DNA of 64,000 nt from Cloacibacterium sp. TD35 (GTDB taxonomy: Bacteria; Bacteroidota; Bacteroidia; Flavobacteriales; Weeksellaceae): NCBI RefSeq assembly GCF_028864635.1, contig NZ_CP104850.1, forward strand, positions 310,001 to 374,000, in the 5' to 3' direction. Within the stretch, counting starts at the first letter, position 1. Each line of letters starts with the position of its first letter. A program made the translations under genes and the position numbers. Under the pieces are notes generated by a model. It was not told where the DNA came from, made no database searches, and worked only from the letters and a program-made list of their open reading frames with translations. This document shows positions 1 through 64,000 of the stretch, one piece after another.

Positions 1-433
1 TCGCTCCTGCTCTATGTATATTTAATATCCATGCAGAAAATAGGTAGGTTTGGTTAGGACATAAATTTGATACTCTTCTTCTATAAAATTCTCCTGGAGT
101 ATAATCTGCATTTACCACTAACATATTTCCGTAAGTTCCAGAGGGATCATTGGTATGATCTAATGATTTCTGCCAACCCCATGATAAATATTCAGTAGTA
201 TTTGAAATTGTATAACGGCCGTCATTTGGCGGAAATGTAGATGAATAAATGTAATTCGTAAAAGCTGGTGGCACTAATGCTGGAGAAATCGTTTGAAATG
301 AATTATTTACCCTTCCAAAATCTTCAATAAAAATAGGGGCTCCAAAAGAACCTCCACATGTCTGAGAATTTATCCTTCCAAAGAAAACCAAATTTAAAAA
401 TAGTAGAAACTTAAAATAATTTTTCCACGACAT
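1..433 (-). CDS. Secreted protein, N-terminal part (gene runs off the window)
   Basis: An open frame starts at the ATG at 431-433 and runs leftward off the window, so only the first 144 codons are seen. Residues 1 to about 27 form a signal peptide (MSWKNYFKFLLFLNLVFFGR and on). The mature part begins with TCGGSFGAPIFIEDFG, the opening typical of large Bacteroidota surface proteins with Ig-like or gliding-motility repeats and a C-terminal sorting domain; that C-terminus is outside the window. The function is unknown. Export by Sec followed by type IX secretion is an inference from this opening. Confidence 0.75.
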   Translation of the reverse strand, partial: MSWKNYFKFLLFLNLVFFGRINSQTCGGSFGAPIFIEDFGRVNNSFQTISPALVPPAFTNYIYSSTFPPNDGRYTISNTTEYLSWGWQKSLDHTNDPSGTYGNMLVVNADYTPGEFYRRRVSNLCPNQTYLFSAWILNIHRAGA

Positions 434-478
434 TATTGCCTTTTTTTGAGACTATAAAATTAGGTATTTAAAATTAAA

Positions 479-503
479 AATCCCGAAAATAATTTTCGGG
501 ATT
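479..503 (-). terminator. Intrinsic terminator
   Basis: An 11-bp perfect stem (479-489 with 493-503) with a 3-nt loop. On the minus strand it is followed by a T-rich run. It overlaps the stop codon of the frameshifted lipoprotein gene and separates it from the secreted-protein gene. Confidence 0.8.
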
Positions 504-1250
504 AATTTATAGTTTTGGTTCCATTTATTAAGAAAGGAAAATCAAATTTAGAATCTGGGTCTGTTGTAAAATAGGTTTCATTCAAATTATTTACCACGAA
601 GTAGAATCCATTATTATTTTTAATTTTACTCTGAGGTAAATGTGGTGCAAAATAAAAAAAGTTCGCTCCTTCATATTTAGTAGTCATTTTAAAATAATAA
701 TGACCACTTGATAAATTTAAATTTGGAATTTTAGCTTTTACACTATAAACCTGATGGGCTTCTGCTAGAGAAGTAGAATTGTAAGCAATCCTGTAAACAT
801 CTGTAGCCTGAGATTTTAAAAATAAATTAGTAGAAAATCCCCGAAAATCTTACGTGAAGTATTTAACCTTGGATCTCCATCATAAATTTCTAACATAACC
901 GCACTCACAGGGAAAATATCATTTTCCAACCCTTTGAAAAAATAAAATGTAAACTCTTCAATATTCCAAGTTTCATTTCCTGGGACTACGAAATCATCTC
1001 CTATATAATGTCTCCTATTTTGAATAGTAGGATGCGTAAATGAATAAAAACCCAAGTTTATATATCCATTTTCAAGTTCACTCAAAGAAAATCCGGTAGG
1101 AGCTTGAACTCCAGTAGAGCTTACTTTTCCTGTTACCAAAGAACCATTATCATAGTTTAAAGAAGTTATTTCAGAAGTACTCTGCAAACCATCACTAGAA
1201 CAACTGATTAAAGAAAATACAATTAAATTGGAAATAATTAGTTTTTTCAT
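502..1250 (-). pseudogene. Lipoprotein gene broken by a -1 frameshift
   Basis: Starts at 1250 with MKKLIISNLIVFSLISCSSD, a lipoprotein signal peptide with lipobox LISC. The first frame stops near 816 after reading RKIFGDFLLIYF. Adding one base to the GGGG run near 838-843 would join it to a second frame (FSTNLFLKSQATDVYRIAYN, and on) that stays open to the stop at 502-504. Both parts have the same composition and the join is seamless, so this is one gene of about 248 codons with a one-base deletion in a homopolymer, or a sequencing error. No domain is recognised; it is probably an outer-membrane-anchored lipoprotein. The gene ends at a strong terminator. Confidence 0.75.
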
Positions 1251-1285
1251 GGCATTTTTCCCAAATATAATAAAAATCCTTTATC

Positions 1286-2167
1286 CTATTTAGACTTTTT
1301 TGCTTTTATCATCATTTCCAGCATATCCCACATTTCTTGCGGAATTTGTTCTAGCATATTAAATTCTCCAGCACCTTGCAACCATTCTCCACCATCTATA
1401 GTTACTACTTCTCCGTTAATGTACGCTGAATAATCAGAAACCAAATACGCCGCCAAGTTTGCTAATTCTTGATGTTCTCCTACTCTTCTCAATGGCACTT
1501 TTTTTCTCATGTCAAATTTTTCGGCTAAATCTCCCGGCAATAATCTTTCCCAGGCTCCTTTTGTAGGGAATGGACCTGGTGCAATTGCGTTAAAACGAAT
1601 ATTATATTTCGCCCACTCTACAGCTAAACTTCTGGTCATCGCTAAAACTCCTGCTTTCGCACAAGCTGAAGGCACTACATAAGCAGAACCCGTCCAAGAA
1701 TAAGTAGTAACAATATTAAGTACAGTTCCCGGAATTTTATTATCAATCCAATATTTTCCTACAGAAAGTGTACAGTTTTTGGTTCCTTTCAAAACAATAT
1801 CCAAAATAGAATCAAAAGCAGAATGCGTCAATCTTTCGGTTGGTGAAATAAAATTTCCTGCAGCATTATTGAGCAAAATATCTATTCTACCAAATTCTTT
1901 TATCGCAGCTTCTTTCATGGCTTCTACTTCGTCCCAATTTCTTACATCACAAGAAACACAAAGTACTTTTCCGCCAGTTTCTGCTTCTAATTCTGCAGCT
2001 GTCCCCTGTAATTTTTCTAAATTTCTAGAAGTGATCACTACTTTGGCTCCCAGTTGTAGAAAATATTTAGTCATGGCTTTTCCCAAACCACTTCCACCAC
2101 CAGTAACGATGGCTACTTTATCTTTTAATGCGTTCTCCTGAAGCATAGGTTGTGTGTACATATTCAT
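1286..2167 (-). CDS. Short-chain dehydrogenase, 2,4-dienoyl-CoA reductase-like
   Basis: A 293-residue Rossmann-fold oxidoreductase. The nucleotide-binding motif TGGGSGLG is at residues 22-29 and NNAAGN at 100-105. The active site matches the dienoyl-CoA reductase (DECR) subgroup and not the usual YxxxK: TYSWTGSAYVVPSACAKAG places Tyr156 and Lys171 fifteen residues apart, as in mitochondrial DECR1, followed by APGPFPTKGAW. Family knowledge suggests NADPH-dependent reduction of 2,4-dienoyl-CoA during breakdown of unsaturated fatty acids. It is a single gene between a lipoprotein pseudogene and a bidirectional terminator. Two ATGs lie six bases apart at the start; either would give the same domain. 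Confidence 0.85.
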   Translation of the reverse strand: MNMYTQPMLQENALKDKVAIVTGGGSGLGKAMTKYFLQLGAKVVITSRNLEKLQGTAAELEAETGGKVLCVSCDVRNWDEVEAMKEAAIKEFGRIDILLNNAAGNFISPTERLTHSAFDSILDIVLKGTKNCTLSVGKYWIDNKIPGTVLNIVTTYSWTGSAYVVPSACAKAGVLAMTRSLAVEWAKYNIRFNAIAPGPFPTKGAWERLLPGDLAEKFDMRKKVPLRRVGEHQELANLAAYLVSDYSAYINGEVVTIDGGEWLQGAGEFNMLEQIPQEMWDMLEMMIKAKKSK

Positions 2168-2256
2168 GACAAGTCTTGTTTAAAATTAATTCTTAAAAGT
2201 AAGCATTTATAAAATTCCGAGAAAAAAATCTGTTATGTAAAGAAGATAATTCACAA

Positions 2257-2283
2257 AAAAAGACCGCAAAATTGCGGTCTTTT
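2257..2283. terminator. Terminator downstream of the M16 peptidase gene
   Basis: A 12-bp stem (2257-2268 with 2272-2283, aaaagaccgcaa and its complement) with a 3-nt loop and A/T flanks on both sides. It lies just past the stop of the M16 gene and upstream of the SDR gene. Confidence 0.8.
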
Positions 2284-2304
2284 CTTAAAATATTTTGAAA
2301 ATTT

Positions 2305-5232
2305 CTAGTATCCGAAAATTTCTTCTAAAGAAAGTTTTTTTACTTCTCCTAGTTTTTTCATATCATCCATAGAAACTCTTTTTTCAGAAGCTACAATTGC
2401 ATACGTGTAAGGTTTTCCTGAGAAATAATTCTGGTGGAATTTCTTAACATCTGCCATCGTAATTTTATCTACCGTTTCATACATTTTCTTTCTAATGTCA
2501 TCACTTAGACCTAAATTTTTAGCGTTTAAATAGTTATAAATGATACCATCTTGAGTAATCCTCTCTGTTTGAATATCTTTTTTCACTTGATTTTTAGCCA
2601 ATTCTAAATTTTTAGTCAATTCTGGCATTTTGGTTAGCAATTCGTTCATGGCAACCGTAGCATCATTAAATTTATCTGCTTGAGAACCTACATAACCTAA
2701 TAAATAGTAATCTTGGTCTTTTTTCTGTGGCTGAACATAATATCCGTAAGTACTGTAAGCCAAAGCTTTACTTTCTCTGATAGTTTGGAATACTAAACTT
2801 CCCATACCTCCACCGAAATAGTTATTGAAAACATTAACCATCGTAGTTTTTTCTGGATTGTAGGTTTCTGTATTTCTAATCCATCTAGTTTCTGCCTGAA
2901 CCATATCATAATCTGCAAAAAGCACTTGATTTTTAGCAGGAACTTCTTGTTTGAAAGTTTTTGCTGGAGCTGCTACTGCAAAATTTGCAGGAACTTGATG
3001 CAATGTTTTCAACTGAGAAACAAAATTATAAATAGGAGCTGGTCCGTAATAAATTACCGTTTGCTCATAATTATTTAGATTTTTAATTCTGTCTACCAAT
3101 TCTTGAGCGGTTACAGCATTCAGTTCTTCATTCGTCAAAACATTGTTGAATTTATTTTGAGTACCATAAAGCGCATAACTAGTTAAACCTTGTAAAATAG
3201 CACCTTTATTTGCTTTAGCATCTTTTCTAGCTTTATTCAATCTTGCTTTTAGCGCAGCTAAAGCTTTTTCGTCTGCTTTTACATTATTTACCACCTCTTC
3301 GTACAATTTCACTGCATTTTCGAAATTTTCTTGTAAACCTTCGATATTTACCGTAGTGTATTCTTCTCCTGTAGAAACATTAAAACTACATGCAATTTTG
3401 TAGAATGCTTTTGAGATTTCTTCGGCAGTCATTTTATCAGTCCCTAAAAACTGAATGTATTGAGAAGCTAAACTTTGTTTTTTATCATTCAAAGAACCGA
3501 TTTTGTAACGGTAGCTTAATCTGAAAATATCATTGTCTTTGTTTGGAACGTAAAGCACTTCTGCTTTTCCTAATTTAGATTTCTGAATATCTTTTTTGTA
3601 ATCTAAGAAAACTGGTTTTGCAGCAGTTGCAGGCATTTCATCAATCATTTTCACAAATGCTGATTGCTTATCTGGATTGGTTTCTACTGGTGTAATTGAT
3701 GGTTTTTCAATTTTTACAGTCGCAGGAGATTCTCCTTTTCTTTTAAGAACTGCTACATAATTGTCACCAAAATATTTATTGGCAAAAGCTACGATGTCTT
3801 CTTTTTTGATTTTAGACAAATCATTTACATAAGCAACTTGGTCTCTCCAGTCTAATTCTGAAGTGAAAGCATCCATCAAAACGCTAGCTCTATCACCGTA
3901 TTTTTCGGTTTCATAGATTTTGTTTTTCTTGATGTTATTGATGATAGAAGTGATTAATTGGTCATCAAAATTTCCTTTTTTAAGGTTCTCGATTTCATTT
4001 AATACCAAAGCTTTTACATCTTCTAAACTTTGACCAGAAGTTGGTGCAGCAGAAAGATATAAAATTCCGTAATCAATCAATGAATAAGTGAAAGCTGAAG
4101 CTCTCAATAATTTTTGTTTTTTAACCAAATTCAGGTCTAATAAACCTGCTCTTCCGTTGGTTAAAATTTGACCAACTAAGTCAGCTAACAAAGCATCTTT
4201 ATCTTTATTTCCTGGCAATCTGTAACCGATGGTTAAGTTTTCTGCATCTGGGCCTACAATTTCTTTTACAATTGGAGCCGTAATAGCATCTTCTGGCTGG
4301 AAGGTGTATTTATCAAATGGTTTTGGTTGCATGTAAGAAAACGCCTTGTCTACTTTTGCAATTACCTCATCTGGATTGAAATCACCAGAAAGAATAATTC
4401 CCATGTTATTAGGAACGTAATATTTATTAAAATACTTTCTGATTTCAACTAAAGAAGGGTTTTTAAGGTGTTCTACCGTACCAATGGTTGTTTGTAAACC
4501 GTAGTTATGTTTTTTGAAAAGATTAGAGAATAAAGTTTCAGAAACTTTTCTTCCGTCATTATCCAGCGTTCTATTTTTTTCTTCATAAACCGCTTCTAAT
4601 TCAGTGTGGAAAATTCTAAGTGTAGGATTTCTGAATCTTTCTGCTTGTACTGCTAAATATTTATCTAGAGAAGCACTAGGAACATCATCTGTATAAACCG
4701 TTTGTTCAAAACTTGTAAAAGCATTGGTTCCTTGAGCTCCCATTGCAGACATCATTTTGTCATACTCGTTTGCAATTGCATATTTTGCGGCAACTCCAGA
4801 AACTGAGTCTATTTTTTTATAGATGGCTTTTCTTTGAACTTCATCTTTAGTAGAATTATATTGCTCGTATAATGCGTCTATTTTTTCTAATTCTACTTTT
4901 TCTTTAGACCAATCTAGTGAACCGTATTTATCAGTTCCTTTGAACAACATGTGCTCTAAATAATGTGCCAAACCTGTATTGGTTGCAGGGTCTGTTTTAC
5001 TTCCTGCTTTAATGGCAACATAGGCTTGAATTCTGGGATCCTTATTCGTAGGACTTAAAATAACAGTTAAACCATTCTTCAAAGTGTAGAAACGCGCTTT
5101 CGCTGGGTCATTGGTTACATATTTATAGGTGTAACCGCCACTCGAAGCTTCTTTCCACTGGAACTGGTTTTGGGCAAAAGCAGCCACAGAAACTAAGACT
5201 GCAGCAAATGCCAAAGTAAGCTTTCTAATCAT
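2305..5232 (-). CDS. M16 family zinc metallopeptidase, secreted or periplasmic
   Basis: About 975 residues with a duplicated M16 (pitrilysin/insulinase) architecture. The N-terminal half carries the inverted zinc motif HxxEH as H90-Y-L-E93-H94, with the distal glutamate in ELEAVYEEKNR. The C-terminal half lacks the motif, as expected for the non-catalytic domain. A signal peptide (MIRKLTLAFAAVLVSVAAFA) supports starting at 5232 and not at an in-frame ATG ten codons upstream. The likely role is degradation of peptides in the periplasm or at the outer membrane. It is monocistronic with its own terminator. Confidence 0.88.
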   Translation of the reverse strand: MIRKLTLAFAAVLVSVAAFAQNQFQWKEASSGGYTYKYVTNDPAKARFYTLKNGLTVILSPTNKDPRIQAYVAIKAGSKTDPATNTGLAHYLEHMLFKGTDKYGSLDWSKEKVELEKIDALYEQYNSTKDEVQRKAIYKKIDSVSGVAAKYAIANEYDKMMSAMGAQGTNAFTSFEQTVYTDDVPSASLDKYLAVQAERFRNPTLRIFHTELEAVYEEKNRTLDNDGRKVSETLFSNLFKKHNYGLQTTIGTVEHLKNPSLVEIRKYFNKYYVPNNMGIILSGDFNPDEVIAKVDKAFSYMQPKPFDKYTFQPEDAITAPIVKEIVGPDAENLTIGYRLPGNKDKDALLADLVGQILTNGRAGLLDLNLVKKQKLLRASAFTYSLIDYGILYLSAAPTSGQSLEDVKALVLNEIENLKKGNFDDQLITSIINNIKKNKIYETEKYGDRASVLMDAFTSELDWRDQVAYVNDLSKIKKEDIVAFANKYFGDNYVAVLKRKGESPATVKIEKPSITPVETNPDKQSAFVKMIDEMPATAAKPVFLDYKKDIQKSKLGKAEVLYVPNKDNDIFRLSYRYKIGSLNDKKQSLASQYIQFLGTDKMTAEEISKAFYKIACSFNVSTGEEYTTVNIEGLQENFENAVKLYEEVVNNVKADEKALAALKARLNKARKDAKANKGAILQGLTSYALYGTQNKFNNVLTNEELNAVTAQELVDRIKNLNNYEQTVIYYGPAPIYNFVSQLKTLHQVPANFAVAAPAKTFKQEVPAKNQVLFADYDMVQAETRWIRNTETYNPEKTTMVNVFNNYFGGGMGSLVFQTIRESKALAYSTYGYYVQPQKKDQDYYLLGYVGSQADKFNDATVAMNELLTKMPELTKNLELAKNQVKKDIQTERITQDGIIYNYLNAKNLGLSDDIRKKMYETVDKITMADVKKFHQNYFSGKPYTYAIVASEKRVSMDDMKKLGEVKKLSLEEIFGY

Positions 5233-5313
5233 ATTGAACTCATTTTTTTCTATTAGACGCAAAAAATGTTAAAATGTTTCTTAAACATTCATATTTTTTG
5301 AAAAAGAAGAATT

Positions 5314-6648
5314 TTATCGTTCAAACAACAACCTTTCTCCGTGTTTTTCAGGAGAAACTTTACCATTTTCGAAAGCAAGAAAACCATTGACGAATGTATG
5401 TGTAATTTCTGAATGAAAAGTCTCGTTTTCTAGCGGACTCCAACCACATTTTGAAAGAATTTTTTCTTTTGAAACTGTAGATTTTCCTTGAGGATTAATG
5501 AGTACCAAATCTGCTTTGTAACCTTCTCTTACATAACCTCTTTTTTCAATTTCGAATAAAATAGCAGGATTATGACACATTTTTTCAACCACTTTTTCTA
5601 AAGTAATTTTTCCTTTTTTGAAATATTCAAACATCACCGGCAAAGAATATTGAACCAAAGGTGCTCCAGAAGGACATTTCAAATATTTATTATCTTTCTC
5701 TTCCAAAGTATGCGGAGCATGATCGGTTGCAATAATATCAATTCTATCATCTAAAAGCGCTTCCCAAAGTCCGTTTTTATCTTTTTCTGTTTTCACGGCA
5801 GGGTTCCACTTGATTAAAGAACCTTTGGTTTCATAATCTTCATTGGTAAAATGAAGATGATGCACACAAACTTCCGCGGTGATTTTTTTGTCTTTTAACG
5901 GAATATCATTTCGGAAAAGCTCCATTTCTTTTGCGGTAGAAAGATGATAAATATGCAATCTCGCTCCAGTTTTTTTTGCCAATTCAATTGCCTTTGAACT
6001 TGATATATAACAAGCTTCTTCGCTTCTGATGAGATGATGAAATTTCACAGGAATATCTTCTCCGTATTGTTCTTTATAGATCTCTGTATTTCTTCTGATG
6101 GTAGCTTCATCTTCACAATGCACACAAATCGGCATTTTTACTTGAGAGAAGATTTCTTCCAAAATTTCGGGATTATCTACCAACATATTCCCTGTAGAAG
6201 AGCCTAAAAATAGTTTAACGGCTGCTACATTTTTCGGATTGGTTTTCAGAACTTCTTCTAAATTATCATTGGTTCCGCCCATCGAAAAAGAATAATTGGC
6301 GTAAGATTTCTCCGAAGCAATTTTGTATTTTTCTTCTAAAAGCTCTTGCGTTACCGCATTGGGAACGGTGTTCGGTTGTTCTATAAAACTAGTTACTCCA
6401 CCTGCAATTGCTGCTTTTGATTCGCTTTCTATATCGCCTTTATGCGTTAAACCAGGCTCACGAAAATGCACTTGGTCGTCTATCACCCCTGGAATAAGAA
6501 AAGAATTTTCGGCGTCAATAATTTTATCTACATTTTCTTCGGAAATAGTTGATGAAATTTTTGCAATCAAATCATTTTCAATCAATACATCAGATTTAAA
6601 AATCTTCCCTTCATTTACGATTTGTGCATTTTTAATTAAAGTTTTCAT
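5314..6648 (-). CDS. pyrC: Dihydroorotase (pyrimidine synthesis)
   Basis: An amidohydrolase of about 444 residues that interconverts carbamoyl-aspartate and dihydroorotate in UMP synthesis. Metal-site landmarks are GVIDDQVHFREPG (54-66), the probable carbamylated lysine in AAVKLFLGSS, VHCED, HIYHLST and ATDHAPH. The first histidine of the usual HxH pair is Gln59 (DQVHFR); as I recall, other Bacteroidota dihydroorotases share this change. The start at 6648 (MKTLIKNAQI) is preferred over an ATG seven codons upstream because it matches the family N-terminus. Allantoinase or dihydropyrimidinase are less likely given REPG and the PNT motif. Confidence 0.88.
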   Translation of the reverse strand: MKTLIKNAQIVNEGKIFKSDVLIENDLIAKISSTISEENVDKIIDAENSFLIPGVIDDQVHFREPGLTHKGDIESESKAAIAGGVTSFIEQPNTVPNAVTQELLEEKYKIASEKSYANYSFSMGGTNDNLEEVLKTNPKNVAAVKLFLGSSTGNMLVDNPEILEEIFSQVKMPICVHCEDEATIRRNTEIYKEQYGEDIPVKFHHLIRSEEACYISSSKAIELAKKTGARLHIYHLSTAKEMELFRNDIPLKDKKITAEVCVHHLHFTNEDYETKGSLIKWNPAVKTEKDKNGLWEALLDDRIDIIATDHAPHTLEEKDNKYLKCPSGAPLVQYSLPVMFEYFKKGKITLEKVVEKMCHNPAILFEIEKRGYVREGYKADLVLINPQGKSTVSKEKILSKCGWSPLENETFHSEITHTFVNGFLAFENGKVSPEKHGERLLFER

Positions 6649-6790
6649 TTTACTTTTAGATTTATACAAATTTAGTCTAACTTTTGACTAAAGTCAAAAT
6701 AATTTGGCTTTTTATATTGAGTTTAAGTCTCTAAAAAAGTGATTTAATAAAATTATAAAATCCAGAATATTAAATTTCAAATCTTATCTT

Positions 6791-6798
6791 TACTTTTG
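6791..6798 (+). promoter_or_regulatory. Probable -7 promoter box of the flippase-dut gene pair
   Basis: TACTTTTG matches the Bacteroidota -7 consensus TAnnTTTG and lies 22 bases before the TTG start chosen for the flippase. No clear -33 TTG is seen. Confidence 0.45.
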
Positions 6799-6819
6799 CA
6801 ATCTAAAAACACTAAAAAA

Positions 6820-8271
6820 TTGTATAAAAAACTATTCGGACAGACTGCCATTTATGGCTTAAGTTCAGTATTAGTAAGGATTTTTCCTTTTCTCATCGCT
6901 CCTATTGTTACACGAGCATTTGGGCCAGCTGCATCTTCACCATTTGTAGATTGGTACTCTATTGCTGGAGTTATTACGGTTTTTTTAACACACGGAATGG
7001 AAACTTCGTTTTTTCGTTTTGCTCAAGAAGATGATATTGACAAAAAAACCTTAATCTCTACTACTGCACTTAGCATTCTTTCTGTAGGGTTCATTTATTT
7101 GATTTTAGGTTATGTTTTCAGACAAGAATTAGCAAACGCTTTTGAAACACCAGACCAAGTAAATTTTTTGGTCATTTTCTTATTCATTTTATCTTTTGAT
7201 GCGTTTTCTACAATTCCTTCAGCGGTTTTAAGACTCGAAGGAAGACCTATACAATATATGCTTTCTAAAGTAATCGGTTCATTGGTTTACTTTTTTCTAG
7301 TGGTATTTTTCATCAAATGGTTGCCTAAATTTCCAGAGGGAATTCTTGGGCTAAAATATAATCCAGAAATTGGGGTAGGTTACGTTTTTATTGCCAATTT
7401 GGTTCAGAGTATTGTGACTTTGGCGATTGTGGGCAAAGAGTTTGTTAATTTCAGTATCAAAAAATTTGATTTTCAACTTTGGAAAAGAATTATGAATTAT
7501 TCTTGGCCAGTAATGATTGCAGGTTTGGCTGGAATTGTAAACCAAACACTTGACAGACAGTTTCTTAAATATTTACTTCCTGATAAAGAAGCACGCCATC
7601 AGATTGGAGTTTATGGCGCTGTTTACAAAATAGCCACTTTTATTACGGTTATTAGGCAAGCTTATCAGTTAGGAATTGAGCCTTATTTTTTCAGCAGTTT
7701 CAAAGATAAAAACAATCACAAAACTTATGCAGTTTTGATGGACGTTTTCGTAATTTGTAATTGCTTAATTTACATGGGATTGATGGTAAATCTTCAATGG
7801 ATTTCTGAAAAATACTTGAGAAATCCACTTTACTACGAAGGCATAGAAATAATTCCGATGGTGATGTTAGGTGCTTTATTTTTAGGGATTTATCTTAACC
7901 TTTCTATTTGGTACAAACTTTCAGACCAAACTAGAGTGGGTTTATATATTTCTATCATCGGAGCAGCAATTACAGTGCTCATTAACGTTCTTTTTATTCC
8001 AGAATATGGATATTGGGCAAGTGCAACTGCTGCATTAGTAACCTTCACGAGTATGATGGTAATTTCTTACATTTGGGGAAGAATAAAATATCCTATTCCT
8101 TATAACACAGGTAAAGTTATATTATACTTATTTATTTCGGTTTCTCTTTCTATGATTTCGTTTTATTATTTTAGAACCAATTATATTGTAGGGAACTTAT
8201 TTTTAGCATTATTCATAGGTTTTGTAGCCTTTAAGGAACAAGCCATTATCAAAAGAATTTTAAAAAGATGA
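6820..8271 (+). CDS. Polysaccharide flippase (MATE/MVF superfamily)
   Basis: About 484 residues with roughly 12-14 hydrophobic helices and the family opening [17 protein letters not shown]. Such proteins flip lipid-linked sugars across the inner membrane for O-antigen, capsule or other glycans. No in-frame ATG exists near the start. A TTG at 6796 lies inside the -7 promoter box, so the TTG at 6820 (followed by TATAAAAAACTATTC) is the more credible start. It overlaps dut by ATGA and is followed by a sugar nucleotidyltransferase, so the neighbourhood combines nucleotide metabolism and cell-surface glycan supply. Confidence 0.85.
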
Positions 8272-8708
8272 CCATAAAAGTAATCAACAAATCAAAACAC
8301 GCTTTACCAAAATACCAAACTGCACTTTCTGCAGGAATGGATTTATATGCTAACATTTCTGAACCCATAACGCTGAAATCTTTAGAGAGAAAATTAATCA
8401 GCACAGGTTTATTCATTTCATTGCCAGAAGGTTACGAAGCACAAGTAAGACCTAGAAGTGGTCTTGCTCTAAAAAACGGAATCACCGTTCTGAATACTCC
8501 AGGAACAATAGACGCTGATTATCGTGGAGAAATTGGAGTAATTTTAGTAAATTTATCGGCCGAAGAATTTACCATAAATGATGGCGACAGAATTGCTCAG
8601 ATGGTTATTGCCAAACATGAAACCGCAACTTGGGAAGAGGTAGACACCTTAGAAGAAACAGAACGCGGAGAAGGAGGTTTTGGCAGTTCAGGAGTGGCTA
8701 AAAAATAA
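8268..8708 (+). CDS. dut: dUTP diphosphatase
   Basis: A 146-residue trimeric dUTPase that hydrolyses dUTP to dUMP and pyrophosphate. This keeps uracil out of DNA and supplies dTMP synthesis. All five motifs are present in order: [45 protein letters not shown] and the C-terminal GEGGFGSSG arm that closes over the nucleotide. Its ATG overlaps the stop of the flippase gene (ATGA), which implies translational coupling. Confidence 0.95.
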
Positions 8709-8745
8709 CAGTTAAAAACACTAATACATTAAAACCATATAAACT

Positions 8746-9771
8746 ATGAAAATTATAGTTCCAATGGCAGGACGTGGCTCTAGATTAAGACCACACACCC
8801 TTACAGTTCCTAAACCATTAATTCCTATTGCAGGAAAACCAATTGTACAAAGATTAGTAGAAGATATAGCAAAAGTAGCTGGCGAAAAAATAGATGAAAT
8901 AGCATTTATCATAGGAGATTTCGGGCCAGAAGTTGAACAATCTTTAATAGAAATTGCAGAAAAACTAGGAGCAAAAGGAAGCGTTTATACGCAAGACGAA
9001 CCTCTAGGAACAGCTCACGCTATAAAATGTGCAGAACAATCAATGCAAGGAGACGTGGTAGTAGCATTTGCTGATACCCTTTTCCGTGCTGATTTTAAAT
9101 TAGACACCAATTCTGATGGAGTGATTTGGGTAAAAAAAGTAGCCGATCCTTCTGCTTTTGGTGTTGTGAAATTAGACGATTATGGTTTCATCACTGATTT
9201 TGTAGAAAAACCACAAACTTTCGTTTCAGATTTAGCCATTATTGGAATTTATTATTTCAAATCTGCAGAAAAACTGATGGAAGAAATTAATTATATCATG
9301 AGTAATGATATAAAAGTAGGTGGTGAATATCAATTGACTACCGCTCTAGAAAATCTTCGTCAAAAAGGAGCTAAATTCTCTCTAGGAAAAGTAGATGATT
9401 GGATGGATTGCGGCAATAAAAATGCAACCGTAGAAACCAATGGTAAAATCCTTCAATACGAAAAAGAAGAATTTGCAAATTCCCCAGCATCAGCAGAAAT
9501 AGAAAACAGTCTTATTATTCCTCCATGTTTTATCGGGGAAAATGTAAAAATTAAAAATTCTAAAATCGGGCCTTATGTTTCTTTAGGAAACGGAACTTGC
9601 GTAGAGAATTCTAATATCGAAAATTCTTTGATACAAGAAAAAACAGTGATTAATCATGGTAATTTAAGCAACTCTATGATTGGTAGTAACGCACAGTATT
9701 TTGGCGTTTCTAGAGAAATTTCCTTAGGAGATTATTCGGTGCTAGATTTCTTATCAAAAGTAAATGATTAA
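8746..9771 (+). CDS. Sugar-phosphate nucleotidyltransferase
   Basis: A 341-residue enzyme. The N-terminal nucleotidyltransferase domain opens with MAGRGSRLRPHTLTVPKPL, the G-x-G-x-R...PK signature for NTP binding. Residues from about 245 onward contain hexapeptide-like repeats (IENSLIIPPCFIGENV, IKNSKIGPYVSLGNG), a left-handed beta-helix as in GlmU or long RmlA/GCD1 homologues. It makes an NDP-sugar from NTP and sugar-1-phosphate; the specificity (glucose, mannose or GlcNAc) cannot be read from sequence. It lies 37 bases after dut and before a strong terminator, probably the last gene of the flippase-dut transcript. Confidence 0.85.
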   Translation: MKIIVPMAGRGSRLRPHTLTVPKPLIPIAGKPIVQRLVEDIAKVAGEKIDEIAFIIGDFGPEVEQSLIEIAEKLGAKGSVYTQDEPLGTAHAIKCAEQSMQGDVVVAFADTLFRADFKLDTNSDGVIWVKKVADPSAFGVVKLDDYGFITDFVEKPQTFVSDLAIIGIYYFKSAEKLMEEINYIMSNDIKVGGEYQLTTALENLRQKGAKFSLGKVDDWMDCGNKNATVETNGKILQYEKEEFANSPASAEIENSLIIPPCFIGENVKIKNSKIGPYVSLGNGTCVENSNIENSLIQEKTVINHGNLSNSMIGSNAQYFGVSREISLGDYSVLDFLSKVND

Positions 9772-9794
9772 TCTACTATAAATCAAATAAATAA

Positions 9795-9826
9795 CCAAAC
9801 CACACAAAACATTTTGTGTGGTTTGG
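9795..9826. terminator. Strong bidirectional-looking terminator hairpin
   Basis: A perfect 15-bp inverted repeat (9795-9809 with 9812-9826) around a 2-nt loop, just past the nucleotidyltransferase stop. It separates the flippase/dut transcript from the DUF4292/EnvC transcript. Confidence 0.85.
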
Positions 9827-9875
9827 CGTTAAAATTGTAATGTTCTTCCACAAGTAACATTTACAATCATAAAAT

Positions 9876-10670
9876 ATGAAAAATTATATACTTATCCTTA
9901 TTTCATCATTAGCTTTATTATCTTGTAAAGCTAGAAAAACCGTAGAACCAACTCCAGCTCCTGCAGAAAATGTAAGTTCTAATAAAGCTTTTTTTGAAAC
10001 AATTACTAAAAAAGATGCTTTTGAAAGTTTAAAAATTACCAGTAAAGTAAATGCGGAGACAGACAAATTTATTCCAACCATTGATGGAACATTTTACATA
10101 GAAAATGACCAAAAAATTTGGGCAAATTTCTCATTCCTTTTTATGTCTCAAGCAAGAGCCAATATTACTCCTACAGGAATCAAAGCCTACGAAAAAATAA
10201 ATAAGACGTATATAGACTCTAATTTTGACTACATCAATAATCTTTTGAAAGTTAATTTCATAGATTACAGTGCTTTACAAAATTTACTTCTCGGTAAAAC
10301 CTTTATTCCAGTCAATGAAAAAGATTATACTTTCTTACAAAATGAAAACGGTTATTTGCTTAATTCTGCTAAAAACCAAATCATCACGGTAAATGGCAAA
10401 ACCAGTGAGTACAAAACTTCATTAGAATATTCTCCTGAATTGGCTTTGAAAAAGGTATTTTTACAAGATATTAAAAACAACAATAGCCTAGAAGTTAGCT
10501 ATAATGATTATGAAACTTTAGGCTCACAAAAACTCCCAAAAAGTGTTAAAATAATTATAAAAGCACAGAAAACAGACCAAATTTTAATAGAAAATACGAA
10601 ATTTGAATTTTTGAAGATGGAAACTCCTTTTTCCATTCCTACTAATTATACAAAGACAGAAATTAAATGA
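9876..10670 (+). CDS. DUF4292 family lipoprotein
   Basis: 264 residues with a lipoprotein signal peptide (MKNYILILISSLALLSCKAR, lipobox LLSC), so probably anchored in the outer membrane. The rest resembles the DUF4292 family of Bacteroidota, thought to be LolB/LolA-like beta proteins of envelope maintenance. No catalytic residues are evident. Its stop overlaps the start of the EnvC-like gene (ATGA), so the two are co-translated. This pairing fits a role in the cell envelope. Confidence 0.75.
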   Translation: MKNYILILISSLALLSCKARKTVEPTPAPAENVSSNKAFFETITKKDAFESLKITSKVNAETDKFIPTIDGTFYIENDQKIWANFSFLFMSQARANITPTGIKAYEKINKTYIDSNFDYINNLLKVNFIDYSALQNLLLGKTFIPVNEKDYTFLQNENGYLLNSAKNQIITVNGKTSEYKTSLEYSPELALKKVFLQDIKNNNSLEVSYNDYETLGSQKLPKSVKIIIKAQKTDQILIENTKFEFLKMETPFSIPTNYTKTEIK

Positions 10671-12208
10671 TGCATAAGAAACTGAGTTTATTATTAGGAT
10701 TACTAGCCTTTAGCATTTTCTTTTCTCAACAAGGAAGAAAAGAACAACTGCAAAAACAAAATTCAGAGCTAAAAAGACAAATTGCTACCATTAATGCTAC
10801 TCTTGCAAAAGCCAGAGGAGAAGCAAAACTATCTCTTGCTTACCTTAATGATGTCAATAAAAAAATTGCACTCCGAGAAAGAGTTTATAATAACACTCAG
10901 AAAGAGAAAAGATTCATAGAAGATGACATCTACCTCCGTCAGTTAGAAATCAATAAATTTAACCGTGAACTAAAAGTTCTTCGTAAAGAATATGCTGATA
11001 TTCTAGTAAAAGCATACAAGAACAAAGGTGTTCAAAACAAAGTAACCTTCATTCTTTCTTCCAGAGATTTAGGCGAAGCACTAAGAAGAGTACAATACAT
11101 CAAGCAATACGGAGAATATCAAGATAAAAAAGCAGCTGAGATTAATCAAAAAGCAGCTCAAATCAAAAAATCCATCGGCTTAAAGCAAAAATCTGTAAAA
11201 GAAAAAGAAAACCTTCTTAATAAACAAAAACAAGAACTCGCTGTAATTCAGGTAGAAAGAAAACAAAAAGAAGTACTTCTAGAAGAGTTTAAGAAAAATG
11301 AAGCAAAGCTGGTTGCTGAACTTAAAACAAAGCAAGCCGAAAATAAAAAGGTAGAAAATGCCATCAGAAATCTCATCAATGAAGAAATAAAAGCAGCTAA
11401 AGCTAAAGCAGAAGCAGATAAAAAAGCAGAAGCAGAAAGAATAAGATTGGCAAAAATTGCCGCTGAAAAAGAAAAAGCAAAAATAGATGCTGCAAAAAAA
11501 GCAGAAACAGAAAGATTAGCTACTGAAAAGAAAAAAGCAGAAGAAGAAGAAAGAAAGGCGGCTAAAATAGCACGTGAAAAAGCAGAAGCAGAAAGAATTG
11601 CTAAAGAAAAAAATGATGCTAAAAAAATAGCAATAGCAGAAAAAGAGAAAAAAGAATCTGAAGAAAAAGCAAATGCAGCTAAAGCAAAAGCAGATGAAGC
11701 GAGAAATGCATCTCAAGCATTGGCAGATAAAACAGATAAAGAAAAAGCAGCTGTAGAAGAGAAAAAAATGAAAGACTTCGGTGTGGGAGCAATTACCGCA
11801 GGAAGTAACTTCGCAGCGAATAAAGGAAAAATGTCTTTCCCTGTTCCTTCTGGACAGGTTACCGAAAGATTTGGCAGACAACCACACCCAGTTTTCAAAG
11901 GAATTACTATTGAAAATAACGGGATAAAGGTTGTAGTTCCAAATGGAAGTAAAGCCAGATGTGTATTCCCAGGTGTTGTGAGCAACATTTTGGTAAGTGG
12001 TGGCGCAAAAACAGTATTGGTTAAGCATGGAGATTATTTCAGCATCTATGGAAACTTAGAAAATGTAAATGTTGCCAAAAACCAACAAGTCTCTGCAGGA
12101 ACCACAATTGGAAGCATCGGAACCGATTTTGATGGGAATTTCGCCCTTGATTTTCAAATTTGGAATGGAGCCAATCCAGTTAATCCATTAGATTGGGTTT
12201 CGTATTAA
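10667..12208 (+). CDS. EnvC-like murein hydrolase activator (degenerate M23 domain)
   Basis: 513 residues: a signal peptide, a long coiled coil (about 25-245), an Ala/Lys/Glu-rich stretch (about 250-365), then a LytM/M23 domain from about 400. The M23 zinc motifs are lost: the usual HxxxD region reads HPVFKGITIEN and the usual HxH near the end reads LDFQIWN. Loss of zinc ligands plus an N-terminal coiled coil is the pattern of EnvC, which activates amidases during division and does not cut peptidoglycan itself. It is coupled to the DUF4292 gene by an ATGA overlap. Two adjacent ATGs (10667 and 10670) are equally possible starts. Confidence 0.85.
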   Translation: MMHKKLSLLLGLLAFSIFFSQQGRKEQLQKQNSELKRQIATINATLAKARGEAKLSLAYLNDVNKKIALRERVYNNTQKEKRFIEDDIYLRQLEINKFNRELKVLRKEYADILVKAYKNKGVQNKVTFILSSRDLGEALRRVQYIKQYGEYQDKKAAEINQKAAQIKKSIGLKQKSVKEKENLLNKQKQELAVIQVERKQKEVLLEEFKKNEAKLVAELKTKQAENKKVENAIRNLINEEIKAAKAKAEADKKAEAERIRLAKIAAEKEKAKIDAAKKAETERLATEKKKAEEEERKAAKIAREKAEAERIAKEKNDAKKIAIAEKEKKESEEKANAAKAKADEARNASQALADKTDKEKAAVEEKKMKDFGVGAITAGSNFAANKGKMSFPVPSGQVTERFGRQPHPVFKGITIENNGIKVVVPNGSKARCVFPGVVSNILVSGGAKTVLVKHGDYFSIYGNLENVNVAKNQQVSAGTTIGSIGTDFDGNFALDFQIWNGANPVNPLDWVSY

Positions 12209-12224
12209 AAAATCCTTACATTTG
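12193..12224 (+). promoter_or_regulatory. Bacteroidota-type promoter of the tatA operon
   Basis: TTG (12193-12195) and TACATTTG (12217-12224) match the -33 and TAnnTTTG -7 elements with 21 bases between them. The tatA ATG follows 15 bases after the -7 box. The -33 element lies inside the end of the EnvC-like gene. Confidence 0.6.
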
Positions 12225-12239
12225 TAAAAAATTTTCAAA

Positions 12240-12434
12240 ATGATTTCACCAATTATTATACTATCACTTTCTTGGCAGCATATGCTAATTGTTGCTGTAG
12301 TACTTTTATTACTTTTCGGAGGTAAAAAGATTCCTGAATTAATGAGAGGGGTTGGTAGCGGAATTAAAGAATTTAAAGACGCTGTAAAAGAAGACGAAAA
12401 AAAGCCAGAAGATAAATCTCAAAATCCTTCTTAA
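12240..12434 (+). CDS. tatA: Twin-arginine translocase subunit TatA/E
   Basis: 64 residues: one N-terminal membrane helix ([20 protein letters not shown]), the FGGKKIPEL hinge, then an amphipathic helix ([15 protein letters not shown]) and a charged tail. This is the TatA pore-forming subunit for export of folded proteins. It is followed one base later by the DUF4254 gene. Confidence 0.93.
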
Positions 12435-12435
12435 A

Positions 12436-13047
12436 ATGTCTTTTACCGAACACGCTTGGAATATCTTCAACAAATCTGTTGAAGATTATCATTTACATGA
12501 TAATGTAGACTTCCCTATCAATAATCCATTCGAAAATGGAAGTTTGGAACATCTTTTGTATACTAAGAATTGGATAGATACCGTTCAATGGCATTTAGAA
12601 GATATCATTAGAGACGAAAATATTGATCCGGTAGAAGCACTACAATTGAAAAGAACAATTGATGCTTCTAACCAAAAAAGAACTGATTTAGTGGAATATA
12701 TTGACAGTTATTTTTTCCAAAAATATCAAAATATAACTCCTAAATCTGATGCTAAAATCAACACAGAAACTGTAGCTTGGGCAATTGATAGATTTTCAAT
12801 TCTTGTTTTGAAAGTGTACCACATGAACCAAGAAGCTACTAGAGAATCTGCCTCAGAAGAACATAGAGCAAAATGTACAGAAAAGCTCAATGTACTTCTA
12901 GAACAGAAAAAAGATTTAAGCCAAGCGATTGATCAATTACTTTTGGATATAGAAAACGGTGATGTTAAGATGAAGGTATACAAACAAATGAAGATGTATA
13001 ATGACGAAAGTCTTAACCCTATCCTTTATCAAAAATCTAATTCATAA
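12436..13047 (+). CDS. DUF4254 family protein
   Basis: 203 residues, mostly helical and cytoplasmic, without signal peptide or membrane segment. It resembles the DUF4254 family of Bacteroidota (conserved N-terminal WNIFNKSVEDYHLHD and WHLEDIIRDE). The function is unknown. It lies one base behind tatA and just ahead of a lipoprotein gene, probably in one transcript from the promoter at 12193-12224. Confidence 0.75.
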   Translation: MSFTEHAWNIFNKSVEDYHLHDNVDFPINNPFENGSLEHLLYTKNWIDTVQWHLEDIIRDENIDPVEALQLKRTIDASNQKRTDLVEYIDSYFFQKYQNITPKSDAKINTETVAWAIDRFSILVLKVYHMNQEATRESASEEHRAKCTEKLNVLLEQKKDLSQAIDQLLLDIENGDVKMKVYKQMKMYNDESLNPILYQKSNS

Positions 13048-13048
13048 A

Positions 13049-13501
13049 ATGAGAAATATAATAAATTTACTTTTCGCCTTGCTTCTATTGACTTCGTGCT
13101 CGGTAGAAAAAGTAAATTTATCTCCTTTGTCTAATAGTTTTTCGAATTATTCTACATCAAGTAGTTTTTCAGAAGAAACGTATAAATCTATGGAAAGAGT
13201 GAATTACCTCTCTGAAATTACCAATACGCTTTCTGAATTTCCTGTTTTTAAAAATCAAAAACTAAATGCGGAAGTTTATAAAATGAAATTGCATATTTCA
13301 GACTATATATACGCAATCAAACAAAATAATAAAGAGGAAAAAACAAAGGCTTATAACAACTATACCAATTCTTATAAAACTATTCAGACCTTAAAAACAA
13401 GCCTTCAGAAAGACGACTTAGAATTAATGAATAGATATTTGGCTAAAATTAAAACAAATATTAGTCTTATAGATTCTTTCGATGGTAAAGAATCTAAGTA
13501 A
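13049..13501 (+). CDS. Hypothetical lipoprotein
   Basis: About 150 residues beginning MRNIINLLFALLLLTSCSVE, a lipoprotein signal peptide with lipobox LTSC. The start at 13049, one base past the DUF4254 stop, is preferred over an in-frame ATG 16 codons upstream, because only the downstream start gives an N-terminal signal peptide. The mature part is Ser/Lys-rich and helical with no recognised domain. Confidence 0.75.
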   Translation: MRNIINLLFALLLLTSCSVEKVNLSPLSNSFSNYSTSSSFSEETYKSMERVNYLSEITNTLSEFPVFKNQKLNAEVYKMKLHISDYIYAIKQNNKEEKTKAYNNYTNSYKTIQTLKTSLQKDDLELMNRYLAKIKTNISLIDSFDGKESK

Positions 13502-13526
13502 ATCTTACCTTTACACTAAAAATTAG

Positions 13527-14126
13527 ATGATAACATTACAGGCAGAATCATTAGTTCCTACCGATTATGGAAACTTTAGAGTGATGGCTTTTTCTGATAG
13601 TGAAAAAGACTGGATGCCTCATATTGCATTGGTTGCAGAAAACACAGATTTTGCTAAACCTATAAATGTTCGTTTTCATTCAGAATGTATTACTGGAGAA
13701 GTTTTTCATTCTAAAAAATGTGAATGCGGTCAGCAATTAGATGCAGCCATGAAATTTATTCAAGAAAACGGAGGTATCATCGTTTATCTTCGTCAAGAAG
13801 GTAGAAACATTGGCATTATTAATAAGCTCAAAGCTTACGCATTACAAGAAAAAGGATTAGATACAGTTCAAGCGAATCTTCAATTAGGACTTCCTGCAGA
13901 TGATAGAGATTTTAATGTAGCGATTGAAATTTTAAAATTATTAGACGTAAAAGAAATTAATCTTTTGACGAATAATCCTGATAAAATAAAATTTGTAGAA
14001 AACAGTGAAATTCATCTCAACAAAAGAATTCCACTTCAGATGGAAGCCAATGAAAATAGTAAAGAATATCTAAAAACTAAGAAAGAATATTTCGGGCATC
14101 TTCTAGATGACGAAACAGAAAAATAA
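13527..14126 (+). CDS. ribA: GTP cyclohydrolase II (riboflavin synthesis)
   Basis: 199 residues, a standalone RibA without the DHBP synthase domain. The zinc cysteines Cys54, Cys65 and Cys67 lie in HSECITGEVFHSKKCECG. The GTP-binding and catalytic stretch YLRQEGRNIGIINKLKAYAL follows, then NLQLGLPADDRDF and the LTNNPDKI motif. It opens GTP to the first pyrimidine intermediate of riboflavin. It ends at a strong terminator and may use its own promoter just upstream. Confidence 0.93.
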   Translation: MITLQAESLVPTDYGNFRVMAFSDSEKDWMPHIALVAENTDFAKPINVRFHSECITGEVFHSKKCECGQQLDAAMKFIQENGGIIVYLRQEGRNIGIINKLKAYALQEKGLDTVQANLQLGLPADDRDFNVAIEILKLLDVKEINLLTNNPDKIKFVENSEIHLNKRIPLQMEANENSKEYLKTKKEYFGHLLDDETEK

Positions 14127-14159
14127 AAAAACGCTTCGGTTAATTCCGAAGCGTTTTTT
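14126..14159. terminator. Terminator between convergent ribA and deoD
   Basis: A 14-bp stem (14126-14139 with 14146-14159) with a 6-nt loop and A/T tracts on both sides, so it can stop transcription from both genes. Confidence 0.85.
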
Positions 14160-14179
14160 AGTATCTATTAGAGAATTTT

Positions 14180-14887
14180 TTAAAGTTTAATTCCACTTTC
14201 CAGAGCTAGAGTCATCATGGTTCTGAGAGCAGTTTCTCTTTGGTCTGCAGAAATTTCTTCACCTGTTGGAATAATATCAGAAACCGTCAAAATTGTTGCT
14301 GCATTTTTTCCTAAATGTTTAGCATTAGCAAAAAGTGCGAAAGCTTCCATTTCTACTGCTGGACAATTATACTTCTGTGCAATTTCAGGAACTCCTGGTG
14401 CTTTTCTATAGAAAACATCACTGGTGTGAATATTAGCTGCCTTGGTTTCAAGTGCCAATTCTTCAGCGGTTTCATTAATGACATCAAAAGCTTTTCCTTG
14501 GTGATAAATGATTTCTTCTTCCATTTCCCAAGCAAATTTAGCATAAGTAGACTCACTAGCTGCTCCATCTACATTAATCAGATCAAAAACATTAAGATCT
14601 GTGGTATATCCTCCACAAGTACCAATTCTGATAATGGTATCTACATCATATTCTGTAAACAATTCATAAGAATAAATCCCAATACTTGGCACTCCCATTC
14701 CACTTGCTCCTACAGAAATTTCCTTACCTTTATATAAACCTGTAAAATAAAAAATATTTCTGGTCTTGCTTACTAATCTTACATCTTCTAGAAAATTATC
14801 TGCTATGTATTTAGCTCTTAAAGGATCTCCTGGCTGTAATACAGTTTTTGCAATTTCGCCTTTTTTGGCACTGATGTGAACACTCAT
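14180..14887 (-). CDS. deoD: Purine nucleoside phosphorylase, DeoD type
   Basis: 235 residues, the usual length of the hexameric DeoD family. Family motifs seen are LQPGDPLRAKYIADNF near the start, GASGMGVPSIGIYSYELF (phosphate/ribose), IRIGTCGGY, VEMEAFALF and the catalytic aspartate in TVSDIIPTGE. It splits purine nucleosides into base and (deoxy)ribose-1-phosphate for salvage. Confidence 0.92.
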   Translation of the reverse strand: MSVHISAKKGEIAKTVLQPGDPLRAKYIADNFLEDVRLVSKTRNIFYFTGLYKGKEISVGASGMGVPSIGIYSYELFTEYDVDTIIRIGTCGGYTTDLNVFDLINVDGAASESTYAKFAWEMEEEIIYHQGKAFDVINETAEELALETKAANIHTSDVFYRKAPGVPEIAQKYNCPAVEMEAFALFANAKHLGKNAATILTVSDIIPTGEEISADQRETALRTMMTLALESGIKL

Positions 14888-14962
14888 AATTTTAATTTTA
14901 AAAGGACAACAAAGGTAAGAACTTTTTGTGGGAAATAAATCTGATTTTTATTACCTAACAAA

Positions 14963-14992
14963 AAATCCCAGCAACTCATTTTGCTAGGATTT
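14963..14992 (-). terminator. Terminator of the lipoprotein gene at 15041-15556
   Basis: Arms 14963-14974 and 14981-14992 pair with one mismatch, followed on the minus strand by a T run. Confidence 0.65.
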
Positions 14993-15040
14993 CTTTTTTG
15001 TGAAAAATTAATATATGGATGGTTTTGAATGATTTAGTGA

Positions 15041-15556
15041 TTATTTTGGTTCTTTTAAATTAAAATATTTCACTACTGCATTATAATCTTCATAATCTAC
15101 TTGAGAAGAAGTTCTGTTTGCTCTAGACGCAGGAACCAGCACAATTCTAAAAGTTTGATTGTTAAGATAAGTAGCTTTTTCTGTACTTGTCATTGTAGAT
15201 TGATCAAAATTAGCTTCTGTTCTTACTTGCACTCTTTGCGTATCAAAAATAAAGTTGTAATCTAATTCTCTGTTATCACTTAAGTAAAAAGTTTTAGGTA
15301 AAAGTTGCCAAATTGCACTTGCTGAGCTGTTAGAATTGATATTTCTATACACTAAAACTACATCCGAAGAAGGAATACTTATGGCTTGGTCTAAAGCATA
15401 ATTATTAGCAGAACTAAAAGTCCCAGTTACATCCTTCATCATAGGATAAGTGTCATTATCTTCAATATCTCTGTCTACCACTTCATTTATTTCGCAGCTC
15501 ATCATCAATAATCCTCCAAAAATTGCAAGAACCATTAAAGTAAAATATTTTTTCAT
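15041..15556 (-). CDS. Hypothetical lipoprotein
   Basis: 171 residues with a lipoprotein signal peptide (MKKYFTLMVLAIFGGLLMMS, Cys21 in lipobox MMSC). The mature part has beta-rich character with no recognised domain. It is divergent from the esterase gene and has its own terminator. Confidence 0.75.
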   Translation of the reverse strand: MKKYFTLMVLAIFGGLLMMSCEINEVVDRDIEDNDTYPMMKDVTGTFSSANNYALDQAISIPSSDVVLVYRNINSNSSASAIWQLLPKTFYLSDNRELDYNFIFDTQRVQVRTEANFDQSTMTSTEKATYLNNQTFRIVLVPASRANRTSSQVDYEDYNAVVKYFNLKEPK

Positions 15557-15662
15557 ATCAATAATTTTTTATTTGTTATTAGTTTTTACATTCCAAGTTG
15601 CGTGCCAAAATATATTTTTAACTTTTTGGTTTAATTTTTATCAAAGATTTAAAGGATTTAAA

Positions 15663-16433
15663 ATGAAAAACACAATCATTGCTTTCTTATTGATTTTCAA
15701 CATAAAACTATTCGCCCAAACTGAAAAATTTTATCGAATTAATGGCGTAGAAAGAAAAGCAATTTTTTTTGAGCCAAAAATAAAAACAGAAAAAAATCCA
15801 GTAGTATTTGTTTTTCATGGACATGGCGGAAATGCGAAACACGCCAGTAGGAATCTTAATTTTCATCAAAATTTCCCCGAAGCGTTAGTCATTTATATGC
15901 AAGGAATTCCCGGAGTTACCAATTCTATTGTAGACAAAGAAGGAAAATACAATGGCTGGCAAATGAATCCTGATGAATTAGAAAACCGAGACGTAGAGTT
16001 TTTTGATGAAGTTTTTTCTCAAATTTCTAAAAATTACAACATTGATTTAGATAGAATTTATGCAGTAGGACATTCTAATGGTTCTAGGTTTGTAAATGTT
16101 TTATGGAAAATGCGACCAGAAATATTTGCCGCTTTCGTTACCGTTGCAGGTCCTGGAGGAAACTGGTTAAAATCTGCACCACAAAAATCTGTTTGGATCA
16201 GTTTCGGAAAAAATGATAAAATTGTTCCTTATAAGGTTCAAAAATTCTTTGCCAAGCAATATCTAAAATTCTTTGAAGCCCATGAAAGCACTGCTCAAAC
16301 AGAAGACGAAATAACGGCTTATCAAACTTCTGAAAATAAAGAAATCATCATAGAAGACCGAAATGCAGGACACGAATTTCCACAAAATTCTATTCACCAA
16401 ATGGTAGAATTCCTGAAAAGAAATCACAGATAA
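15663..16433 (+). CDS. Secreted PHB-depolymerase-like esterase
   Basis: About 256 residues with a signal peptide (MKNTIIAFLLIFNIKLFAQ) and an alpha/beta-hydrolase fold of the LpqC/poly(3-hydroxybutyrate) depolymerase type. The oxyanion region is FVFHGHGGNAKH, the nucleophile elbow GHSNGSRF, an aspartate lies in FGKNDKIVPY and the catalytic histidine in AGHEFP. A feruloyl or acetyl esterase function is as likely as polyester breakdown. The start at 15663 is chosen for its signal peptide; the frame is open further upstream into the divergent gene's region. Confidence 0.8.
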   Translation: MKNTIIAFLLIFNIKLFAQTEKFYRINGVERKAIFFEPKIKTEKNPVVFVFHGHGGNAKHASRNLNFHQNFPEALVIYMQGIPGVTNSIVDKEGKYNGWQMNPDELENRDVEFFDEVFSQISKNYNIDLDRIYAVGHSNGSRFVNVLWKMRPEIFAAFVTVAGPGGNWLKSAPQKSVWISFGKNDKIVPYKVQKFFAKQYLKFFEAHESTAQTEDEITAYQTSENKEIIIEDRNAGHEFPQNSIHQMVEFLKRNHR

Positions 16434-16532
16434 TTGGTTCAAAAAAGGCTAATTCTGAGCATATTCTTAACTTTTAAAGATTTAAAATTTTAGAAATATA
16501 TTATTTCTATAGCAATCACAAAAATATGTTTG

Positions 16533-16540
16533 TATTTTTG
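16533..16540 (+). promoter_or_regulatory. -7 promoter box of the GH3 gene
   Basis: TATTTTTG matches TAnnTTTG 18 bases before the ATG at 16559. It also argues against the in-frame ATG at 16526, which would lie upstream of the transcript. Confidence 0.5.
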
Positions 16541-16558
16541 TTGAATAACATTGCTTTT

Positions 16559-18244
16559 ATGAAATTCATCAAAAATATATTCACTTATTTATTCATTTTA
16601 ATTTTCGCCAATCTTTCGGCACAATATTTTCCCAAAAACGCTCCAAAAAATTTAGAGCAAAAGGCCGAAAAACATGCTGATTCTCTGTATCAACAATTGT
16701 CTTTAGACGAAAAAATCGGGCAATTATACATTGTAGCTTTGTACAATAATCGTGGAGAAGAAGAAATTCAGAAAATTAGAAATTTGGTAGAAAAAGAAAA
16801 AATCGGTGGATTGATTCTCATGCAAGACAACGCTGAAAAACACATCCAATTACTGAATGAATTTCAAGGGAAATCTAGAGTAAAAATGATGATTGGCATT
16901 GATGGAGAATGGGGACTGTTCCAAAGATTTCCTACTGCACATAAATTTCCTTGGGCCATGACTTTAGGAGCTATTCAAAACAACTCTCTCATTTATGAAA
17001 TGACTTCTAAAATAGCCGAGGACTGTAAAAGAATGGGTATTTATTGGGATTTCGCGCCAGTGGTTGATGTGAATACCAACCCAGCAAATCCTATTATTGG
17101 CAACAGAAGTTTCGGGTCAGACATTAATAATGTGATTGCGAAAGGTTTGGCTTATGCACAAGGTTTACAAGACAATGGTGTTCTCGCTTCTATGAAACAT
17201 TTCCCTGGTCATGGCGATACAGATACCGATTCTCACTTAGATTTACCAGTAGTTTCACACAATTTAGAGAGATTAAATGCTATAGAGTTAGCACCTTTCA
17301 AAGCTTTGTTAGATAAAAAAATTGGCGGAGTGATGGTGGCACATTTATATGTACCAGCTATAGAAAAACAGTCTGGAATTCCCGCTTCTGTTTCTTATGA
17401 CATCATTACCAACTTGCTCAAAAAATCATATCAATACAATGGTTTAATCATCACTGATGCGCTGAATATGAATGCTGTAGCGAAAAAATTTCCTGCGGGT
17501 GAATTAGATTTAAAAGCCTTCAAAGCAGGAAATGACATTATGCTTTTTTCACAAGACGTTCCGAACGGAAAATCTTTGATAAAATCAGCCTTAGAAAAAG
17601 GAGAAATCACCGAAAACCGTCTCGCAGAAAGCGTAAAGAAAATTCTGAAAACCAAATATTTATTAGGACTCCAAAATTTAAAATCTTTAAATCCTGAAAA
17701 CATTAACGAAGATTTAAACAACGCTTCTCACGCAGAACTTTCTGAAAAATTGTACGCCAATGCAATAACTTTACTGAAAGACGAAAAAAATCTTTTGCCT
17801 TTAAATTGCAGCGAAACTTATTATTATCTTCCTTTGGAAGAAGCGCCGTTTCAGACTTTTGTAGAAAATTTGAATTTAGGAACTACCGTAAAAGTGATTT
17901 CAAAAACTGAAATTGCTCAAATTCCAGAAAATTCTACGGTGATTGTTGGTTTTCACAAAGACAATTCTACGGCTTACAAATCATATAAAATTTCACAGGA
18001 AAGCAAAGATATTTTGGCGGAATTAAGCAAAAAACAGAATGTTATTTTAGATGTTTTTGGTTCGCCTTACGCATTGAAAGATGTAGATATTTCTAAAATT
18101 TCTACGGTTTTGGTAAGTTATGAAAACAATGATTTGTCTTTGAAAGCTGCTGCAAAAGCACTTTTAGGAAAAACAAAAATTTCTGGAAAGTTACCAGTTA
18201 TTGTCAATGAAAATTTGAAAGCAGGAAGCGGAATTGAGAAATAA
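16559..18244 (+). CDS. GH3 beta-N-acetylhexosaminidase, NagZ-like, exported
   Basis: About 561 residues: a signal peptide (MKFIKNIFTYLFILIFANLS, cleaved near AQ), a GH3 TIM barrel with the NagZ-type loop KHFPGHGDTDTDSHLDLP and the nucleophile aspartate in IITDALNMNAV, and a shorter C-terminal domain to about 561. NagZ-type enzymes remove GlcNAc from muropeptides or other glycans. The signal peptide suggests periplasmic action, unlike cytosolic E. coli NagZ. The start at 16559 is supported by the promoter box just upstream. Confidence 0.85.
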   Translation: MKFIKNIFTYLFILIFANLSAQYFPKNAPKNLEQKAEKHADSLYQQLSLDEKIGQLYIVALYNNRGEEEIQKIRNLVEKEKIGGLILMQDNAEKHIQLLNEFQGKSRVKMMIGIDGEWGLFQRFPTAHKFPWAMTLGAIQNNSLIYEMTSKIAEDCKRMGIYWDFAPVVDVNTNPANPIIGNRSFGSDINNVIAKGLAYAQGLQDNGVLASMKHFPGHGDTDTDSHLDLPVVSHNLERLNAIELAPFKALLDKKIGGVMVAHLYVPAIEKQSGIPASVSYDIITNLLKKSYQYNGLIITDALNMNAVAKKFPAGELDLKAFKAGNDIMLFSQDVPNGKSLIKSALEKGEITENRLAESVKKILKTKYLLGLQNLKSLNPENINEDLNNASHAELSEKLYANAITLLKDEKNLLPLNCSETYYYLPLEEAPFQTFVENLNLGTTVKVISKTEIAQIPENSTVIVGFHKDNSTAYKSYKISQESKDILAELSKKQNVILDVFGSPYALKDVDISKISTVLVSYENNDLSLKAAAKALLGKTKISGKLPVIVNENLKAGSGIEK

Positions 18245-18258
18245 AACAATAAATTTGA

Positions 18259-18312
18259 TATGCTTCTAAGCATATACATAAATAATATATGAAATCCGAA
18301 GGATTACATTTG
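18259..18312 (+). promoter_or_regulatory. Palindrome and -7 box upstream of bshA
   Basis: A perfect 8+8 palindrome (18259-18266 with 18269-18276, atatgctt and its complement) is followed by TACATTTG at 18305-18312, a match to TAnnTTTG 26 bases before the bshA ATG. The palindrome may end the GH3 transcript or be an operator; it has no clear T run. Confidence 0.45.
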
Positions 18313-18338
18313 TCAAATAAAAAAATAATAAACTCCAA

Positions 18339-19478
18339 ATGAAAATAGGAATCCTTTGTTATCCAACATACGGTGGTAGCGGAATCGTAGCTACAGAACT
18401 CGGAATGTCTCTTGCGAAAAAAGGCTATGAAGTACACTTCATTTCATCTGAATTACCAGCAAGATTAGACATGACTGACCCAAACATTTTCTTCCACAAA
18501 GTAAATGTACAGACTTATCCTTTGTTCAAACATCAACCATTTGATATTGCACTTTCTTCTACCATTTATCAAGTGGTGAAATTGTATAAATTAGATATTT
18601 TACATGCACATTACGCCATTCCTTATGCTTATGCTGCATTTTTCGCGAAACAAATGCTCAAAGAAGAAAACGCTGATATTCCGCTAGTTACAACGCTTCA
18701 CGGAACAGACATCACTTTGGTTGGTCAACACCCAAGTTACAAACATGCGGTAGAGTTTTCAATTAATCATTCTGATAAAATCACCACCGTTTCTGAAAGT
18801 TTGAAAAGTGATACTCTGAAATTTTTCCAAATTACCAAAGAGATTGAAGTGATTACCAATTTTATTGATAATACCGAGTTTGACAATTTGCCTTGTTGCG
18901 AGAGACATCATTTTGCCGCTCCAGACGAAAAAATCCTGATTCACGTTTCTAATCTTCGTCCTGTTAAGAGAATTAAAGACGTTTTAGATATTTTCAACAA
19001 AGTTGAAAAATCAGTAAAATCTAAATTATTGATTTTGGGAGACGGCCCAGATGTAGAAGTAATCAATGAATTTATCAATGAAAACCCACACCTCATCAAT
19101 AAGATTAAACTGCTGGGTAAAGTGGATAATTTATATCAAATTCTGAAGTTTGCAGATGTGTTTTTATTGCCTTCTGAACAGGAAAGTTTCGGTTTGGCAG
19201 CATTAGAAGCAATGGCCGCAGAAACTCCAGTAATTTCGAGTAATGCAGGTGGAATCCCAGAGGTAAACATTCAAGGAGAAACCGGATTTTTAGCAGAAGT
19301 AGGAAATGTAGAAGCCATGGCAAGTTATGCAATAAAATTGCTTTCAGACGATAAACTTCTGTCAAAGATTAAGAAAAACGCAAAAGCCAGAGCATTAGAA
19401 TTTGACTTGGTCAATATTCTTCCGATTTACGAAAAAATGTATGAAGAAACGCTAGAAGAATTTCATAAAATGGCTTAA
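18339..19478 (+). CDS. bshA: N-acetyl-alpha-D-glucosaminyl L-malate synthase
   Basis: 379 residues, a GT4 glycosyltransferase catalysing the first step of bacillithiol synthesis (UDP-GlcNAc plus L-malate). The N-terminus MKIGILCYPTYGGSGIVATE is the BshA hallmark. HAHYAIPYAYAAFFAKQM and TTLHGTDITLVG follow, and the donor site ESFGLAALEAMAAETPVI is near residue 285. Its presence implies bacillithiol as the low-molecular-weight thiol. It is followed by a DUF2851 gene with 66 bases between. Confidence 0.93.
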   Translation: MKIGILCYPTYGGSGIVATELGMSLAKKGYEVHFISSELPARLDMTDPNIFFHKVNVQTYPLFKHQPFDIALSSTIYQVVKLYKLDILHAHYAIPYAYAAFFAKQMLKEENADIPLVTTLHGTDITLVGQHPSYKHAVEFSINHSDKITTVSESLKSDTLKFFQITKEIEVITNFIDNTEFDNLPCCERHHFAAPDEKILIHVSNLRPVKRIKDVLDIFNKVEKSVKSKLLILGDGPDVEVINEFINENPHLINKIKLLGKVDNLYQILKFADVFLLPSEQESFGLAALEAMAAETPVISSNAGGIPEVNIQGETGFLAEVGNVEAMASYAIKLLSDDKLLSKIKKNAKARALEFDLVNILPIYEKMYEETLEEFHKMA

Positions 19479-19544
19479 CAATCATTCTCGCAGATTCTAC
19501 AAAAAGTAAATCTGCGGGAAATAAAACTAAAAAACTAACCAACC

Positions 19545-20804
19545 ATGAACGAAAATTTACTCCAATATCTTTGGAAGTATAAGATATTTTCCAAATTTGA
19601 CTTCAAAGATACCGATGGAAGCCCAATCGAAATTCTTGATTTTGGAACCTTGAACACCAATTCTGGACCAGATTTTTCTTTGGCAAAAATTAAAACTAAA
19701 AACATCGTTTTAGCAGGAAACATAGAAATCCATGTGAAATCTTCGGATTGGTATTTTCACAGTCATGACCTCCAAAAAGACTATCAATCAGTAATTCTGC
19801 ATGTTGTTTATTTTAATGATACGGATATTACAGAACTCAAAGAAGCTGGAATCCCTACTTTGGAACTGAAAGAGTACATTAATGAGGAGATTCTTGTAAA
19901 ATATCAAAATTTAGAAAATCAATATCAGTTTATTCTGTGTGAAAAAATTTTTGATGCTCAAAAAATTCCATTTCTTTTTTCAGAAGAGACTTTACTCAAA
20001 AAATTAGATGAAAAATCTATAGAAATTGAACTTCTTTTGTCTCAATCTAAAAATAATTACGAAGCTGTTTTATTTCAAAAACTAGCCTATAGTTTTGGAT
20101 TAAAAGTAAATGCGGAAATTTACCAGCAAATCGCCCAAAATATTGATTTTAAAGTCATTCAAAAAATTTCACAAAATCAATTTCAGCTAGAAAGTTTACT
20201 TTTTGGGAAAGGAAATATATTAGAAAAAGAAACCGAAACAAATCAAAAATGGAAGAGAGAATTTGAATTCCTGAAAACTAAATTTAAAATTTCAGAACAA
20301 ACTTTTCCATTAAAATTTCTACGGTTAATGCCTCCTTCTTTTCCTACGATTCGGCTTTCTCAGTTGGCGATGCTGTATCATCTTCAACCAAATTTATTTT
20401 CTAAAATCATCCATGCAAAAAGCACCGAAGAAATAAAATCCTTCTTTGAAAAAGTAAAAACTTCAGAATTTTGGGAAAATCATTACACGTTCGAAAAAGC
20501 TTCAGAAGAAAAAATCGAGAAAAAATTGTCTGACGATTTCATAGAAATTCTTCTCATCAATGCAGTTTTGCCTATTATTTACACATATTTTAAAAATATA
20601 AACTCTGAAAAAACAGACCAAATTTTAGACTTTTACAAAAATCTGAACCCAGAAAAAAATTCTATCATCTCTTCATGGAAAAAACTGAACGTAAAATTTA
20701 GTTCAGCATTAGAAACCCAAGCGTTTTTGTATCATCATAAACATTTATGCTCATACAAAAACTGCTTGAATTGTAGTATTGGTCTTAAAATTTTAAAGAC
20801 TTAA
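19545..20804 (+). CDS. DUF2851 family protein
   Basis: 419 residues, cytoplasmic by composition, resembling the DUF2851 family of Bacteroidota. The N-terminal domain holds LDFGTLNTNSGPDFSLAKIK and GNIEIHVKSSDWYFHSHD, which hints at a nuclease-like fold (an inference only). The C-terminus has a cysteine cluster, CSYKNCLNCSIG, that could bind a metal. Its stop overlaps the stop of the convergent glycosidase gene. Confidence 0.8.
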   Translation: MNENLLQYLWKYKIFSKFDFKDTDGSPIEILDFGTLNTNSGPDFSLAKIKTKNIVLAGNIEIHVKSSDWYFHSHDLQKDYQSVILHVVYFNDTDITELKEAGIPTLELKEYINEEILVKYQNLENQYQFILCEKIFDAQKIPFLFSEETLLKKLDEKSIEIELLLSQSKNNYEAVLFQKLAYSFGLKVNAEIYQQIAQNIDFKVIQKISQNQFQLESLLFGKGNILEKETETNQKWKREFEFLKTKFKISEQTFPLKFLRLMPPSFPTIRLSQLAMLYHLQPNLFSKIIHAKSTEEIKSFFEKVKTSEFWENHYTFEKASEEKIEKKLSDDFIEILLINAVLPIIYTYFKNINSEKTDQILDFYKNLNPEKNSIISSWKKLNVKFSSALETQAFLYHHKHLCSYKNCLNCSIGLKILKT

Positions 20805-23419
20805 TTTTTCAATCTCGGATGCAATAATTTGGCAACGGTAGAAGTCCAACCAGTTTGGTGGGAAGCTCCTACTCCACGACCATTATCTCCATGAAAATAT
20901 TCGTAGAACATGATGTAATTTTTGAAATGTTCATCATGGTTTAATTTATCAATGTTCCCATTAAAAGCACGATTTCCGTTTTTGTCTGGCAAGAAAATAT
21001 TGCACAATCTTTGACTCAAATGATCTGCCACATAATTTAGATTTTGGAAATTCCCGCTGCCCGTAGGAAACTCCACTTTCAAACTTTCGTCATAGTAAAA
21101 ATGAAATCGCTGAAGACTTTCTACAATTAAAAAATTAATCGGGAACCAAATCGGACCTCTCCAGTTACTGTTTCCGCCAAACATACGGCTATCACTTTCC
21201 GCAGGTATATAATGCACAACGTGATTGATGCCATTAATTTCTAACTGAAACGGATTTTTTTCATACACTTTTGACATCGAACGAATTCCAAATTTACTTA
21301 GAAATTCTTTTTCGTCTAACATTCTATTCAGAATTTTGGTCAATCTCGTTTTTCTCAAAATACTCATAAGATGCTTCCTGCCTTTTCCTTCTACATCCCA
21401 ATGCGAAACCAATTTGGCTAGTTCAGGTTTATTTTTCAGAATCCAATCCATTCTTTCGGTAAAATTAGGCAGTTTTTGAAGCATTTCGTGTTCTATCACT
21501 TCTACTGCAAACATTGGAATGAGACCTACAATACTTCTTAATTTTAAAGAAATTCCCGTTCCGTCGTTAAGCTGCAAAACGTCATAAAAAAATCCGTCTT
21601 CTTCGCTCCAAAGTCCATTTTTTCCTTCACCAAGATTTTCCATGGCTTCTGCAATGTAGAGATAGTGCTCAAAAAATTTAATCGCCATGTCTTCATAAAC
21701 TGGATTATATAGTGCCAACTCCATAGAAATTCTCATCATATTCAGAGCAAACATCGCCATCCAAGAAGTTCCATCAGCTTGTTCTAAATATTCTCCGTTT
21801 TTAAACTGCATATTTCGGTCAAAAGCACCAATGTTATCAAGACCTAAAAATCCTCCACCGAAAACATTTTTCCCGTTTTTATCTTTTCGGTTTACCCACC
21901 AAGTAAAATTGAGCAACAGTTTCTGAAAAACACTTTCTAAAAATTGAATGTCTGGTTTTCCATTGATTTTTTCATCGATTTTAAAAACTCTAAAGGTGCT
22001 CCATGCGTGAACTGGCGGATTGACATCTGAAAAATCCCATTCATACGCTGGAAGCTGACCGTTAGGATGCATGTACCATTCTTTAGTCAATAATTGCAAT
22101 TGATTTTTGGCGAAATCTGGATCTAAAATGCTAAAACTCACGCAGTGAAAGGCTAAGTCCCACGTTGCAAACCAAGGATATTCCCATTTATCTGGCATAG
22201 AAATAATGTCTTTGCAATTCATATGTTTCCATTCTACGTTTCTTACATGATGCTCAAAATTTCTTTCCACTGGGAAATTTGGGTCTCCATTTAACCATTT
22301 TCCAACTTTATAATGATAAAATTGTTTGTTCCAAAGCAATCCTGCAAAAGCCTGGCGCTGAACATTTTTTTCATCTTCACAAGTAAAATCTTTTTGAATT
22401 TCATAATAAAATTCATCTGATTCTTTTTTTCTTAATTCAAAAACCTCATCAAAATCAAAAAAAGCATTCTCCATTTTATGAGGAGACATTCTGAAATCAA
22501 AGGTTTTGGTTTCGCCACCTTCTAATTCCATATCGATTACAAAAGCAGCTTTCGTTCCGAATTTTTTAGGATTTACAGTATCTTCCTGATGAACAATATG
22601 ATTATTAATTCCATCTTTAAAATATTTATTTTCAGATTTTTTTCCGAATAATTTTTCGGTATTGGTTTCATTTTCGCAGAAAAGAATTTTAACTGATTTA
22701 TCACGAGAATAAAGTTTTTTCATTCCTAAACTCTCATGTTTTATTTCTATCTGTCCGCGATGGCGAGTTGTAAAATTAGGTTTATACTGACCATAACCCC
22801 AACTCCAGTTATTTCTGTACCAAAGTGTGGGCAAAATCACCAAGGTTGCTTTTTCTGTATTTCGGTTGGTGACGGTAACTCTGATTAAAATATCATCATG
22901 GTGAATTTTGGCATACTCTATAAAAATATCGAAATATTCATTTTGGTCAAAAACTCCCGTATCTATAATTTCGTATTCTGTTTCCTTATTGCTTCGCTCT
23001 GCATTTGTCTTGATTAAATCTTCGTAAGGAAAGGCATTTTGCGGATATTTGTACACCATTTTCATGTAAGAATGAGTAGGCGTATTATCTAAATAATAGA
23101 AAATTTCTTTAATGTCTTCACCATGATTTCCTTGATGGTTGCTCAACCCAAAGAAACGCTCTTTGACCATTTTATCTTTTTTATTCCAAAAAGAAAAAGC
23201 GAAGCACAAACGTTGTTTGTCATCAGAAATTCCCGCGATTCCTTCTTCTGCCCATCTGTAAGTTCTGCTTTCTGCGTCATCATGACCAGTTGCTCCCCAA
23301 GTATTTCCATCAAAGGAATAATCTTCTCTTACGTTTCCCCACTGTCTATTGCTTACATATGGTCCCCAAGTTCTATAATTTATATCTAGTAATCGTTGTT
23401 TTTCAGCATTCATAACCAT
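20801..23419 (-). CDS. GH63-like glycosidase (MGH1-type), cytoplasmic
   Basis: 872 residues without a signal peptide. The N-terminal RTWGPYVSNRQWGNVREDYS and WATWDLAFHCVSF, NGQLPAYEWDFSDVNPPVHA and FGGGFLGLDNIGAFDR are typical of bacterial (alpha/alpha)6-barrel glucosidases annotated as GH63 or glucosylglycerate/mannosylglycerate hydrolase-like. The exact substrate cannot be inferred. A second ATG lies two codons in. The gene converges on DUF2851 with overlapping stop codons and no terminator between. Confidence 0.75.
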   Translation of the reverse strand: MVMNAEKQRLLDINYRTWGPYVSNRQWGNVREDYSFDGNTWGATGHDDAESRTYRWAEEGIAGISDDKQRLCFAFSFWNKKDKMVKERFFGLSNHQGNHGEDIKEIFYYLDNTPTHSYMKMVYKYPQNAFPYEDLIKTNAERSNKETEYEIIDTGVFDQNEYFDIFIEYAKIHHDDILIRVTVTNRNTEKATLVILPTLWYRNNWSWGYGQYKPNFTTRHRGQIEIKHESLGMKKLYSRDKSVKILFCENETNTEKLFGKKSENKYFKDGINNHIVHQEDTVNPKKFGTKAAFVIDMELEGGETKTFDFRMSPHKMENAFFDFDEVFELRKKESDEFYYEIQKDFTCEDEKNVQRQAFAGLLWNKQFYHYKVGKWLNGDPNFPVERNFEHHVRNVEWKHMNCKDIISMPDKWEYPWFATWDLAFHCVSFSILDPDFAKNQLQLLTKEWYMHPNGQLPAYEWDFSDVNPPVHAWSTFRVFKIDEKINGKPDIQFLESVFQKLLLNFTWWVNRKDKNGKNVFGGGFLGLDNIGAFDRNMQFKNGEYLEQADGTSWMAMFALNMMRISMELALYNPVYEDMAIKFFEHYLYIAEAMENLGEGKNGLWSEEDGFFYDVLQLNDGTGISLKLRSIVGLIPMFAVEVIEHEMLQKLPNFTERMDWILKNKPELAKLVSHWDVEGKGRKHLMSILRKTRLTKILNRMLDEKEFLSKFGIRSMSKVYEKNPFQLEINGINHVVHYIPAESDSRMFGGNSNWRGPIWFPINFLIVESLQRFHFYYDESLKVEFPTGSGNFQNLNYVADHLSQRLCNIFLPDKNGNRAFNGNIDKLNHDEHFKNYIMFYEYFHGDNGRGVGASHQTGWTSTVAKLLHPRLKN

Positions 23420-23525
23420 TATTTTTTAAAATAATATGATGCGAAGGTAGAAAAAAATAAAAACTATAAAATTTCATTTAGATTAATTTTTTCAATGACA
23501 ATTTCTTATTGTGAAAAAAATGATA

Positions 23526-23533
23526 TAGCTTTG
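23526..23533 (+). promoter_or_regulatory. -7 promoter box of the riboswitch-controlled methionine operon
   Basis: TAGCTTTG matches TAnnTTTG about 32 bases before the riboswitch P1 stem. A TTG at 23509-23511 is a poor -33 candidate (14-base spacing, shorter than usual). Confidence 0.5.
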
Positions 23534-23564
23534 CAAAAGATTTGTTCTTTCATATAATCGAAAT

Positions 23565-23671
23565 GTTATCAAGAAAGGTGGAGAGATTAGACTCTGTGAA
23601 ACCTTGGCAACCTATCGCGTTTCTGAAACGAGAAAAGGTGCTACATTCTACTCATTTTTGGGATAGATAAC
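23565..23671 (+). ncRNA. SAM-I (S-box) riboswitch aptamer
   Basis: The sequence follows the SAM-I consensus: P1 gttatc (23565-23570) pairs with gataac (23666-23671). The core AAGAAAGGTGGAGAGATTAG, the block GTGAAACCTTGGCAACC and the conserved AAAAGGTGCTAC complete it. It lies directly upstream of the methionine synthase genes and should lower their expression when S-adenosylmethionine is plentiful. Confidence 0.93.
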
Positions 23672-23682
23672 ACATAAAAACA

Positions 23683-23740
23683 GTTGATTCCCTCAACTTT
23701 TCTTGATAGCATTTCATTTTTTTTAATCACATTGAAATGC
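23683..23740 (+). promoter_or_regulatory. Riboswitch expression platform reaching the metH start codon
   Basis: Three pairings are visible: a short stem gttga/tcaac (23683-23687 with 23693-23697) followed by TTTTCTT; a 10-nt stretch TTTCTTGATA (23699-23708) exactly complementary to the 5' strand of the aptamer (23567-23576); and an 8-bp stem GCATTTCA (23709-23716) with TGAAATGC (23733-23740) that holds the ATG at 23737. Competition between these is an inference from base pairing only. Confidence 0.6.
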
Positions 23741-24747
23741 AAAATAGCGAAATACTTTATCAAAATTTACAGCAAAGAATCCTTGTTCTAGACGGAGCTA
23801 TGGGAACTATGCTTCAGCGATATCAGTTTACGGAAGAAGATTATCGTGGGGAGAGATTTAAAAATTGGGAATCTCCATTGAAGGGAAATAATGATTTACT
23901 TTCTCTTACTCAGCCTCATGCTATAGAAGCAGTACACAGAAAATATTTAGAAGCTGGTGCAGACATCATAGAAACCAACACCTTTTCTGCCACTACCATT
24001 GCAATGGCAGATTACCACATGGAAGATTTGGTGTATGAACTGAATTATGAATCCGCAAAAATTGCGAGAAAAGTTTGTGATGAATTCACAGCTTTAACTC
24101 CAGATAAACCTAGATTTGTTGCTGGTTCTATTGGCCCTACTAATAAAACAGCATCTCTTTCTCCAGATGTAAATGATCCTGGTTACAGAGCAATTACTTT
24201 TGACGAGTTAAGAATTGCTTACAAACAACAAGCAGAAGCACTTTTAGATGGCGGTTCTGATATTCTTTTGGTAGAAACCATTTTTGATACTTTAAATGCG
24301 AAAGCTGCACTTTTTGCCATAGACCAAATTCAAGAAGAAAGAAAAATTCAGATTCCAATTATGGTTTCTGGCACCATCACAGATGCATCTGGAAGAACGC
24401 TTAGCGGACAAACTGCAGAAGCATTTTTGATTTCTATCTCTCATCTTAATTTATTGAGTGTAGGATTTAATTGTGCTCTAGGCGCGAAACAATTGACGCC
24501 TTATTTAGAAACCATTTCTAATAATTCTGAATTTTTCATTTCTGCTTATCCAAATGCTGGTTTACCGAATGCTTTCGGTCAATATGATGAGTCACCAGAA
24601 TTTATGGCAGAACAAATCCGTGAATATGCAGAAAAAGGATTGGTAAATATCGTTGGTGGTTGTTGCGGAACAACTCCTGACCACATTGCTGCAATCGCAA
24701 AAATTGTTAAAAATTATCAACCAAGAAAAATGAATGTATCAGTATAA
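23737..24747 (+). CDS. metH: Methionine synthase, homocysteine-binding part
   Basis: 336 residues corresponding to the N-terminal homocysteine S-methyltransferase domain of Met[14 protein letters not shown] is near the start. Zinc cysteines lie in GFNCALGA (about 247) and in [13 protein letters not shown] (about 308-320). In Bacteroidota this domain is commonly a separate gene from the folate/cobalamin part, which follows 39 bases later. Controlled by the upstream SAM-I riboswitch. Confidence 0.93.
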
Positions 24748-24786
24748 ACCTATGGTTTTATTGGTACATTTTTATTTTAGTTAAAT

Positions 24787-27438
24787 ATGAAATATTTAAA
24801 ACTTTCGGGCCTAGAACCTTTAATTATAACTCCAGAATCCAATTTTATCAATATTGGAGAAAGAACCAATGTAGCAGGCTCTAAGAAATTTCTCAGATTG
24901 ATTAAAGAAGAAAAATTTTCTGAAGCTCTAGATATTGCTCGTCATCAAGTAGAAGGAGGCGCACAGATTTTAGACATTTGTTTTGATGATGGGCTTTTAG
25001 ACGGAAAATATTGCATGATTAAATTCTTGAATTTAATCGCCTCAGAACCTGACATTGCCAGAATTCCAATGATGATAGATTCTTCTAAATGGGAAATTTT
25101 AGAAGCTGGTTTACAAGTAGTTCAAGGGAAATGTGTAGTCAATTCTATCAGTTTAAAAGGTGGCGAAGAAGAATTTATTCGTCAAGCCAAAGCCATCAAA
25201 AGATATGGCGCTGCGGTAGTTGTAATGGCTTTTGACGAAAATGGGCAAGCTGATAATTACGAACGCAGAATAGAAATTTGCAAAAGAAGCTATCAAATTT
25301 TGACGGAAATTGTAAAATTCCCTGCCGAAGATATTATTTTCGATTTGAATATTTTCCCTGTTGCAACTGGAATGGAAGAGCATCGCAAAAATGCTTTGGA
25401 CTTCATCAATGCAACAAAATGGGTACGCAAAAATCTACCTTACGTTTCGGTTTCTGGTGGTGTTTCTAACGTTTCGTTTTCATTTAGGGGAAATGATACG
25501 GTAAGAGAAGCGATGCATTCCGTTTTCCTTTATCACGCCATCAAAGCTGGTATGAATATGGGAATCGTAAACCCTGCAATGTTAGAAATTTACGACGAAA
25601 TTCCTAAAGATTTGTTGGAGCTGGTAGAAGATGTAATGCTAGACAGAAGAGATGATGCTACCGAAAGATTATTGGATTATTCTGAAAAACATAAATCCGT
25701 AAAAAAAGAAAAAGTAGAAGATTTAGCATGGCGAAATCAGCCTTTGCAAGACAGAATTACTCATTCTTTGGTAAAAGGAATTGACCGTTTTATTGAAGAA
25801 GATGTAGAAGAAGCCCGAAAAATTTCAGCAAAACCTTTGGATGTTATCGAAGGAAATCTAATGACGGGAATGTCTGTAGTGGGAGATTTATTCGGAAGTG
25901 GAAAAATGTTTCTTCCTCAAGTGGTAAAGTCTGCCAGAGTTATGAAAAAAGCAGTGGCTTATCTTCAACCGTTTATTGAAGCTGAGAAAGATTCAGCTCA
26001 AAAAGCCAACGGAAAAGTATTGATGGCTACTGTAAAAGGCGATGTTCACGACATTGGTAAAAATATTGTGAGTGTGGTTTTGGGCTGTAACAATTACGAA
26101 ATTATAGATTTAGGAGTGATGGTTCCTGCAGAAAAAATTATTCAAACAGCCATTGAAGAAAAAGTAGACGTTATTGGTTTAAGCGGTTTGATTACGCCAA
26201 GTTTAGACGAAATGGTACATATTGCCAATGAACTAGATCGTCAAAACCTCAATTTCCCATTGATGATTGGTGGCGCTACAACTTCTAAGGCACATACTGC
26301 GGTAAAAATAGACCCAAAATATAAAAATGCTGTGGTTCATGTAAATGATGCTTCTAGAGCAGTTGGCGTGGTAAGTTCTTTATTGAGCAGTAGAAATGGA
26401 GCGTTTATTTCTGAACTAAAAGCAGATTATGCAGATTTTCGTGAGAAATTTTTAAACAGACAGGTTGACAAAGAATACATTTCGATAGAAGAAGCGAGAA
26501 ATCAAAAATTCAAAATCGATTGGGAAAATGAGACCATCTCTGAACCTAAAAATTTAGGTATTCAATTGATTGAAAATCAAAATTTAGAAGAACTGCTTCC
26601 TTACATCGATTGGAGTCCGTTTTTCAGAAGTTGGGATTTGTTTGGAAAGTATCCTCAGATTTTAGAAGACGAAATTGTAGGAGAACACGCAGCGGAACTT
26701 TTTGCAGATGCTCAAAAAATGTTGAAGAAAATCGTGGAGGAAAAATTATTAACTGCAAAAGCAATTTTTGGAATTTTCCCTGCCAATTCTAATGAGCAAG
26801 ACGATATTGAACTGAAAAACGGTGAGGAAATATTCACATTTAGAACGCTTCGTCAACAACATAAAAAATCTGATGGCAAAGAATATTTGGCTTTGAGTGA
26901 TTTTATCGCTCCAAAAGATTCTGGGAAACAAGACTACATTGGTGCTTTTGCGGTGACTACAGGTTTTGGAACCGATGAATTGGCACAAAAATATGAAACA
27001 GAGCATGATGATTACAATGCGATTATGGTAAAAGCATTGGCAGATCGATTAGCAGAAGCTTTTGCAGAATATTTACACAAAAAAGTAAGAACTGAAATTT
27101 GGGGTTATTCTAGTGATGAACATCTAGAAAATGAAGATTTAATTTCTGAAAAATATGTAGGAATTCGTCCTGCTCCTGGTTACCCTGCTTGTCCAGACCA
27201 TTTAGAAAAAACCACGATTTGGGAAGTGTTGAAAGTGAAGGAAAACATAGGATTAGAATTGACAGAAAGTTTGGCAATGTTCCCTACAGCTTCTGTTTCT
27301 GGATATTATTTTGCCAATCCTAAAGCAAAATATTTCGGAGTAGGAAAAATTACAGAAGACCAGCTAAAAGATTATGCAGAAAGAAAAAATATAGATTTAG
27401 AATTGGCGAGAAAATGGCTGAGCCCGAATTTAGCTTAA
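24787..27438 (+). CDS. metH: Methionine synthase, folate, cobalamin and activation domains
   Basis: 883 residues: a pterin-binding domain with [14 protein letters not shown] at the start, a cap domain, a cobalamin-binding domain with the axial ligand motif [11 protein letters not shown] (His in DVHDIG) plus GLSGLITPS and IGGATTS, and the reactivation domain with [12 protein letters not shown]. Together with the preceding gene it forms a complete B12-dependent methionine synthase. The two parts must act as separate polypeptides. Confidence 0.94.
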
Positions 27439-27469
27439 AATTTAAAATATTGAACTTTGAATTGAGAAA

Positions 27470-28432
27470 ATGAAAGTTACAGAACACATACAAAACGCAA
27501 ACGGAAAAACACTTTTTTCTTTTGAAATTTTGCCACCTCTAAAAGGTCAAAATATACAGTCAATATTTGATGCGATTGATCCATTGATGGAATTTAATCC
27601 TGCATTTATAGATGTTACGTACCATCGTGAAGAATATGAATATGTAGAGCGTGAAGATGGACTTCTGGAAAAACGAGTAGTAAAAAAAAGACCGGGAACT
27701 GTGGGAATTTGTGCTGCCATTCAGAATAAATATGGTGTAGATGCAGTTCCGCATATTTTGTGCGGTGGATTTTCTAAGGAAGACACCGAAAATTTCTTAA
27801 TTGACATCGATTTTTTGGGAATTCATAATGTAGTGGCTTTAAGAGGAGATGCGGTGAAAACGGAAACCTATTTTAAACCCGAGAAAAACGGACATGCTTT
27901 TGCCAAAGATTTGGTAGAACAAATCGTGAAAATGAATCACGGAACTTACCTAGACGAAAGTTTAGAAAATTCTGCTTGTACAGATTTTAACATCGGTGTT
28001 GCTGGTTATCCTGAAAAACACATGGAAGCAGCAAGTCTGGAACAGGACATTTACCACCTCAAGAAAAAAGTAGAAGCAGGCGCAGATTATATCGTGACGC
28101 AAATGTTTTTCGACAATCAAAAATATTACGATTTTGTAGAAAAATGCAGAACTTCTGGTATTAACGTTCCTATTATCCCAGGATTAAAACCGATTACTAC
28201 CAAGTCTCAACTAAGTATGATTCCGCATCGTTTTAAGGTAGATTTGCCTAACGAGTTGGTGATTGCCATTGCTAAAGCAAAAGACAACAAAGAAGTAAAA
28301 GAAATTGGCATCAACTGGTGCATTCAGCAGAGCAAAGATTTAATGAAAAACGGCGCTCCTGTTCTTCATTATTATTCTATGGGAAAAAGTGAAGTGGTAA
28401 AAAGAATTGCTTCTGAAGTGTTTAAAGACTAA
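27470..28432 (+). CDS. metF: 5,10-methylenetetrahydrofolate reductase
   Basis: 320 residues, FAD-dependent TIM barrel. It makes 5-methyl-THF, the methyl donor for the preceding MetH, which explains the operon. Motifs: FSFEILPPLKG at the start (written here as SFEILPPLKG), DVTYHREEY, ALRGD for FAD contact, and TQMFFDNQKYYDFVEKC. The stop overlaps the stop of the convergent GNAT-like gene. Confidence 0.94.
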   Translation: MKVTEHIQNANGKTLFSFEILPPLKGQNIQSIFDAIDPLMEFNPAFIDVTYHREEYEYVEREDGLLEKRVVKKRPGTVGICAAIQNKYGVDAVPHILCGGFSKEDTENFLIDIDFLGIHNVVALRGDAVKTETYFKPEKNGHAFAKDLVEQIVKMNHGTYLDESLENSACTDFNIGVAGYPEKHMEAASLEQDIYHLKKKVEAGADYIVTQMFFDNQKYYDFVEKCRTSGINVPIIPGLKPITTKSQLSMIPHRFKVDLPNELVIAIAKAKDNKEVKEIGINWCIQQSKDLMKNGAPVLHYYSMGKSEVVKRIASEVFKD

Positions 28433-29583
28433 AGCATTTTATGTCTTTCAAACGGAAAATTTCGGTCAAAAATATAACGATAAGTCGCGAGTTTTCTCGT
28501 GACTTTCGTTTCTAAATTTTCGGCAATTTTAATCATTCTTGGATTAAAATCTCCAATCCATTGCATTTCGTAATCGGTATAATTTCTGGTCTTTCTGAAA
28601 TGTTTTGTGCCTTCCCAAATCATAAATCCATCGATGCCTTTTCTTTGCCATTCTGGAACAATTCCGAAAACTAAGCCAACCATTTTCTTATTTTTTATAA
28701 AAAATTTAGCCATTAAAAACTTCAATTTTTCAATCCAACCGAATTTTCCATTCAGGTATTTAAACCATTGATTCAAATCTGGAATGTTAATCCACATCGC
28801 AATGGGTTTATCGTTTTCATAAATGAACCAAGAGATGTTTTCGTCTAAAATAGGTTTCATGGTTTGAAACATTTTCAGCACTTTTTTCGCTTCTATTTGC
28901 TTTCTTTCACCATGATTTGCCCAAGCTTTGTTGTAAATTTCTGCAAAATCATGCGCAAATTTTTCCAATTGATTTTTTTTCCAATGAACTGCTTTCAAAT
29001 TTGGATTTTTGGCATTCATTCTATGCCCATTCATAAAAACTTGTGAAACCTCATCGTAGACTTTCCTGCCGTAACACAATTGATTAAAATAAATCTGAAA
29101 ACCATAATTTTCAAACAATTTCTGATAATACGGCGCATGAAAATTCATCCCGTACAACGGTTCATGAAAACCTTCAATGAGCAAACCCCAAAACTTATCA
29201 CGCTCCCCGAAATTTATTGGACCATCCATTGCTTCCATTCCGCGTTCCCGCAACCAATTTTTACAAAAATCAAAGATGAAATTTGCTGTTTCTTGGTCAT
29301 CGATACTATCAAAAAAACCAATTCCGCCAGTTTTTAACTTTTGTTCATATTTTGGATTGATAAAAACCGCAACTTTCCCTACTGTTTGATTTTCTGCATT
29401 TTTAAAAAGAAATCTTTCGCACGTTCCATTTCTGAAAAATCTATTTTTGTTGGGATTAAAAACCTCTTCAATATCTTTATCTAAAGGGCGAATGTAATTT
29501 TTCTCGTTTCTAAACAAACGAGCTGGAAATTCTAAAAATTCTTTTTGCGTTTCTGGCGAATTAACGAGAATAGATTTCAGCAT
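28429..29583 (-). CDS. GNAT-like acyltransferase-fold protein, function unknown
   Basis: 384 residues, cytoplasmic. It resembles a Bacteroidota family with an acetyltransferase-like (GNAT) fold: KVAVFINPKYEQ, GGIGFFDSIDD and GPINFGERDKFWGLL in the N-terminal half; VFGIVPEWQRKGIDGFMIWE is a GNAT-type acyl-CoA binding stretch (R-x-x-G-x-D variant) in the C-terminal half. The substrate is unknown. The ATG lies one base after a 17-bp palindrome. Confidence 0.65.
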   Translation of the reverse strand: MLKSILVNSPETQKEFLEFPARLFRNEKNYIRPLDKDIEEVFNPNKNRFFRNGTCERFLFKNAENQTVGKVAVFINPKYEQKLKTGGIGFFDSIDDQETANFIFDFCKNWLRERGMEAMDGPINFGERDKFWGLLIEGFHEPLYGMNFHAPYYQKLFENYGFQIYFNQLCYGRKVYDEVSQVFMNGHRMNAKNPNLKAVHWKKNQLEKFAHDFAEIYNKAWANHGERKQIEAKKVLKMFQTMKPILDENISWFIYENDKPIAMWINIPDLNQWFKYLNGKFGWIEKLKFLMAKFFIKNKKMVGLVFGIVPEWQRKGIDGFMIWEGTKHFRKTRNYTDYEMQWIGDFNPRMIKIAENLETKVTRKLATYRYIFDRNFPFERHKML

Positions 29584-29622
29584 ACATTTAAAATCCGATT
29601 GAATGAATCGGATTTTAAATGT
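29584..29622 (-). terminator. 17-bp palindrome between two minus-strand genes
   Basis: 29584-29600 pairs perfectly with 29606-29622 around a 5-nt loop. It lies just past the stop of the small membrane protein gene and ends directly before the ATG of the GNAT-like gene. It lacks a T run outside the stem, so a regulatory role at the start codon is as possible as termination. Confidence 0.55.
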
Positions 29623-29627
29623 AGTAA

Positions 29628-29948
29628 TTATTTTTTATTCTTTAAAAATTTGAAATATGTAAACAAAACCATTGCAATTGTAAAAAGCATCTGTATGCTC
29701 ACTATCAAAATTTCATTTTTAAAAAATGCTAATCCATTTACCAAAAAGAATGAAAACAAATATGAGATGAAAAGCAGCGCAATTAGAAACAATTTTCTTT
29801 TCCAATGGATATTTAAAAACAATATTCCAACAAAAATTATCAATATTATTATAAATTCTATCAATAAAAAATAAAGTACTTCTTCTCCATGAGCAAAACA
29901 TAGAAAAGGTATAAATAATAATAAAATTGAATTTTTAAAATTTTTCAT
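29628..29948 (-). CDS. Small membrane protein
   Basis: 106 residues with a signal-peptide-like first segment (ending FLCFAHGEE) and two to three further hydrophobic helices, then a basic tail FKFLKNKK. No family is recognised. It begins one base after the GH13 stop, so it is translated from the same message. Confidence 0.6.
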   Translation of the reverse strand: MKNFKNSILLLFIPFLCFAHGEEVLYFLLIEFIIILIIFVGILFLNIHWKRKLFLIALLFISYLFSFFLVNGLAFFKNEILIVSIQMLFTIAMVLFTYFKFLKNKK

Positions 29949-29949
29949 T

Positions 29950-31320
29950 TTAATCTTTCACCAAAACTTTGTAATCCCAAGGTTTCAAAGAAACAATATA
30001 GTTTTCTTTTACTTGAATTTTTTCTTTACTAAAAAGTTCGGTGTAATTTCCTTGGAAATATTTAGAATCTAACGTCACTGTTAATTCTTCATTAGAGAAA
30101 TTAAAAATAGGCAAAACAGCGTCATTATTTTTTTCACGATGGAACGAGATTACTTTGTCCATTTTATCATTGGTAATTCTTACCATTTCGCCACCGTATT
30201 TTCCGTTCCAGAGCGCTTGATTTTTGTGTTTCAAATGAAATAAAGTTGTAAATAAGGCTGCATGAGGATGGTCTTTCCATTCGATTGGGTCTTTGTCAAA
30301 AAATTTCAAACTTCTGTCTAAACCAGCTTCTTGTCCGCTATACATGAGAGGCATTCCGTTTACCACACCACAAAAAACGATAGACAATTCTAAACCTTTT
30401 CCGAAATTTCTTTGTGGCGTTCCGTTCCAAGAATTCATATCATGATTGTCTGTAAAAACCATTCTGTAAGCATTTCTAGGAACCGAACCTACATCGTGAG
30501 CTAAATATTCTACCAACCCGCCAATTCCTTTATTTTGTGTAGTGGCATCTTTTAATTTATCAAAAAGCGTCCAAGAGTAAGTCATGTCAAAAGATTTTTT
30601 GTACAAATCTCTACTTTCCCACTCCGCCAACATGAAAACTGGCTTTATTTGGTCTAATTCTTTTCTTGCATTTTCCCAAAAATCTACAGGAATAAAACCT
30701 GCTACATCTGCTCTATAACCATCAATATTAGCCTCTTTTACCCAAAATTTAAGAGATTCTGTCATGTATTGTCTAAATTCTGGATTTTCATAATCAAAAT
30801 CGATAACATCATCCCAATCATACCAAGGTGTAGGTTGGAAATTTCCGTCTCTATTTTTGGTGTACCAATGAGGATGGGTGGTTGCCAAAGAATTATCCCA
30901 AGCAGAATGATTACCAACCCAATCAATGATTACGTACATTCCCATTTCATGGATTTTTTTTACCAAATTTTTAAAATCTTGCATGGTTCCAAATTCTGGA
31001 TTTACCCCACGAAAATCTTTTACAGAATAATAACTTCCTAAACCTCCTTTTTTGTTTTTTTCACCAATAGGATGAATCGGCATGAGCCAAATAATATCTA
31101 CACCCATGCTTTTCAGTCTAGGCAAATGTTTTTCAAAGGCTTTGAAAGTTCCTTCTGGAGTATATTGACGAAGGTTTACTTCATAAATGGTAGCATTTTT
31201 GCTCCATTCCGGATGCGTAATTTCTACATAATCTTTAGGATAATATTTCTTGTCAATTTTTTGAGAAAAAAAACTTTGAGATAAAATGACAAGGAAAAGA
31301 ACTAGGATTTTTGTTTTCAT
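29950..31320 (-). CDS. Secreted GH13 alpha-amylase
   Basis: 456 residues with a signal peptide (MKTKILVLFLVILSQSFFSQ). GH13 regions are in order: DIIWLMPIHPIGEK, VIIDWVGNHSAWD (region I), GYRADVAGFIP with the nucleophile Asp (region II), MLAEWES with the general acid Glu (region III) and FTDNHDMNSWNG with the third Asp (region IV). It hydrolyses alpha-glucans outside the cytoplasm. No carbohydrate-binding domain or sorting domain is seen, so periplasmic or lipid-free export is likely. Confidence 0.9.
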   Translation of the reverse strand: MKTKILVLFLVILSQSFFSQKIDKKYYPKDYVEITHPEWSKNATIYEVNLRQYTPEGTFKAFEKHLPRLKSMGVDIIWLMPIHPIGEKNKKGGLGSYYSVKDFRGVNPEFGTMQDFKNLVKKIHEMGMYVIIDWVGNHSAWDNSLATTHPHWYTKNRDGNFQPTPWYDWDDVIDFDYENPEFRQYMTESLKFWVKEANIDGYRADVAGFIPVDFWENARKELDQIKPVFMLAEWESRDLYKKSFDMTYSWTLFDKLKDATTQNKGIGGLVEYLAHDVGSVPRNAYRMVFTDNHDMNSWNGTPQRNFGKGLELSIVFCGVVNGMPLMYSGQEAGLDRSLKFFDKDPIEWKDHPHAALFTTLFHLKHKNQALWNGKYGGEMVRITNDKMDKVISFHREKNNDAVLPIFNFSNEELTVTLDSKYFQGNYTELFSKEKIQVKENYIVSLKPWDYKVLVKD

Positions 31321-31352
31321 TTTTCAGTAATTTCATCAAAGTTAAGAAATAA

Positions 31353-31385
31353 AAAATCGCTGAATATATTTTACCCAGCGATTTT
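31353..31385 (-). terminator. Terminator of the lipoprotein gene at 31403-32074
   Basis: A 10-bp perfect stem, aaaatcgctg (31353-31362) with cagcgatttt (31376-31385), and a 13-nt loop, followed by T's on the minus strand. Confidence 0.75.
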
Positions 31386-31402
31386 AATCATATAATAATT
31401 TT

Positions 31403-32074
31403 TTATTTTACAACTGTTTTTTCAATAGTCATGGCTTTATCTAAAGTTGCCTTCATATTGTTCATCACATTTTCGTATGCTGGTGGCAAATCCCATTTTC
31501 CTTTAACTGGTGTCATTTGAACATTATCATTTGCTAGATAAAGTGAATTATCCGTAAGATTTACCAATCTGGTGTCAAAGTAAGTATAAGCGGCTCTACC
31601 AGTTTCTATCATACTGTAGTAAGAAATCATCATTCCGTAGTTTACATTTACGAAAAGAACTTCGTCTACTCCATATTTAGACTTTAGTGCTCTAAAATCA
31701 TAATTAGAATATTTTTTAGACTTATCTGCATTTGATTTATCAAATTTAGGAGCTGTTTTAGCATCGAATTTTTCATCAATTAGCACCACTTCTTTTCCTT
31801 TTGATTTTAGGATTTCTGTGTACATATTAATTAAATCTTGTTGAGGATTCATGGTTTTGTCTATGTTTGCAAGAACTGGCTGATATTTATCTCCAGAAGT
31901 CAATGCAAGGTCTAATAAGCCCTGTGAGCCTTGTCTAAATTTAGCCGCTGGATTTACATTGACCATAACTCCAACTTTAGAAGATTTAGTCCAGTAATCA
32001 GCAGAAAGTGGAACTTGAACTTGACAACTGACAAAAAATAACGCGAGTAGCGATAATAGAAATAGTTTTTTCAT
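31403..32074 (-). CDS. Hypothetical lipoprotein
   Basis: 223 residues beginning MKKLFLLSLLALFFVSCQVQ, a lipoprotein signal peptide with lipobox FVSC. The mature part (KVGVMVNVNPAAKFRQGSQG, MNPQQDLINMYTEILKSKGK) looks like a soluble alpha/beta domain; no known domain is recognised. It is the last clearly chromosomal gene before the accessory region. Confidence 0.75.
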   Translation of the reverse strand: MKKLFLLSLLALFFVSCQVQVPLSADYWTKSSKVGVMVNVNPAAKFRQGSQGLLDLALTSGDKYQPVLANIDKTMNPQQDLINMYTEILKSKGKEVVLIDEKFDAKTAPKFDKSNADKSKKYSNYDFRALKSKYGVDEVLFVNVNYGMMISYYSMIETGRAAYTYFDTRLVNLTDNSLYLANDNVQMTPVKGKWDLPPAYENVMNNMKATLDKAMTIEKTVVK

Positions 32075-32146
32075 TTGGTTAATTATTTAGTTGCATAAAA
32101 ATATTAATTTTCTTTTGTGTTTTTGTAACTTATGTTAAAAATCATA

Positions 32147-32179
32147 AAAAAATCTGCAAATCATTGATTTACAGATTTT
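32147..32179. terminator. Terminator-like hairpin at the chromosome/accessory border
   Basis: AAAATCTG-C-AAATCA pairs with TGATTT-A-CAGATTTT. It lies in the 337-base gap 32075-32411. The rest of that gap holds no gene I can support. Confidence 0.6.
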
Positions 32180-32411
32180 AGTGGAGTCGTAAAGAACCTA
32201 ACGTTCCATTTCTCTCAACTTATCACAACTTCAACTTTATCAATGACTTACATTTATTTTTACTAACTCAAATTCACTTTTTCAAAACCCTGTGGTCACA
32301 TATTGTCCACCATCACATAACCAATCTGATATAATTTTCTTCTTTTACGGGTCTCCCTGCGTTTCTCTTCGTTCCACTTCAGTCGACCCTTCATCCCGAT
32401 GATTCTAGAAC

Positions 32412-33023
32412 TCAATTAGAGACCATCTGAGACATCTTCTTTACCTTAACAATAGTTGTTGTGGAACACCCAACAATTTTTGATATTTCGTGGTAAGAAT
32501 AGGTTCCTTTGGAAAGATAATCCAATATTCTCTTCGACCTATCCTTACTCAATAATCTTTCAGGGGTATCACCTGTTCCAACTCTTCTTCCTGTATACAA
32601 TCCTTTCTCTTTTCTGATTCTAATTCCCTCCATTTGTCTCTCACGGATTAACCCACGTTCAAAGGAACTCATTGTTGAGAGAATGGACATTAATAGTTCG
32701 GAGAACTTGTCCACCTTACCATTCTCATCTATGTTCCTAATTAATGGGTTCTTACACTCGATTATAATCCCATTGGAGGTTAGTTCTTCCCAAACTGATA
32801 AAACATCAAGGGTATTCCTTCCAAGTCTGTCTATGGAGTGGATATGAAGTTCCTTGAGTAATCCAAGGCCAATCAATTTCTTAACCTGGGATCCCTTCGG
32901 TCTTTCAAATAGAGGTATAGAACCACTACAATAATCTGTGAAGATATAGTCGTAGTTCTTGTCTTGAAGTTGTCTCTCAGGGTTTTGGTCTAAGGTTGAA
33001 ACCCTTGAATATAGTACCCTCAT
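32412..33023 (-). CDS. Serine recombinase (resolvase/invertase type)
   Basis: About 203 residues: an N-terminal resolvase domain with the catalytic serine at position 9 in YSRVSTLDQN, the conserved SIDRLGRNTLDV arginine loop, FSELLMSILSTMSSFERGLI and ERQMEGIRIRKEKGLYTGR, then a C-terminal helix-turn-helix (HEISKIVGCSTTTIVKVKK). The ATG at 33023 fits the family start; an upstream TTG is less likely. It probably acts as resolvase or invertase of a mobile element. No paired inverted segment with recognisable crossover sites was found nearby. Confidence 0.88.
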   Translation of the reverse strand: MRVLYSRVSTLDQNPERQLQDKNYDYIFTDYCSGSIPLFERPKGSQVKKLIGLGLLKELHIHSIDRLGRNTLDVLSVWEELTSNGIIIECKNPLIRNIDENGKVDKFSELLMSILSTMSSFERGLIRERQMEGIRIRKEKGLYTGRRVGTGDTPERLLSKDRSKRILDYLSKGTYSYHEISKIVGCSTTTIVKVKKMSQMVSN

Positions 33024-33243
33024 TTGTATCAATTTATATGTGGATACAAAGTTACTCTATTTCTGGTTCATACACAAGTATAATCAATTGATTTTCCGGT
33101 ATTTAACGTTACATTTTTAACTTTACTACAAATTAGACCCTATTAAAGAGATATAATTTGAGTGGACTAAAATGAAAATCATTTAAAACATCCTAACAAC
33201 AAGGGTTTCGGGATGTGAACTTGGGATGAAGATTCAGGATGAA

Positions 33244-33265
33244 GGAGGTTCCGAGAGGAACCTCC
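33244..33265. terminator. Perfect 9-bp hairpin
   Basis: GGAGGTTCC-gaga-GGAACCTCC, 22 bases upstream of the left end of the integrative element. It has no T run and its role is unclear. The gap 33024-33503 otherwise holds the left att site and the arm repeats. Confidence 0.5.
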
Positions 33266-33286
33266 GTAATCACTGATAAGGGATAA

Positions 33287-33302
33287 TGTGGAGTTGGAGG
33301 GA
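33287..33302. repeat. Left attachment-site repeat (attL core)
   Basis: TGTGGAGTTGGAGGGA, identical to 39994-40009. Its complement resembles the 3' end of a tRNA (CCCTCCAACTCCA), a common core for tyrosine-recombinase elements, but no complete tRNA gene is present at either copy. Confidence 0.7.
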
Positions 33303-33440
33303 GTATAACAACTAAATTTATTTAAATTAAACCACCTCATCAAAAATATTAATAAAAACTAAAAACCCTTTATTAATAGTACTTTATAATGTTTTATGTA
33401 AATCTCAAAAATAAAATAGATTTAAAGTAATTTAAAATAA

Positions 33441-33473
33441 GTTTGCAAAATGTTTGCAAGATGTTTGCAAAGT
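33441..33473. repeat. Three 11-bp direct repeats, likely integrase arm sites
   Basis: Tandem GTTTGCAAAAT, GTTTGCAAGAT, GTTTGCAAAGT just upstream of the integrase gene. Two more copies (GTTTGCAAGAT, GTTTGCAATAA) lie at 39930-39951 inside the right end. Position at both ends fits integrase or excisionase arm-type sites; replication iterons are an alternative. Confidence 0.7.
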
Positions 33474-33503
33474 TGTAAATTTGAATTGTTCAAACTTTAC
33501 ATT

Positions 33504-34820
33504 ATGGCAACTTTAAAATTCAGATTACTATCTAAAAAGGAAAACGCACCTATTTATTGTTACTTTTCTATCGGGCGCGGAAAATTCTACCAAAGAAAAA
33601 CGCGCGAAACAATAAATCCCGAAAACTGGAACACCAAAAAAGGCGAACCGAAAAACATTCAGAGCGGAACACAAAAAAGTCTAAATGATTTACAGAAACT
33701 AAAACAAAGACTTACCGAGCTCGAAAGTTATGTTTTAGAACAGTACAGAACGCGCAAAGATGACGAAATAATTAACGGTATTTGGTTAGATGAGGTAATT
33801 ACCGCGTTTTATTCAGGAGGGCGTAAAATCCAACAATTAGACTATTTAGAAAACTATTTAGAATATTACAAAACAGAGGTTTTACCATTCCGTAAAATCA
33901 GAGGGCAAAGGATAACAGAATCCACCATAAAAAAACAGATTACCATTATCAATAAAATAAAAGACTTCATTAAATCCCAAAACAAAAAAATAAAAGTTTC
34001 AGATTATGACGTGAACCTATCTAATAAATTTGAACTCTATTTAGAAAATCAGGGTATTGCGAAAGGTACAATCGGGCGTTATATAAAATACCCTAAAACC
34101 ATTATTTCACACGCAAAAACCGTAGGAATTGAAACAAACGAAAGTCTATCCGAAATTAAAGGTTATACCACAGAAACGCCAACAATTTACATTACAGAAA
34201 CAGAACTAAAACAGATACAAAATACTATTTTCTTAAATAAGAATTTAGAAACCGCCAAAGATTGGTTAATAATAGGTTTTTACACAGGGCAAAGAGCATC
34301 AGATTTACTACAAATGAGTAAAAATAAATTAACCACACACCAAAATAAACTTTGTATTAAAGTTATTCAGAAAAAAACTAACACTACCGTTTTAATTCCT
34401 TTACACAAAGAAGTAATAAAGATTTTAGAAAAAAGAAACGGAGACTTTCCACAGAGATTTTCAGATAATTTAGAGAGTGCAAAAACATTTTTCAATAGAT
34501 ATTTGCGCACCATTACAAAACAGGCGAATTTAGACCGTTTAGAATACGGTAAAAAATGGAATGACGAAACAAAACGTTTTGATTATGGTAAATACCCATT
34601 ACATGAAATAATATCCTCCCATGTTTGCAGACGTTCTTTTGCTACTCATTATTACGCCAAAATCCCAACGCCAATAATTATGGCAGTAACAGGACATAAA
34701 ACTGAAAAAGAATTTTTAAACTATATTGGTAAAGATTTTAATGACTTATCAATAAAAATCTTTGATTTCGACATAGAAGAAACCGCAGAACCTCAACAAA
34801 ATACTAAAACCGCAAATTAA
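33504..34820 (+). CDS. Tyrosine recombinase (integrase)
   Basis: About 438 residues with three parts: an arm-binding domain (MATLKFRLLSKKENAPIYCY), a SAM-like core-binding domain (about 110-215) and a catalytic domain with all key residues: Arg264 in TGQRASD, His373 and Arg376 in SSHVCRRSFATHYY, His398 in VTGHKTEKEF and the nucleophile Tyr407 in LNYIGKD. The start at 33504 is chosen because homologues begin at this point; the frame is open 18 codons further up into the arm repeats. It should integrate and excise the surrounding element using the att repeats. Confidence 0.92.
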   Translation: MATLKFRLLSKKENAPIYCYFSIGRGKFYQRKTRETINPENWNTKKGEPKNIQSGTQKSLNDLQKLKQRLTELESYVLEQYRTRKDDEIINGIWLDEVITAFYSGGRKIQQLDYLENYLEYYKTEVLPFRKIRGQRITESTIKKQITIINKIKDFIKSQNKKIKVSDYDVNLSNKFELYLENQGIAKGTIGRYIKYPKTIISHAKTVGIETNESLSEIKGYTTETPTIYITETELKQIQNTIFLNKNLETAKDWLIIGFYTGQRASDLLQMSKNKLTTHQNKLCIKVIQKKTNTTVLIPLHKEVIKILEKRNGDFPQRFSDNLESAKTFFNRYLRTITKQANLDRLEYGKKWNDETKRFDYGKYPLHEIISSHVCRRSFATHYYAKIPTPIIMAVTGHKTEKEFLNYIGKDFNDLSIKIFDFDIEETAEPQQNTKTAN

Positions 34821-34875
34821 ACTGTAACAGGCACAACTCTATTTTGCGGTTAAGGTTTGAAAAAATCATATTATT

Positions 34876-35577
34876 TTAAAATTGTTCAGCAACAATTACA
34901 AAGGACTTATTAGCAGTTGGACTTGAGTCACCAGAGATATAAAATGTTACTCTATAGTAAACCCCGTCAGTAGAATCTACAATGTGCGCTATGTTCAATT
35001 CATAATTTACAATACTATTTGCCGACTCCCAACTTATATCCCTAAATGTGGTAGCGTTTGTAGTGTTGAAGACTTGGGTGTAGTTTTTATATTCAAATCC
35101 ATTTGGTCCAAATTGTTGATTAAATCCCACATAAATGGTTTTGGCTACAGCAGATGTCAACGACATTTGCGGCCCCCATGTGCCACTATTATTAAAGAAT
35201 CTAAAAACCATACCACCTATAGTTACTGTTTTATTGGAGTCTGGCGCTGTTGCGGAATAAATGATTTTTTTGATTGTTGAACCAGAAGTAGGGTTTATAA
35301 CCTGGGGTATTCCGTCTGAATAGCCCAATACACCGTTAGCGTCCGCTAATACAGTTCGTATTCCCGTAAAGGTTTGGTTTTGTGTAGCAGAGCTTGTTCC
35401 TGCGGAGGTAGTATTAATAGCGTTAATAGCACCATTAATAGGTAAATCTCCTATTCTTAAAGTTCCGTTTACATGAAGGGATTCCGAAGGAGAAATAGTA
35501 TTAACACCAACTTTTCCAGTTTGAGATAATAATAAAGTTGGAACAATGAAAAGAAGTAGTAAAAAATTTTTTGTCAT
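34876..35577 (-). CDS. Secreted protein carried on the integrative element
   Basis: 233 residues with a signal peptide (MTKNFLLLLFIVPTLLLSQ). It opens with GKVGVNTISPSESLHVNGTL, a Bacteroidota motif seen at the start of many phage-tail-like and adhesin-like surface proteins. The rest is Ser/Thr/Asn-rich, beta-type sequence. No sorting domain is seen. On a gene II-type element it could be an adsorption or cargo protein; that is inference. It is the only minus-strand gene in the left half of the element. Confidence 0.65.
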   Translation of the reverse strand: MTKNFLLLLFIVPTLLLSQTGKVGVNTISPSESLHVNGTLRIGDLPINGAINAINTTSAGTSSATQNQTFTGIRTVLADANGVLGYSDGIPQVINPTSGSTIKKIIYSATAPDSNKTVTIGGMVFRFFNNSGTWGPQMSLTSAVAKTIYVGFNQQFGPNGFEYKNYTQVFNTTNATTFRDISWESANSIVNYELNIAHIVDSTDGVYYRVTFYISGDSSPTANKSFVIVAEQF

Positions 35578-35994
35578 CTTAGATAGTATTTTGAGAATTA
35601 AATTATTTTAATTTTTTATTATTAGTATGCTTTAGGCATAACTTTTTTAGTAAGTACAGTAGTATTTATTATTTATTTACGCTATTAATTGGGAAAGGAT
35701 TTAGTTTATTATTTAGCTTTAAAACTAGATAATACATAAAGTTTTTGTGTTTTTAATTTGACTGGATTCAATGGTTATATTTTTTTTTAAAAGTAATTCG
35801 TAAATATGTATTTAAATATATTTCATCAATAGATTTTATTTATCTTGCTAATATGTATTTACTATTATAATCTTTTGCACATATAGGAATTTATGATTTG
35901 AATTATTTACAAGAACAAATAAATTATATCGAAATAAATTTAAAATCTTATTTTCAAACTTTGTAATTATATAAAAACGTTCAAACTTTTGACT
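35578..35994. other. AT-rich gap without a recognised gene
   Basis: About 417 very AT-rich bases between divergent genes in the element. It must contain both promoters. No reading frame or strong hairpin is seen. Confidence 0.5.
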
Positions 35995-36804
35995 ATGGAA
36001 ATACCATTTTATTGTTCATTCAATGATTTTCAAAATAATTATGAAAATGATTTAAAAAACTTCTTAAAAATATTTGAAGACGCCACAGAAAAAGATTATC
36101 TAAAAGAAGTACTTAAAATTTATAAAAGTTTTTTAAATGCTGGTCAAAACCATGTAATAGAAGAAATTTCTTGCGATTACATTATGGAAGACTATCCTGA
36201 ATATGCTGAATTAAATTTAAACAGTTACACAGAGATAATGCAAGAAAAATTAAAAATTTATTGTTCTATTCGTGGATTTTATGACAATGAAAAAAAATTC
36301 CATGAAGATGTAGAAATATTAGACTATTGGGAAAATTGTAATATTAGAACAAAAGAAAATAAACTTGTAATTACTGACGATAGACATAAATATTACAGAC
36401 AATTTTATAATTCATTTTTTGACAATATTGCACTTGACGAGTTAAAATATGACAATTTCACATTTTCTATTTTTAAAATATTAGACTTCATAAACAACAA
36501 AACAAACAAAATAGAGCCTGAAATAATACAACCTGAAAATAATATTGAGCTAACAAAAGACCAAAAAAAAAGATTTACCACACCAATAAACATTGCAATA
36601 TTAAAAGAATTGGGAGTTTTTGGGATAATGGCAAAAAAGGGATTTAATCGTAAATCAATTATTGATACTTTATATCAAATAACTGGTGCAAATAGCAAGA
36701 ATTTAGAAAAGTATTATGATAGCATGGTAAAAAATGACAATATAGAATTTAATAATACGCACACAAAAAAGGCAAAAGAATTTTTAAATTCAAAAGGCTA
36801 CTAA
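35995..36804 (+). CDS. Hypothetical protein of the integrative element
   Basis: About 269 residues, acidic and helical. The C-terminal third (LTKDQKKRFTTPINIAILKE, then ANSKNLEKYYDSMVKNDNIE) resembles a small domain found in RteC-like and other proteins of Bacteroidota mobile DNA, so a regulatory role is possible but not shown. The ATG at 35995 is preferred over a TTG two codons upstream. A terminator-like hairpin follows at 36898-36930. Confidence 0.6.
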   Translation: MEIPFYCSFNDFQNNYENDLKNFLKIFEDATEKDYLKEVLKIYKSFLNAGQNHVIEEISCDYIMEDYPEYAELNLNSYTEIMQEKLKIYCSIRGFYDNEKKFHEDVEILDYWENCNIRTKENKLVITDDRHKYYRQFYNSFFDNIALDELKYDNFTFSIFKILDFINNKTNKIEPEIIQPENNIELTKDQKKRFTTPINIAILKELGVFGIMAKKGFNRKSIIDTLYQITGANSKNLEKYYDSMVKNDNIEFNNTHTKKAKEFLNSKGY

Positions 36805-36897
36805 TTTACTGTAAATCAATTTTTTACATTTTAATTACTACTACTAAAATACTACTAAACTACTACCAAAAAATAAAATACGGTAATCGTAATTAAG

Positions 36898-36930
36898 AAT
36901 TTTGTTTCAGAAAACGAAACAAAATTTTTT
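36898..36930 (+). terminator. Intrinsic terminator
   Basis: An 11-bp stem, aattttgtttc (36898-36908) with gaaacaaaatt (36916-36926), followed by TTTT. It lies only 5 bases before the start of the HTH gene, so it ends the upstream transcript or attenuates the HTH gene. Confidence 0.7.
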
Positions 36931-36934
36931 ATTT

Positions 36935-37213
36935 ATGAATACAATTCAATTTTACAGCGTAGAGCCAAACGCATTTATTAAAGAAATTACCGAAACGGTA
37001 AAAAACTCTCTATTATCCGAACTTACAAAAACCATTCAAGAGAATGAGCCAAAACGCTACTTATCCGCAGATGAGGTTTGCAAACGTTTCGGAATTACAA
37101 AACCCACGCTACACGAATACAGAAAACGTAACATTCTAAAAAGTTACAAATTAGGAGCGCGCGTTTATTACAGGTTAGACGAGATAGAAAACGCAATGAT
37201 TATTAACGATTAA
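36935..37213 (+). CDS. Excisionase-like helix-turn-helix protein
   Basis: About 92 residues. The C-terminal half is a MerR-type/excisionase HTH: YLSADEVCKRFGITKPTLHE, then KRNILKSYKLGARVYYRLDE, typical of helix_turn_helix_17 proteins of Bacteroidota elements. The ATG at 36935 follows the terminator. It probably controls excision or replication of the element. The next gene starts 12 bases downstream. Confidence 0.8.
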   Translation: MNTIQFYSVEPNAFIKEITETVKNSLLSELTKTIQENEPKRYLSADEVCKRFGITKPTLHEYRKRNILKSYKLGARVYYRLDEIENAMIIND

Positions 37214-37225
37214 AATTATTGCATT

Positions 37226-37627
37226 ATGGTAACGTTCACACCTGACAATTACAAAACCACTTTTGTTTTTGATACTGAAAAAAAGACTTTCAAACAGTAC
37301 AAATTACAATCCGCAGAAATCCCACTTTTGCCCGAGCTGGTAAGATTAGAAAAAAACAATGGTTACAACTCTATAACAGGAGCAGACAACCTATTGAGAA
37401 TAAGAAACGCCAATAACTGGAGCAAATGCACCCTAACAGGATTACGCCCCACAGGAATAAAACATTTCTATTATTCAGATTTGCCAATTGAGGGCGTTAA
37501 ATCACTATGCGTGATTAAATACACACCCGAAACAGAGATAATAGAAATAAGAGTGTGTAAACAGTTTTATCCGTACAATTCCCACGAACGCACACGCATA
37601 ATAAATACAATCATTCAAGTTTTTTAA
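37226..37627 (+). CDS. Small protein between the HTH and replication genes
   Basis: 133 residues, beta-rich (VTFTPDNYKTTFVFDTEKKT; CVIKYTPETEIIEIRVCKQF). No family is recognised. Its place directly before a gene II-like initiator is where filamentous phages carry a single-strand DNA-binding protein (gene V), but no sequence match supports that. It ends at a terminator. Confidence 0.6.
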   Translation: MVTFTPDNYKTTFVFDTEKKTFKQYKLQSAEIPLLPELVRLEKNNGYNSITGADNLLRIRNANNWSKCTLTGLRPTGIKHFYYSDLPIEGVKSLCVIKYTPETEIIEIRVCKQFYPYNSHERTRIINTIIQVF

Positions 37628-37634
37628 GTCCAAA

Positions 37635-37664
37635 AAAAGGGAGTGCAAAACCGCATTCCCTTTT
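37635..37664 (+). terminator. Intrinsic terminator
   Basis: A 12-bp stem with one G-T pair (37635-37646 with 37653-37664) and a 6-nt loop, ending in TTTT, between the small protein and the replication gene. Confidence 0.8.
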
Positions 37665-37718
37665 GGCGTTCAAACCTTGACAATAGACAACCTATTGACA
37701 TTACAAAGATATTAATTT

Positions 37719-39017
37719 ATGTTAGATTTTATCAAATTAAGAACTTATAATCAGGAGTTAATTAACAGAGTGTTTTTACACCCTGATTTTGTGGAATGTA
37801 TAACCAAAACTTATTATTACTATTCTAAATATCAAAAAGAAATAAATAAAAAACTTCAATTAGATTTTCATAAAATAAATGACACAAATGAATTTAATTA
37901 TGTAGATGTTTGTATCAGTCCGCATTATCATTTTAATAATTATCTGCATAATGGTAATGATTTAACGCCTGAAAATTGTATAAAATCAATTTTTGAGATA
38001 TTATACTATTTACAAATAAAATCTTACGAACTGGACGAGCTAAAAGTGGTCAATTTAGAAGTAGGAGTTAATATAATACCCGAAACAGATGTAAAAGAAT
38101 TAATAAACGGTATTTACTACTCTAAAAAAACACCTTTCATGGTATATAATTCAAAAATCCCTTATAACAGACGAACCGAAGAAAAAGTTTCAGAATACAA
38201 AATCATAAAAACGTACGCCAAAGGTTTACAATGCCATGAGAGACAGCAATATGAAGTCGATATAAATACGTTTCGTTTTGAGGTAAAAACAAAGAAACAC
38301 CGCAAAATAAAATCTTTAGGCATTACCACTGCAAAAGACCTATTAAACATTGCTAAATATCCACGTTTAGCAGAAGAGGTAATAAATGAATGGCAAAACG
38401 TTTTATTAATCAATTTAACGCCTGATTTAACCACTTTAAGACGTGATGAGATACAATTTATAAAACAGTCTGTAAAGTTTGATTTTTGGAACGATTTAAT
38501 AACAAAAAAACACCGTAATACAGTCAGGAATAATAAAAATAAGTATTACAATATCCTGAAAGGAAAAAACAATCTGCACCACCTCATCAAACTACAAATT
38601 ATTGATAAAATTTATCAGTTATTAAATTGTGCAAATTCCCCACAGGAAACCACCATAAACAAAGGGATTCTTAAAATCAAAGAAACCGACCTAAATACTA
38701 TAAAGGGTGAAAATGCACAATTAGAGCAAACAAATAGACTATGTTTAGTTACAGGTTTGCGTATAGATATGCAGAGAAAAAACAGTGTTTATTTGTCAAA
38801 TACTGGTTTATTATGGTACTTTAAAAATGACATTAAAACATTCTTACAATTACAAAACAGATTTTTAACTTCAGACAAAAGAAAATTAAAAATAATTGAG
38901 CAGATATACTACATTGCGCACAATATCAGGAACACCAAAACAAACGAATATCACAATAGAAACAAATTTGTAGAACGAAACTATAATGTAAATCAGTTAC
39001 AGTTTACATTTACATAA
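37719..39017 (+). CDS. Putative phage/plasmid replication initiator, gene II/X-like
   Basis: 432 residues. The order of motifs resembles the gene II (G2P/phage X) initiators of filamentous phages: SPHYHFNNYLHNGNDLTPEN (67-86), the NLEVGVNI strand followed by VKELI (112-128), and TFRFEVKTKKHRKIKSLGIT (184-203), which ends in the AKDLL stretch. Such proteins nick a double-strand origin and start rolling-circle replication. The catalytic tyrosine cannot be assigned by eye. If right, the element can replicate as a circle after excision. A terminator follows. Confidence 0.55.
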   Translation: MLDFIKLRTYNQELINRVFLHPDFVECITKTYYYYSKYQKEINKKLQLDFHKINDTNEFNYVDVCISPHYHFNNYLHNGNDLTPENCIKSIFEILYYLQIKSYELDELKVVNLEVGVNIIPETDVKELINGIYYSKKTPFMVYNSKIPYNRRTEEKVSEYKIIKTYAKGLQCHERQQYEVDINTFRFEVKTKKHRKIKSLGITTAKDLLNIAKYPRLAEEVINEWQNVLLINLTPDLTTLRRDEIQFIKQSVKFDFWNDLITKKHRNTVRNNKNKYYNILKGKNNLHHLIKLQIIDKIYQLLNCANSPQETTINKGILKIKETDLNTIKGENAQLEQTNRLCLVTGLRIDMQRKNSVYLSNTGLLWYFKNDIKTFLQLQNRFLTSDKRKLKIIEQIYYIAHNIRNTKTNEYHNRNKFVERNYNVNQLQFTFT

Positions 39018-39024
39018 ATAAAAA

Positions 39025-39060
39025 AACCACTTACAGAAAATGCAAGTGGTTATATTTTTT
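39025..39060. terminator. Terminator between convergent genes
   Basis: An 8-bp stem, aaccactt (39025-39032) with aagtggtt (39044-39051), flanked by A and T runs, so it works on both strands. Confidence 0.8.
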
Positions 39061-39069
39061 TATTAAAAG

Positions 39070-39636
39070 TTATTTACTACTAAAACTTAAATATATAACA
39101 AAGGCATAAAAAAGAGTTAAAATTATTTTTATTGGTTGAGATATTTTTTTATTTTTCCATACTCCCAAAAGTCCAAATGGCCATAAGAAAATACATAAAA
39201 TAATTAATAACCAAATTTTTTCATACCAATGAGATGAGTTTACAGGTTTATTATTTGTTTGAGAATTATCTTTTAAAGAATTTATTTCTTCAGGACTTTT
39301 AGTTAATAAAACAGATATAGCGTTAAGTGTTTTTGCGATATGTTCGTTTGCGTTTGTAATTTCATGAGATTTGTCAAAACTTCCTATCTTTCTTCTAATC
39401 TCTATGTTTATTTCTGTTTTATTTTCATTAATCGTATTTAGATGTATATCTATGTAAACTCCAAAACTTAAAAATTCATAAGACTCAAAAGAGTATTGAT
39501 TTATAACTTCATTAAAATTATACTCCTTATATTTTTTGTTTATAAGACTAATGTTTTTTACACTTTGTTTTACTTTTTCAATAGGAAAATCAATTTGAAT
39601 TGATTTTTTAGGATTTGGAATTACATTTTGAAACAT
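39070..39636 (-). CDS. Membrane protein of the integrative element
   Basis: 188 residues: a soluble N-terminal part of about 110 residues (IQIDFPIEKVKQSVKNISLI; IDIHLNTINENKTEINIEIR), a linker, then two hydrophobic helices near the C-terminus (WLLIILCIFLWPFGLLGVW; IILTLFYAFVIYLSF). The function is unknown; accessory immunity-type proteins often look like this. Confidence 0.6.
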   Translation of the reverse strand: MFQNVIPNPKKSIQIDFPIEKVKQSVKNISLINKKYKEYNFNEVINQYSFESYEFLSFGVYIDIHLNTINENKTEINIEIRRKIGSFDKSHEITNANEHIAKTLNAISVLLTKSPEEINSLKDNSQTNNKPVNSSHWYEKIWLLIILCIFLWPFGLLGVWKNKKISQPIKIILTLFYAFVIYLSFSSK

Positions 39637-39929
39637 GATTATTATTTTTAATTAAAAACAAATATAATAATTAATAACGTACAATGTAAGCGCGAAAGAG
39701 ATTAAAGATGATTAAACAATAAACTTTTTCAATTTGATTAATCACATTATTTCAAAATATATACATTTTACAATATCTTAAAAAGTAAAACAATACGCGC
39801 GCGAGGGATTTAACTTATTGTTGTCTATTTTATCTACAAAACAGAAAAGAAAAAATTAAAATTTGTACCTCGTTTTTAAATTGAGCAGAACCACTAAAAA
39901 GAATGAAATTTTTGTTAAAATTTAGAGAT

Positions 39930-39951
39930 GTTTGCAAGATGTTTGCAATAA
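39930..39951. repeat. Right-end copies of the 11-bp arm repeats
   Basis: GTTTGCAAGAT and GTTTGCAATAA, matching the three copies at 33441-33473. They are followed by a hairpin (39960-39982) and then the right att repeat. The gap 39637-40177 holds no gene. Confidence 0.7.
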
Positions 39952-39993
39952 AAAACAAAAACCACCTGATTATCAAGTGGTTAAATTTAATTT

Positions 39994-40009
39994 TGTGGAG
40001 TTGGAGGGA
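39994..40009. repeat. Right attachment-site repeat (attR core)
   Basis: Identical to 33287-33302 over 16 bases. Sequence to its right (aaaaccctttattaat at 40025-40040) also occurs inside the left end at 33362-33377. Confidence 0.7.
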
Positions 40010-40177
40010 AAACCACCTACTTACAAAACCCTTTATTAATTGGACTTTTTAAATCTTTGAACAACTTTACTCACCTAATTACTCACCTATAAATTTGTAG
40101 GTTTTTGGTTCATTTTGATAAAGTAAATTTACAAAATTTGGTCTATTATATCACTATATTTCTTGATTAATTTGTGA

Positions 40178-40381
40178 TTAATCCGTGATTATTTCTAATA
40201 CTTTTTCTTTTTCTAGACCAGTGTATTGGCAGAATTCTTCGATGGTAATAAATTGATGTGGAGGTCTGTTTAAAGAGGCTTTAATTTTGGAGAGAAGTGT
40301 GCGTGAATAGGTTTCACTTTTGCCTGTAATTTTCATTACGTCTTTTGGGTAGATGCACAGCCTAAAAAATCTTTTTTTCAT
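40178..40381 (-). CDS. Small HTH-like protein
   Basis: 67 residues: IYPKDVMKITGKSETYSRTL looks like the recognition region of a small helix-turn-helix protein, and HQFITIEEFCQYTGLEKEKV a second helical part. Such short proteins are common in Bacteroidota beside DUF6943-type genes. The function is unknown. Confidence 0.6.
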   Translation of the reverse strand: MKKRFFRLCIYPKDVMKITGKSETYSRTLLSKIKASLNRPPHQFITIEEFCQYTGLEKEKVLEIITD

Positions 40382-40656
40382 ACACTATCTATGCTTTTGA
40401 TATGGAGTTGACTTAGGTGTGGTATACTGATATCAAATTTAATTATTTTCTAAATACACTAATTGTTATAAAAAGCTCTAAATCCGCTAAAAGTTGTGTT
40501 TACAACAGAAAGTATCGTTTTCCGCTAAATGTGGGTAGAACCGCTTTATTATTTGCTTTGGGGGGTTAAATTCTCAAATTTTGTCATGTGAATTCGCGAA
40601 GGTTTGAACAGGTGAGCCTCATCATCTGAAAAATAAATCTAGTAAAAAGTAAAAAA

Positions 40657-41415
40657 ATGGCAAGACAAAAAAGTATTATCAAGTTAGATGGTACCATTGG
40701 TGGTATCACCTTTTACAAATCTAAAGACGGCTACCTCGCAAGAGAGAAAGGCGGTGTATCGGCGGAAAGAATTAAAAATGACCCTACCTTCCAGAGAACC
40801 CGAGAAAATGGTTCAGAATTCGGGAGAGCGGGAAATTCTGGGAAGGTTCTCAGAAATGCAATTCGTCCGCTTTTGTTAAGAGCTTCTGATTCCAGAATGG
40901 TAAGCAGATTGACCAAAGAAATGGTAAAGGTTATCCAAATGGACCAAACTAACCCTAGAGGAGCTCGTAACGTGATTGATGGCGAAGCTATCCTTTTAGA
41001 TGGTTTTGACTTCAATATCAATGGGAAGTTGGGGAACACGCTTTTCGCACCGAAAACGGTGGATATCACCAGAACCAGTGGTTTATGCCAAGTGAACATT
41101 CCAGCTTTTACGCCAACGGTGATGATTGCTGCTCCTGGGGGAACTACTCATTTCAAAATTGTAACAGCTGCAGCTGCAGTGGATTTTGAAAATGGTGTTT
41201 TTGAAACTCAGATGAATGAGTCTCCAGTTCAAGCGTGGAATGAAACGGCAACGGACGAGTTCATTTTGGATAATGAATTAACTCCGAATAGCCCTCACCC
41301 CATCTTCTTGTTTTTGGGAGTAGAATTCTTCCAAGAAGTGAATGGAGAAAAATACCCATTGAAAAATGGAGCTTTCAACGCATTGTCGATTGTGAAAGTT
41401 GATACACCAGTGTAA
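40657..41415 (+). CDS. Conserved Bacteroidota protein (MARQKSIIKL family)
   Basis: 252 residues, no signal peptide. It opens with MARQKSIIKLDGTIGGITFY followed by KSKDGYLAREKGGV, a start shared by a widespread but unnamed Bacteroidota family, continues with a basic helical part (about 40-100) and ends in a beta-rich domain. It is followed eight bases later by the DUF5675 gene. Its basic N-terminus and clustering with DUF5675 suggest a phage- or tailocin-derived module; the function is unknown. Confidence 0.7.
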   Translation: MARQKSIIKLDGTIGGITFYKSKDGYLAREKGGVSAERIKNDPTFQRTRENGSEFGRAGNSGKVLRNAIRPLLLRASDSRMVSRLTKEMVKVIQMDQTNPRGARNVIDGEAILLDGFDFNINGKLGNTLFAPKTVDITRTSGLCQVNIPAFTPTVMIAAPGGTTHFKIVTAAAAVDFENGVFETQMNESPVQAWNETATDEFILDNELTPNSPHPIFLFLGVEFFQEVNGEKYPLKNGAFNALSIVKVDTPV

Positions 41416-41422
41416 AATTTAC

Positions 41423-41827
41423 ATGGAAATCGTATTGGAAAGGATGTATTTTCCCGAAGGAACGAACGGCGTTTTAAGCCTAAACAGCAAAGAAATTTGT
41501 AAAACAATAGAATTGCCTTGGCGAAATAATAAAGCTCGAGTTTCGTGTATTCCAGAGGGAAAATACAAAATCCGAAAGCGTTATAGTGCAAAGTTTAAGT
41601 GGCACTTGGAGTTGATCAATGTAAAAAATAGAAAATACATTCTTTTACATCCAGCAAATAACGCTTTGAAGGAGTTGAATGGTTGTATTGCTCCGGTAAG
41701 TCAAATTACAGGAGAAGGTAGAGGAAATGAATCGAGAAAGGCTTTTGAGAAGCTCAAAAATTTGGTTTTCCCTTATCTAGAGAATGGTTTTGTAGTTGAA
41801 CTCATTGTTACCAAAAAAATAAAATAG
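41423..41827 (+). CDS. DUF5675 family protein
   Basis: About 134 residues resembling DUF5675: LPWRNNKARVSCIPEGKYKI, RYSAKFKWHLELINVKNRKY, LLHPANNALKELNGCIAPVS. The PEGxY, H-PAN and GCIAP motifs recall cysteine L,D-transpeptidase-like or cell-wall enzymes, so a peptidoglycan-related role is possible. The ATG at 41423 is preferred over a TTG eight codons up that would overlap the previous gene. The next gene starts one base after its stop. Confidence 0.75.
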   Translation: MEIVLERMYFPEGTNGVLSLNSKEICKTIELPWRNNKARVSCIPEGKYKIRKRYSAKFKWHLELINVKNRKYILLHPANNALKELNGCIAPVSQITGEGRGNESRKAFEKLKNLVFPYLENGFVVELIVTKKIK

Positions 41828-41828
41828 T

Positions 41829-42041
41829 ATGAAAAAATTAGTGCAAAGAATTCAGGAACCAACGCCAAAGTTTTTCCGCAAGCTTAGAAACATTGGTTTA
41901 GCCTTAACAGCTGTAAGTGGTGTTATTGCGACCGCTCCTGTTTCGCTTCCAGCTTTGGTGGTGAGTGTAGCAGGATATTTGGCAGTAGCTGGAGGCATTG
42001 CTTCGGCGGTAAGTCAAGCTGCAGTATATCGTGATGATTAG
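41829..42041 (+). CDS. Small membrane protein, possibly holin-like
   Basis: 70 residues: a basic N-terminus (KKLVQRIQEPTPKFFRKLRN) and two hydrophobic segments around LPALVVSVAGYLAVAGGIAS. It is co-transcribed with the DUF5675 gene. The holin idea rests on size, topology and position beside a possible wall enzyme. Confidence 0.6.
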   Translation: MKKLVQRIQEPTPKFFRKLRNIGLALTAVSGVIATAPVSLPALVVSVAGYLAVAGGIASAVSQAAVYRDD

Positions 42042-42082
42042 CATTTTTTGGTCGATGGGTATTCATTTTATATTGATTTGCT

Positions 42083-42274
42083 ATGAATTACGTGGATAAC
42101 TCGACAAAATTTAGCACTGCATTTGGGACGGTTTTAAGTATATTTGTTAACCTACAAGCCGAAGATATTCTGAAGACCATCATTCTTGGATTTTTGGGTG
42201 GTGTATCGAGTTTTGTAGCAACACTTTTGGTTAAGAGATTACTCCAAATGATGAAAAAAAAACCTAATCCTTAG
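42083..42274 (+). CDS. Small membrane protein, possibly holin-like
   Basis: 63 residues with one or two hydrophobic segments (IILGFLGGVSSFVATLLVKR) and a basic tail LLQMMKKKPNP. It lies 41 bases after the previous small membrane gene, ahead of a terminator. Confidence 0.55.
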   Translation: MNYVDNSTKFSTAFGTVLSIFVNLQAEDILKTIILGFLGGVSSFVATLLVKRLLQMMKKKPNP

Positions 42275-42300
42275 TTGTGGTGACTATTTGGATAAAAAAG

Positions 42301-42328
42301 AGCCTCTCCGATTTGGAGAGGCTTTTTC
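42301..42328 (+). terminator. Terminator of the DUF5675 module
   Basis: A 9-bp stem, AGCCTCTCC (42301-42309) with GGAGAGGCT (42315-42323), followed by TTTTT. Confidence 0.85.
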
Positions 42329-42401
42329 GTTTATAAAATTTGGTAGAAAATTTTATCAATCTTGAAAAATTAAAAAACTCCCCGAAGGAAGTTTTAAAAA
42401 T

Positions 42402-42827
42402 TTACATCGATAAATAGTAACGTCTAACTAAACTATCACGAAGTTCTTTTACTGCTTTTGCCTGCTGTTCAATTTTCTTTTCTAGTTCCCATGTAGATTT
42501 GATTTTAAGTGTCATTTCTGGGTTTTGGGAGGATTTTTCAAGAGCTGGAATAATAAAATTGCGCATCAGTGTTTTTAGTTCAGAAATACGAAGCATTTCA
42601 ATAACACTTCCGCACAAGTAAGGATGGAAAAAGCCATGTTTCCAGAGGGCGTAAAATGTCCAGTAAACATTTTCCATTTCTTCTAAGCTGCTGCAGTATA
42701 AAATAAAGCAGTTCGGACAAGGTTCTTGGAGCGGTTTTCCAGCATTTCTGCCACGGTTAAGAATAAAAATTGCGGTTTTTGGCGTAGCCTGTTGTACATC
42801 GTATGTACGTACTTTGAAATTTTGCAT
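42402..42827 (-). CDS. DUF6943-like protein
   Basis: About 141 residues: MQNFKVRTYDVQQATPKTAI then FILNRGRNAGKPLQEPCPNC, resembling the DUF6943 family of Bacteroidota. A CPNC pair and FFHPYLCGS follow, and the C-terminal third is helical (LEKKIEQQAKAVKELRDSL). The ATG at 42827 is chosen. Upstream codons are encoded by a poly-A/poly-T palindrome and would add a meaningless phenylalanine run. Confidence 0.65.
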   Translation of the reverse strand: MQNFKVRTYDVQQATPKTAIFILNRGRNAGKPLQEPCPNCFILYCSSLEEMENVYWTFYALWKHGFFHPYLCGSVIEMLRISELKTLMRNFIIPALEKSSQNPEMTLKIKSTWELEKKIEQQAKAVKELRDSLVRRYYLSM

Positions 42828-42873
42828 AACTCGGGATTTAAAAGTTATGCTTCGCAGGAAAATTTCTAAAAGA

Positions 42874-43064
42874 AAAAAAAGAAAAAAAAAGAAAGTGTTC
42901 AATTCTACAGGAGGGAAAATGCGATGCAATATTTTTTTGAAAAAAGTATGGGCGTTTTTTGCTTTTCACGCACATAGTTTTTTCAAAAAACCCTTTATGG
43001 GCTAGATATTGTCAGCGCATTTTTCCCGGACGTATACCTTTACTTTCTTTTTTTTTATTTTTTT
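42874..43064. repeat. About 190-bp nested imperfect palindrome
   Basis: Outer arms: an A-rich run (42874-42897) against a T-rich run (43041-43064), about 22 of 24 complementary. Inner arms: GCGATGCAATAT (42921-42932) against ATATTGTCAGCGC (43006-43018), and TTTTTTTGAAAAAAGTATG (from 42932) against CATAGTTTTTTCAAAAAA (to 42990). It could be an RNA hairpin or a single-strand DNA structure. Confidence 0.65.
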
Positions 43065-43155
43065 GCCGAGGGACGGCATCCTATTTTTTGACGAAAACGC
43101 TGAAAAACTGTGCACGTTCTTATGATAACGTTACCAATGGGAAGAAATGGCAAAG

Positions 43156-43202
43156 ACAGTGGTGTGCCCTTTGGCTTAGTTGAGGGAAAAGCACACGACT
43201 GT
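43156..43202. repeat. Hairpin module 1 (ACAGTGG ... ACTGTGCGCGG)
   Basis: ACAGTGGTGTGC (43156-43167) pairs with GCACACGACTGT (43191-43202) with a single mismatch. It is preceded by AAAG and followed by GCGCGGT, the same flanks as the larger hairpin at 43423-43580. Confidence 0.6.
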
Positions 43203-43422
43203 GCGCGGTTCATTAGTCAGCGCATGTGAGGCAGGAATGAAACGGACCTATTTCCGTGAAAGGAATGCCGAACATGGGCTGCAGGAACTTGGGAAGCGGT
43301 GGGAATTGGGAATGGTGCTGTAAAAACGGGGTAAACACTTCGTGCAGAAAATGGTGGGGTTCGACAAGCTCACCCACCGAAAATCTTTATTTGGATAACT
43401 GCCTGAAAAAGCGGAGGGAAAG

Positions 43423-43580
43423 ACAGTGGTATTATAGCTGAAAAAAATTGCTTTTTGTTGGCGTTATCAGATGGCGCAGAGCATAGACCAAATAAAAGAC
43501 TTTGACAACTATTATGCTTTGTGCCGTCTGATAATATAGCGGAGGGAAAAAGTGATTTTTTTCAGCTCTAATACTACTGT
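43423..43580. repeat. Hairpin module 2, about 55 paired bases with G-U pairs
   Basis: ACAGTGGTATTA (43423-43434) pairs with 43569-43580. AGCTGAAAAAAATTGCTTTTT pairs with its near complement ending at 43566, in two steps. TATCAGATGGCGCAGAGC (from 43465) pairs with its partner ending near 43534. Almost all deviations from perfect complementarity are changes that keep pairing as G-U in an RNA of the plus strand. It has the same AAAG/GCGCGGT flanks as module 1. Confidence 0.6.
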
Positions 43581-43857
43581 GCGCGGTACTGGAAGCTGAC
43601 CAATGACAAAAAAATCTTTTTCTTTTTATAAAGATTTTTTTGGCAGTGGTTTGCTGGAGGTACTGGAAAAAGAGAAAACGAGTACACCATTTTCTAAACT
43701 CCTATAAAAGGGTGGCGGGGATTTGAAGGTGTTCATTGTGGGACTGCTCTACTAAATTATAACCAAGCGAGCGGTTGGAAGGTGTAGCGCATAAAGGCTT
43801 TGACTGTTGCTAGGAAAGCATTTAACATAATGCCACATTATAGGGACTATGTAGGGA

Positions 43858-44065
43858 TGATGGCGGAACCCTTCGGCAGGCTCAGAGCTGGCTGGGTGGA
43901 GACAGCTCTCTGTAGCTAGGCAGTGCGTATAATGTTCATTATGTTACTTGCTGCGGACAGCGGTGGTTTTGGGACTTTAGAATGTTAAAAAAACACTAAA
44001 AGTATTAGGCTTCGGAGTGAATGTTTTTATTTTATTATTGTACAAAGATTTCAATTCTGGCAACG
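43858..44065 (+). repeat. 208-bp direct repeat, copy A1
   Basis: It matches copy A2 (45522-45729) over 208 bases with six substitutions and no gaps. It starts at TGATGGCGGAACCCTTCGG and ends TTCTGGCAACG, the left end of an attC-like palindrome. With A2 it flanks the lincosamide-resistance gene as direct repeats. Confidence 0.9.
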
Positions 44066-44255
44066 TTTTGCGGCTTTGCGAAGGAGCGGATTAGAAAGAC
44101 TAAACTTTCAATTTTGAACTAACTTAAGCAAAACCATTTTTTCTATTTGCTAATTTACATTTTAAAAGCAAATAAAAAATGGTTTTGCGGATTAAATGCA
44201 CAAACCTTGAATTAACCACTTAACCCGCTCTTTTGCAAAACCGATGTTGGCGGTA
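44055..44255 (+). repeat. attC-like palindrome left of the lnu cassette
   Basis: TTCTGGCAAC-GTTTTGCGGCTTTGCGAAGG ... CCGCTCTTTTGCAAAACCGAT-GTTGGCGGTA (written in parts). The outer arms are imperfectly complementary, with unpaired bases. A variable inner hairpin (GCAAAACCATTTTTT with AAAAAATGGTTTTGC) fills the middle. The right boundary GTTGGCGGTA (44246-44255) is repeated inverted at 45177-45186 beyond the gene. Confidence 0.65.
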
Positions 44256-44261
44256 GTTTTT

Positions 44262-45032
44262 TTATCTTATTTTGTGTAGGATTTCTTTCAGTTTGGGTTC
44301 AATATTTAGTTCATCAAATAGTTTTTCCGATAAATTTAATGAGTTCTCAAAAGCCAAAATGATGTTTTTGGGATTTAAATCTGATGTTACTTTTTTATAC
44401 GCTGAATACCAAATCGTGTCAATGTCCTTTTCGAGACTTTTAGTCGGACTTTCCCAATGTTGCGTTTTGCTTGTTCTTGCTCTTATAAGCCAAAGCAAGT
44501 ATTTCTGCACATTTGATAAACTGTGATGAGCGTGAGCAAATTCTTCTCGTTTAATCAAGTTGCTTGTTGTCAGTACAACATTCAGTAATGATTGGCTTAA
44601 CCACAAAATATTTTCATTTGTTATTCTTTCAGGCGATTTCGTTTTGATTTGATTAAGCGTTTTCCTTAAAAGTCCATCTTTGTCGGTTAGGTTCATTTGG
44701 TCAAAATCGCTAAATTCAACAATTCCGTCCCAAGATTTGATAATTTCAATTTCCTCCGTTTTTAAAAAATGGAATTCTCCTCTGACCATATTCTCGAAAA
44801 TAGCAACTTCACTTCCATATTCGTTTGTAAAATATAAAGCCAAAGGATGAATTTGATTTACCCATTTTTCTGTCGAGAAATTTTCTTTATTTTTCAAGAA
44901 GATGTAAAATTCGATGTCAGAATATTTGTCTCCTTCGTTTTTGGTAAATGAACCATACATAAAAACGGCGGAAACATTTTCGTCTTGTTGAGCTATATAT
45001 TTTGTTTTGTCAATCATTTGTAACTGTGTCAT
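44262..45032 (-). CDS. Lincosamide nucleotidyltransferase, Lnu(F)/Lnu(H)-like
   Basis: About 256 residues. The N-terminal nucleotidyltransferase domain has GSFTKNEGDKYSDIE with Gly27-Ser28 and the metal-binding pair Asp39/Glu41. The C-terminal half is helical. The overall sequence resembles the larger Lnu enzymes (LnuF, and LnuH from Riemerella) that inactivate lincomycin and clindamycin by adenylylation; the exact type cannot be named without a search. The ATG at 45032 gives the family start; a TTG 18 codons upstream is less likely. It sits in a 0.9 kb cassette bounded by a perfect 10-bp inverted repeat, antisense to the array. Confidence 0.75.
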   Translation of the reverse strand: MTQLQMIDKTKYIAQQDENVSAVFMYGSFTKNEGDKYSDIEFYIFLKNKENFSTEKWVNQIHPLALYFTNEYGSEVAIFENMVRGEFHFLKTEEIEIIKSWDGIVEFSDFDQMNLTDKDGLLRKTLNQIKTKSPERITNENILWLSQSLLNVVLTTSNLIKREEFAHAHHSLSNVQKYLLWLIRARTSKTQHWESPTKSLEKDIDTIWYSAYKKVTSDLNPKNIILAFENSLNLSEKLFDELNIEPKLKEILHKIR

Positions 45033-45122
45033 TTTTCTAATTTTTAAATGTTGATAATAGAAATTTTCACTACTTTTCGAAAGCAATGAAAAAGTTTTAC
45101 GTTGTTTATTTTGGACAGTTAC

Positions 45123-45186
45123 TTATAGCTTCATCGGATTATACTTTTTTATGTTCAACATTCTGTTTGGTAAAATTACCGCCAAC
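45123..45186 (-). promoter_or_regulatory. Leader region of the lnu cassette
   Basis: The cassette's right boundary TACCGCCAAC (45177-45186) is the inverse of GTTGGCGGTA at 44246. Between it and lnu a 12-codon frame (MLNIKKYNPMKL, 45161 down to 45123) could be a leader peptide, but in AT-rich DNA it may be chance. Confidence 0.35.
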
Positions 45187-45388
45187 ACTCAAATAGACGA
45201 AGTAAAATTGTAAAATTCTTATAATCAAGGAAATATTCGTTTGTAAATGATTGTAAGTATTTATTTTGTTCGTTATTTGAGTTTTTGTTTATTAGTTCTT
45301 AACAAATTTATACAAAATAAATTAAGTTAAAAAACTGAAAATGTATATTTTGTGTTAAATGTGGAAAATTCATAAAAAAATCTATCTC
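45187..45388 (+). repeat. AT-rich palindromic repeat, copy R1
   Basis: It begins ACTCAAATAGACGAAG and has the inverse arm TTCGTTATTTGAGT near 45269-45282 with one unpaired base. It closely matches R2 (47524-47665) over its first 140 bases and R3 (49333-49534) over its whole length. Its end copies 15 bases of the terminator found complete at 49522-49551. The gap 45033-46067 holds R1, S1, A2, an attC-like site and the ere leader. Confidence 0.8.
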
Positions 45389-45419
45389 TGTTTAAAAACC
45401 GAGCTATCGGGCAACGGTA

Positions 45420-45520
45420 GTTTTGAAACCTTGATGATGTTATAAAGAAATTAACGTTTTAGTTTGTTTTAAGGTTACGACTTTGTTTTAAGGGAACGGA
45501 TTAAAATTCCGCGCCATCGG
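45420..45520 (+). repeat. 101-bp direct repeat, copy S1
   Basis: It matches S2 (47701-47801), both 101 bases, with scattered substitutions; both end in CCGCGCCATCGG-type sequence. S1 follows R1 and S2 follows R2, so the ere cassette lies between direct copies of an R-S unit. Confidence 0.8.
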
Positions 45521-45521
45521 G

Positions 45522-45729
45522 TGATGGCGGAACCCTTCGGCAGGCTCAGGGCTGGCTGGGTGGAGACAGCTCTCTGTAGCAAGGCAGTGCGTATAATGTT
45601 CATTATGTTACTTGCTGCGGAGAGCGGTGGTTTTGGGACTTTAGAATGTTAAAAAAACACTAAAAGTTTGAGGCTTCGGAGTGAATGTTTTTATTTTATT
45701 ATTGGACAAAGATTTCAATTCTGGCAACG
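45522..45729 (+). repeat. 208-bp direct repeat, copy A2
   Basis: Second copy of A1 (43858-44065), about 97 percent identical by eye. It ends at TTCTGGCAAC where the next attC-like palindrome begins. Confidence 0.9.
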
Positions 45730-45918
45730 GGAAACGCATTGGCGAAGTGGCGGATAAATTGGACAAAAAGTTCAATTTAGCGAGAACGTAGCCGATGTGT
45801 TTCCACAGAGCTAACTTACAAATAAAAAGCGAATGTGGAACACATTCGGCGGAATAAAATGCAGAAACTTTCAATTTAGCACTTAACCTGCCATTTTGCC
45901 AATGCGATGTTATGTGAA
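45720..45918 (+). repeat. attC-like palindrome left of the ere cassette
   Basis: It opens TTCTGGCAACGGGAAACGC, continues ATTGGCGAAGTGGCGG, and closes CCTGCCATTTTGCCAATGCGAT then GTTATGTGAA (parts given separately). The variable inner hairpin pairs GCCGATGTGTTTCCACA with TGTGGAACACATTCGGC. GTTATGTGAA (45909-45918) recurs inverted as TTCACATAAC at 47354-47363 beyond the ere gene. Confidence 0.65.
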
Positions 45919-45929
45919 GGAATTTTTAG

Positions 45930-45937
45930 TATCTTTG
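45930..45937 (+). promoter_or_regulatory. -7 promoter box of the ere gene
   Basis: TATCTTTG, an exact TAnnTTTG match 12 bases inside the cassette, so the gene brings its own promoter. No good -33 element is seen. Confidence 0.6.
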
Positions 45938-45958
45938 TATTCAAATAATTCACATTTT

Positions 45959-46052
45959 ATGTATTTCAGCAAGCCTTGGTAATTAAAAATTAAAGTAAAT
46001 TATTAAATCGTCTTTTTGAGACGGTTGCTATTTGGTACGTTAATTTTTAATT
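45959..46052 (+). promoter_or_regulatory. Candidate leader-peptide attenuator of the ere gene
   Basis: A seven-codon frame, MYFSKPW with stop (45959-45982), is followed at once by a perfect 13-bp stem (45981-45993, aattaaaaattaa, with 46040-46052) that encloses a small hairpin cgtct/agacg (46009-46013 with 46019-46023). The 3' arm ends 15 bases before the ere ATG. This layout resembles translational attenuators of macrolide-resistance genes, where a stalled ribosome opens the stem. Confidence 0.5.
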
Positions 46053-46067
46053 TAAAATAAGGTAATA

Positions 46068-47294
46068 ATGAAAAATATAAAACCCTTAACTTTTCCGTTT
46101 AATTCGGAAAATAATACATCCATAAAACAAAGTCTTTTTCGATTTCGAGAATATTTTGATTCTTCTACAATTGTTGGTTTAGGCGAAAACTCACATTTCA
46201 TAAAAGAGTTTTTTACATTCAGGCATCAAGTTATTGAGTTTTTAGTAACTGAATGTGATTTTGACACCTTGGCATTTGAGTTTGGTTTTTCTGAAGGATT
46301 AGAAGTTGATAAGTGGATAAAATCACAAATTCCATTCGACGATTTGGATAAGTTACTGTCACACTTTTATTATCCAAATGAGTTTAAAGATACTTTGCTA
46401 TGGCTTCGTCGGTATAATCAAGACAATAATAATCAAATTACCTTTTTAGGTGTGGATATTCCTAAAAATGGAGGTTCTTATTTTCCAAACTTTCGTATTG
46501 TATCTGATTATTTGCAAAGACTTTCAATCGTTTCTTCTGATGTCTTACAGAAGATTTTAAATCTTGCTGAGAAATTTGATTTCTATTCGACTTCTCAGCT
46601 TGCGTTAAATTTATCGCTTTTTGATGAAGCTGAACATAATGAATTAAAAGCATTGCTATTAAAAGTTTACATTCGTTTGATTACTCTTCAACCAAAATTA
46701 GAAAGTTTAGAATTTCAATCGATAGTTCATCAAGTTAAAGGCTTGATTTATATGAATTATAATGCTGATGCTATGGAAAGTTTCATTACTGAAAGGGGAA
46801 TTGAAGGAGATATGGGAGCAAAAGACCAGTATATGGCAGAAAGCATTGATTGGTTTTTGAAAAATTCACTTGGTAAAAAGATTATTTTGGTTGCCCACAA
46901 TGCTCACATTCAAAAAACTCCGGTAGATTTTGATGGATTTATTAGTTGTTATCCAATGGGGCAAAGACTTTCGATGACTTTTGGAGAAAAATATAAAGCA
47001 TTTGCAATAACTAATCTACGTGGAGAAACTGCGGCATTGTATCCTGATAATGATTATCAATTTGGCTTTAGGGTTGATAAATTTCCACTTGATTTTCCAG
47101 AGTCGGATTCTGTTGAATTTATTATGCAAGAATTTGGAGGAAAAGAATGCTGTTTACTAATGAACAGAAGTACAGAATTAAAAAATTGTAATAAGATTCG
47201 ATTTGATTCGATGTGCCTAAAAACTGAAATAGAAGAAGCTTTTGACGGAATTTTTCTAATAGAAAAATCAACTGTTTCAGAAGTAGTGGATTGA
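46068..47294 (+). CDS. Macrolide (erythromycin) esterase, Ere(D)-like
   Basis: 408 residues of the erythromycin esterase family, which inactivates 14-membered macrolides by opening the lactone ring. The catalytic region GLGENSHFIKEF contains Glu40 and His43, the counterparts of the EreB Glu/His pair; AFEFGFSEG, FLGVDIPKN and LVAHNAHIQKTP (second conserved His region) follow. It resembles Ere(D), known from Riemerella. It lies alone in a cassette with its own promoter, leader and terminator, in the direction of the array. The exact allele needs a database comparison. Confidence 0.82.
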   Translation: MKNIKPLTFPFNSENNTSIKQSLFRFREYFDSSTIVGLGENSHFIKEFFTFRHQVIEFLVTECDFDTLAFEFGFSEGLEVDKWIKSQIPFDDLDKLLSHFYYPNEFKDTLLWLRRYNQDNNNQITFLGVDIPKNGGSYFPNFRIVSDYLQRLSIVSSDVLQKILNLAEKFDFYSTSQLALNLSLFDEAEHNELKALLLKVYIRLITLQPKLESLEFQSIVHQVKGLIYMNYNADAMESFITERGIEGDMGAKDQYMAESIDWFLKNSLGKKIILVAHNAHIQKTPVDFDGFISCYPMGQRLSMTFGEKYKAFAITNLRGETAALYPDNDYQFGFRVDKFPLDFPESDSVEFIMQEFGGKECCLLMNRSTELKNCNKIRFDSMCLKTEIEEAFDGIFLIEKSTVSEVVD

Positions 47295-47316
47295 GAATTT
47301 ATAAATTTAATTTCGA

Positions 47317-47347
47317 AACGGCACTTTCTTTTTGGAGGTGCCGTTTT
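47317..47347 (+). terminator. Terminator of the ere gene
   Basis: A 9-bp stem, AAACGGCAC (47317-47325) with GTGCCGTTT (47339-47347), then TTATTC. It lies inside the cassette, before the attC-like site. Confidence 0.75.
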
Positions 47348-47353
47348 ATTCTT

Positions 47354-47523
47354 TCACATAACGGTTCGGCGGATTTGCGAAGTCCCAAGAAGGAAGTTTG
47401 CTTCCGTTCTTGGGATTTAGCAAATTCACAGATGTGCGAAGTTCGCGTAGCGACGAGCAACATCTGCGGATGTAATCCGCCGAACCGATGTGGCAAAAGG
47501 AGCGGAGCGGATTTTGCCACATC
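47354..47523 (+). repeat. attC-like palindrome right of ere, with a gene-less mini-cassette
   Basis: TTCACATAACGGTTCGGCGG ... AATCCGCCGAACCGAT makes the outer arms. Two inner hairpins are CCCAAGAAGGAAG/CTTCCGTTCTTGGG-like and ACATCTGCGGATGT. It is followed by GATGTGGCAAAA (47487-47498) and its exact inverse TTTTGCCACATC (47512-47523) only 13 bases apart, the boundary pair of a cassette with no gene. Confidence 0.6.
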
Positions 47524-47665
47524 ACTCAAATAGACGAAGTACAATTGTAAAATTCTTATAATCAAGGAAATATTCGTTTATAAATGATTGTAAGTATTTA
47601 TTTTGTTCGTTTTTTGAGTTTTTGTTTATTAGTTCTTAACAAATTTATACAAAATAAATTAAATT
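47524..47665 (+). repeat. AT-rich palindromic repeat, copy R2
   Basis: A truncated copy of R1/R3 that begins ACTCAAATAGACGAAGTA directly at the end of the mini-cassette. The gap 47295-47928 holds the ere terminator, the attC-like site, R2 and S2, and no gene. Confidence 0.8.
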
Positions 47666-47700
47666 TTAGGAAGTCACGAATTAAAAATCCGCGCCATCGG

Positions 47701-47801
47701 GTTTTGGAACCTTGACGATGTTATTAAGAACTGAACGTTTTAGTGTGTTATAAGGGCACGACTTTGTTTTAAGGTCAAGGATTAAAAATCCGCACCATCG
47801 G
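47701..47801 (+). repeat. 101-bp direct repeat, copy S2
   Basis: Second copy of S1 (45420-45520). Confidence 0.8.
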
Positions 47802-47928
47802 ATAAGCCGCATTATTGTAGTCAATAAAAAAGAAATGCCCTATGTAAAAACCCATCAATTTGCCAATTGAAAATATTTAAAATTTTTCTTGTTTCTTGAC
47901 ATAGAATATGTTAGCTGATGCCCTTGTT

Positions 47929-48741
47929 TTAAATGCTTATTATTGAATTTGCAACTCTTTTTTCGCCTCCAATTTGTGTTGTATAAAAGCGTTGCTCTAT
48001 TCCCCACAATACAAACTTTAAATCATCATCATTTTCAATTTTAAACTTTCCATTTTCGTAAGCTACTTGGCCATATTCGTTCGTATAATCATAGATTGCT
48101 ATCTTTTCATCGTCAGTAAGTTTATTTAAAGTTTCATTTACTAATGCAATTCTTTTTCGATTTGGAATAGTTACCAAATTGGCAGAGAAACCTTCAGAAA
48201 CTTCTAAAAAATCAGATTGTAAAAATGTTTCAGTTTCAGCCTCAGTTGCTTCTTTGTAAAGCTGGTCCATTCCTTTAAATATTTTTTGAGCTGCGGTTAA
48301 TTTTTTAAAATATAAAGTATCATTATCCTTATTATATATTGCGTCAGCGAAAGAATTAATTGTTATAATTGGTTTTTCCGTTTCTAAAGTTAACTCATCA
48401 ATTGAAAACCATTTTTTGCTTATAAAAAAACTTGAATTTATTATTTGGAAAAAATATAGGTTTGCCTGTATTGTGCAGATAAATGATAATTTCTTTAAAT
48501 CAGCTTTAGTAATTTGATTTAAATCAACAGTATTTAATTCTTCAGTCAAAAAGTTTAAACAATATTCGGTTTCTGAGAAATTTGTTACTTGATATAACTC
48601 TTCATCTTCAATTAAAGTTGCTGGATTATAATCAATACCATTTAAAACTAAATCAGCAGTATTATAAACCTCTTCTTCAGTTTCAATTACTCTAAACAAA
48701 TTTTGTTTTCTTTTTACTTTTCCTAAAATATAATTTGCCAT
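47929..48741 (-). CDS. DUF4868/KwaB-like protein, putative Kiwa anti-phage component
   Basis: 270 residues, soluble. The C-terminal part (IPNRKRIALVNETLNKL, GKFKIENDDDLKFVLWGIEQ, GGEKRVANS) matches the pattern I know for DUF4868, the domain of KwaB. It lies 10 bases behind a membrane protein gene of the right size for KwaA, so the pair looks like a Kiwa defence system, in which a membrane KwaA senses phage attack and KwaB acts on late phage DNA processes. It is shorter than the reference KwaB, so it may be a divergent subtype. The identification is by eye and needs a profile search. Confidence 0.5.
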   Translation of the reverse strand: MANYILGKVKRKQNLFRVIETEEEVYNTADLVLNGIDYNPATLIEDEELYQVTNFSETEYCLNFLTEELNTVDLNQITKADLKKLSFICTIQANLYFFQIINSSFFISKKWFSIDELTLETEKPIITINSFADAIYNKDNDTLYFKKLTAAQKIFKGMDQLYKEATEAETETFLQSDFLEVSEGFSANLVTIPNRKRIALVNETLNKLTDDEKIAIYDYTNEYGQVAYENGKFKIENDDDLKFVLWGIEQRFYTTQIGGEKRVANSIISI

Positions 48742-48751
48742 AATTTATTGG

Positions 48752-49273
48752 TTATAAGTCTATGAATGTATAATTGTTTATTCTTTTTAAATTTTGAAAT
48801 CCAATTTCTCCAGGTTTCTTTAAATGCTTTCTTGTAATTAGAAAAATTTTTATGTTACTATTGGTTTTTAAAAAATAGAAATGGTAACCAAAAAGTAAAA
48901 AAATTGGATTAAAATATAAGGTTTGAGATAAAAATGTAAATACATAAATTATTAAGAATACAACAATTAGAGTTGGAATATCATTTATTCCAAGAGAAAC
49001 GAAAAAATATCCTAAATAAGTAGGTAGAAAATTATTGTTTGCTAATTCTATCTCGTTTACTGAAGAACTTGGTAATTGGTCTTTAGGTAATTTGTATGCA
49101 ATTAAAAAACTTAAAGCTGTTAGAATAATTGGAATTAAAATAAATATTGACCAAGAATAATAAATATTGTAATTATCTAAAATGTTGAATTTGTATTTTT
49201 CCTTTATTAGGTATACAACAACAATTAACCAAGTAGAATTAAAAGCTAAGAATAATTGATAAATATATTTCAT
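48752..49273 (-). CDS. KwaA-like membrane protein
   Basis: About 173 residues with four hydrophobic helices (around FLAFNSTWLIVVVYLI, WSIFILIPIILTALSFLIAY, FLPTYLGYFFVSLGI and TLIVVFLIIYVFTFLS) and a soluble C-terminus starting NPIFLLFGYHFYFLKTNSNI. Four helices plus this tail and a following DUF4868-like gene fit KwaA of Kiwa. The ATG at 49273 is chosen; a TTG 14 codons upstream nearly touches the cassette boundary TTCCGCTAAC (49323-49332). Confidence 0.5.
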   Translation of the reverse strand: MKYIYQLFLAFNSTWLIVVVYLIKEKYKFNILDNYNIYYSWSIFILIPIILTALSFLIAYKLPKDQLPSSSVNEIELANNNFLPTYLGYFFVSLGINDIPTLIVVFLIIYVFTFLSQTLYFNPIFLLFGYHFYFLKTNSNIKIFLITRKHLKKPGEIGFQNLKRINNYTFIDL

Positions 49274-49332
49274 TCTAATAGTTTGAATTGAGTCGTTGTT
49301 TGTTTGCAGTTTCAAAAAGGGTTTCCGCTAAC

Positions 49333-49534
49333 TCTCAAATAGACGAAATATTATTATAAATTTTTATAATCAAATAAATATTAGCTCGTAAATGATTATA
49401 AGTGTTATTATGAGTTCGTTATTTGAGTTTCAGCTTATTAGTTTCTAACAAATTTATACAAAATAAATTAATTTAAAAAACTGAAAATGTATATTTTGTG
49501 TTAAATGTGGGTAATTCATAAAAAAATCTATCTC
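49333..49534 (+). repeat. AT-rich palindromic repeat, copy R3
   Basis: A full-length copy that runs into the complete terminator of the phospholipase-D-like gene. It shares its last 70 or so bases with R1, including the left half of that terminator. Confidence 0.8.
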
Positions 49535-49551
49535 GAGGGAGATAGATTTTT
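49522..49551 (-). terminator. Terminator of the phospholipase-D-like gene
   Basis: A 13-bp stem, aaaaatctatctc (49522-49534) with gagatagattttt (49539-49551), and a 4-nt loop, directly after the stop at 49554. Confidence 0.85.
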
Positions 49552-49553
49552 GT

Positions 49554-51194
49554 TTATTTTTTGAGGAGTTTTGTTTGGTAGGTTTTGTCTCCGATTTTTA
49601 GGTTGATGAAATATAGGCCTTTTGGATATGTTTTAAGGTCTATTGGGGTGTCTTTTAGTTGGGTAAAGTTCTTCTCTAGGATTTTGTTCCCTGCAACGTT
49701 AAAGATAATATAAGAGCCACTTTGGTTGGCTGTACGGCTGTCTGATTTGATGTAAGCGATATCAGCAGTTGGGTTTGGATATGCAATGAACTGATGATTT
49801 GCTTGTGCGAATTCTGTGGCATTGAGAACGCCTCCTGCGAAATTGTAGAGGTAAGCAAATGCTTGGAAATATTGGTCGGTCACAATTTTGTCGTGAATGA
49901 TGAGGGTGTTTTCGTCATTTCTGGTTTCTGCGGAAGTTGACCAGTTGTGAGAACCGGTTAAGACTTGAGGGTCTGAACCTGCATTGTAATTGTCAACCAA
50001 CATGAATTTATGGTGGAGGATTCCAGAGCCTGAATATTTAACCACTTTGTTAGTGCCAATGGCCGATTGTAGCGCTGCAAAATCATTGCCTGTTGGGTTT
50101 TGGCTGTCGAAAACTGCATTGATGGTTGATAAGCCTGTGTTGTATTTATTGATTAAAGCATCGCGGATATCGTCTCTTGTGATGAGCATATCTGCAATTT
50201 CTATGTCTGTATTGGCTGAGTTGATTACGTTTATGATTTTGGCAGTCACCCCATCAGAAGGGCTGAAATAGGCATTGACTACTTTTCCCCCAATGACGAA
50301 ATTGTGAGGGGTATTGTCGGTTTTATAAGGTCCGAATTTTGATATGGTGGTATTTGGTGTGAGGGTATTGGAACCCCACATTTCTTCGAACTCTGTTTTG
50401 TAGGCTTGGGCTAATGCTTGGTCTTGAATGGCGATGGCATTGTTTTTATCGGGTCCATCAATTTGAACGGCTGTCCAGTTGGTAGAACCCGTCCATACCC
50501 AAGGGGTGTTCGGGTCTGAGCTGTCGGCATCGAAAATGACAAATTTGTTGTGCATGATACCATAGTCAGAAGTTGTAGGACTTGGTAATTTTGGAATGGA
50601 AGGATTGAGCAAAGGTATCATGACACTGGAAGTGCTGCCGTCATAGATTACTCTTACATTCACCCCACGAGAATAGGCATTGTTGATTGCCCCTGCAATT
50701 CCATTAGAACTATCTGGAGAGTAGCTGTTGTAAATGGCAATATCTAGGGTGCTTTGGCAGGCGTTTATGTAATCGATTAGTTTGTTATCTAATTGATCTG
50801 CCAAGTTTACTGCGTTCTGATACTGTGCTAGTGTATTGTTTACGGTGTGGTTAAAATAGACATTCATTACTCCTGTAGAAGCTGATTTTGCAACGATGTA
50901 ATTGGCTTTAGCTGTTCTGGAAGTATCGTCATTAAAGGTATATTCTAGTTTGATGACCTGTGCAGGATTTAGGCTATCTAAAACGAAAGTGTTTTGGTTG
51001 AGGTCTCTGGCAACTCTTTTTGTAGTTTGGGTTTTAATGTCAAAAGCTTTGAGTGAAACGCCTTTATTGAAGGTAACTTCAATTTTATTATCCTTGTAGT
51101 TTAAGGTATAGTCGTGTTCTTGAATGGTCTGAGCTTGGGAATTAACCGCCAATAAAACGGTGGCAAAAAATAAGTTGGTAAAAGTTTTAATCAT
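49554..51194 (-). CDS. Secreted phospholipase-D-like protein with type IX sorting domain
   Basis: 546 residues: a signal peptide (MIKTFTNLFFATVLLAVNSQ), a beta-rich N-terminal part, two HKD motifs of the PLD superfamily (MHNKFVIFDADS with TGSTNWT; LHHKFMLVD with TGSHNWS) and a C-terminal type A sorting domain (AYPNPTADIAYIKS ... GLYFINLKIGDK, ending LLKK). PLD-superfamily enzymes cleave phosphodiesters in lipids or nucleic acids. The second motif lacks the canonical spacing Asp but keeps His and Lys. It is exported by Sec and the type IX system. Its terminator marks the edge of the cassette array. Confidence 0.88.
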   Translation of the reverse strand: MIKTFTNLFFATVLLAVNSQAQTIQEHDYTLNYKDNKIEVTFNKGVSLKAFDIKTQTTKRVARDLNQNTFVLDSLNPAQVIKLEYTFNDDTSRTAKANYIVAKSASTGVMNVYFNHTVNNTLAQYQNAVNLADQLDNKLIDYINACQSTLDIAIYNSYSPDSSNGIAGAINNAYSRGVNVRVIYDGSTSSVMIPLLNPSIPKLPSPTTSDYGIMHNKFVIFDADSSDPNTPWVWTGSTNWTAVQIDGPDKNNAIAIQDQALAQAYKTEFEEMWGSNTLTPNTTISKFGPYKTDNTPHNFVIGGKVVNAYFSPSDGVTAKIINVINSANTDIEIADMLITRDDIRDALINKYNTGLSTINAVFDSQNPTGNDFAALQSAIGTNKVVKYSGSGILHHKFMLVDNYNAGSDPQVLTGSHNWSTSAETRNDENTLIIHDKIVTDQYFQAFAYLYNFAGGVLNATEFAQANHQFIAYPNPTADIAYIKSDSRTANQSGSYIIFNVAGNKILEKNFTQLKDTPIDLKTYPKGLYFINLKIGDKTYQTKLLKK

Positions 51195-51284
51195 AAACTG
51201 GTATTTTTACAAATTTAATCATTATTTCGATTGGCAGAGATATGAAATAAAATGGTTATTTTTACTTTGAAATACGAACGAAAG

Positions 51285-51494
51285 ATGGAACTCACCACAA
51301 CAGAAAAGAAAATCATTTCCTTGTTGAAAAAGGGGCAACAACAGACTGAAATAGCTGAATATTTTAGAAATAATAAGAGCTTTAATATTAATTCACAATC
51401 TGCGGTAGAAAAATTGATTATGGGGCTAAAAAAGAAGTATGGCGTTAAAACCATGTTTCAGTTGGGTGTGGTTATTGGAACATCAAAAATTTGA
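51285..51494 (+). CDS. Small LuxR-type helix-turn-helix protein
   Basis: About 69 residues: MELTTTEKKIISLLKKGQQQ then TEIAEYFRNNKSFNINSQSA and VEKLIMGLKKKYGVKTMFQL. This is a GerE/LuxR-like DNA-binding domain without a receiver. The ATG at 51285 fits the domain start; an ATG 11 codons up lies in promoter-like sequence. It is divergent from the phospholipase-D-like gene, which it may regulate. A strong terminator follows. Confidence 0.65.
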   Translation: MELTTTEKKIISLLKKGQQQTEIAEYFRNNKSFNINSQSAVEKLIMGLKKKYGVKTMFQLGVVIGTSKI

Positions 51495-51572
51495 TTTCTC
51501 AATTAATTTTTTTTAAATTTGGACTTCTTTATTTTAATTATGGGAAAAAATTATGGGCTTAGGCTCATGGTT

Positions 51573-51600
51573 ACCACTCAATTTTTTGGGTGGTTTTTTT
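51573..51600 (+). terminator. Intrinsic terminator
   Basis: ACCACTCAA (51573-51581) with TTGGGTGGT (51586-51594, one G-T pair), followed by a T run. Confidence 0.85.
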
Positions 51601-51642
51601 GTGGGTTTTGGAAAAAAAAGCTCCGAAGGTATGAGGTTCGGC

Positions 51643-51662
51643 TTCGACAAGCTCAGCCACCG
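51643..51662 (+). repeat. REP-like element TTCGACAAGCTCAGCCACCG
   Basis: Related copies: 43360-43379 (TTCGACAAGCTCACCCACCG), 58544-58564 (TTCGACGACGCTCAGTCACC) and the TTCGGCAGGCTCAG inside A1 and A2. All are intergenic, in the accessory part of the window. Confidence 0.6.
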
Positions 51663-51769
51663 GGCTTTACTAAGAACAGTTTTTGAGGGGTAAGCTCCCC
51701 CAGCCCATCCTAAAGGAAGGGAGAAAGATGGGTGTAATAATTTGATTTATTAATCAATTTAATCAAAGA

Positions 51770-52414
51770 TTAAAATAAGGATTGAGCTTCTAGGTTGGTG
51801 AGGTTTTCTGCGGTGAGTTGGGGATTGTAATTTGGGTAGAGAAAGTCTTCTACTGGGATATCATCAAGCCAACGGTATTGGATTTCTTGGTTTAAAAGAA
51901 TTGGCATTCTGTGTTTGGTGTTGTGGATTTCTGCCATAAGTGGGTTGGCTTCCGTGGTTCCTATGGTACAGGTAAGGATTTCTTCATCGGTTGCTGGGTT
52001 TATCCAAATGTTGTACAGTCCGCCAATGGCAAAGATTTCTTGGTCTTTGATTTTGATGAGGTAATTGTCTTTTCTTTTTCCTTTGTCGTCTAACCATTTC
52101 CATTCGTGGAAGGCATTGACTAAAATGAGGCAACGATTGTTGGTGTAGTTTTTATAGGTTGGCTTTTGGTGTACTTCTTCCATTCTAGCATTAAGGGTTT
52201 TCTTTGCGAATTCGCTGTCCTTAGCCCATGATGGGAGGAAACCCCACTGCGCTGCAATGATGTGGTCTGTATCGTGGTCTAAAATCACTGGTAGTTTTGG
52301 ATTGGCAAAACCGTTGATTTTGTCGTCTCTGGTGTAATCGTCTCCAATGTATTCTGCTTGATAGGCTTGTTCTAGTTCTTTTGGGGTGGATTTTATTCTA
52401 ACGTAGTTGCACAT
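51770..52414 (-). CDS. SRAP (HMCES/YedK-type) abasic-site protein
   Basis: 214 residues, SOS-response-associated peptidase family. After removal of Met1, Cys2 (MCNYVRIKST) becomes the nucleophile that crosslinks to abasic sites in single-strand DNA. NARMEEVHQKP, the FHEWKW glutamate and the THRMPI-type histidine (NTKHRMPILL) are the other active-site parts. It shields abasic sites from breakage. It lies near the UmuD/UmuC-like pair, in line with a DNA-damage theme. Confidence 0.92.
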   Translation of the reverse strand: MCNYVRIKSTPKELEQAYQAEYIGDDYTRDDKINGFANPKLPVILDHDTDHIIAAQWGFLPSWAKDSEFAKKTLNARMEEVHQKPTYKNYTNNRCLILVNAFHEWKWLDDKGKRKDNYLIKIKDQEIFAIGGLYNIWINPATDEEILTCTIGTTEANPLMAEIHNTKHRMPILLNQEIQYRWLDDIPVEDFLYPNYNPQLTAENLTNLEAQSLF

Positions 52415-52492
52415 GGTGGAAAGTTATCAGTCAAAAGTAGTGAATTTTTGAGTACTATGTACTTTTGGTTTTGGTAGTTTGAAATGGAGAAA

Positions 52493-52523
52493 AAAACTCC
52501 GAAGTTGCAAAGTTTGGAGTTTT
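52493..52523 (-). terminator. Terminator downstream of the ATPase gene
   Basis: AAAACTCC (52493-52500) with GGAGTTTT (52516-52523), with T's following on the minus strand. An alternative stem agttgcaaa/tttgcaact overlaps it. Confidence 0.6.
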
Positions 52524-52559
52524 GCAACTGTTAAGATATTTAGCGGTAGTTCTTGTTTA

Positions 52560-54737
52560 TCAAAGTGTTGAAACTTGTTTGTACAAATCAATTAAGTGAA
52601 ACACTGACATATCAATTAATGGTTCATACATAAATGCATTAATATGTATATTTTCAGGCGTCATCAAATTTACTTTATCTAAAATTTTAATATTAATATG
52701 GTTAGGATTAACTCTTTTGAATTCTTGAAACAAATTATTCATTTGATATGAAGAAATTTGAGTTAAATCATAACGAGGTAACTCCCTAATTAAGTATTCT
52801 TCAGCTTTTAATCTTGTCGCGATAGCTAAACAAATTTTATTTTCAAGTTTAATTTCATCTACAGAAGGTTCGTTAGTAATACTATCAGCTGTGGTTTTAA
52901 TTAAATCTAAAACATTTTCGGCGCCAAATGAAATTGTTTTGCCTGATAATTTTGGTAGTTTAGAAATATAAATATTAAAGATGTTATTAGCAGTTAATGT
53001 ACTAGTATTACTTTTTATGTGAAGACAACTTGTTAATAAATCATACTCTGTACATCTTTTGGATTCTATATATTCAATAATATTTCTTACAAATGCAATT
53101 AAGCTTATAAAAATCTTTTTATCACTATAATTTTTAAGGAAATGAACAAATACGTCTTTGCGATATTGACCATTGTGGAGTGAAATCTCTTTATTGTCGT
53201 TTTTAGTGGCCATAAATACTACATCTTTACCTAAATTTAATCTAGAGGCTATAGTTCTATAAAAATCAAAATTATGTGTTAGAATTATCATTCTAAATTT
53301 GTTTGATAAACTTAAATCTTTAATGTATTCAATAATTGCAAATTTATTTTTGTAGTCGAAAGAATCAGCAATATCATCAAATATAATTATGCATTTATCA
53401 GGATTTGATTTTTTAGATTCTATTTCGAATAAAAATTGTAGAATAAAGTATGCTCTTTGTTCACCTTTACTTAGAATACTTAATAAATTTTCCTTTTTTT
53501 GTCTGATAGGAGTTTCATTTTTTTCCAAATATTCAAATTCTAAATTAGCTGTGTCTTGTTTAAGAACTATATCTTCCTGATTAGTTAATATAACTTTAAA
53601 TGGTACATAGAACCTAGAATTGAATGTTTCTATAATATCTTTCCAAAGCATAAATTCTTTTTTTGCTTCTGAAATAATCTTTTGTAGTTCAGACTTCAGT
53701 TTAGAATAAAATATGTTTAATTCTTCCGCTTCAGTTTTTAATTGAGATAAAGAATCAATCCATACTTTTTTTCTAAAGCCTTCGTAATCTTTAAGTGATA
53801 ACAAAATTAGATTATCTTTTTCTATTACTTTTTTAAAAACTCTTAATTCAGTATTAGCTCCAATAGCTTTATCAACTTGGTCGAACGATTTTTTTAATTT
53901 TTCGTCATTAATAATTTTTTCAATTTCTTGAGTAACTATATCTTTTAATTTTTGAGAGTTTTTAATTTCAGTTCCGTCGTCTAAAATAAATTTGTGTCCT
54001 GCTTCAAAGAAAGTGTTATCGTCAATAGATTTTAAAATTTCATTAGCTTGATATGTACCAAATGAATTATCACCTTTTAGCTTAAAGAAACTTGATTTGG
54101 TTAAGAGATTCTTATAATCAGATACGTACTGATCTAATATTTTAGAGTTCTTTTCTAAAAATTTTTTGACATTGTTCTTTTTATCAAAGATATCATTGTA
54201 TCTGAATTTATGTATATCGTATTTATCAGTTAGACTGTTAATATTTGCTTCTAAAATTTCGAAGAAATTTTTATCATTTCTATTTTCGGTGAAACAATCT
54301 ATAATTTCTCCTTCACAATCTGAACTCTGAGAAATAGATTTCAATTTCTTAATGAAATCTGATTTATGAAGATTTAAATCTTCATAAATTTTATCGTATT
54401 TTTCTTTTAGTTCTTTACTAGCTATGAAATTAGTAATTTTATTAGATGCATCATAGTTATTATCTTCTGCATTAACGACAAGAATGTTTTCAGGATTAAT
54501 AACATTACCATCAACTACAATGTCATATTTAGAAGATCTGTTGTATATTCTATCTGAAGGAACATTTTTTATGTCATTTTTTGATACTAAATCAAACGTT
54601 CTTGAAAAAGAAGTTTTCATCGTTCCGTTAGGAGCATAAATTAGGAATGTATTAGAATTATTAGAAGTAAAATCAAATTCAAATTTCAATTTACCTATTC
54701 CGAAACAATTTTCTAAATCGATTTTTAATTTATCCAT
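52560..54737 (-). CDS. Standalone ABC-type ATPase of the AAA_13 (PrrC/RloC-related) type, probable defence protein
   Basis: 725 residues. Walker A is atypical: YAPNGTMKTSF with Lys41 and Thr42 but Met40 in place of the usual Gly. A long coiled-coil middle follows, then the ABC signature LSKGEQRAYFILQF, Walker B CIIIFDDIADSFD and the switch His in MIILTHNFDF. The C-terminal part (LENKICLAIATRLKAEEYLI; FMYEPLIDMSVFHLIDLYKQ) is typical of ATPases found in Bacteroidota defence islands. No nuclease motif is evident. It is flanked by decayed cassette boundaries TTTAGCGGTA (52539-52548) and TACGGCTAAC (54771-54780), 8 of 10 bases inverted-complementary. Confidence 0.7.
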   Translation of the reverse strand: MDKLKIDLENCFGIGKLKFEFDFTSNNSNTFLIYAPNGTMKTSFSRTFDLVSKNDIKNVPSDRIYNRSSKYDIVVDGNVINPENILVVNAEDNNYDASNKITNFIASKELKEKYDKIYEDLNLHKSDFIKKLKSISQSSDCEGEIIDCFTENRNDKNFFEILEANINSLTDKYDIHKFRYNDIFDKKNNVKKFLEKNSKILDQYVSDYKNLLTKSSFFKLKGDNSFGTYQANEILKSIDDNTFFEAGHKFILDDGTEIKNSQKLKDIVTQEIEKIINDEKLKKSFDQVDKAIGANTELRVFKKVIEKDNLILLSLKDYEGFRKKVWIDSLSQLKTEAEELNIFYSKLKSELQKIISEAKKEFMLWKDIIETFNSRFYVPFKVILTNQEDIVLKQDTANLEFEYLEKNETPIRQKKENLLSILSKGEQRAYFILQFLFEIESKKSNPDKCIIIFDDIADSFDYKNKFAIIEYIKDLSLSNKFRMIILTHNFDFYRTIASRLNLGKDVVFMATKNDNKEISLHNGQYRKDVFVHFLKNYSDKKIFISLIAFVRNIIEYIESKRCTEYDLLTSCLHIKSNTSTLTANNIFNIYISKLPKLSGKTISFGAENVLDLIKTTADSITNEPSVDEIKLENKICLAIATRLKAEEYLIRELPRYDLTQISSYQMNNLFQEFKRVNPNHINIKILDKVNLMTPENIHINAFMYEPLIDMSVFHLIDLYKQVSTL

Positions 54738-54770
54738 AAAAATTTATTTGGTGATTAGTTTTTTTAGAAT

Positions 54771-54908
54771 TACGGCTAACGTTTTGCCGCTTTGCGAAGG
54801 CGGGGATTTTTAGCACTAAACTTCATTAGATGCACAAAGCTTGAATTTAGCAATACACTGTCATAGAAGCACGAAACCCCCGCTTTTGCAAAACGGCTGT
54901 TGTAGGCA
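54771..54908 (+). repeat. attC-like palindrome between the ATPase and S41 cassettes
   Basis: TACGGCTAAC-GTTTTGCCGCTTTGCGAAGG ... CCCCCGCTTTTGCAAAACGGCT-GTTGTAGGCA (in parts). The outer arms (GTTTTGCCGCTTTGCGAAGG against the reverse of CCCGCTTTTGCAAAACGGC) pair with unpaired bases, as at 44055. GTTGTAGGCA (54899-54908) recurs inverted as TGCCTACAAC at 56416-56425. Confidence 0.7.
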
Positions 54909-54909
54909 G

Positions 54910-56394
54910 TTATTGTTTTTCGCTTATTAATTTTAATGCATATTCTAAGTAAATATTTTCATTATTAATATATTGATTTATTGTTGGGATTACTTCGTAA
55001 TTGGGTTTTACTCCACTTCCAAATGGTAATTTTGGTTCAACATTCATCACAAATTGTAATGCTGGGATTTCAATGGTTATTTTGGAATTTGGCAAAGTTA
55101 AATCTTGACTATATCCACTCGTATTTCCATAATAACCTCCGCCTGTTTCTTGTCCAATAAATGTTGCTAATCCTTGCGAATACATCATATTTGAAAATTC
55201 GCTACCGCCAGAATATGTTATTGGACTAATGAGAACATACACATTACCTTTAAAGGTGTCTTTTGGTGCTTTTTTGTATGCCATAAGTCCGAGACCTAAA
55301 TTATTTTTTCTTTCAAGACTTCCATCTTTCATTTTTTTGTTTACAAAAATTCGTTCTAAAAATCCGAATACTTTAAGTTTTATCGGTTTGTCAATTCCAT
55401 TATTAAGGATTGCTTTTTGAGTTTTGACTCTTACTTTAGAGTATTTTTGGTAATTATCGCCAAAATAAGAATATAACAAACCTTCATTTCCTTCAGTTCC
55501 ACCGCCATTTTTACTAACGTCAATAATCACATTTTTAATATTATGTTCTTTTATTTCGGAAAAACTTTGTTTCAAGAACTTTTTTAATGTTTTATATTTG
55601 CTTTCTCTTTTAATTATGTCGTTTGAGAATGTTTGAATATCCAAATAAGCTGTTTTTGCATTTATAATTTTGAATTGCAAAGGTTCATTTTCAGTTTTTT
55701 CTTTGTCAATATTGTTGTTCTTTTTTAGGTTTTCATTAATTTGACTAATTGACAATGAATTAATTGTGATAGGCTCTGTAATTTCTTTGAATTTCACTTC
55801 ATATTTCTCAATTATTCCATAGTAGTAAAAATAGTTTTTAGAAAAATTAAAGCCACCCAAATCACTGTATTTTACAGATTTTATGTACCCATCTGATGCA
55901 AATAAAATTCCAATTTTTGTGACAATTTCTTTGGGTGTTTCTCCATTGATTTTTTCAATTTCAAGATTTTCAATTTTTGCAGAATTATTTGAAGCATTTT
56001 TGACACAATATAACTTCTCGCCCAAGAAAACCACAGTTAAAGGTAAAAATCGAATATTTTCATTTTTATTGGTCTGTTCTTTAACTTCTTTTGGTAAAAA
56101 AATGTCTGTGTGGTCTTCTCTTGATAATGCTACTAATGGTGCGATTATTTTGTGAAATTCATAAACATTAAGGTCGTTTGTGATTTTGTTTTTCGCAGTT
56201 TGGAAAGCAAAATCAACGCTGTCTTTTGGGGTGTACCAGTACATTCCAGAATGAAACTTGTCCAAGCCTTGATACAATAAATCTAAATCTCTATGAAGTT
56301 TCTCCTTTGCAATTTTGGGAAAATCTCCAAAATTCTGAGAATACGTGGTTTGTATCAGTAAAATTAAAAGTATAAATGTCGATATTTTCTTCAT
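54910..56394 (-). CDS. Secreted S41 family peptidase
   Basis: 494 residues with a signal peptide (MKKISTFILLILLIQTTYSQ). An N-terminal helical domain and a PDZ-like part (about 130-240) precede the S41 core: VIIDVSKNGGGTEGNEGLL, the nucleophile Ser in SPITYSGGSEFSNMM and the GQETGGGYYGNTSGY stretch. C-terminal-processing peptidases of this type degrade or trim exported proteins. It is the only gene of a 1.5 kb cassette with perfect 10-bp inverted boundaries, in antisense orientation to the array. Confidence 0.85.
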   Translation of the reverse strand: MKKISTFILLILLIQTTYSQNFGDFPKIAKEKLHRDLDLLYQGLDKFHSGMYWYTPKDSVDFAFQTAKNKITNDLNVYEFHKIIAPLVALSREDHTDIFLPKEVKEQTNKNENIRFLPLTVVFLGEKLYCVKNASNNSAKIENLEIEKINGETPKEIVTKIGILFASDGYIKSVKYSDLGGFNFSKNYFYYYGIIEKYEVKFKEITEPITINSLSISQINENLKKNNNIDKEKTENEPLQFKIINAKTAYLDIQTFSNDIIKRESKYKTLKKFLKQSFSEIKEHNIKNVIIDVSKNGGGTEGNEGLLYSYFGDNYQKYSKVRVKTQKAILNNGIDKPIKLKVFGFLERIFVNKKMKDGSLERKNNLGLGLMAYKKAPKDTFKGNVYVLISPITYSGGSEFSNMMYSQGLATFIGQETGGGYYGNTSGYSQDLTLPNSKITIEIPALQFVMNVEPKLPFGSGVKPNYEVIPTINQYINNENIYLEYALKLISEKQ

Positions 56395-56425
56395 TGACGG
56401 GTCGTTCTGTATAATTGCCTACAAC

Positions 56426-56560
56426 TCATAAATATACGCAATTAGATACTAATTTATTGATATAGAACAAAATATTCGTTTGTAAACAATTGTAAGTATT
56501 TGATTGGGGTAATATTGAGTTATGCTTATTTGTTTTTATCAAAAATAAACAAATTTTATG
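56426..56560 (+). repeat. Divergent AT-rich palindromic repeat, copy R4
   Basis: It starts at TCATAAATATACGCAATTAG right after TGCCTACAAC and shares AATATTCGTTTGTAAA and ATTGTAAGTATTTGAT with R1-R3; the rest has diverged. It stands in the gap 56395-56659, which has no gene. Confidence 0.55.
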
Positions 56561-56659
56561 AATAAAAAATATGGGAAGTCAGAATTTTGATGGAAATTGA
56601 TGAAAATCATTGAGTTTATGAAATAGACACCCCTCTAAAAGAGGGGAACTGATAGTGTG

Positions 56660-57925
56660 TTATTTTGCTTTGACTTTGATGATTTGGTGGAGGTCTGTGG
56701 TGTAGCGTGGAGAGAGGTTCTTTTGGTTCATCTTCCAGGTTCTTTGGACGTCCATGGAGCCGAGCTTGATTTTGTCTGCTCCTAGTCTTTTGTTCATCAC
56801 GTCTATTACCTGCATGATTGGGCGGTGTTTGGCGTGAAGGTCTTCATCAAATAATGAGGTCATTCTCTCGGTTTCGGGAACGAATTCTGTGACCATCACC
56901 CCTGCTTTTTTGTATTGGAAAAATGGCAGGTAGATTTTTTCCAGTCCTTGCAGTGCTGCTTTGGAAATTTCAATAGCGGAATTGGAAGGATTGGTTAAGG
57001 TGATGGTGATGGAGTTGCTGTATTGTTTTAAGTCCAGTTTGAAACGGTCGGTCATAATGAAAACGGTCACGTATCTGCAGCATGATTTTTGAGCTCTTAG
57101 TTTCTCGGAGCATTTATAGGCGAAGGTAGAAACTCTTTCTTTCAAGGTTTCTAAATCGTCTGTTCTTTTGTCGAATGTTCTGGTGGTGGCGATTCCTTTT
57201 TTGGGTTTTGGAATGGTTAGGTCGTATTGAGGTATTCCACGTAATTCGCGGTGCATTCTTAGTCCGAGGATTCCCATTTCTTTTTGGACGAAAGCTTCTG
57301 GCAGTTGGGTAAAGTCCCAAGCGGTTTTGATGCCTCTTGCCGAAAATCTTTCGTAGTATCTTCTCCCGATGCCCCAAATATCTTCTAGGGGGAACCATTT
57401 TAAAGCTTTTTCAATTTTGGAAGGTGTATCAATTATATAAACGCCATTGGTTTTCTCGGGAAATTTTTTTGCAATTTTATTGGCCACTTTCGCCAAAGTT
57501 TTTGATGGTGCAATACCGATACTGCAAGGAACATCAAGACCTCGTAGAACGGTTTCCCTTAATTCTTCGCAGTGTTTCTGTAAATCGTAATGCTCGTAAC
57601 CGTGGAAATCTAAAAAAGATTCATCAATGCTGTAAACTTCAATGTCTTTGCAGAATCTACGGCAAATATTGGTAATTCGGTTGCTGATATCACCATATAA
57701 AATAAAATTGGCGGAAAAAACGGTAAGCCCTGCTTCTTTTTCTAGGTGTTGGATTTGGAAGTATGGTTGCCCCATCTTAATTCCCAAGGCTTTGGCTTCG
57801 TTAGAGCGTGCAATGGCGCACCCATCGTTGTTGGAGAGTACCACAACGGGTTTGTTTCGCAAGTCTGGGCGGAAAACCCTTTCGCAACTTGCATAGAAGT
57901 TATTGCCATCGATTAAGCCGTACAT
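56660..57925 (-). CDS. umuC: Y-family DNA polymerase, UmuC-like
   Basis: About 421 residues: palm residues in MYGLIDGNNFYASCERVF and YSIDESFLDF, finger-domain motif SNNDGCAIARSNEAKALGI, a helix-hairpin-helix (WGIGRRYYERFSARGI) and the little-finger domain with the UmuC C-terminal region. It is an error-prone translesion polymerase. Its ATG overlaps the stop of the UmuD-like gene (TAATG), so the pair is translationally coupled. The ATG at 57925 is preferred over one 14 codons upstream inside the UmuD-like gene. Confidence 0.92.
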   Translation of the reverse strand: MYGLIDGNNFYASCERVFRPDLRNKPVVVLSNNDGCAIARSNEAKALGIKMGQPYFQIQHLEKEAGLTVFSANFILYGDISNRITNICRRFCKDIEVYSIDESFLDFHGYEHYDLQKHCEELRETVLRGLDVPCSIGIAPSKTLAKVANKIAKKFPEKTNGVYIIDTPSKIEKALKWFPLEDIWGIGRRYYERFSARGIKTAWDFTQLPEAFVQKEMGILGLRMHRELRGIPQYDLTIPKPKKGIATTRTFDKRTDDLETLKERVSTFAYKCSEKLRAQKSCCRYVTVFIMTDRFKLDLKQYSNSITITLTNPSNSAIEISKAALQGLEKIYLPFFQYKKAGVMVTEFVPETERMTSLFDEDLHAKHRPIMQVIDVMNKRLGADKIKLGSMDVQRTWKMNQKNLSPRYTTDLHQIIKVKAK

Positions 57926-58392
57926 TATTTTCTTAGTTTGTGTAGGTTCCAAGTTGCCACGCCCCAAAGCTCGAAGTCTGTGTCTTCGTTGATGTCTATA
58001 TCTGAGTAATTGGGATTCTCGGATTTTAGTTTTATTTTCTCTAATCTTAGGGAGTTTTCTTTGTATTTTGGTTTGTACCTTTTTACATAAAATTCTCCTA
58101 GGTAAAAGACAACTACTATATCATTTTCTCTCGGGAATAGTCCTTTTTGGACGATGAGGATGTCGCCATCAAATACTCCAATCCCATTCAGTGAGTCACC
58201 TGTTACTCTTGCAAAGAAAGTGGTTTCTTTGTCTTTGATTAAGAGCTTTAATAGGTCTATGGTGTCTTCGGGGAAGTCTAATGCAGGACTTTCAAAACTG
58301 CCATAACCACCAGCTTTTACCTTGGCTGGAAGGACTGGAATGATTAGTTTTTCTTCATTCTCGAGTTTGAAAAGTTCTATCTTGGATTTCAT
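57925..58392 (-). CDS. umuD: UmuD-like S24 self-cleaving protein
   Basis: 155 residues. A LexA/UmuD-type peptidase domain with Ser67 in VTGDSLNGIG and Lys104 in FYVKRYKPK, 37 residues apart as in E. coli UmuD. The cleavage site is probably Ala27-Gly28 in VKAGGYGSF. After RecA-stimulated self-cleavage it activates the UmuC-like polymerase. An SOS box cannot be assigned with confidence upstream. Confidence 0.9.
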   Translation of the reverse strand: MKSKIELFKLENEEKLIIPVLPAKVKAGGYGSFESPALDFPEDTIDLLKLLIKDKETTFFARVTGDSLNGIGVFDGDILIVQKGLFPRENDIVVVFYLGEFYVKRYKPKYKENSLRLEKIKLKSENPNYSDIDINEDTDFELWGVATWNLHKLRK

Positions 58393-59030
58393 TTTTCAAA
58401 GGTATAAAATAAAGCAAAATGAATGAGGGGGTGTGGAAAAGTTTTGGTTGATGGGTGCTGGATGCTGGGTGTGAAACAATTTTCTTTTCCCCTCCCTAAA
58501 GGGAGGAAAATTGTTTGGGGAAAATTTTTGCCCCGACCCTGACTTCGACGACGCTCAGTCACCGTGGGTGGAAAATTGGAAAGAAAAATTTTTGCCCCGA
58601 CCCTAAAGGGTGAAATTTTTCTTAATTGTAAAGGGAGGAAAATTGTTTATTGTTACCTCAGCTTTGAAATCACAACGGAGGGTGCGTTGTGAATTTGGTG
58701 ATGTGTTTTTAAGATTGATTTTGCACTATGCGATATAAATTAGCGAAATGAAGCAAACAAATCCATCGACTCCGCTCAGGATGTTGGGCTCTAGGAAGAC
58801 TTGGACTAGAGACGGTTTTTGTGAAGCTGAGTGAGATAATGGTTACGGAAAGTTGAGTCACCGAATTGAGGAAAATTGTTATATTCGTTTTTAAGAACTT
58901 TTCTTTTATGGAAGGAATTTTGGAATTATTTTAGAGAGTATTGGGTAAATAAGCCTTTGGAGGTAAAATCATACTTGAATGAGTGGATGATTTGATTGCT
59001 AAGGGTGAGGTTTTGATGGGATTTGACTAT
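58393..59030. other. Intergenic stretch with REP-like repeats
   Basis: About 640 bases without a gene. It contains CCTCCCTAAAGGGAGG with flanking GAAAATTG-type arms (58490-58512), a repeat AAAATTTTTGCCCCGACCCT at 58521-58540 and again near 58586-58605, and a REP-like stretch at 58544-58564. Confidence 0.6.
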
Positions 59031-59225
59031 TTATAAGCTCCGAAGTCTGGAGGCTAAGGAGAGTGGGGCTTCAGACAACATAATTTCAGTAAAAACTTCC
59101 TGTTTATTTTCCTGTGAAAAGCTACTCAGCATTACGTTGGCTTCGCCCAATTGTAAAGCAAAGTTTTGTATGTTAGGAAGTAATTTCTCTGTACTAAAAG
59201 AAAAATTAGGGAAGTTTTCTAATTG
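59031..59225 (-). pseudogene. Probable C-terminal fragment of a lost gene
   Basis: 64 codons open without a start codon, ending LGEANVMLSSFSQENKQEVF then TEIMLSEAPLSLASRLRSL and a stop at 59031. The balanced composition looks like real protein, unlike the other frames here. No family is recognised. It lies downstream of the hsdR terminator on the same strand. Confidence 0.35.
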
Positions 59226-59239
59226 TCAAATAAAAGTCA

Positions 59240-59268
59240 TGAGCCGATTAGGTTTTATATTCGGCTCA
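59240..59268 (-). terminator. Terminator of hsdR
   Basis: TGAGCCGA (59240-59247) with TCGGCTCA (59261-59268), followed on the minus strand by a moderately T-rich stretch. Confidence 0.6.
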
Positions 59269-59319
59269 TTGTGTAAGTTTGTCTACGAAAAAATGAAATC
59301 TGCTAATGCTATTCTTAGA

Positions 59320-62300
59320 TTATTTACTCAACTCTTTCGCTAACATTTCTGCTTGTTTTAACACTGTTTCCGTAGCCAACGATTGCATATCTGGTGGATA
59401 ACCATATTTACGCAATAATCGTTTTACAGCAACTTTCAGCTTTGCCCGCACGCTTTCTTTTATATTCCAATCGATGGTTGCATTTTGTTGGATGGTATTG
59501 GTTAATTCAACCGCAAGTTCACGTAACTTTTCTTGCTGAAGTAATTCTATAGCACTATCATTATTAGAAACTGCGGTATAAAAAGCATATTCATAAGATG
59601 TTAAACCAAGTTTTTTTGGTTCATCATCCATTTCGACAATATTCTTACTCAGCTTTATAAGCTCATCAATCACCTCTGCAGCTGTTAGAATTTTATTGTG
59701 GTAGCGATTAATTGATTGCTCGAGCATTTCCAGCAATTTCTTACTCTGTACTAAATTGGTTTTTGATCGTGATTTTATTTCATCATTCAACAACTTCTTC
59801 AAAACCTCTAATGCCACATTCTTGTGTTGCATATCCTTTAATTCCATCAAGAAATCATCCGATAAAATGGAAATATCTGGTTTCTTAATACCTGCTGCAT
59901 CGAATACATCAATCACTTGATCGGATACCAAAGCCTGATCAATTACTTGACGAATGGTGGTTTCAATTTCTTCATCTGTTTTACCTGAACCCGTACTATC
60001 AAACTTTGCTAACCTTGCTTTAACGGCTTGGAAAAATGAGATTTCATCTTTAGCATCCATCGCTTGATCGTGTGGTATCGCAATAGCAAATGCTTTTGAT
60101 AAAGCAGTTACTTCATCAATATATCTTTTCTTGCCATTTTCTAATCCTAAAATATGATCTTCGGCAGCTAATATCATCGACAGTTTTTTTGATGTGTCGG
60201 CATCAAAATAATCTTCATAATTGAAACCGTGATACATTGCAGAAATCACTTCAATTTTTTCTAACATTAGAGTAACTGCCTGTTCTTGTGCTACCGCCGG
60301 ATCTCCTTTTCCTCCCGCATCCGAATAAAAAGCTAAGGCTTTCTTTAAATCGGAGGCTATACCCAAATAATCAACGATTAAACCACCTGGCTTATCCTTA
60401 TACACCCGATTTACACGAGCAATCGCCTGCATCAAGTTATGCCCTTTCATCGGTTTATCGATATACAACGTATGCATACTTGGAGCATCGAAACCTGTTA
60501 GCCACATATCACGAACAATAACCAATTCTAATTCATCATTCGGATCTTTCATACGTTCGGCTAACATTCTACGTTGATCTTTTGTTGTATGGAATTTTGC
60601 CAATTCAGGACCATCAGAAGATGCAGAAGTCATAATCACTTTTATCTTTCCTTTCTTCAAATCGTCCGAATGCCATTCAGGTTTTATAGCAATTATCGCA
60701 TTGTACAAATCCGCCGCAATACGACGACTCATTGACACGATCATTCCTTTCCCTTGAAACACTTCCTGACGTTGCGTAAAATGATTGACGATATCAGCAG
60801 CTATATTTTGAACACGTTGTTTCCCGCCAATCAGGGCTTCTAACTGAGTCCATTTACTTTTTGCCTTTTGAGTGGCTGTTAAATCTTCCTGATCCAATTC
60901 ATCATCTAACTCATCTACTAGCTCTTTTCCTTCTTCTGTTAGTTTTACTTTTGCTAATCTACTTTCATAGAAAATACGAACTGTTGCTCCATCCTCAACT
61001 GCTTGAGCAATATCATAGATATCTACATAATTACCGAAAACTGCTGGCGTATTGACATCCGTACTTTCAATTGGTGTTCCTGTAAAACCTAAATAGGTAG
61101 CATTGGGTAAGGCATCACGCATATATTTGGCAAAACCGTACACGATTTTTTTACCAATTACATTTCCGTTCTCATCCTTATCATCAACCGTTTTCGCACT
61201 AAAACCATACTGTGTACGGTGGGCTTCATCGGCAATTACAATAATATTTTCTCTGGTAGATAAAGTTTCAAAAACGTTTCCTTCTTCCGGTTGAAATTTT
61301 TGTATCGTCGTGAAAATTACCCCTCCAGAATTTACCTTCAATAAGTCTTTCAATTGCTTACGATCCATCGCTTGAACAGGATCTTGACGCAATAATTGTT
61401 TCGAAGCCGCAAATGTGTCAAATAATTGATCGTCTAAATCATTACGGTCGGTTATTACTAAAACCGTTGGATTATCTAATGCCAATACAATTTTCCCTGT
61501 ATAGAACACCATAGACAAAGATTTACCCGAACCTTGTGTATGCCAAACCACACCCCCTTTTCGGTCACCTTCAGGTTGGTTTTTCACGCCTGGTAAACCG
61601 TAGCTTTCTGGGGATTCTTTTACTAGATAATCTGAAGTTTGCTTTGAGATAAATCCAGAAGCTCTTTTTGTAGATTCTACCGCACGATTTACGGCATAAT
61701 ATTGATGATAGGCTGCTAATTTCTTTACCGTTTGTACAGTAACAATTCCATCAGCGTCTTCTTTTTTAAATTTTTCGAAAACCACAAAATGTCTGACCAA
61801 ATCCAACAATACGCTTGGTTGCAACATTCCTTTAATCAATGTTTCTAATTGGCTGATTTGTTTAGAAGCTTCGTTGATACCATCTGTAGTTTTCCAAGCC
61901 ATAAAACGGCTCAAACCTGCCGAAATGGTTCCTGCTTTTGCTTCCAAACCATCAGAAATAACCGAAAAAGCATTGAAAGTAAACAATGATGAGATCATTG
62001 TTTTGTAGGTTTCTATTTGGCGGAAGGCAGACTGAATGGTGGTTTTATCATCCGTAGCGTTCTTTAATTCAATCACAACCAATGGTAAGCCATTGACAAA
62101 CAGAATAATGTCTGGTCTTTTATTGACTCCGTTTTCTATGATTGTGAATTGATTGACTACTAAAAATTCGTTGTGTAACGGATTTTCGAAATCAATTAAA
62201 AACACACGATCCCCTCGTTCCTGTCCATTCACCCGTTTGGTCACCGGAATACCTTCTGTCAATAAACGATGAAAGGTTTCGTTATTGGATAACACATCAG

Positions 62301-62529
62301 GCGAAGCAATACGCAAAATTTGCTTTACAGCATCTTGTTGTGCATCTACAGGAATATTAGGATTTATACGGCGAACCGCATTTTCCAATCGTTGTTTTAG
62401 CACCACTTCTTCAAATGATGTTCTTTCCAGATTTCCTGCATCAGGAGCTAAATGAACGCCATTGATATAATTATATCCCTGGTGTTTTAATAATGTTATA
62501 GCGAGTTGTTCGATTTCGTTTTCGGTCAT
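59320..62529 (-). CDS. hsdR: Type I restriction enzyme R subunit
   Basis: 1069 residues. The N-terminal nuclease domain has the PD-(D/E)xK elements RPDIILFVNGLPLVVIELKN and QIETYKT. The helicase motor has Walker A HTQGSGKSLSM, motif II IADEAHRTQYG, motif III GFTGTPI and motif VI QAIARVNRVY. A helical C-terminal region follows for docking to the methylase core. It cuts and translocates unmodified DNA in complex with HsdM and HsdS, which are not in the window. It lies nine bases behind a HerA-like ATPase gene, on the same strand. Confidence 0.94.
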   Translation of the reverse strand: MTENEIEQLAITLLKHQGYNYINGVHLAPDAGNLERTSFEEVVLKQRLENAVRRINPNIPVDAQQDAVKQILRIASPDVLSNNETFHRLLTEGIPVTKRVNGQERGDRVFLIDFENPLHNEFLVVNQFTIIENGVNKRPDIILFVNGLPLVVIELKNATDDKTTIQSAFRQIETYKTMISSLFTFNAFSVISDGLEAKAGTISAGLSRFMAWKTTDGINEASKQISQLETLIKGMLQPSVLLDLVRHFVVFEKFKKEDADGIVTVQTVKKLAAYHQYYAVNRAVESTKRASGFISKQTSDYLVKESPESYGLPGVKNQPEGDRKGGVVWHTQGSGKSLSMVFYTGKIVLALDNPTVLVITDRNDLDDQLFDTFAASKQLLRQDPVQAMDRKQLKDLLKVNSGGVIFTTIQKFQPEEGNVFETLSTRENIIVIADEAHRTQYGFSAKTVDDKDENGNVIGKKIVYGFAKYMRDALPNATYLGFTGTPIESTDVNTPAVFGNYVDIYDIAQAVEDGATVRIFYESRLAKVKLTEEGKELVDELDDELDQEDLTATQKAKSKWTQLEALIGGKQRVQNIAADIVNHFTQRQEVFQGKGMIVSMSRRIAADLYNAIIAIKPEWHSDDLKKGKIKVIMTSASSDGPELAKFHTTKDQRRMLAERMKDPNDELELVIVRDMWLTGFDAPSMHTLYIDKPMKGHNLMQAIARVNRVYKDKPGGLIVDYLGIASDLKKALAFYSDAGGKGDPAVAQEQAVTLMLEKIEVISAMYHGFNYEDYFDADTSKKLSMILAAEDHILGLENGKKRYIDEVTALSKAFAIAIPHDQAMDAKDEISFFQAVKARLAKFDSTGSGKTDEEIETTIRQVIDQALVSDQVIDVFDAAGIKKPDISILSDDFLMELKDMQHKNVALEVLKKLLNDEIKSRSKTNLVQSKKLLEMLEQSINRYHNKILTAAEVIDELIKLSKNIVEMDDEPKKLGLTSYEYAFYTAVSNNDSAIELLQQEKLRELAVELTNTIQQNATIDWNIKESVRAKLKVAVKRLLRKYGYPPDMQSLATETVLKQAEMLAKELSK

Positions 62530-62538
62530 GGTACAATA

Positions 62539-64000
62539 TTATTTTTCTGATTCTCCTTCACTGTCATTTTCTCCTAACCAACGGCTAACTGTTTGTTCGT
62601 ATGGTATTATTTCATCACCTAACCAATTTTCAATATATCTAGGGTTATGACTGTTAGGAGTTGGATAAACATCATCAATTCTAACTTGTATAGGTGCACG
62701 TACACAATCACCTGTGATAATTGCATGTTGCTGTGGAATAACTGGTAACTGGTCTAAAATATCGGCATTAGCACTAGAAACTAAACCACGAATATATTTT
62801 TGATCTTCTGGATTTTGTAGACGATGAATAATGAATGAATTACATTGCGATAAAACTGTTTTTGATAATTCAGATGGTCTTTGACTACTCACAATTAATG
62901 AAATTCCATATTTTCTCCCTTCTCTTGCTATTCTTTCAAACACAGTTTTAGCTACTGAATATTTATTCTCAGCAATATAATTTTGAGCTTCCTCTAAAAC
63001 TATGACAATGGGATATTTTCCTCTGTCCGCAGGAACAAAATATGAAACAAACTCCAATATAATTCTTCCTAATAATGCTGTAACCGTTTCCAATACTTCA
63101 AATGGAAGTTGAGAAACATCTATAATATTTACTTGATGGGCTCTCGTTTTATCATAGACTGTAGAAGTATCATTATATTTCTTAATAAAATGTTCTTCTG
63201 TTTCTTGTGAAAAAACATTATTATAATCTCCTAAAAGAAAAGCTAGAAATTGTGGTAAGACATTTTTATTTATTTCTTCTGTATTCTTTAACATCAAAGG
63301 AATTGCCATTCTTTTATCGTTTAAAAAACTGTTCATTCTTAAACGTAAAGTAGAGATAAATTCATTAAGCCTCGCGTTTCCAGAACCTTCATTTTTTATA
63401 GCTGCATCTAAAAATTTAGTACACAATTCTTGATAACTAAAATATATTGGTAAATCTATATTTTGAGAGCTTGTAATTTGTGTTTCTGTAGCTTCTTCCA
63501 TCAATACATTTAAACGATCTTGAATATTTCCTATGATTGGCGTTTGTAATGCAGCATTATTAAAATTTATTTCTGCTCCTAAATTTGATACTAAGTCAGC
63601 CAGTTCATTATCAAAAGGTCTTATAGCTTCTGCAATATTTAAGATTTCATTATTTACCAACCACTTCCATCTACCAAAATCTTGATATCCTGTTCTTTTC
63701 TTTATATCTTCATTTGAAAATGTTCTTATACTCTCCAAATCAGCTGTTAAATTTAAAGGAAGAACCAATCTAGCAATACTTTCTTCACTATTTTTTGCTA
63801 AACCAATTGCACTATTTAATAACGGAGCTTGAGTAGCATCACTTGGATTTAATAAAGCTCTAAAATCTGACCAATTCATTAACCAATAAGGAACCTGAAC
63901 ATTATCTTCACCACCATAATAGTTTGCATTAATTAATTTCAATTCTTCCTTAGTCTCAGGTGTCATCTTTTCAAGAATTTCATCATTAGGTAAAAAGGCA
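62539..64000 (-). CDS. HerA/DUF87-like ATPase, C-terminal part (gene enters from the right edge)
   Basis: The frame is open to the last base of the window, so the N-terminus and Walker A are outside it. Visible features: YPIVIVLEEAQNYI (Walker B with catalytic Glu), FERIAREGRKYGISLIVSSQ (arginine and sensor region), NSFIIHRLQNPEDQKYIRGL, and a C-terminal tail rich in Glu/Ser. This is a hexameric HerA/FtsK-type ATPase that pumps DNA. In defence islands such ATPases work with nucleases or sirtuins; here the next gene is hsdR, with nine bases between. Confidence 0.82.
   Translation of the reverse strand, partial: AFLPNDEILEKMTPETKEELKLINANYYGGEDNVQVPYWLMNWSDFRALLNPSDATQAPLLNSAIGLAKNSEESIARLVLPLNLTADLESIRTFSNEDIKKRTGYQDFGRWKWLVNNEILNIAEAIRPFDNELADLVSNLGAEINFNNAALQTPIIGNIQDRLNVLMEEATETQITSSQNIDLPIYFSYQELCTKFLDAAIKNEGSGNARLNEFISTLRLRMNSFLNDKRMAIPLMLKNTEEINKNVLPQFLAFLLGDYNNVFSQETEEHFIKKYNDTSTVYDKTRAHQVNIIDVSQLPFEVLETVTALLGRIILEFVSYFVPADRGKYPIVIVLEEAQNYIAENKYSVAKTVFERIAREGRKYGISLIVSSQRPSELSKTVLSQCNSFIIHRLQNPEDQKYIRGLVSSANADILDQLPVIPQQHAIITGDCVRAPIQVRIDDVYPTPNSHNPRYIENWLGDEIIPYEQTVSRWLGENDSEGESEK

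What the first reader, a model, noticed from the sequence alone, without database searches (positions are those of the whole stretch)
42828..43850. Tract of long hairpins that may encode structured RNAs
Two hairpins share the frame AAAGACAGTGGT ... ACTGTGCGCGGT but have different stems: a short one (43156-43202) and a 158-base one (43423-43580). In the long one nearly all deviations keep base pairing as G-U, which suggests selection on an RNA. A third, about 190 bp, nested palindrome lies at 42874-43064. No reverse transcriptase gene is seen, so a retron is not supported.
Basis: partly seen in the sequence, partly recalled or inferred. Interest (0 to 1): 0.6.

Follow-up and report, generated by a model that had tools for sequence, protein, structure and literature searches.

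The report
Folded single-strand promoter beside hairpin RNA
The hairpin tract is real and its shape, not its sequence, is preserved across many Bacteroidota; one palindrome belongs to a family that looks like a promoter working only when DNA arrives in a cell as a single folded strand, and the hairpins next to it look like a new structured RNA.

Summary
The tract (42850-43960) has two parts, both folded on the + strand.

Module A (the "nested palindrome", 42850-43064) covaries strongly: 32 of 47 pairs show double changes in 27 sequences. A covariance model of A finds relatives across Bacteroidota. In the window's relatives A lies just upstream of a divergent DUF6943 gene, whose predicted fold matches HsdS specificity subunits. 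Elsewhere the first minus-strand gene left of A is SSB, ArdA antirestriction, RadC/JAB or PcfK, often beside tra genes. The 3' arm of A carries a flavobacterial sigma-A promoter pointing away from that gene in duplex DNA. In a folded + strand it points at the gene, and there the -7 box is re-paired in 14 of 16 relatives against 11 of 120 controls. I read A as a Bacteroidota counterpart of Frpo, the single-stranded-DNA promoter of F-plasmid leading regions. The window's own copy is diverged: its -7 box has one mismatch and lies in a loop.

Modules B-D (43065-43960) are a separate hairpin array limited to Flavobacteriales DUF6943 elements. Stem mismatches are G.T 77, A.C 1, there is no Rfam match, and A's promoter faces it in duplex DNA. 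It is probably a new structured RNA. No transcript was tested.

The parts
40178..40381 (-). HTH/excisionase-like small gene (67 aa) at the left end of the conserved element; replaced by an SNase-like gene in some relatives
   Evidence: conserved in 16 loci; weak excisionase model match E 0.007; SNase-like alternative
40657..41415 (+). 252-aa protein, conserved first gene of the element's + operon
   Evidence: 27 loci; AlphaFold beta-sandwich C-terminus, no clear PDB match
41423..41827 (+). DUF5675 protein
   Evidence: PF18925 E 1.1e-32
41829..42041 (+). small membrane protein
   Evidence: 22 loci
42083..42274 (+). small membrane (holin-like) protein
   Evidence: 9 loci
42402..42827 (-). DUF6943: predicted half-HsdS (one target-recognition domain plus one coiled coil); candidate anti-restriction gene read from module A
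   Evidence: PF22105 E 2.9e-45; model pLDDT 89; the 14 best VIA-align rows are all restriction/modification specificity folds, Z 7.8-4.6, next unrelated row 3.2
42850..43064 (+). module A: nested palindrome with three-way junction (model core 42891-43047), proposed folded single-strand promoter
   Evidence: covariation 0.459 vs 0.148 shuffled, 32/47 pairs changed on both sides; homologues by covariance model
43009..43011 (+). -33 box TTG, paired with CAA in the fold
   Evidence: pairs invariant in 26-27 of 27 sequences
43035..43042 (+). -7 box TACCTTTA (one mismatch to TAnnTTTG), in an internal loop in this copy
   Evidence: consensus from PMC9723704
43152..43209 (+). module B, first framed hairpin (short)
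43210..43419 (+). module B, second hairpin and linker ending near the next frame
   Evidence: fold; aligned relatives
43419..43587 (+). module C, long framed hairpin
   Evidence: variable stems of 54-187 nt in relatives
43590..43960 (+). module D: terminator-like hairpin 43594-43655 and terminal hairpin 43817-43956; cargo begins after it
   Evidence: junction of a cargo block about 97% identical between two genera

Best explanation
The tract belongs to an integrated, horizontally spread element of Flavobacteriales. Module A is a diverged member of a Bacteroidota family of folded single-stranded-DNA promoters that work like Frpo of F-type plasmids. When the + strand is single-stranded (incoming DNA), A folds. 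The stem makes the -33 box double-stranded and brings the -7 box next to the 5' arm. RNA polymerase would then use the 5' arm and the DNA left of A as template and transcribe the minus-strand gene there. In the window that gene is DUF6943, a half-HsdS-like and so possibly anti-restriction protein; in conjugative relatives it is SSB, ArdA, RadC/JAB or PcfK. Modules B-D are a second, separate part: a long structured RNA, which the same promoter boxes would transcribe rightwards once the DNA is double-stranded. Shown here: strand-specific covarying fold, homology of A across Bacteroidota, promoter boxes and their pairing in relatives, gene context, HsdS-like fold prediction. Inferred: promoter activity, entry as single strand, anti-restriction role, transcription of B-D.
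For: Covariation of A: 94.5% of cells paired, 32/47 pairs doubly changed, score 0.459 vs 0.148 shuffled and at most 0.128 when slid. A model of A searched without any protein finds loci in other families; 5 of 7 have DUF6943 just left, divergent. A wider survey finds 39 sites in 23 of 395 genomes. Where DUF6943 is absent, 16 of 23 sites have a minus-strand gene within 400 nt left. Pfam names SSB (3 tested), ArdA (2), PcfK, RadC/JAB and AbiEii; two had no match; further SSB and PcfK genes read from sequence. Annotated records show PcfJ-PcfK, or JAB and ArdA beside traM/traN/traO, just left of A. The promoter CTTG-N20..24-TAnnTTTG lies at one place in the 3' arm; TAnnTTTG is the flavobacterial -7 consensus (PMC9723704). 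In folded single strands the -7 box is paired to the far arm in 14/16 relatives vs 11/120 other TAnnTTTG sites. The + strand folds better than the - strand in 23/23 and 17/18 sites. No minus-strand TAnnTTTG lies within 250 bp upstream of DUF6943 (0/20; control genes 65/217). Frpo precedent: PMC9849209, PMC11541004. B-D: G.T 77 vs A.C 1.
Against: The window copy is diverged: its -7 box is TACCTTTA and unpaired, so it may be weak or dead. In most Weeksellaceae-like copies the last -7 base covaries with its pairing partner instead of staying G. No oriT, relaxase or conjugation gene was found in the window's element, so single-strand entry is not shown for it. In duplex DNA the boxes are an ordinary rightward promoter, which alone could explain them in the DUF6943 loci. 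Some A copies have no suitable left gene (L129, L130, L141, L143, L147). The lack of a duplex promoter on the other side is not significant for the non-DUF6943 genes (2/14 against 30%). Loci are related and not independent. R2 was trained on + strand folds, which favours finding + strand folds. No activity was measured.
Confidence: 0.6

Rival explanations
1. The whole tract A-D is one large non-coding RNA gene (in the manner of GOLLD, ROOL or OLE) of a phage-derived element, and DUF6943 is its protein partner.
For: Strong + strand G.U-type mismatch bias in B-D; covarying hairpins of very different length in a fixed frame; no Rfam match, so possibly new; DUF6943 occurs beside a terminase in a tailed phage contig.
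Against: A occurs without B-D in other orders and in conjugative elements. Genes are inserted between A and B in several loci. The conserved promoter lies at the 3' end of A, so A would not be inside the transcript it starts.
Confidence: 0.2
2. A is an ordinary duplex promoter with a regulatory palindrome (for instance a DUF6943 binding site) that drives the B-D RNA; the fold is incidental.
For: The -33/-7 boxes face B-D in duplex DNA; DUF6943 has a fold of DNA-recognition domains.
Against: In SSB, ArdA and PcfK loci the same boxes face no hairpin array and mostly no consistent gene. A regulatory palindrome need not be stabilised on one strand only, yet the + strand is favoured in 40 of 41 sites, and a three-way junction with a side hairpin is conserved.
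Confidence: 0.2
3. The hairpins act as single-stranded DNA in recombination: cargo cassettes are joined at the terminal hairpin of D, as cassettes join at attC sites.
For: Blocks of cargo about 97% identical between genera begin inside the D terminal hairpin; half of that hairpin is repeated around the next gene in the window; cargo genes read towards D in most loci.
Against: No recombinase belongs to the element (a tyrosine integrase lies beside only 2 loci). Homologous recombination in a conserved RNA gene would give the same junctions. attC core sites were not tested systematically.
Confidence: 0.15

Closest known systems
Frpo/ssi single-stranded-DNA promoters of F-type plasmid leading regions
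   Same: Non-coding hairpin upstream of SSB and anti-restriction genes; the fold of one strand brings the promoter boxes into a stem; the genes it would express use the folded strand as template (PMC9849209, PMC11541004).
   Different: Bacteroidota sigma-A boxes (TTG/TAnnTTTG) instead of TTGACA/TATAAT; a three-way junction; found by structure model, no sequence relation tested or claimed. In the DUF6943 copies, the window's included, the -7 box is mostly in a loop.
GOLLD, ROOL and OLE large ornate RNAs
   Same: About 1 kb of intricate, covarying structure next to phage-like genes (class known from memory and from the abstract of PMC12286853).
   Different: No Rfam match; the array has 2-3 repeated framed hairpins of variable length; transcription and oligomer formation untested.
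HsdS specificity subunits of type I restriction systems
   Same: DUF6943 model aligns over 128-133 of 141 residues with HsdS chains.
   Different: Half-size, no HsdM or HsdR partner beside it, sequence similarity not detectable.
Integron attC sites and cassette arrays
   Same: Imperfect palindrome at the edge of variable cargo genes.
   Different: No integron integrase; cargo genes point towards the palindrome; core sites not established.

Membership tests
Frpo-type single-stranded promoter | One strand folds into a stem that reconstitutes -35 and -10 type boxes | tested here: met
   For the wider A family: -7 box paired to the far arm in 14/16 copies vs 11/120 control sites, -33 paired in most. 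The window copy meets it only in part: -33 paired, -7 with one mismatch and in a loop.
Frpo-type single-stranded promoter | Lies upstream of leading-region genes (SSB, anti-restriction, anti-SOS), which are read from the folded strand | tested here: met
   SSB, ArdA, RadC/JAB, PcfK genes on the minus strand just left of A. For the window: DUF6943, function unproven.
Frpo-type single-stranded promoter | Lies in the leading region of an element transferred as single-stranded DNA | tested here: inconclusive
   tra genes flank several relatives; no oriT position or transfer direction was determined, and the window element shows no transfer genes.
Frpo-type single-stranded promoter | Host RNA polymerase transcribes from the single strand in vitro or during transfer | not testable with these tools
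   needs an experiment
Large structured non-coding RNA (B-D) | Covarying structure on one strand | tested here: met
   framed hairpins with different stems in many loci; G.T 77 vs A.C 1
Large structured non-coding RNA (B-D) | Transcript from that strand | not testable with these tools
   no expression data held; a candidate promoter faces it
Known Rfam family | Match at or above gathering score | tested here: not met
Retron | Reverse transcriptase next to the RNA | tested here: not met
   no reverse-transcriptase-like gene noticed among the neighbouring ORFs of the loci; not searched with a dedicated profile

The most novel reading that the evidence does not exclude
One sequence works as a switch that reads the strand state of a mobile element: as folded single strand it drives a leftward gene that protects the incoming DNA (a half-HsdS-like anti-restriction protein), and once the DNA is double-stranded the same boxes drive a rightward, kilobase-sized structured RNA. 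The first part would be a promoter family used by conjugative elements across Bacteroidota.
Probability: 0.3. Interest if true: 0.88.

Novelty: new variant of a known kind. Interest (0 to 1): 0.76.

Why it matters
Single-stranded promoters explain how plasmids defend themselves in the first minutes after entry, but those in the papers read here rest on TTGACA/TATAAT-type boxes, and no paper listed from the held library joins Frpo with Bacteroides. A Bacteroidota family with its own sigma-A boxes would show that the trick is general, would point to unknown early genes by position (as it points to DUF6943), and would matter for the spread of resistance genes in gut and environmental Bacteroidota. 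The structure model makes it directly searchable.

Tried and rejected
Rfam at gathering score and at loose thresholds: nothing credible. tRNA or tmRNA genes in the tract: none. Phage and plasmid records with the window's 252-aa protein or DUF6943: no match in phages for either, nor in plasmids for DUF6943; IMG/VR gave five DUF6943 contigs, two with a terminase-like neighbour (one supported by PHROGs), but no module A there. A tyrosine integrase as part of the element: beside only two loci. A conserved tRNA insertion site: one locus only. The 252-aa protein's fold: only weak, mixed matches. Sequence search of DUF6943 against solved structures: nothing significant. A duplex promoter for DUF6943 on the minus strand: not seen. 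Idea that the right side of A always carries hairpins: rejected, absent in conjugative relatives and in distant DUF6943 loci.

Full report
WHAT IS THERE. The window lies in a complete 2.6-Mb genome of the order Flavobacteriales, judged from memory by its gene content. Its own family is unnamed in the tools; I call it Weeksellaceae-like, also from memory. Between a divergent DUF6943 gene (42402-42827, -) and a set of cargo genes lies a 1.1-kb non-coding tract. I divide the tract into A (nested palindrome, 42850-43064), B (43065-43419), C (long framed hairpin, 43419-43587) and D (43590-43960).

IT RECURS AS A UNIT. The tract has homologues in several genomes of the genus and many of the family. 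Around them the gene order is fixed: a small HTH gene or an SNase-like gene, a 252-267-aa protein, DUF5675, one or two small membrane proteins, DUF6943 in reverse, then A, then the hairpin array. The outer flanks differ from locus to locus, and one Flavobacterium-like genome has four DUF6943 copies, so this is a mobile or at least repeatedly transferred unit. Cargo to the right of D includes metal-efflux genes, DISARM DrmB, ThsA-like genes, and in the window a LinB-like nucleotidyltransferase and an erythromycin esterase. An 8-kb cargo block about 97% identical between two genera begins inside the terminal hairpin of D.

THE FOLD IS UNDER SELECTION, ON THE + STRAND. In a strand-neutral scan of 28 tracts, stem mismatches were G.T 90 and A.C 4, against 32 and 22 in flanking DNA. 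Split up, B-D gave 77 and 1, A gave 18 and 3. Base composition alone would give a G.T share of 61%, so the excess remains (p about 1e-15 for B-D); loci are related, so this p is too small as a probability. The framed hairpins keep their ends but have different stems of 54 to 187 nt in relatives. For A, an alignment of 27 sequences from two families and more distant loci has 94.5% of cells paired, 32 of 47 pairs changed on both sides, covariation 0.459 against 0.148 in shuffles and at most 0.128 in slid controls. The alignment was fitted to a model, which favours the structure; the slid controls and the direct reading of the stems speak against this being the whole cause.

DUF6943. Its AlphaFold model (mean pLDDT 89) aligns best with restriction-modification specificity chains: ranks 1 to 14 of the VIA-align list, Z 7.8 to 4.6, 128-133 of 141 residues in the best rows, the next unrelated row at 3.2 (weak Foldseek E-values). 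It looks like half an HsdS subunit: one target-recognition domain and one long coiled coil. Z below 8 is suggestive, not proof.

MODULE A IS MORE WIDELY SPREAD THAN THE TRACT. A covariance model of A from the window's family found the Flavobacterium-like copies at E 1e-13 to 1e-8. In a blind search of 345 genomes of the class it found seven further loci, five with DUF6943 directly left and divergent. A second model found 39 sites in 23 of 395 Bacteroidota genomes. Many of these have no DUF6943. Their nearest left gene, on the minus strand, is SSB, ArdA, PcfK, a RadC/JAB protein or AbiEii, with PRTRC, DUF932 and traM/traN/traO genes nearby by sequence reading, and in annotated records PcfJ-PcfK or JAB and ArdA next to traM/traN/traO. 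Two of ten left genes tested had no Pfam match, and about a third of the sites had no left gene in reach. SSB and anti-restriction genes are the classical leading-region genes of conjugative plasmids (PMC9849209, PMC11541004).

THE PROMOTER AND ITS GEOMETRY. The conserved 3' part of A reads (ACC..GGC hairpin)-TTG-N20..24-TAnnTTTGC. TAnnTTTG is the -7 box of the main flavobacterial sigma factor (PMC9723704). In duplex DNA this promoter points away from SSB, ArdA or DUF6943. In a folded + strand the same boxes lie on the 3' arm and point to the base of the stem, so the template is the 5' arm and then the DNA to the left: the transcript is the sense strand of exactly those genes. In SSB- and ArdA-type copies the fold pairs the -7 box with the far arm in 14 of 16 cases, against 11 of 120 other TAnnTTTG sites in the same loci. 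As single-stranded DNA the + strand is more stable than the - strand in 23 of 23 and 17 of 18 copies. No TAnnTTTG was found on the minus strand within 250 bp upstream of 20 DUF6943 genes, against 65 of 217 control genes. This is the design described for Frpo of the F plasmid.

THE WINDOW'S OWN COPY. Here the -33 TTG (43009-43011) is paired, but the -7 box is TACCTTTA (43035-43042), one mismatch from consensus, and lies in an internal loop. In most family members the last base of the box covaries with its partner. The copy may be a weaker, pre-opened version or one that has shifted function. I therefore place the single-strand promoter reading at 0.6 overall and somewhat lower for this copy.

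MODULES B-D. They are absent right of A in the conjugative relatives (51 bp of stem in 9.8 kb, against 643 bp in 7 kb for DUF6943 elements of Flavobacteriales) and in distant DUF6943 loci. They are thus a separate part. The strong G.T bias and the promoter facing them suggest a structured RNA, unknown to Rfam. Single-stranded DNA function is not excluded, because G.T is also the mildest mismatch in DNA (established knowledge).

WHAT IS NOT SHOWN. No transcript, no promoter activity, no transfer of the window's element, no function of DUF6943. Independence of loci is limited. The literature library holds only open papers; absence of a Bacteroides Frpo there is not proof that none is described.

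Noticed in passing
window 44020-47800: Cassette-like stretch with a LinB-like nucleotidyltransferase (44262-45020) and an erythromycin esterase (46068-47294) separated by repeated spacers that also occur in other genomes (L029, L043); at 45519-45735 the right half of the D hairpin and its flank are repeated almost exactly.
   Followed up: partly
window 58475-58654: Weak hit of the module-A model (E 0.0044) just upstream of a UmuD/UmuC-like pair on the minus strand (56660-58392), with a type I restriction R-like gene beyond it; umuDC is also reported from leading regions.
   Followed up: no
window 23563-23673: SAM riboswitch (Rfam RF00162, 69 bits).
   Followed up: no
L077, L078, L079: DUF6943 in tailed-phage contigs, beside a terminase-like gene (supported by PHROGs only in L078) and with no module A: it may be a packaging or anti-restriction gene of phages.
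   Followed up: partly
L028, L029, L068, L069, L035: Genes inserted between module A and the hairpin array, showing that the two are separable.
   Followed up: partly
L058 9263-9347, L067 13727-13811, L069 13256-13347 (oriented), window 58740-58830: A short conserved motif (GAAATTAGCGAAATGAAGCAAACAAA...ATACTTGGACTAG) that follows the cargo in some Flavobacterium-like elements and may mark the right end of the element; a related stretch lies in the window near 58740.
   Followed up: no
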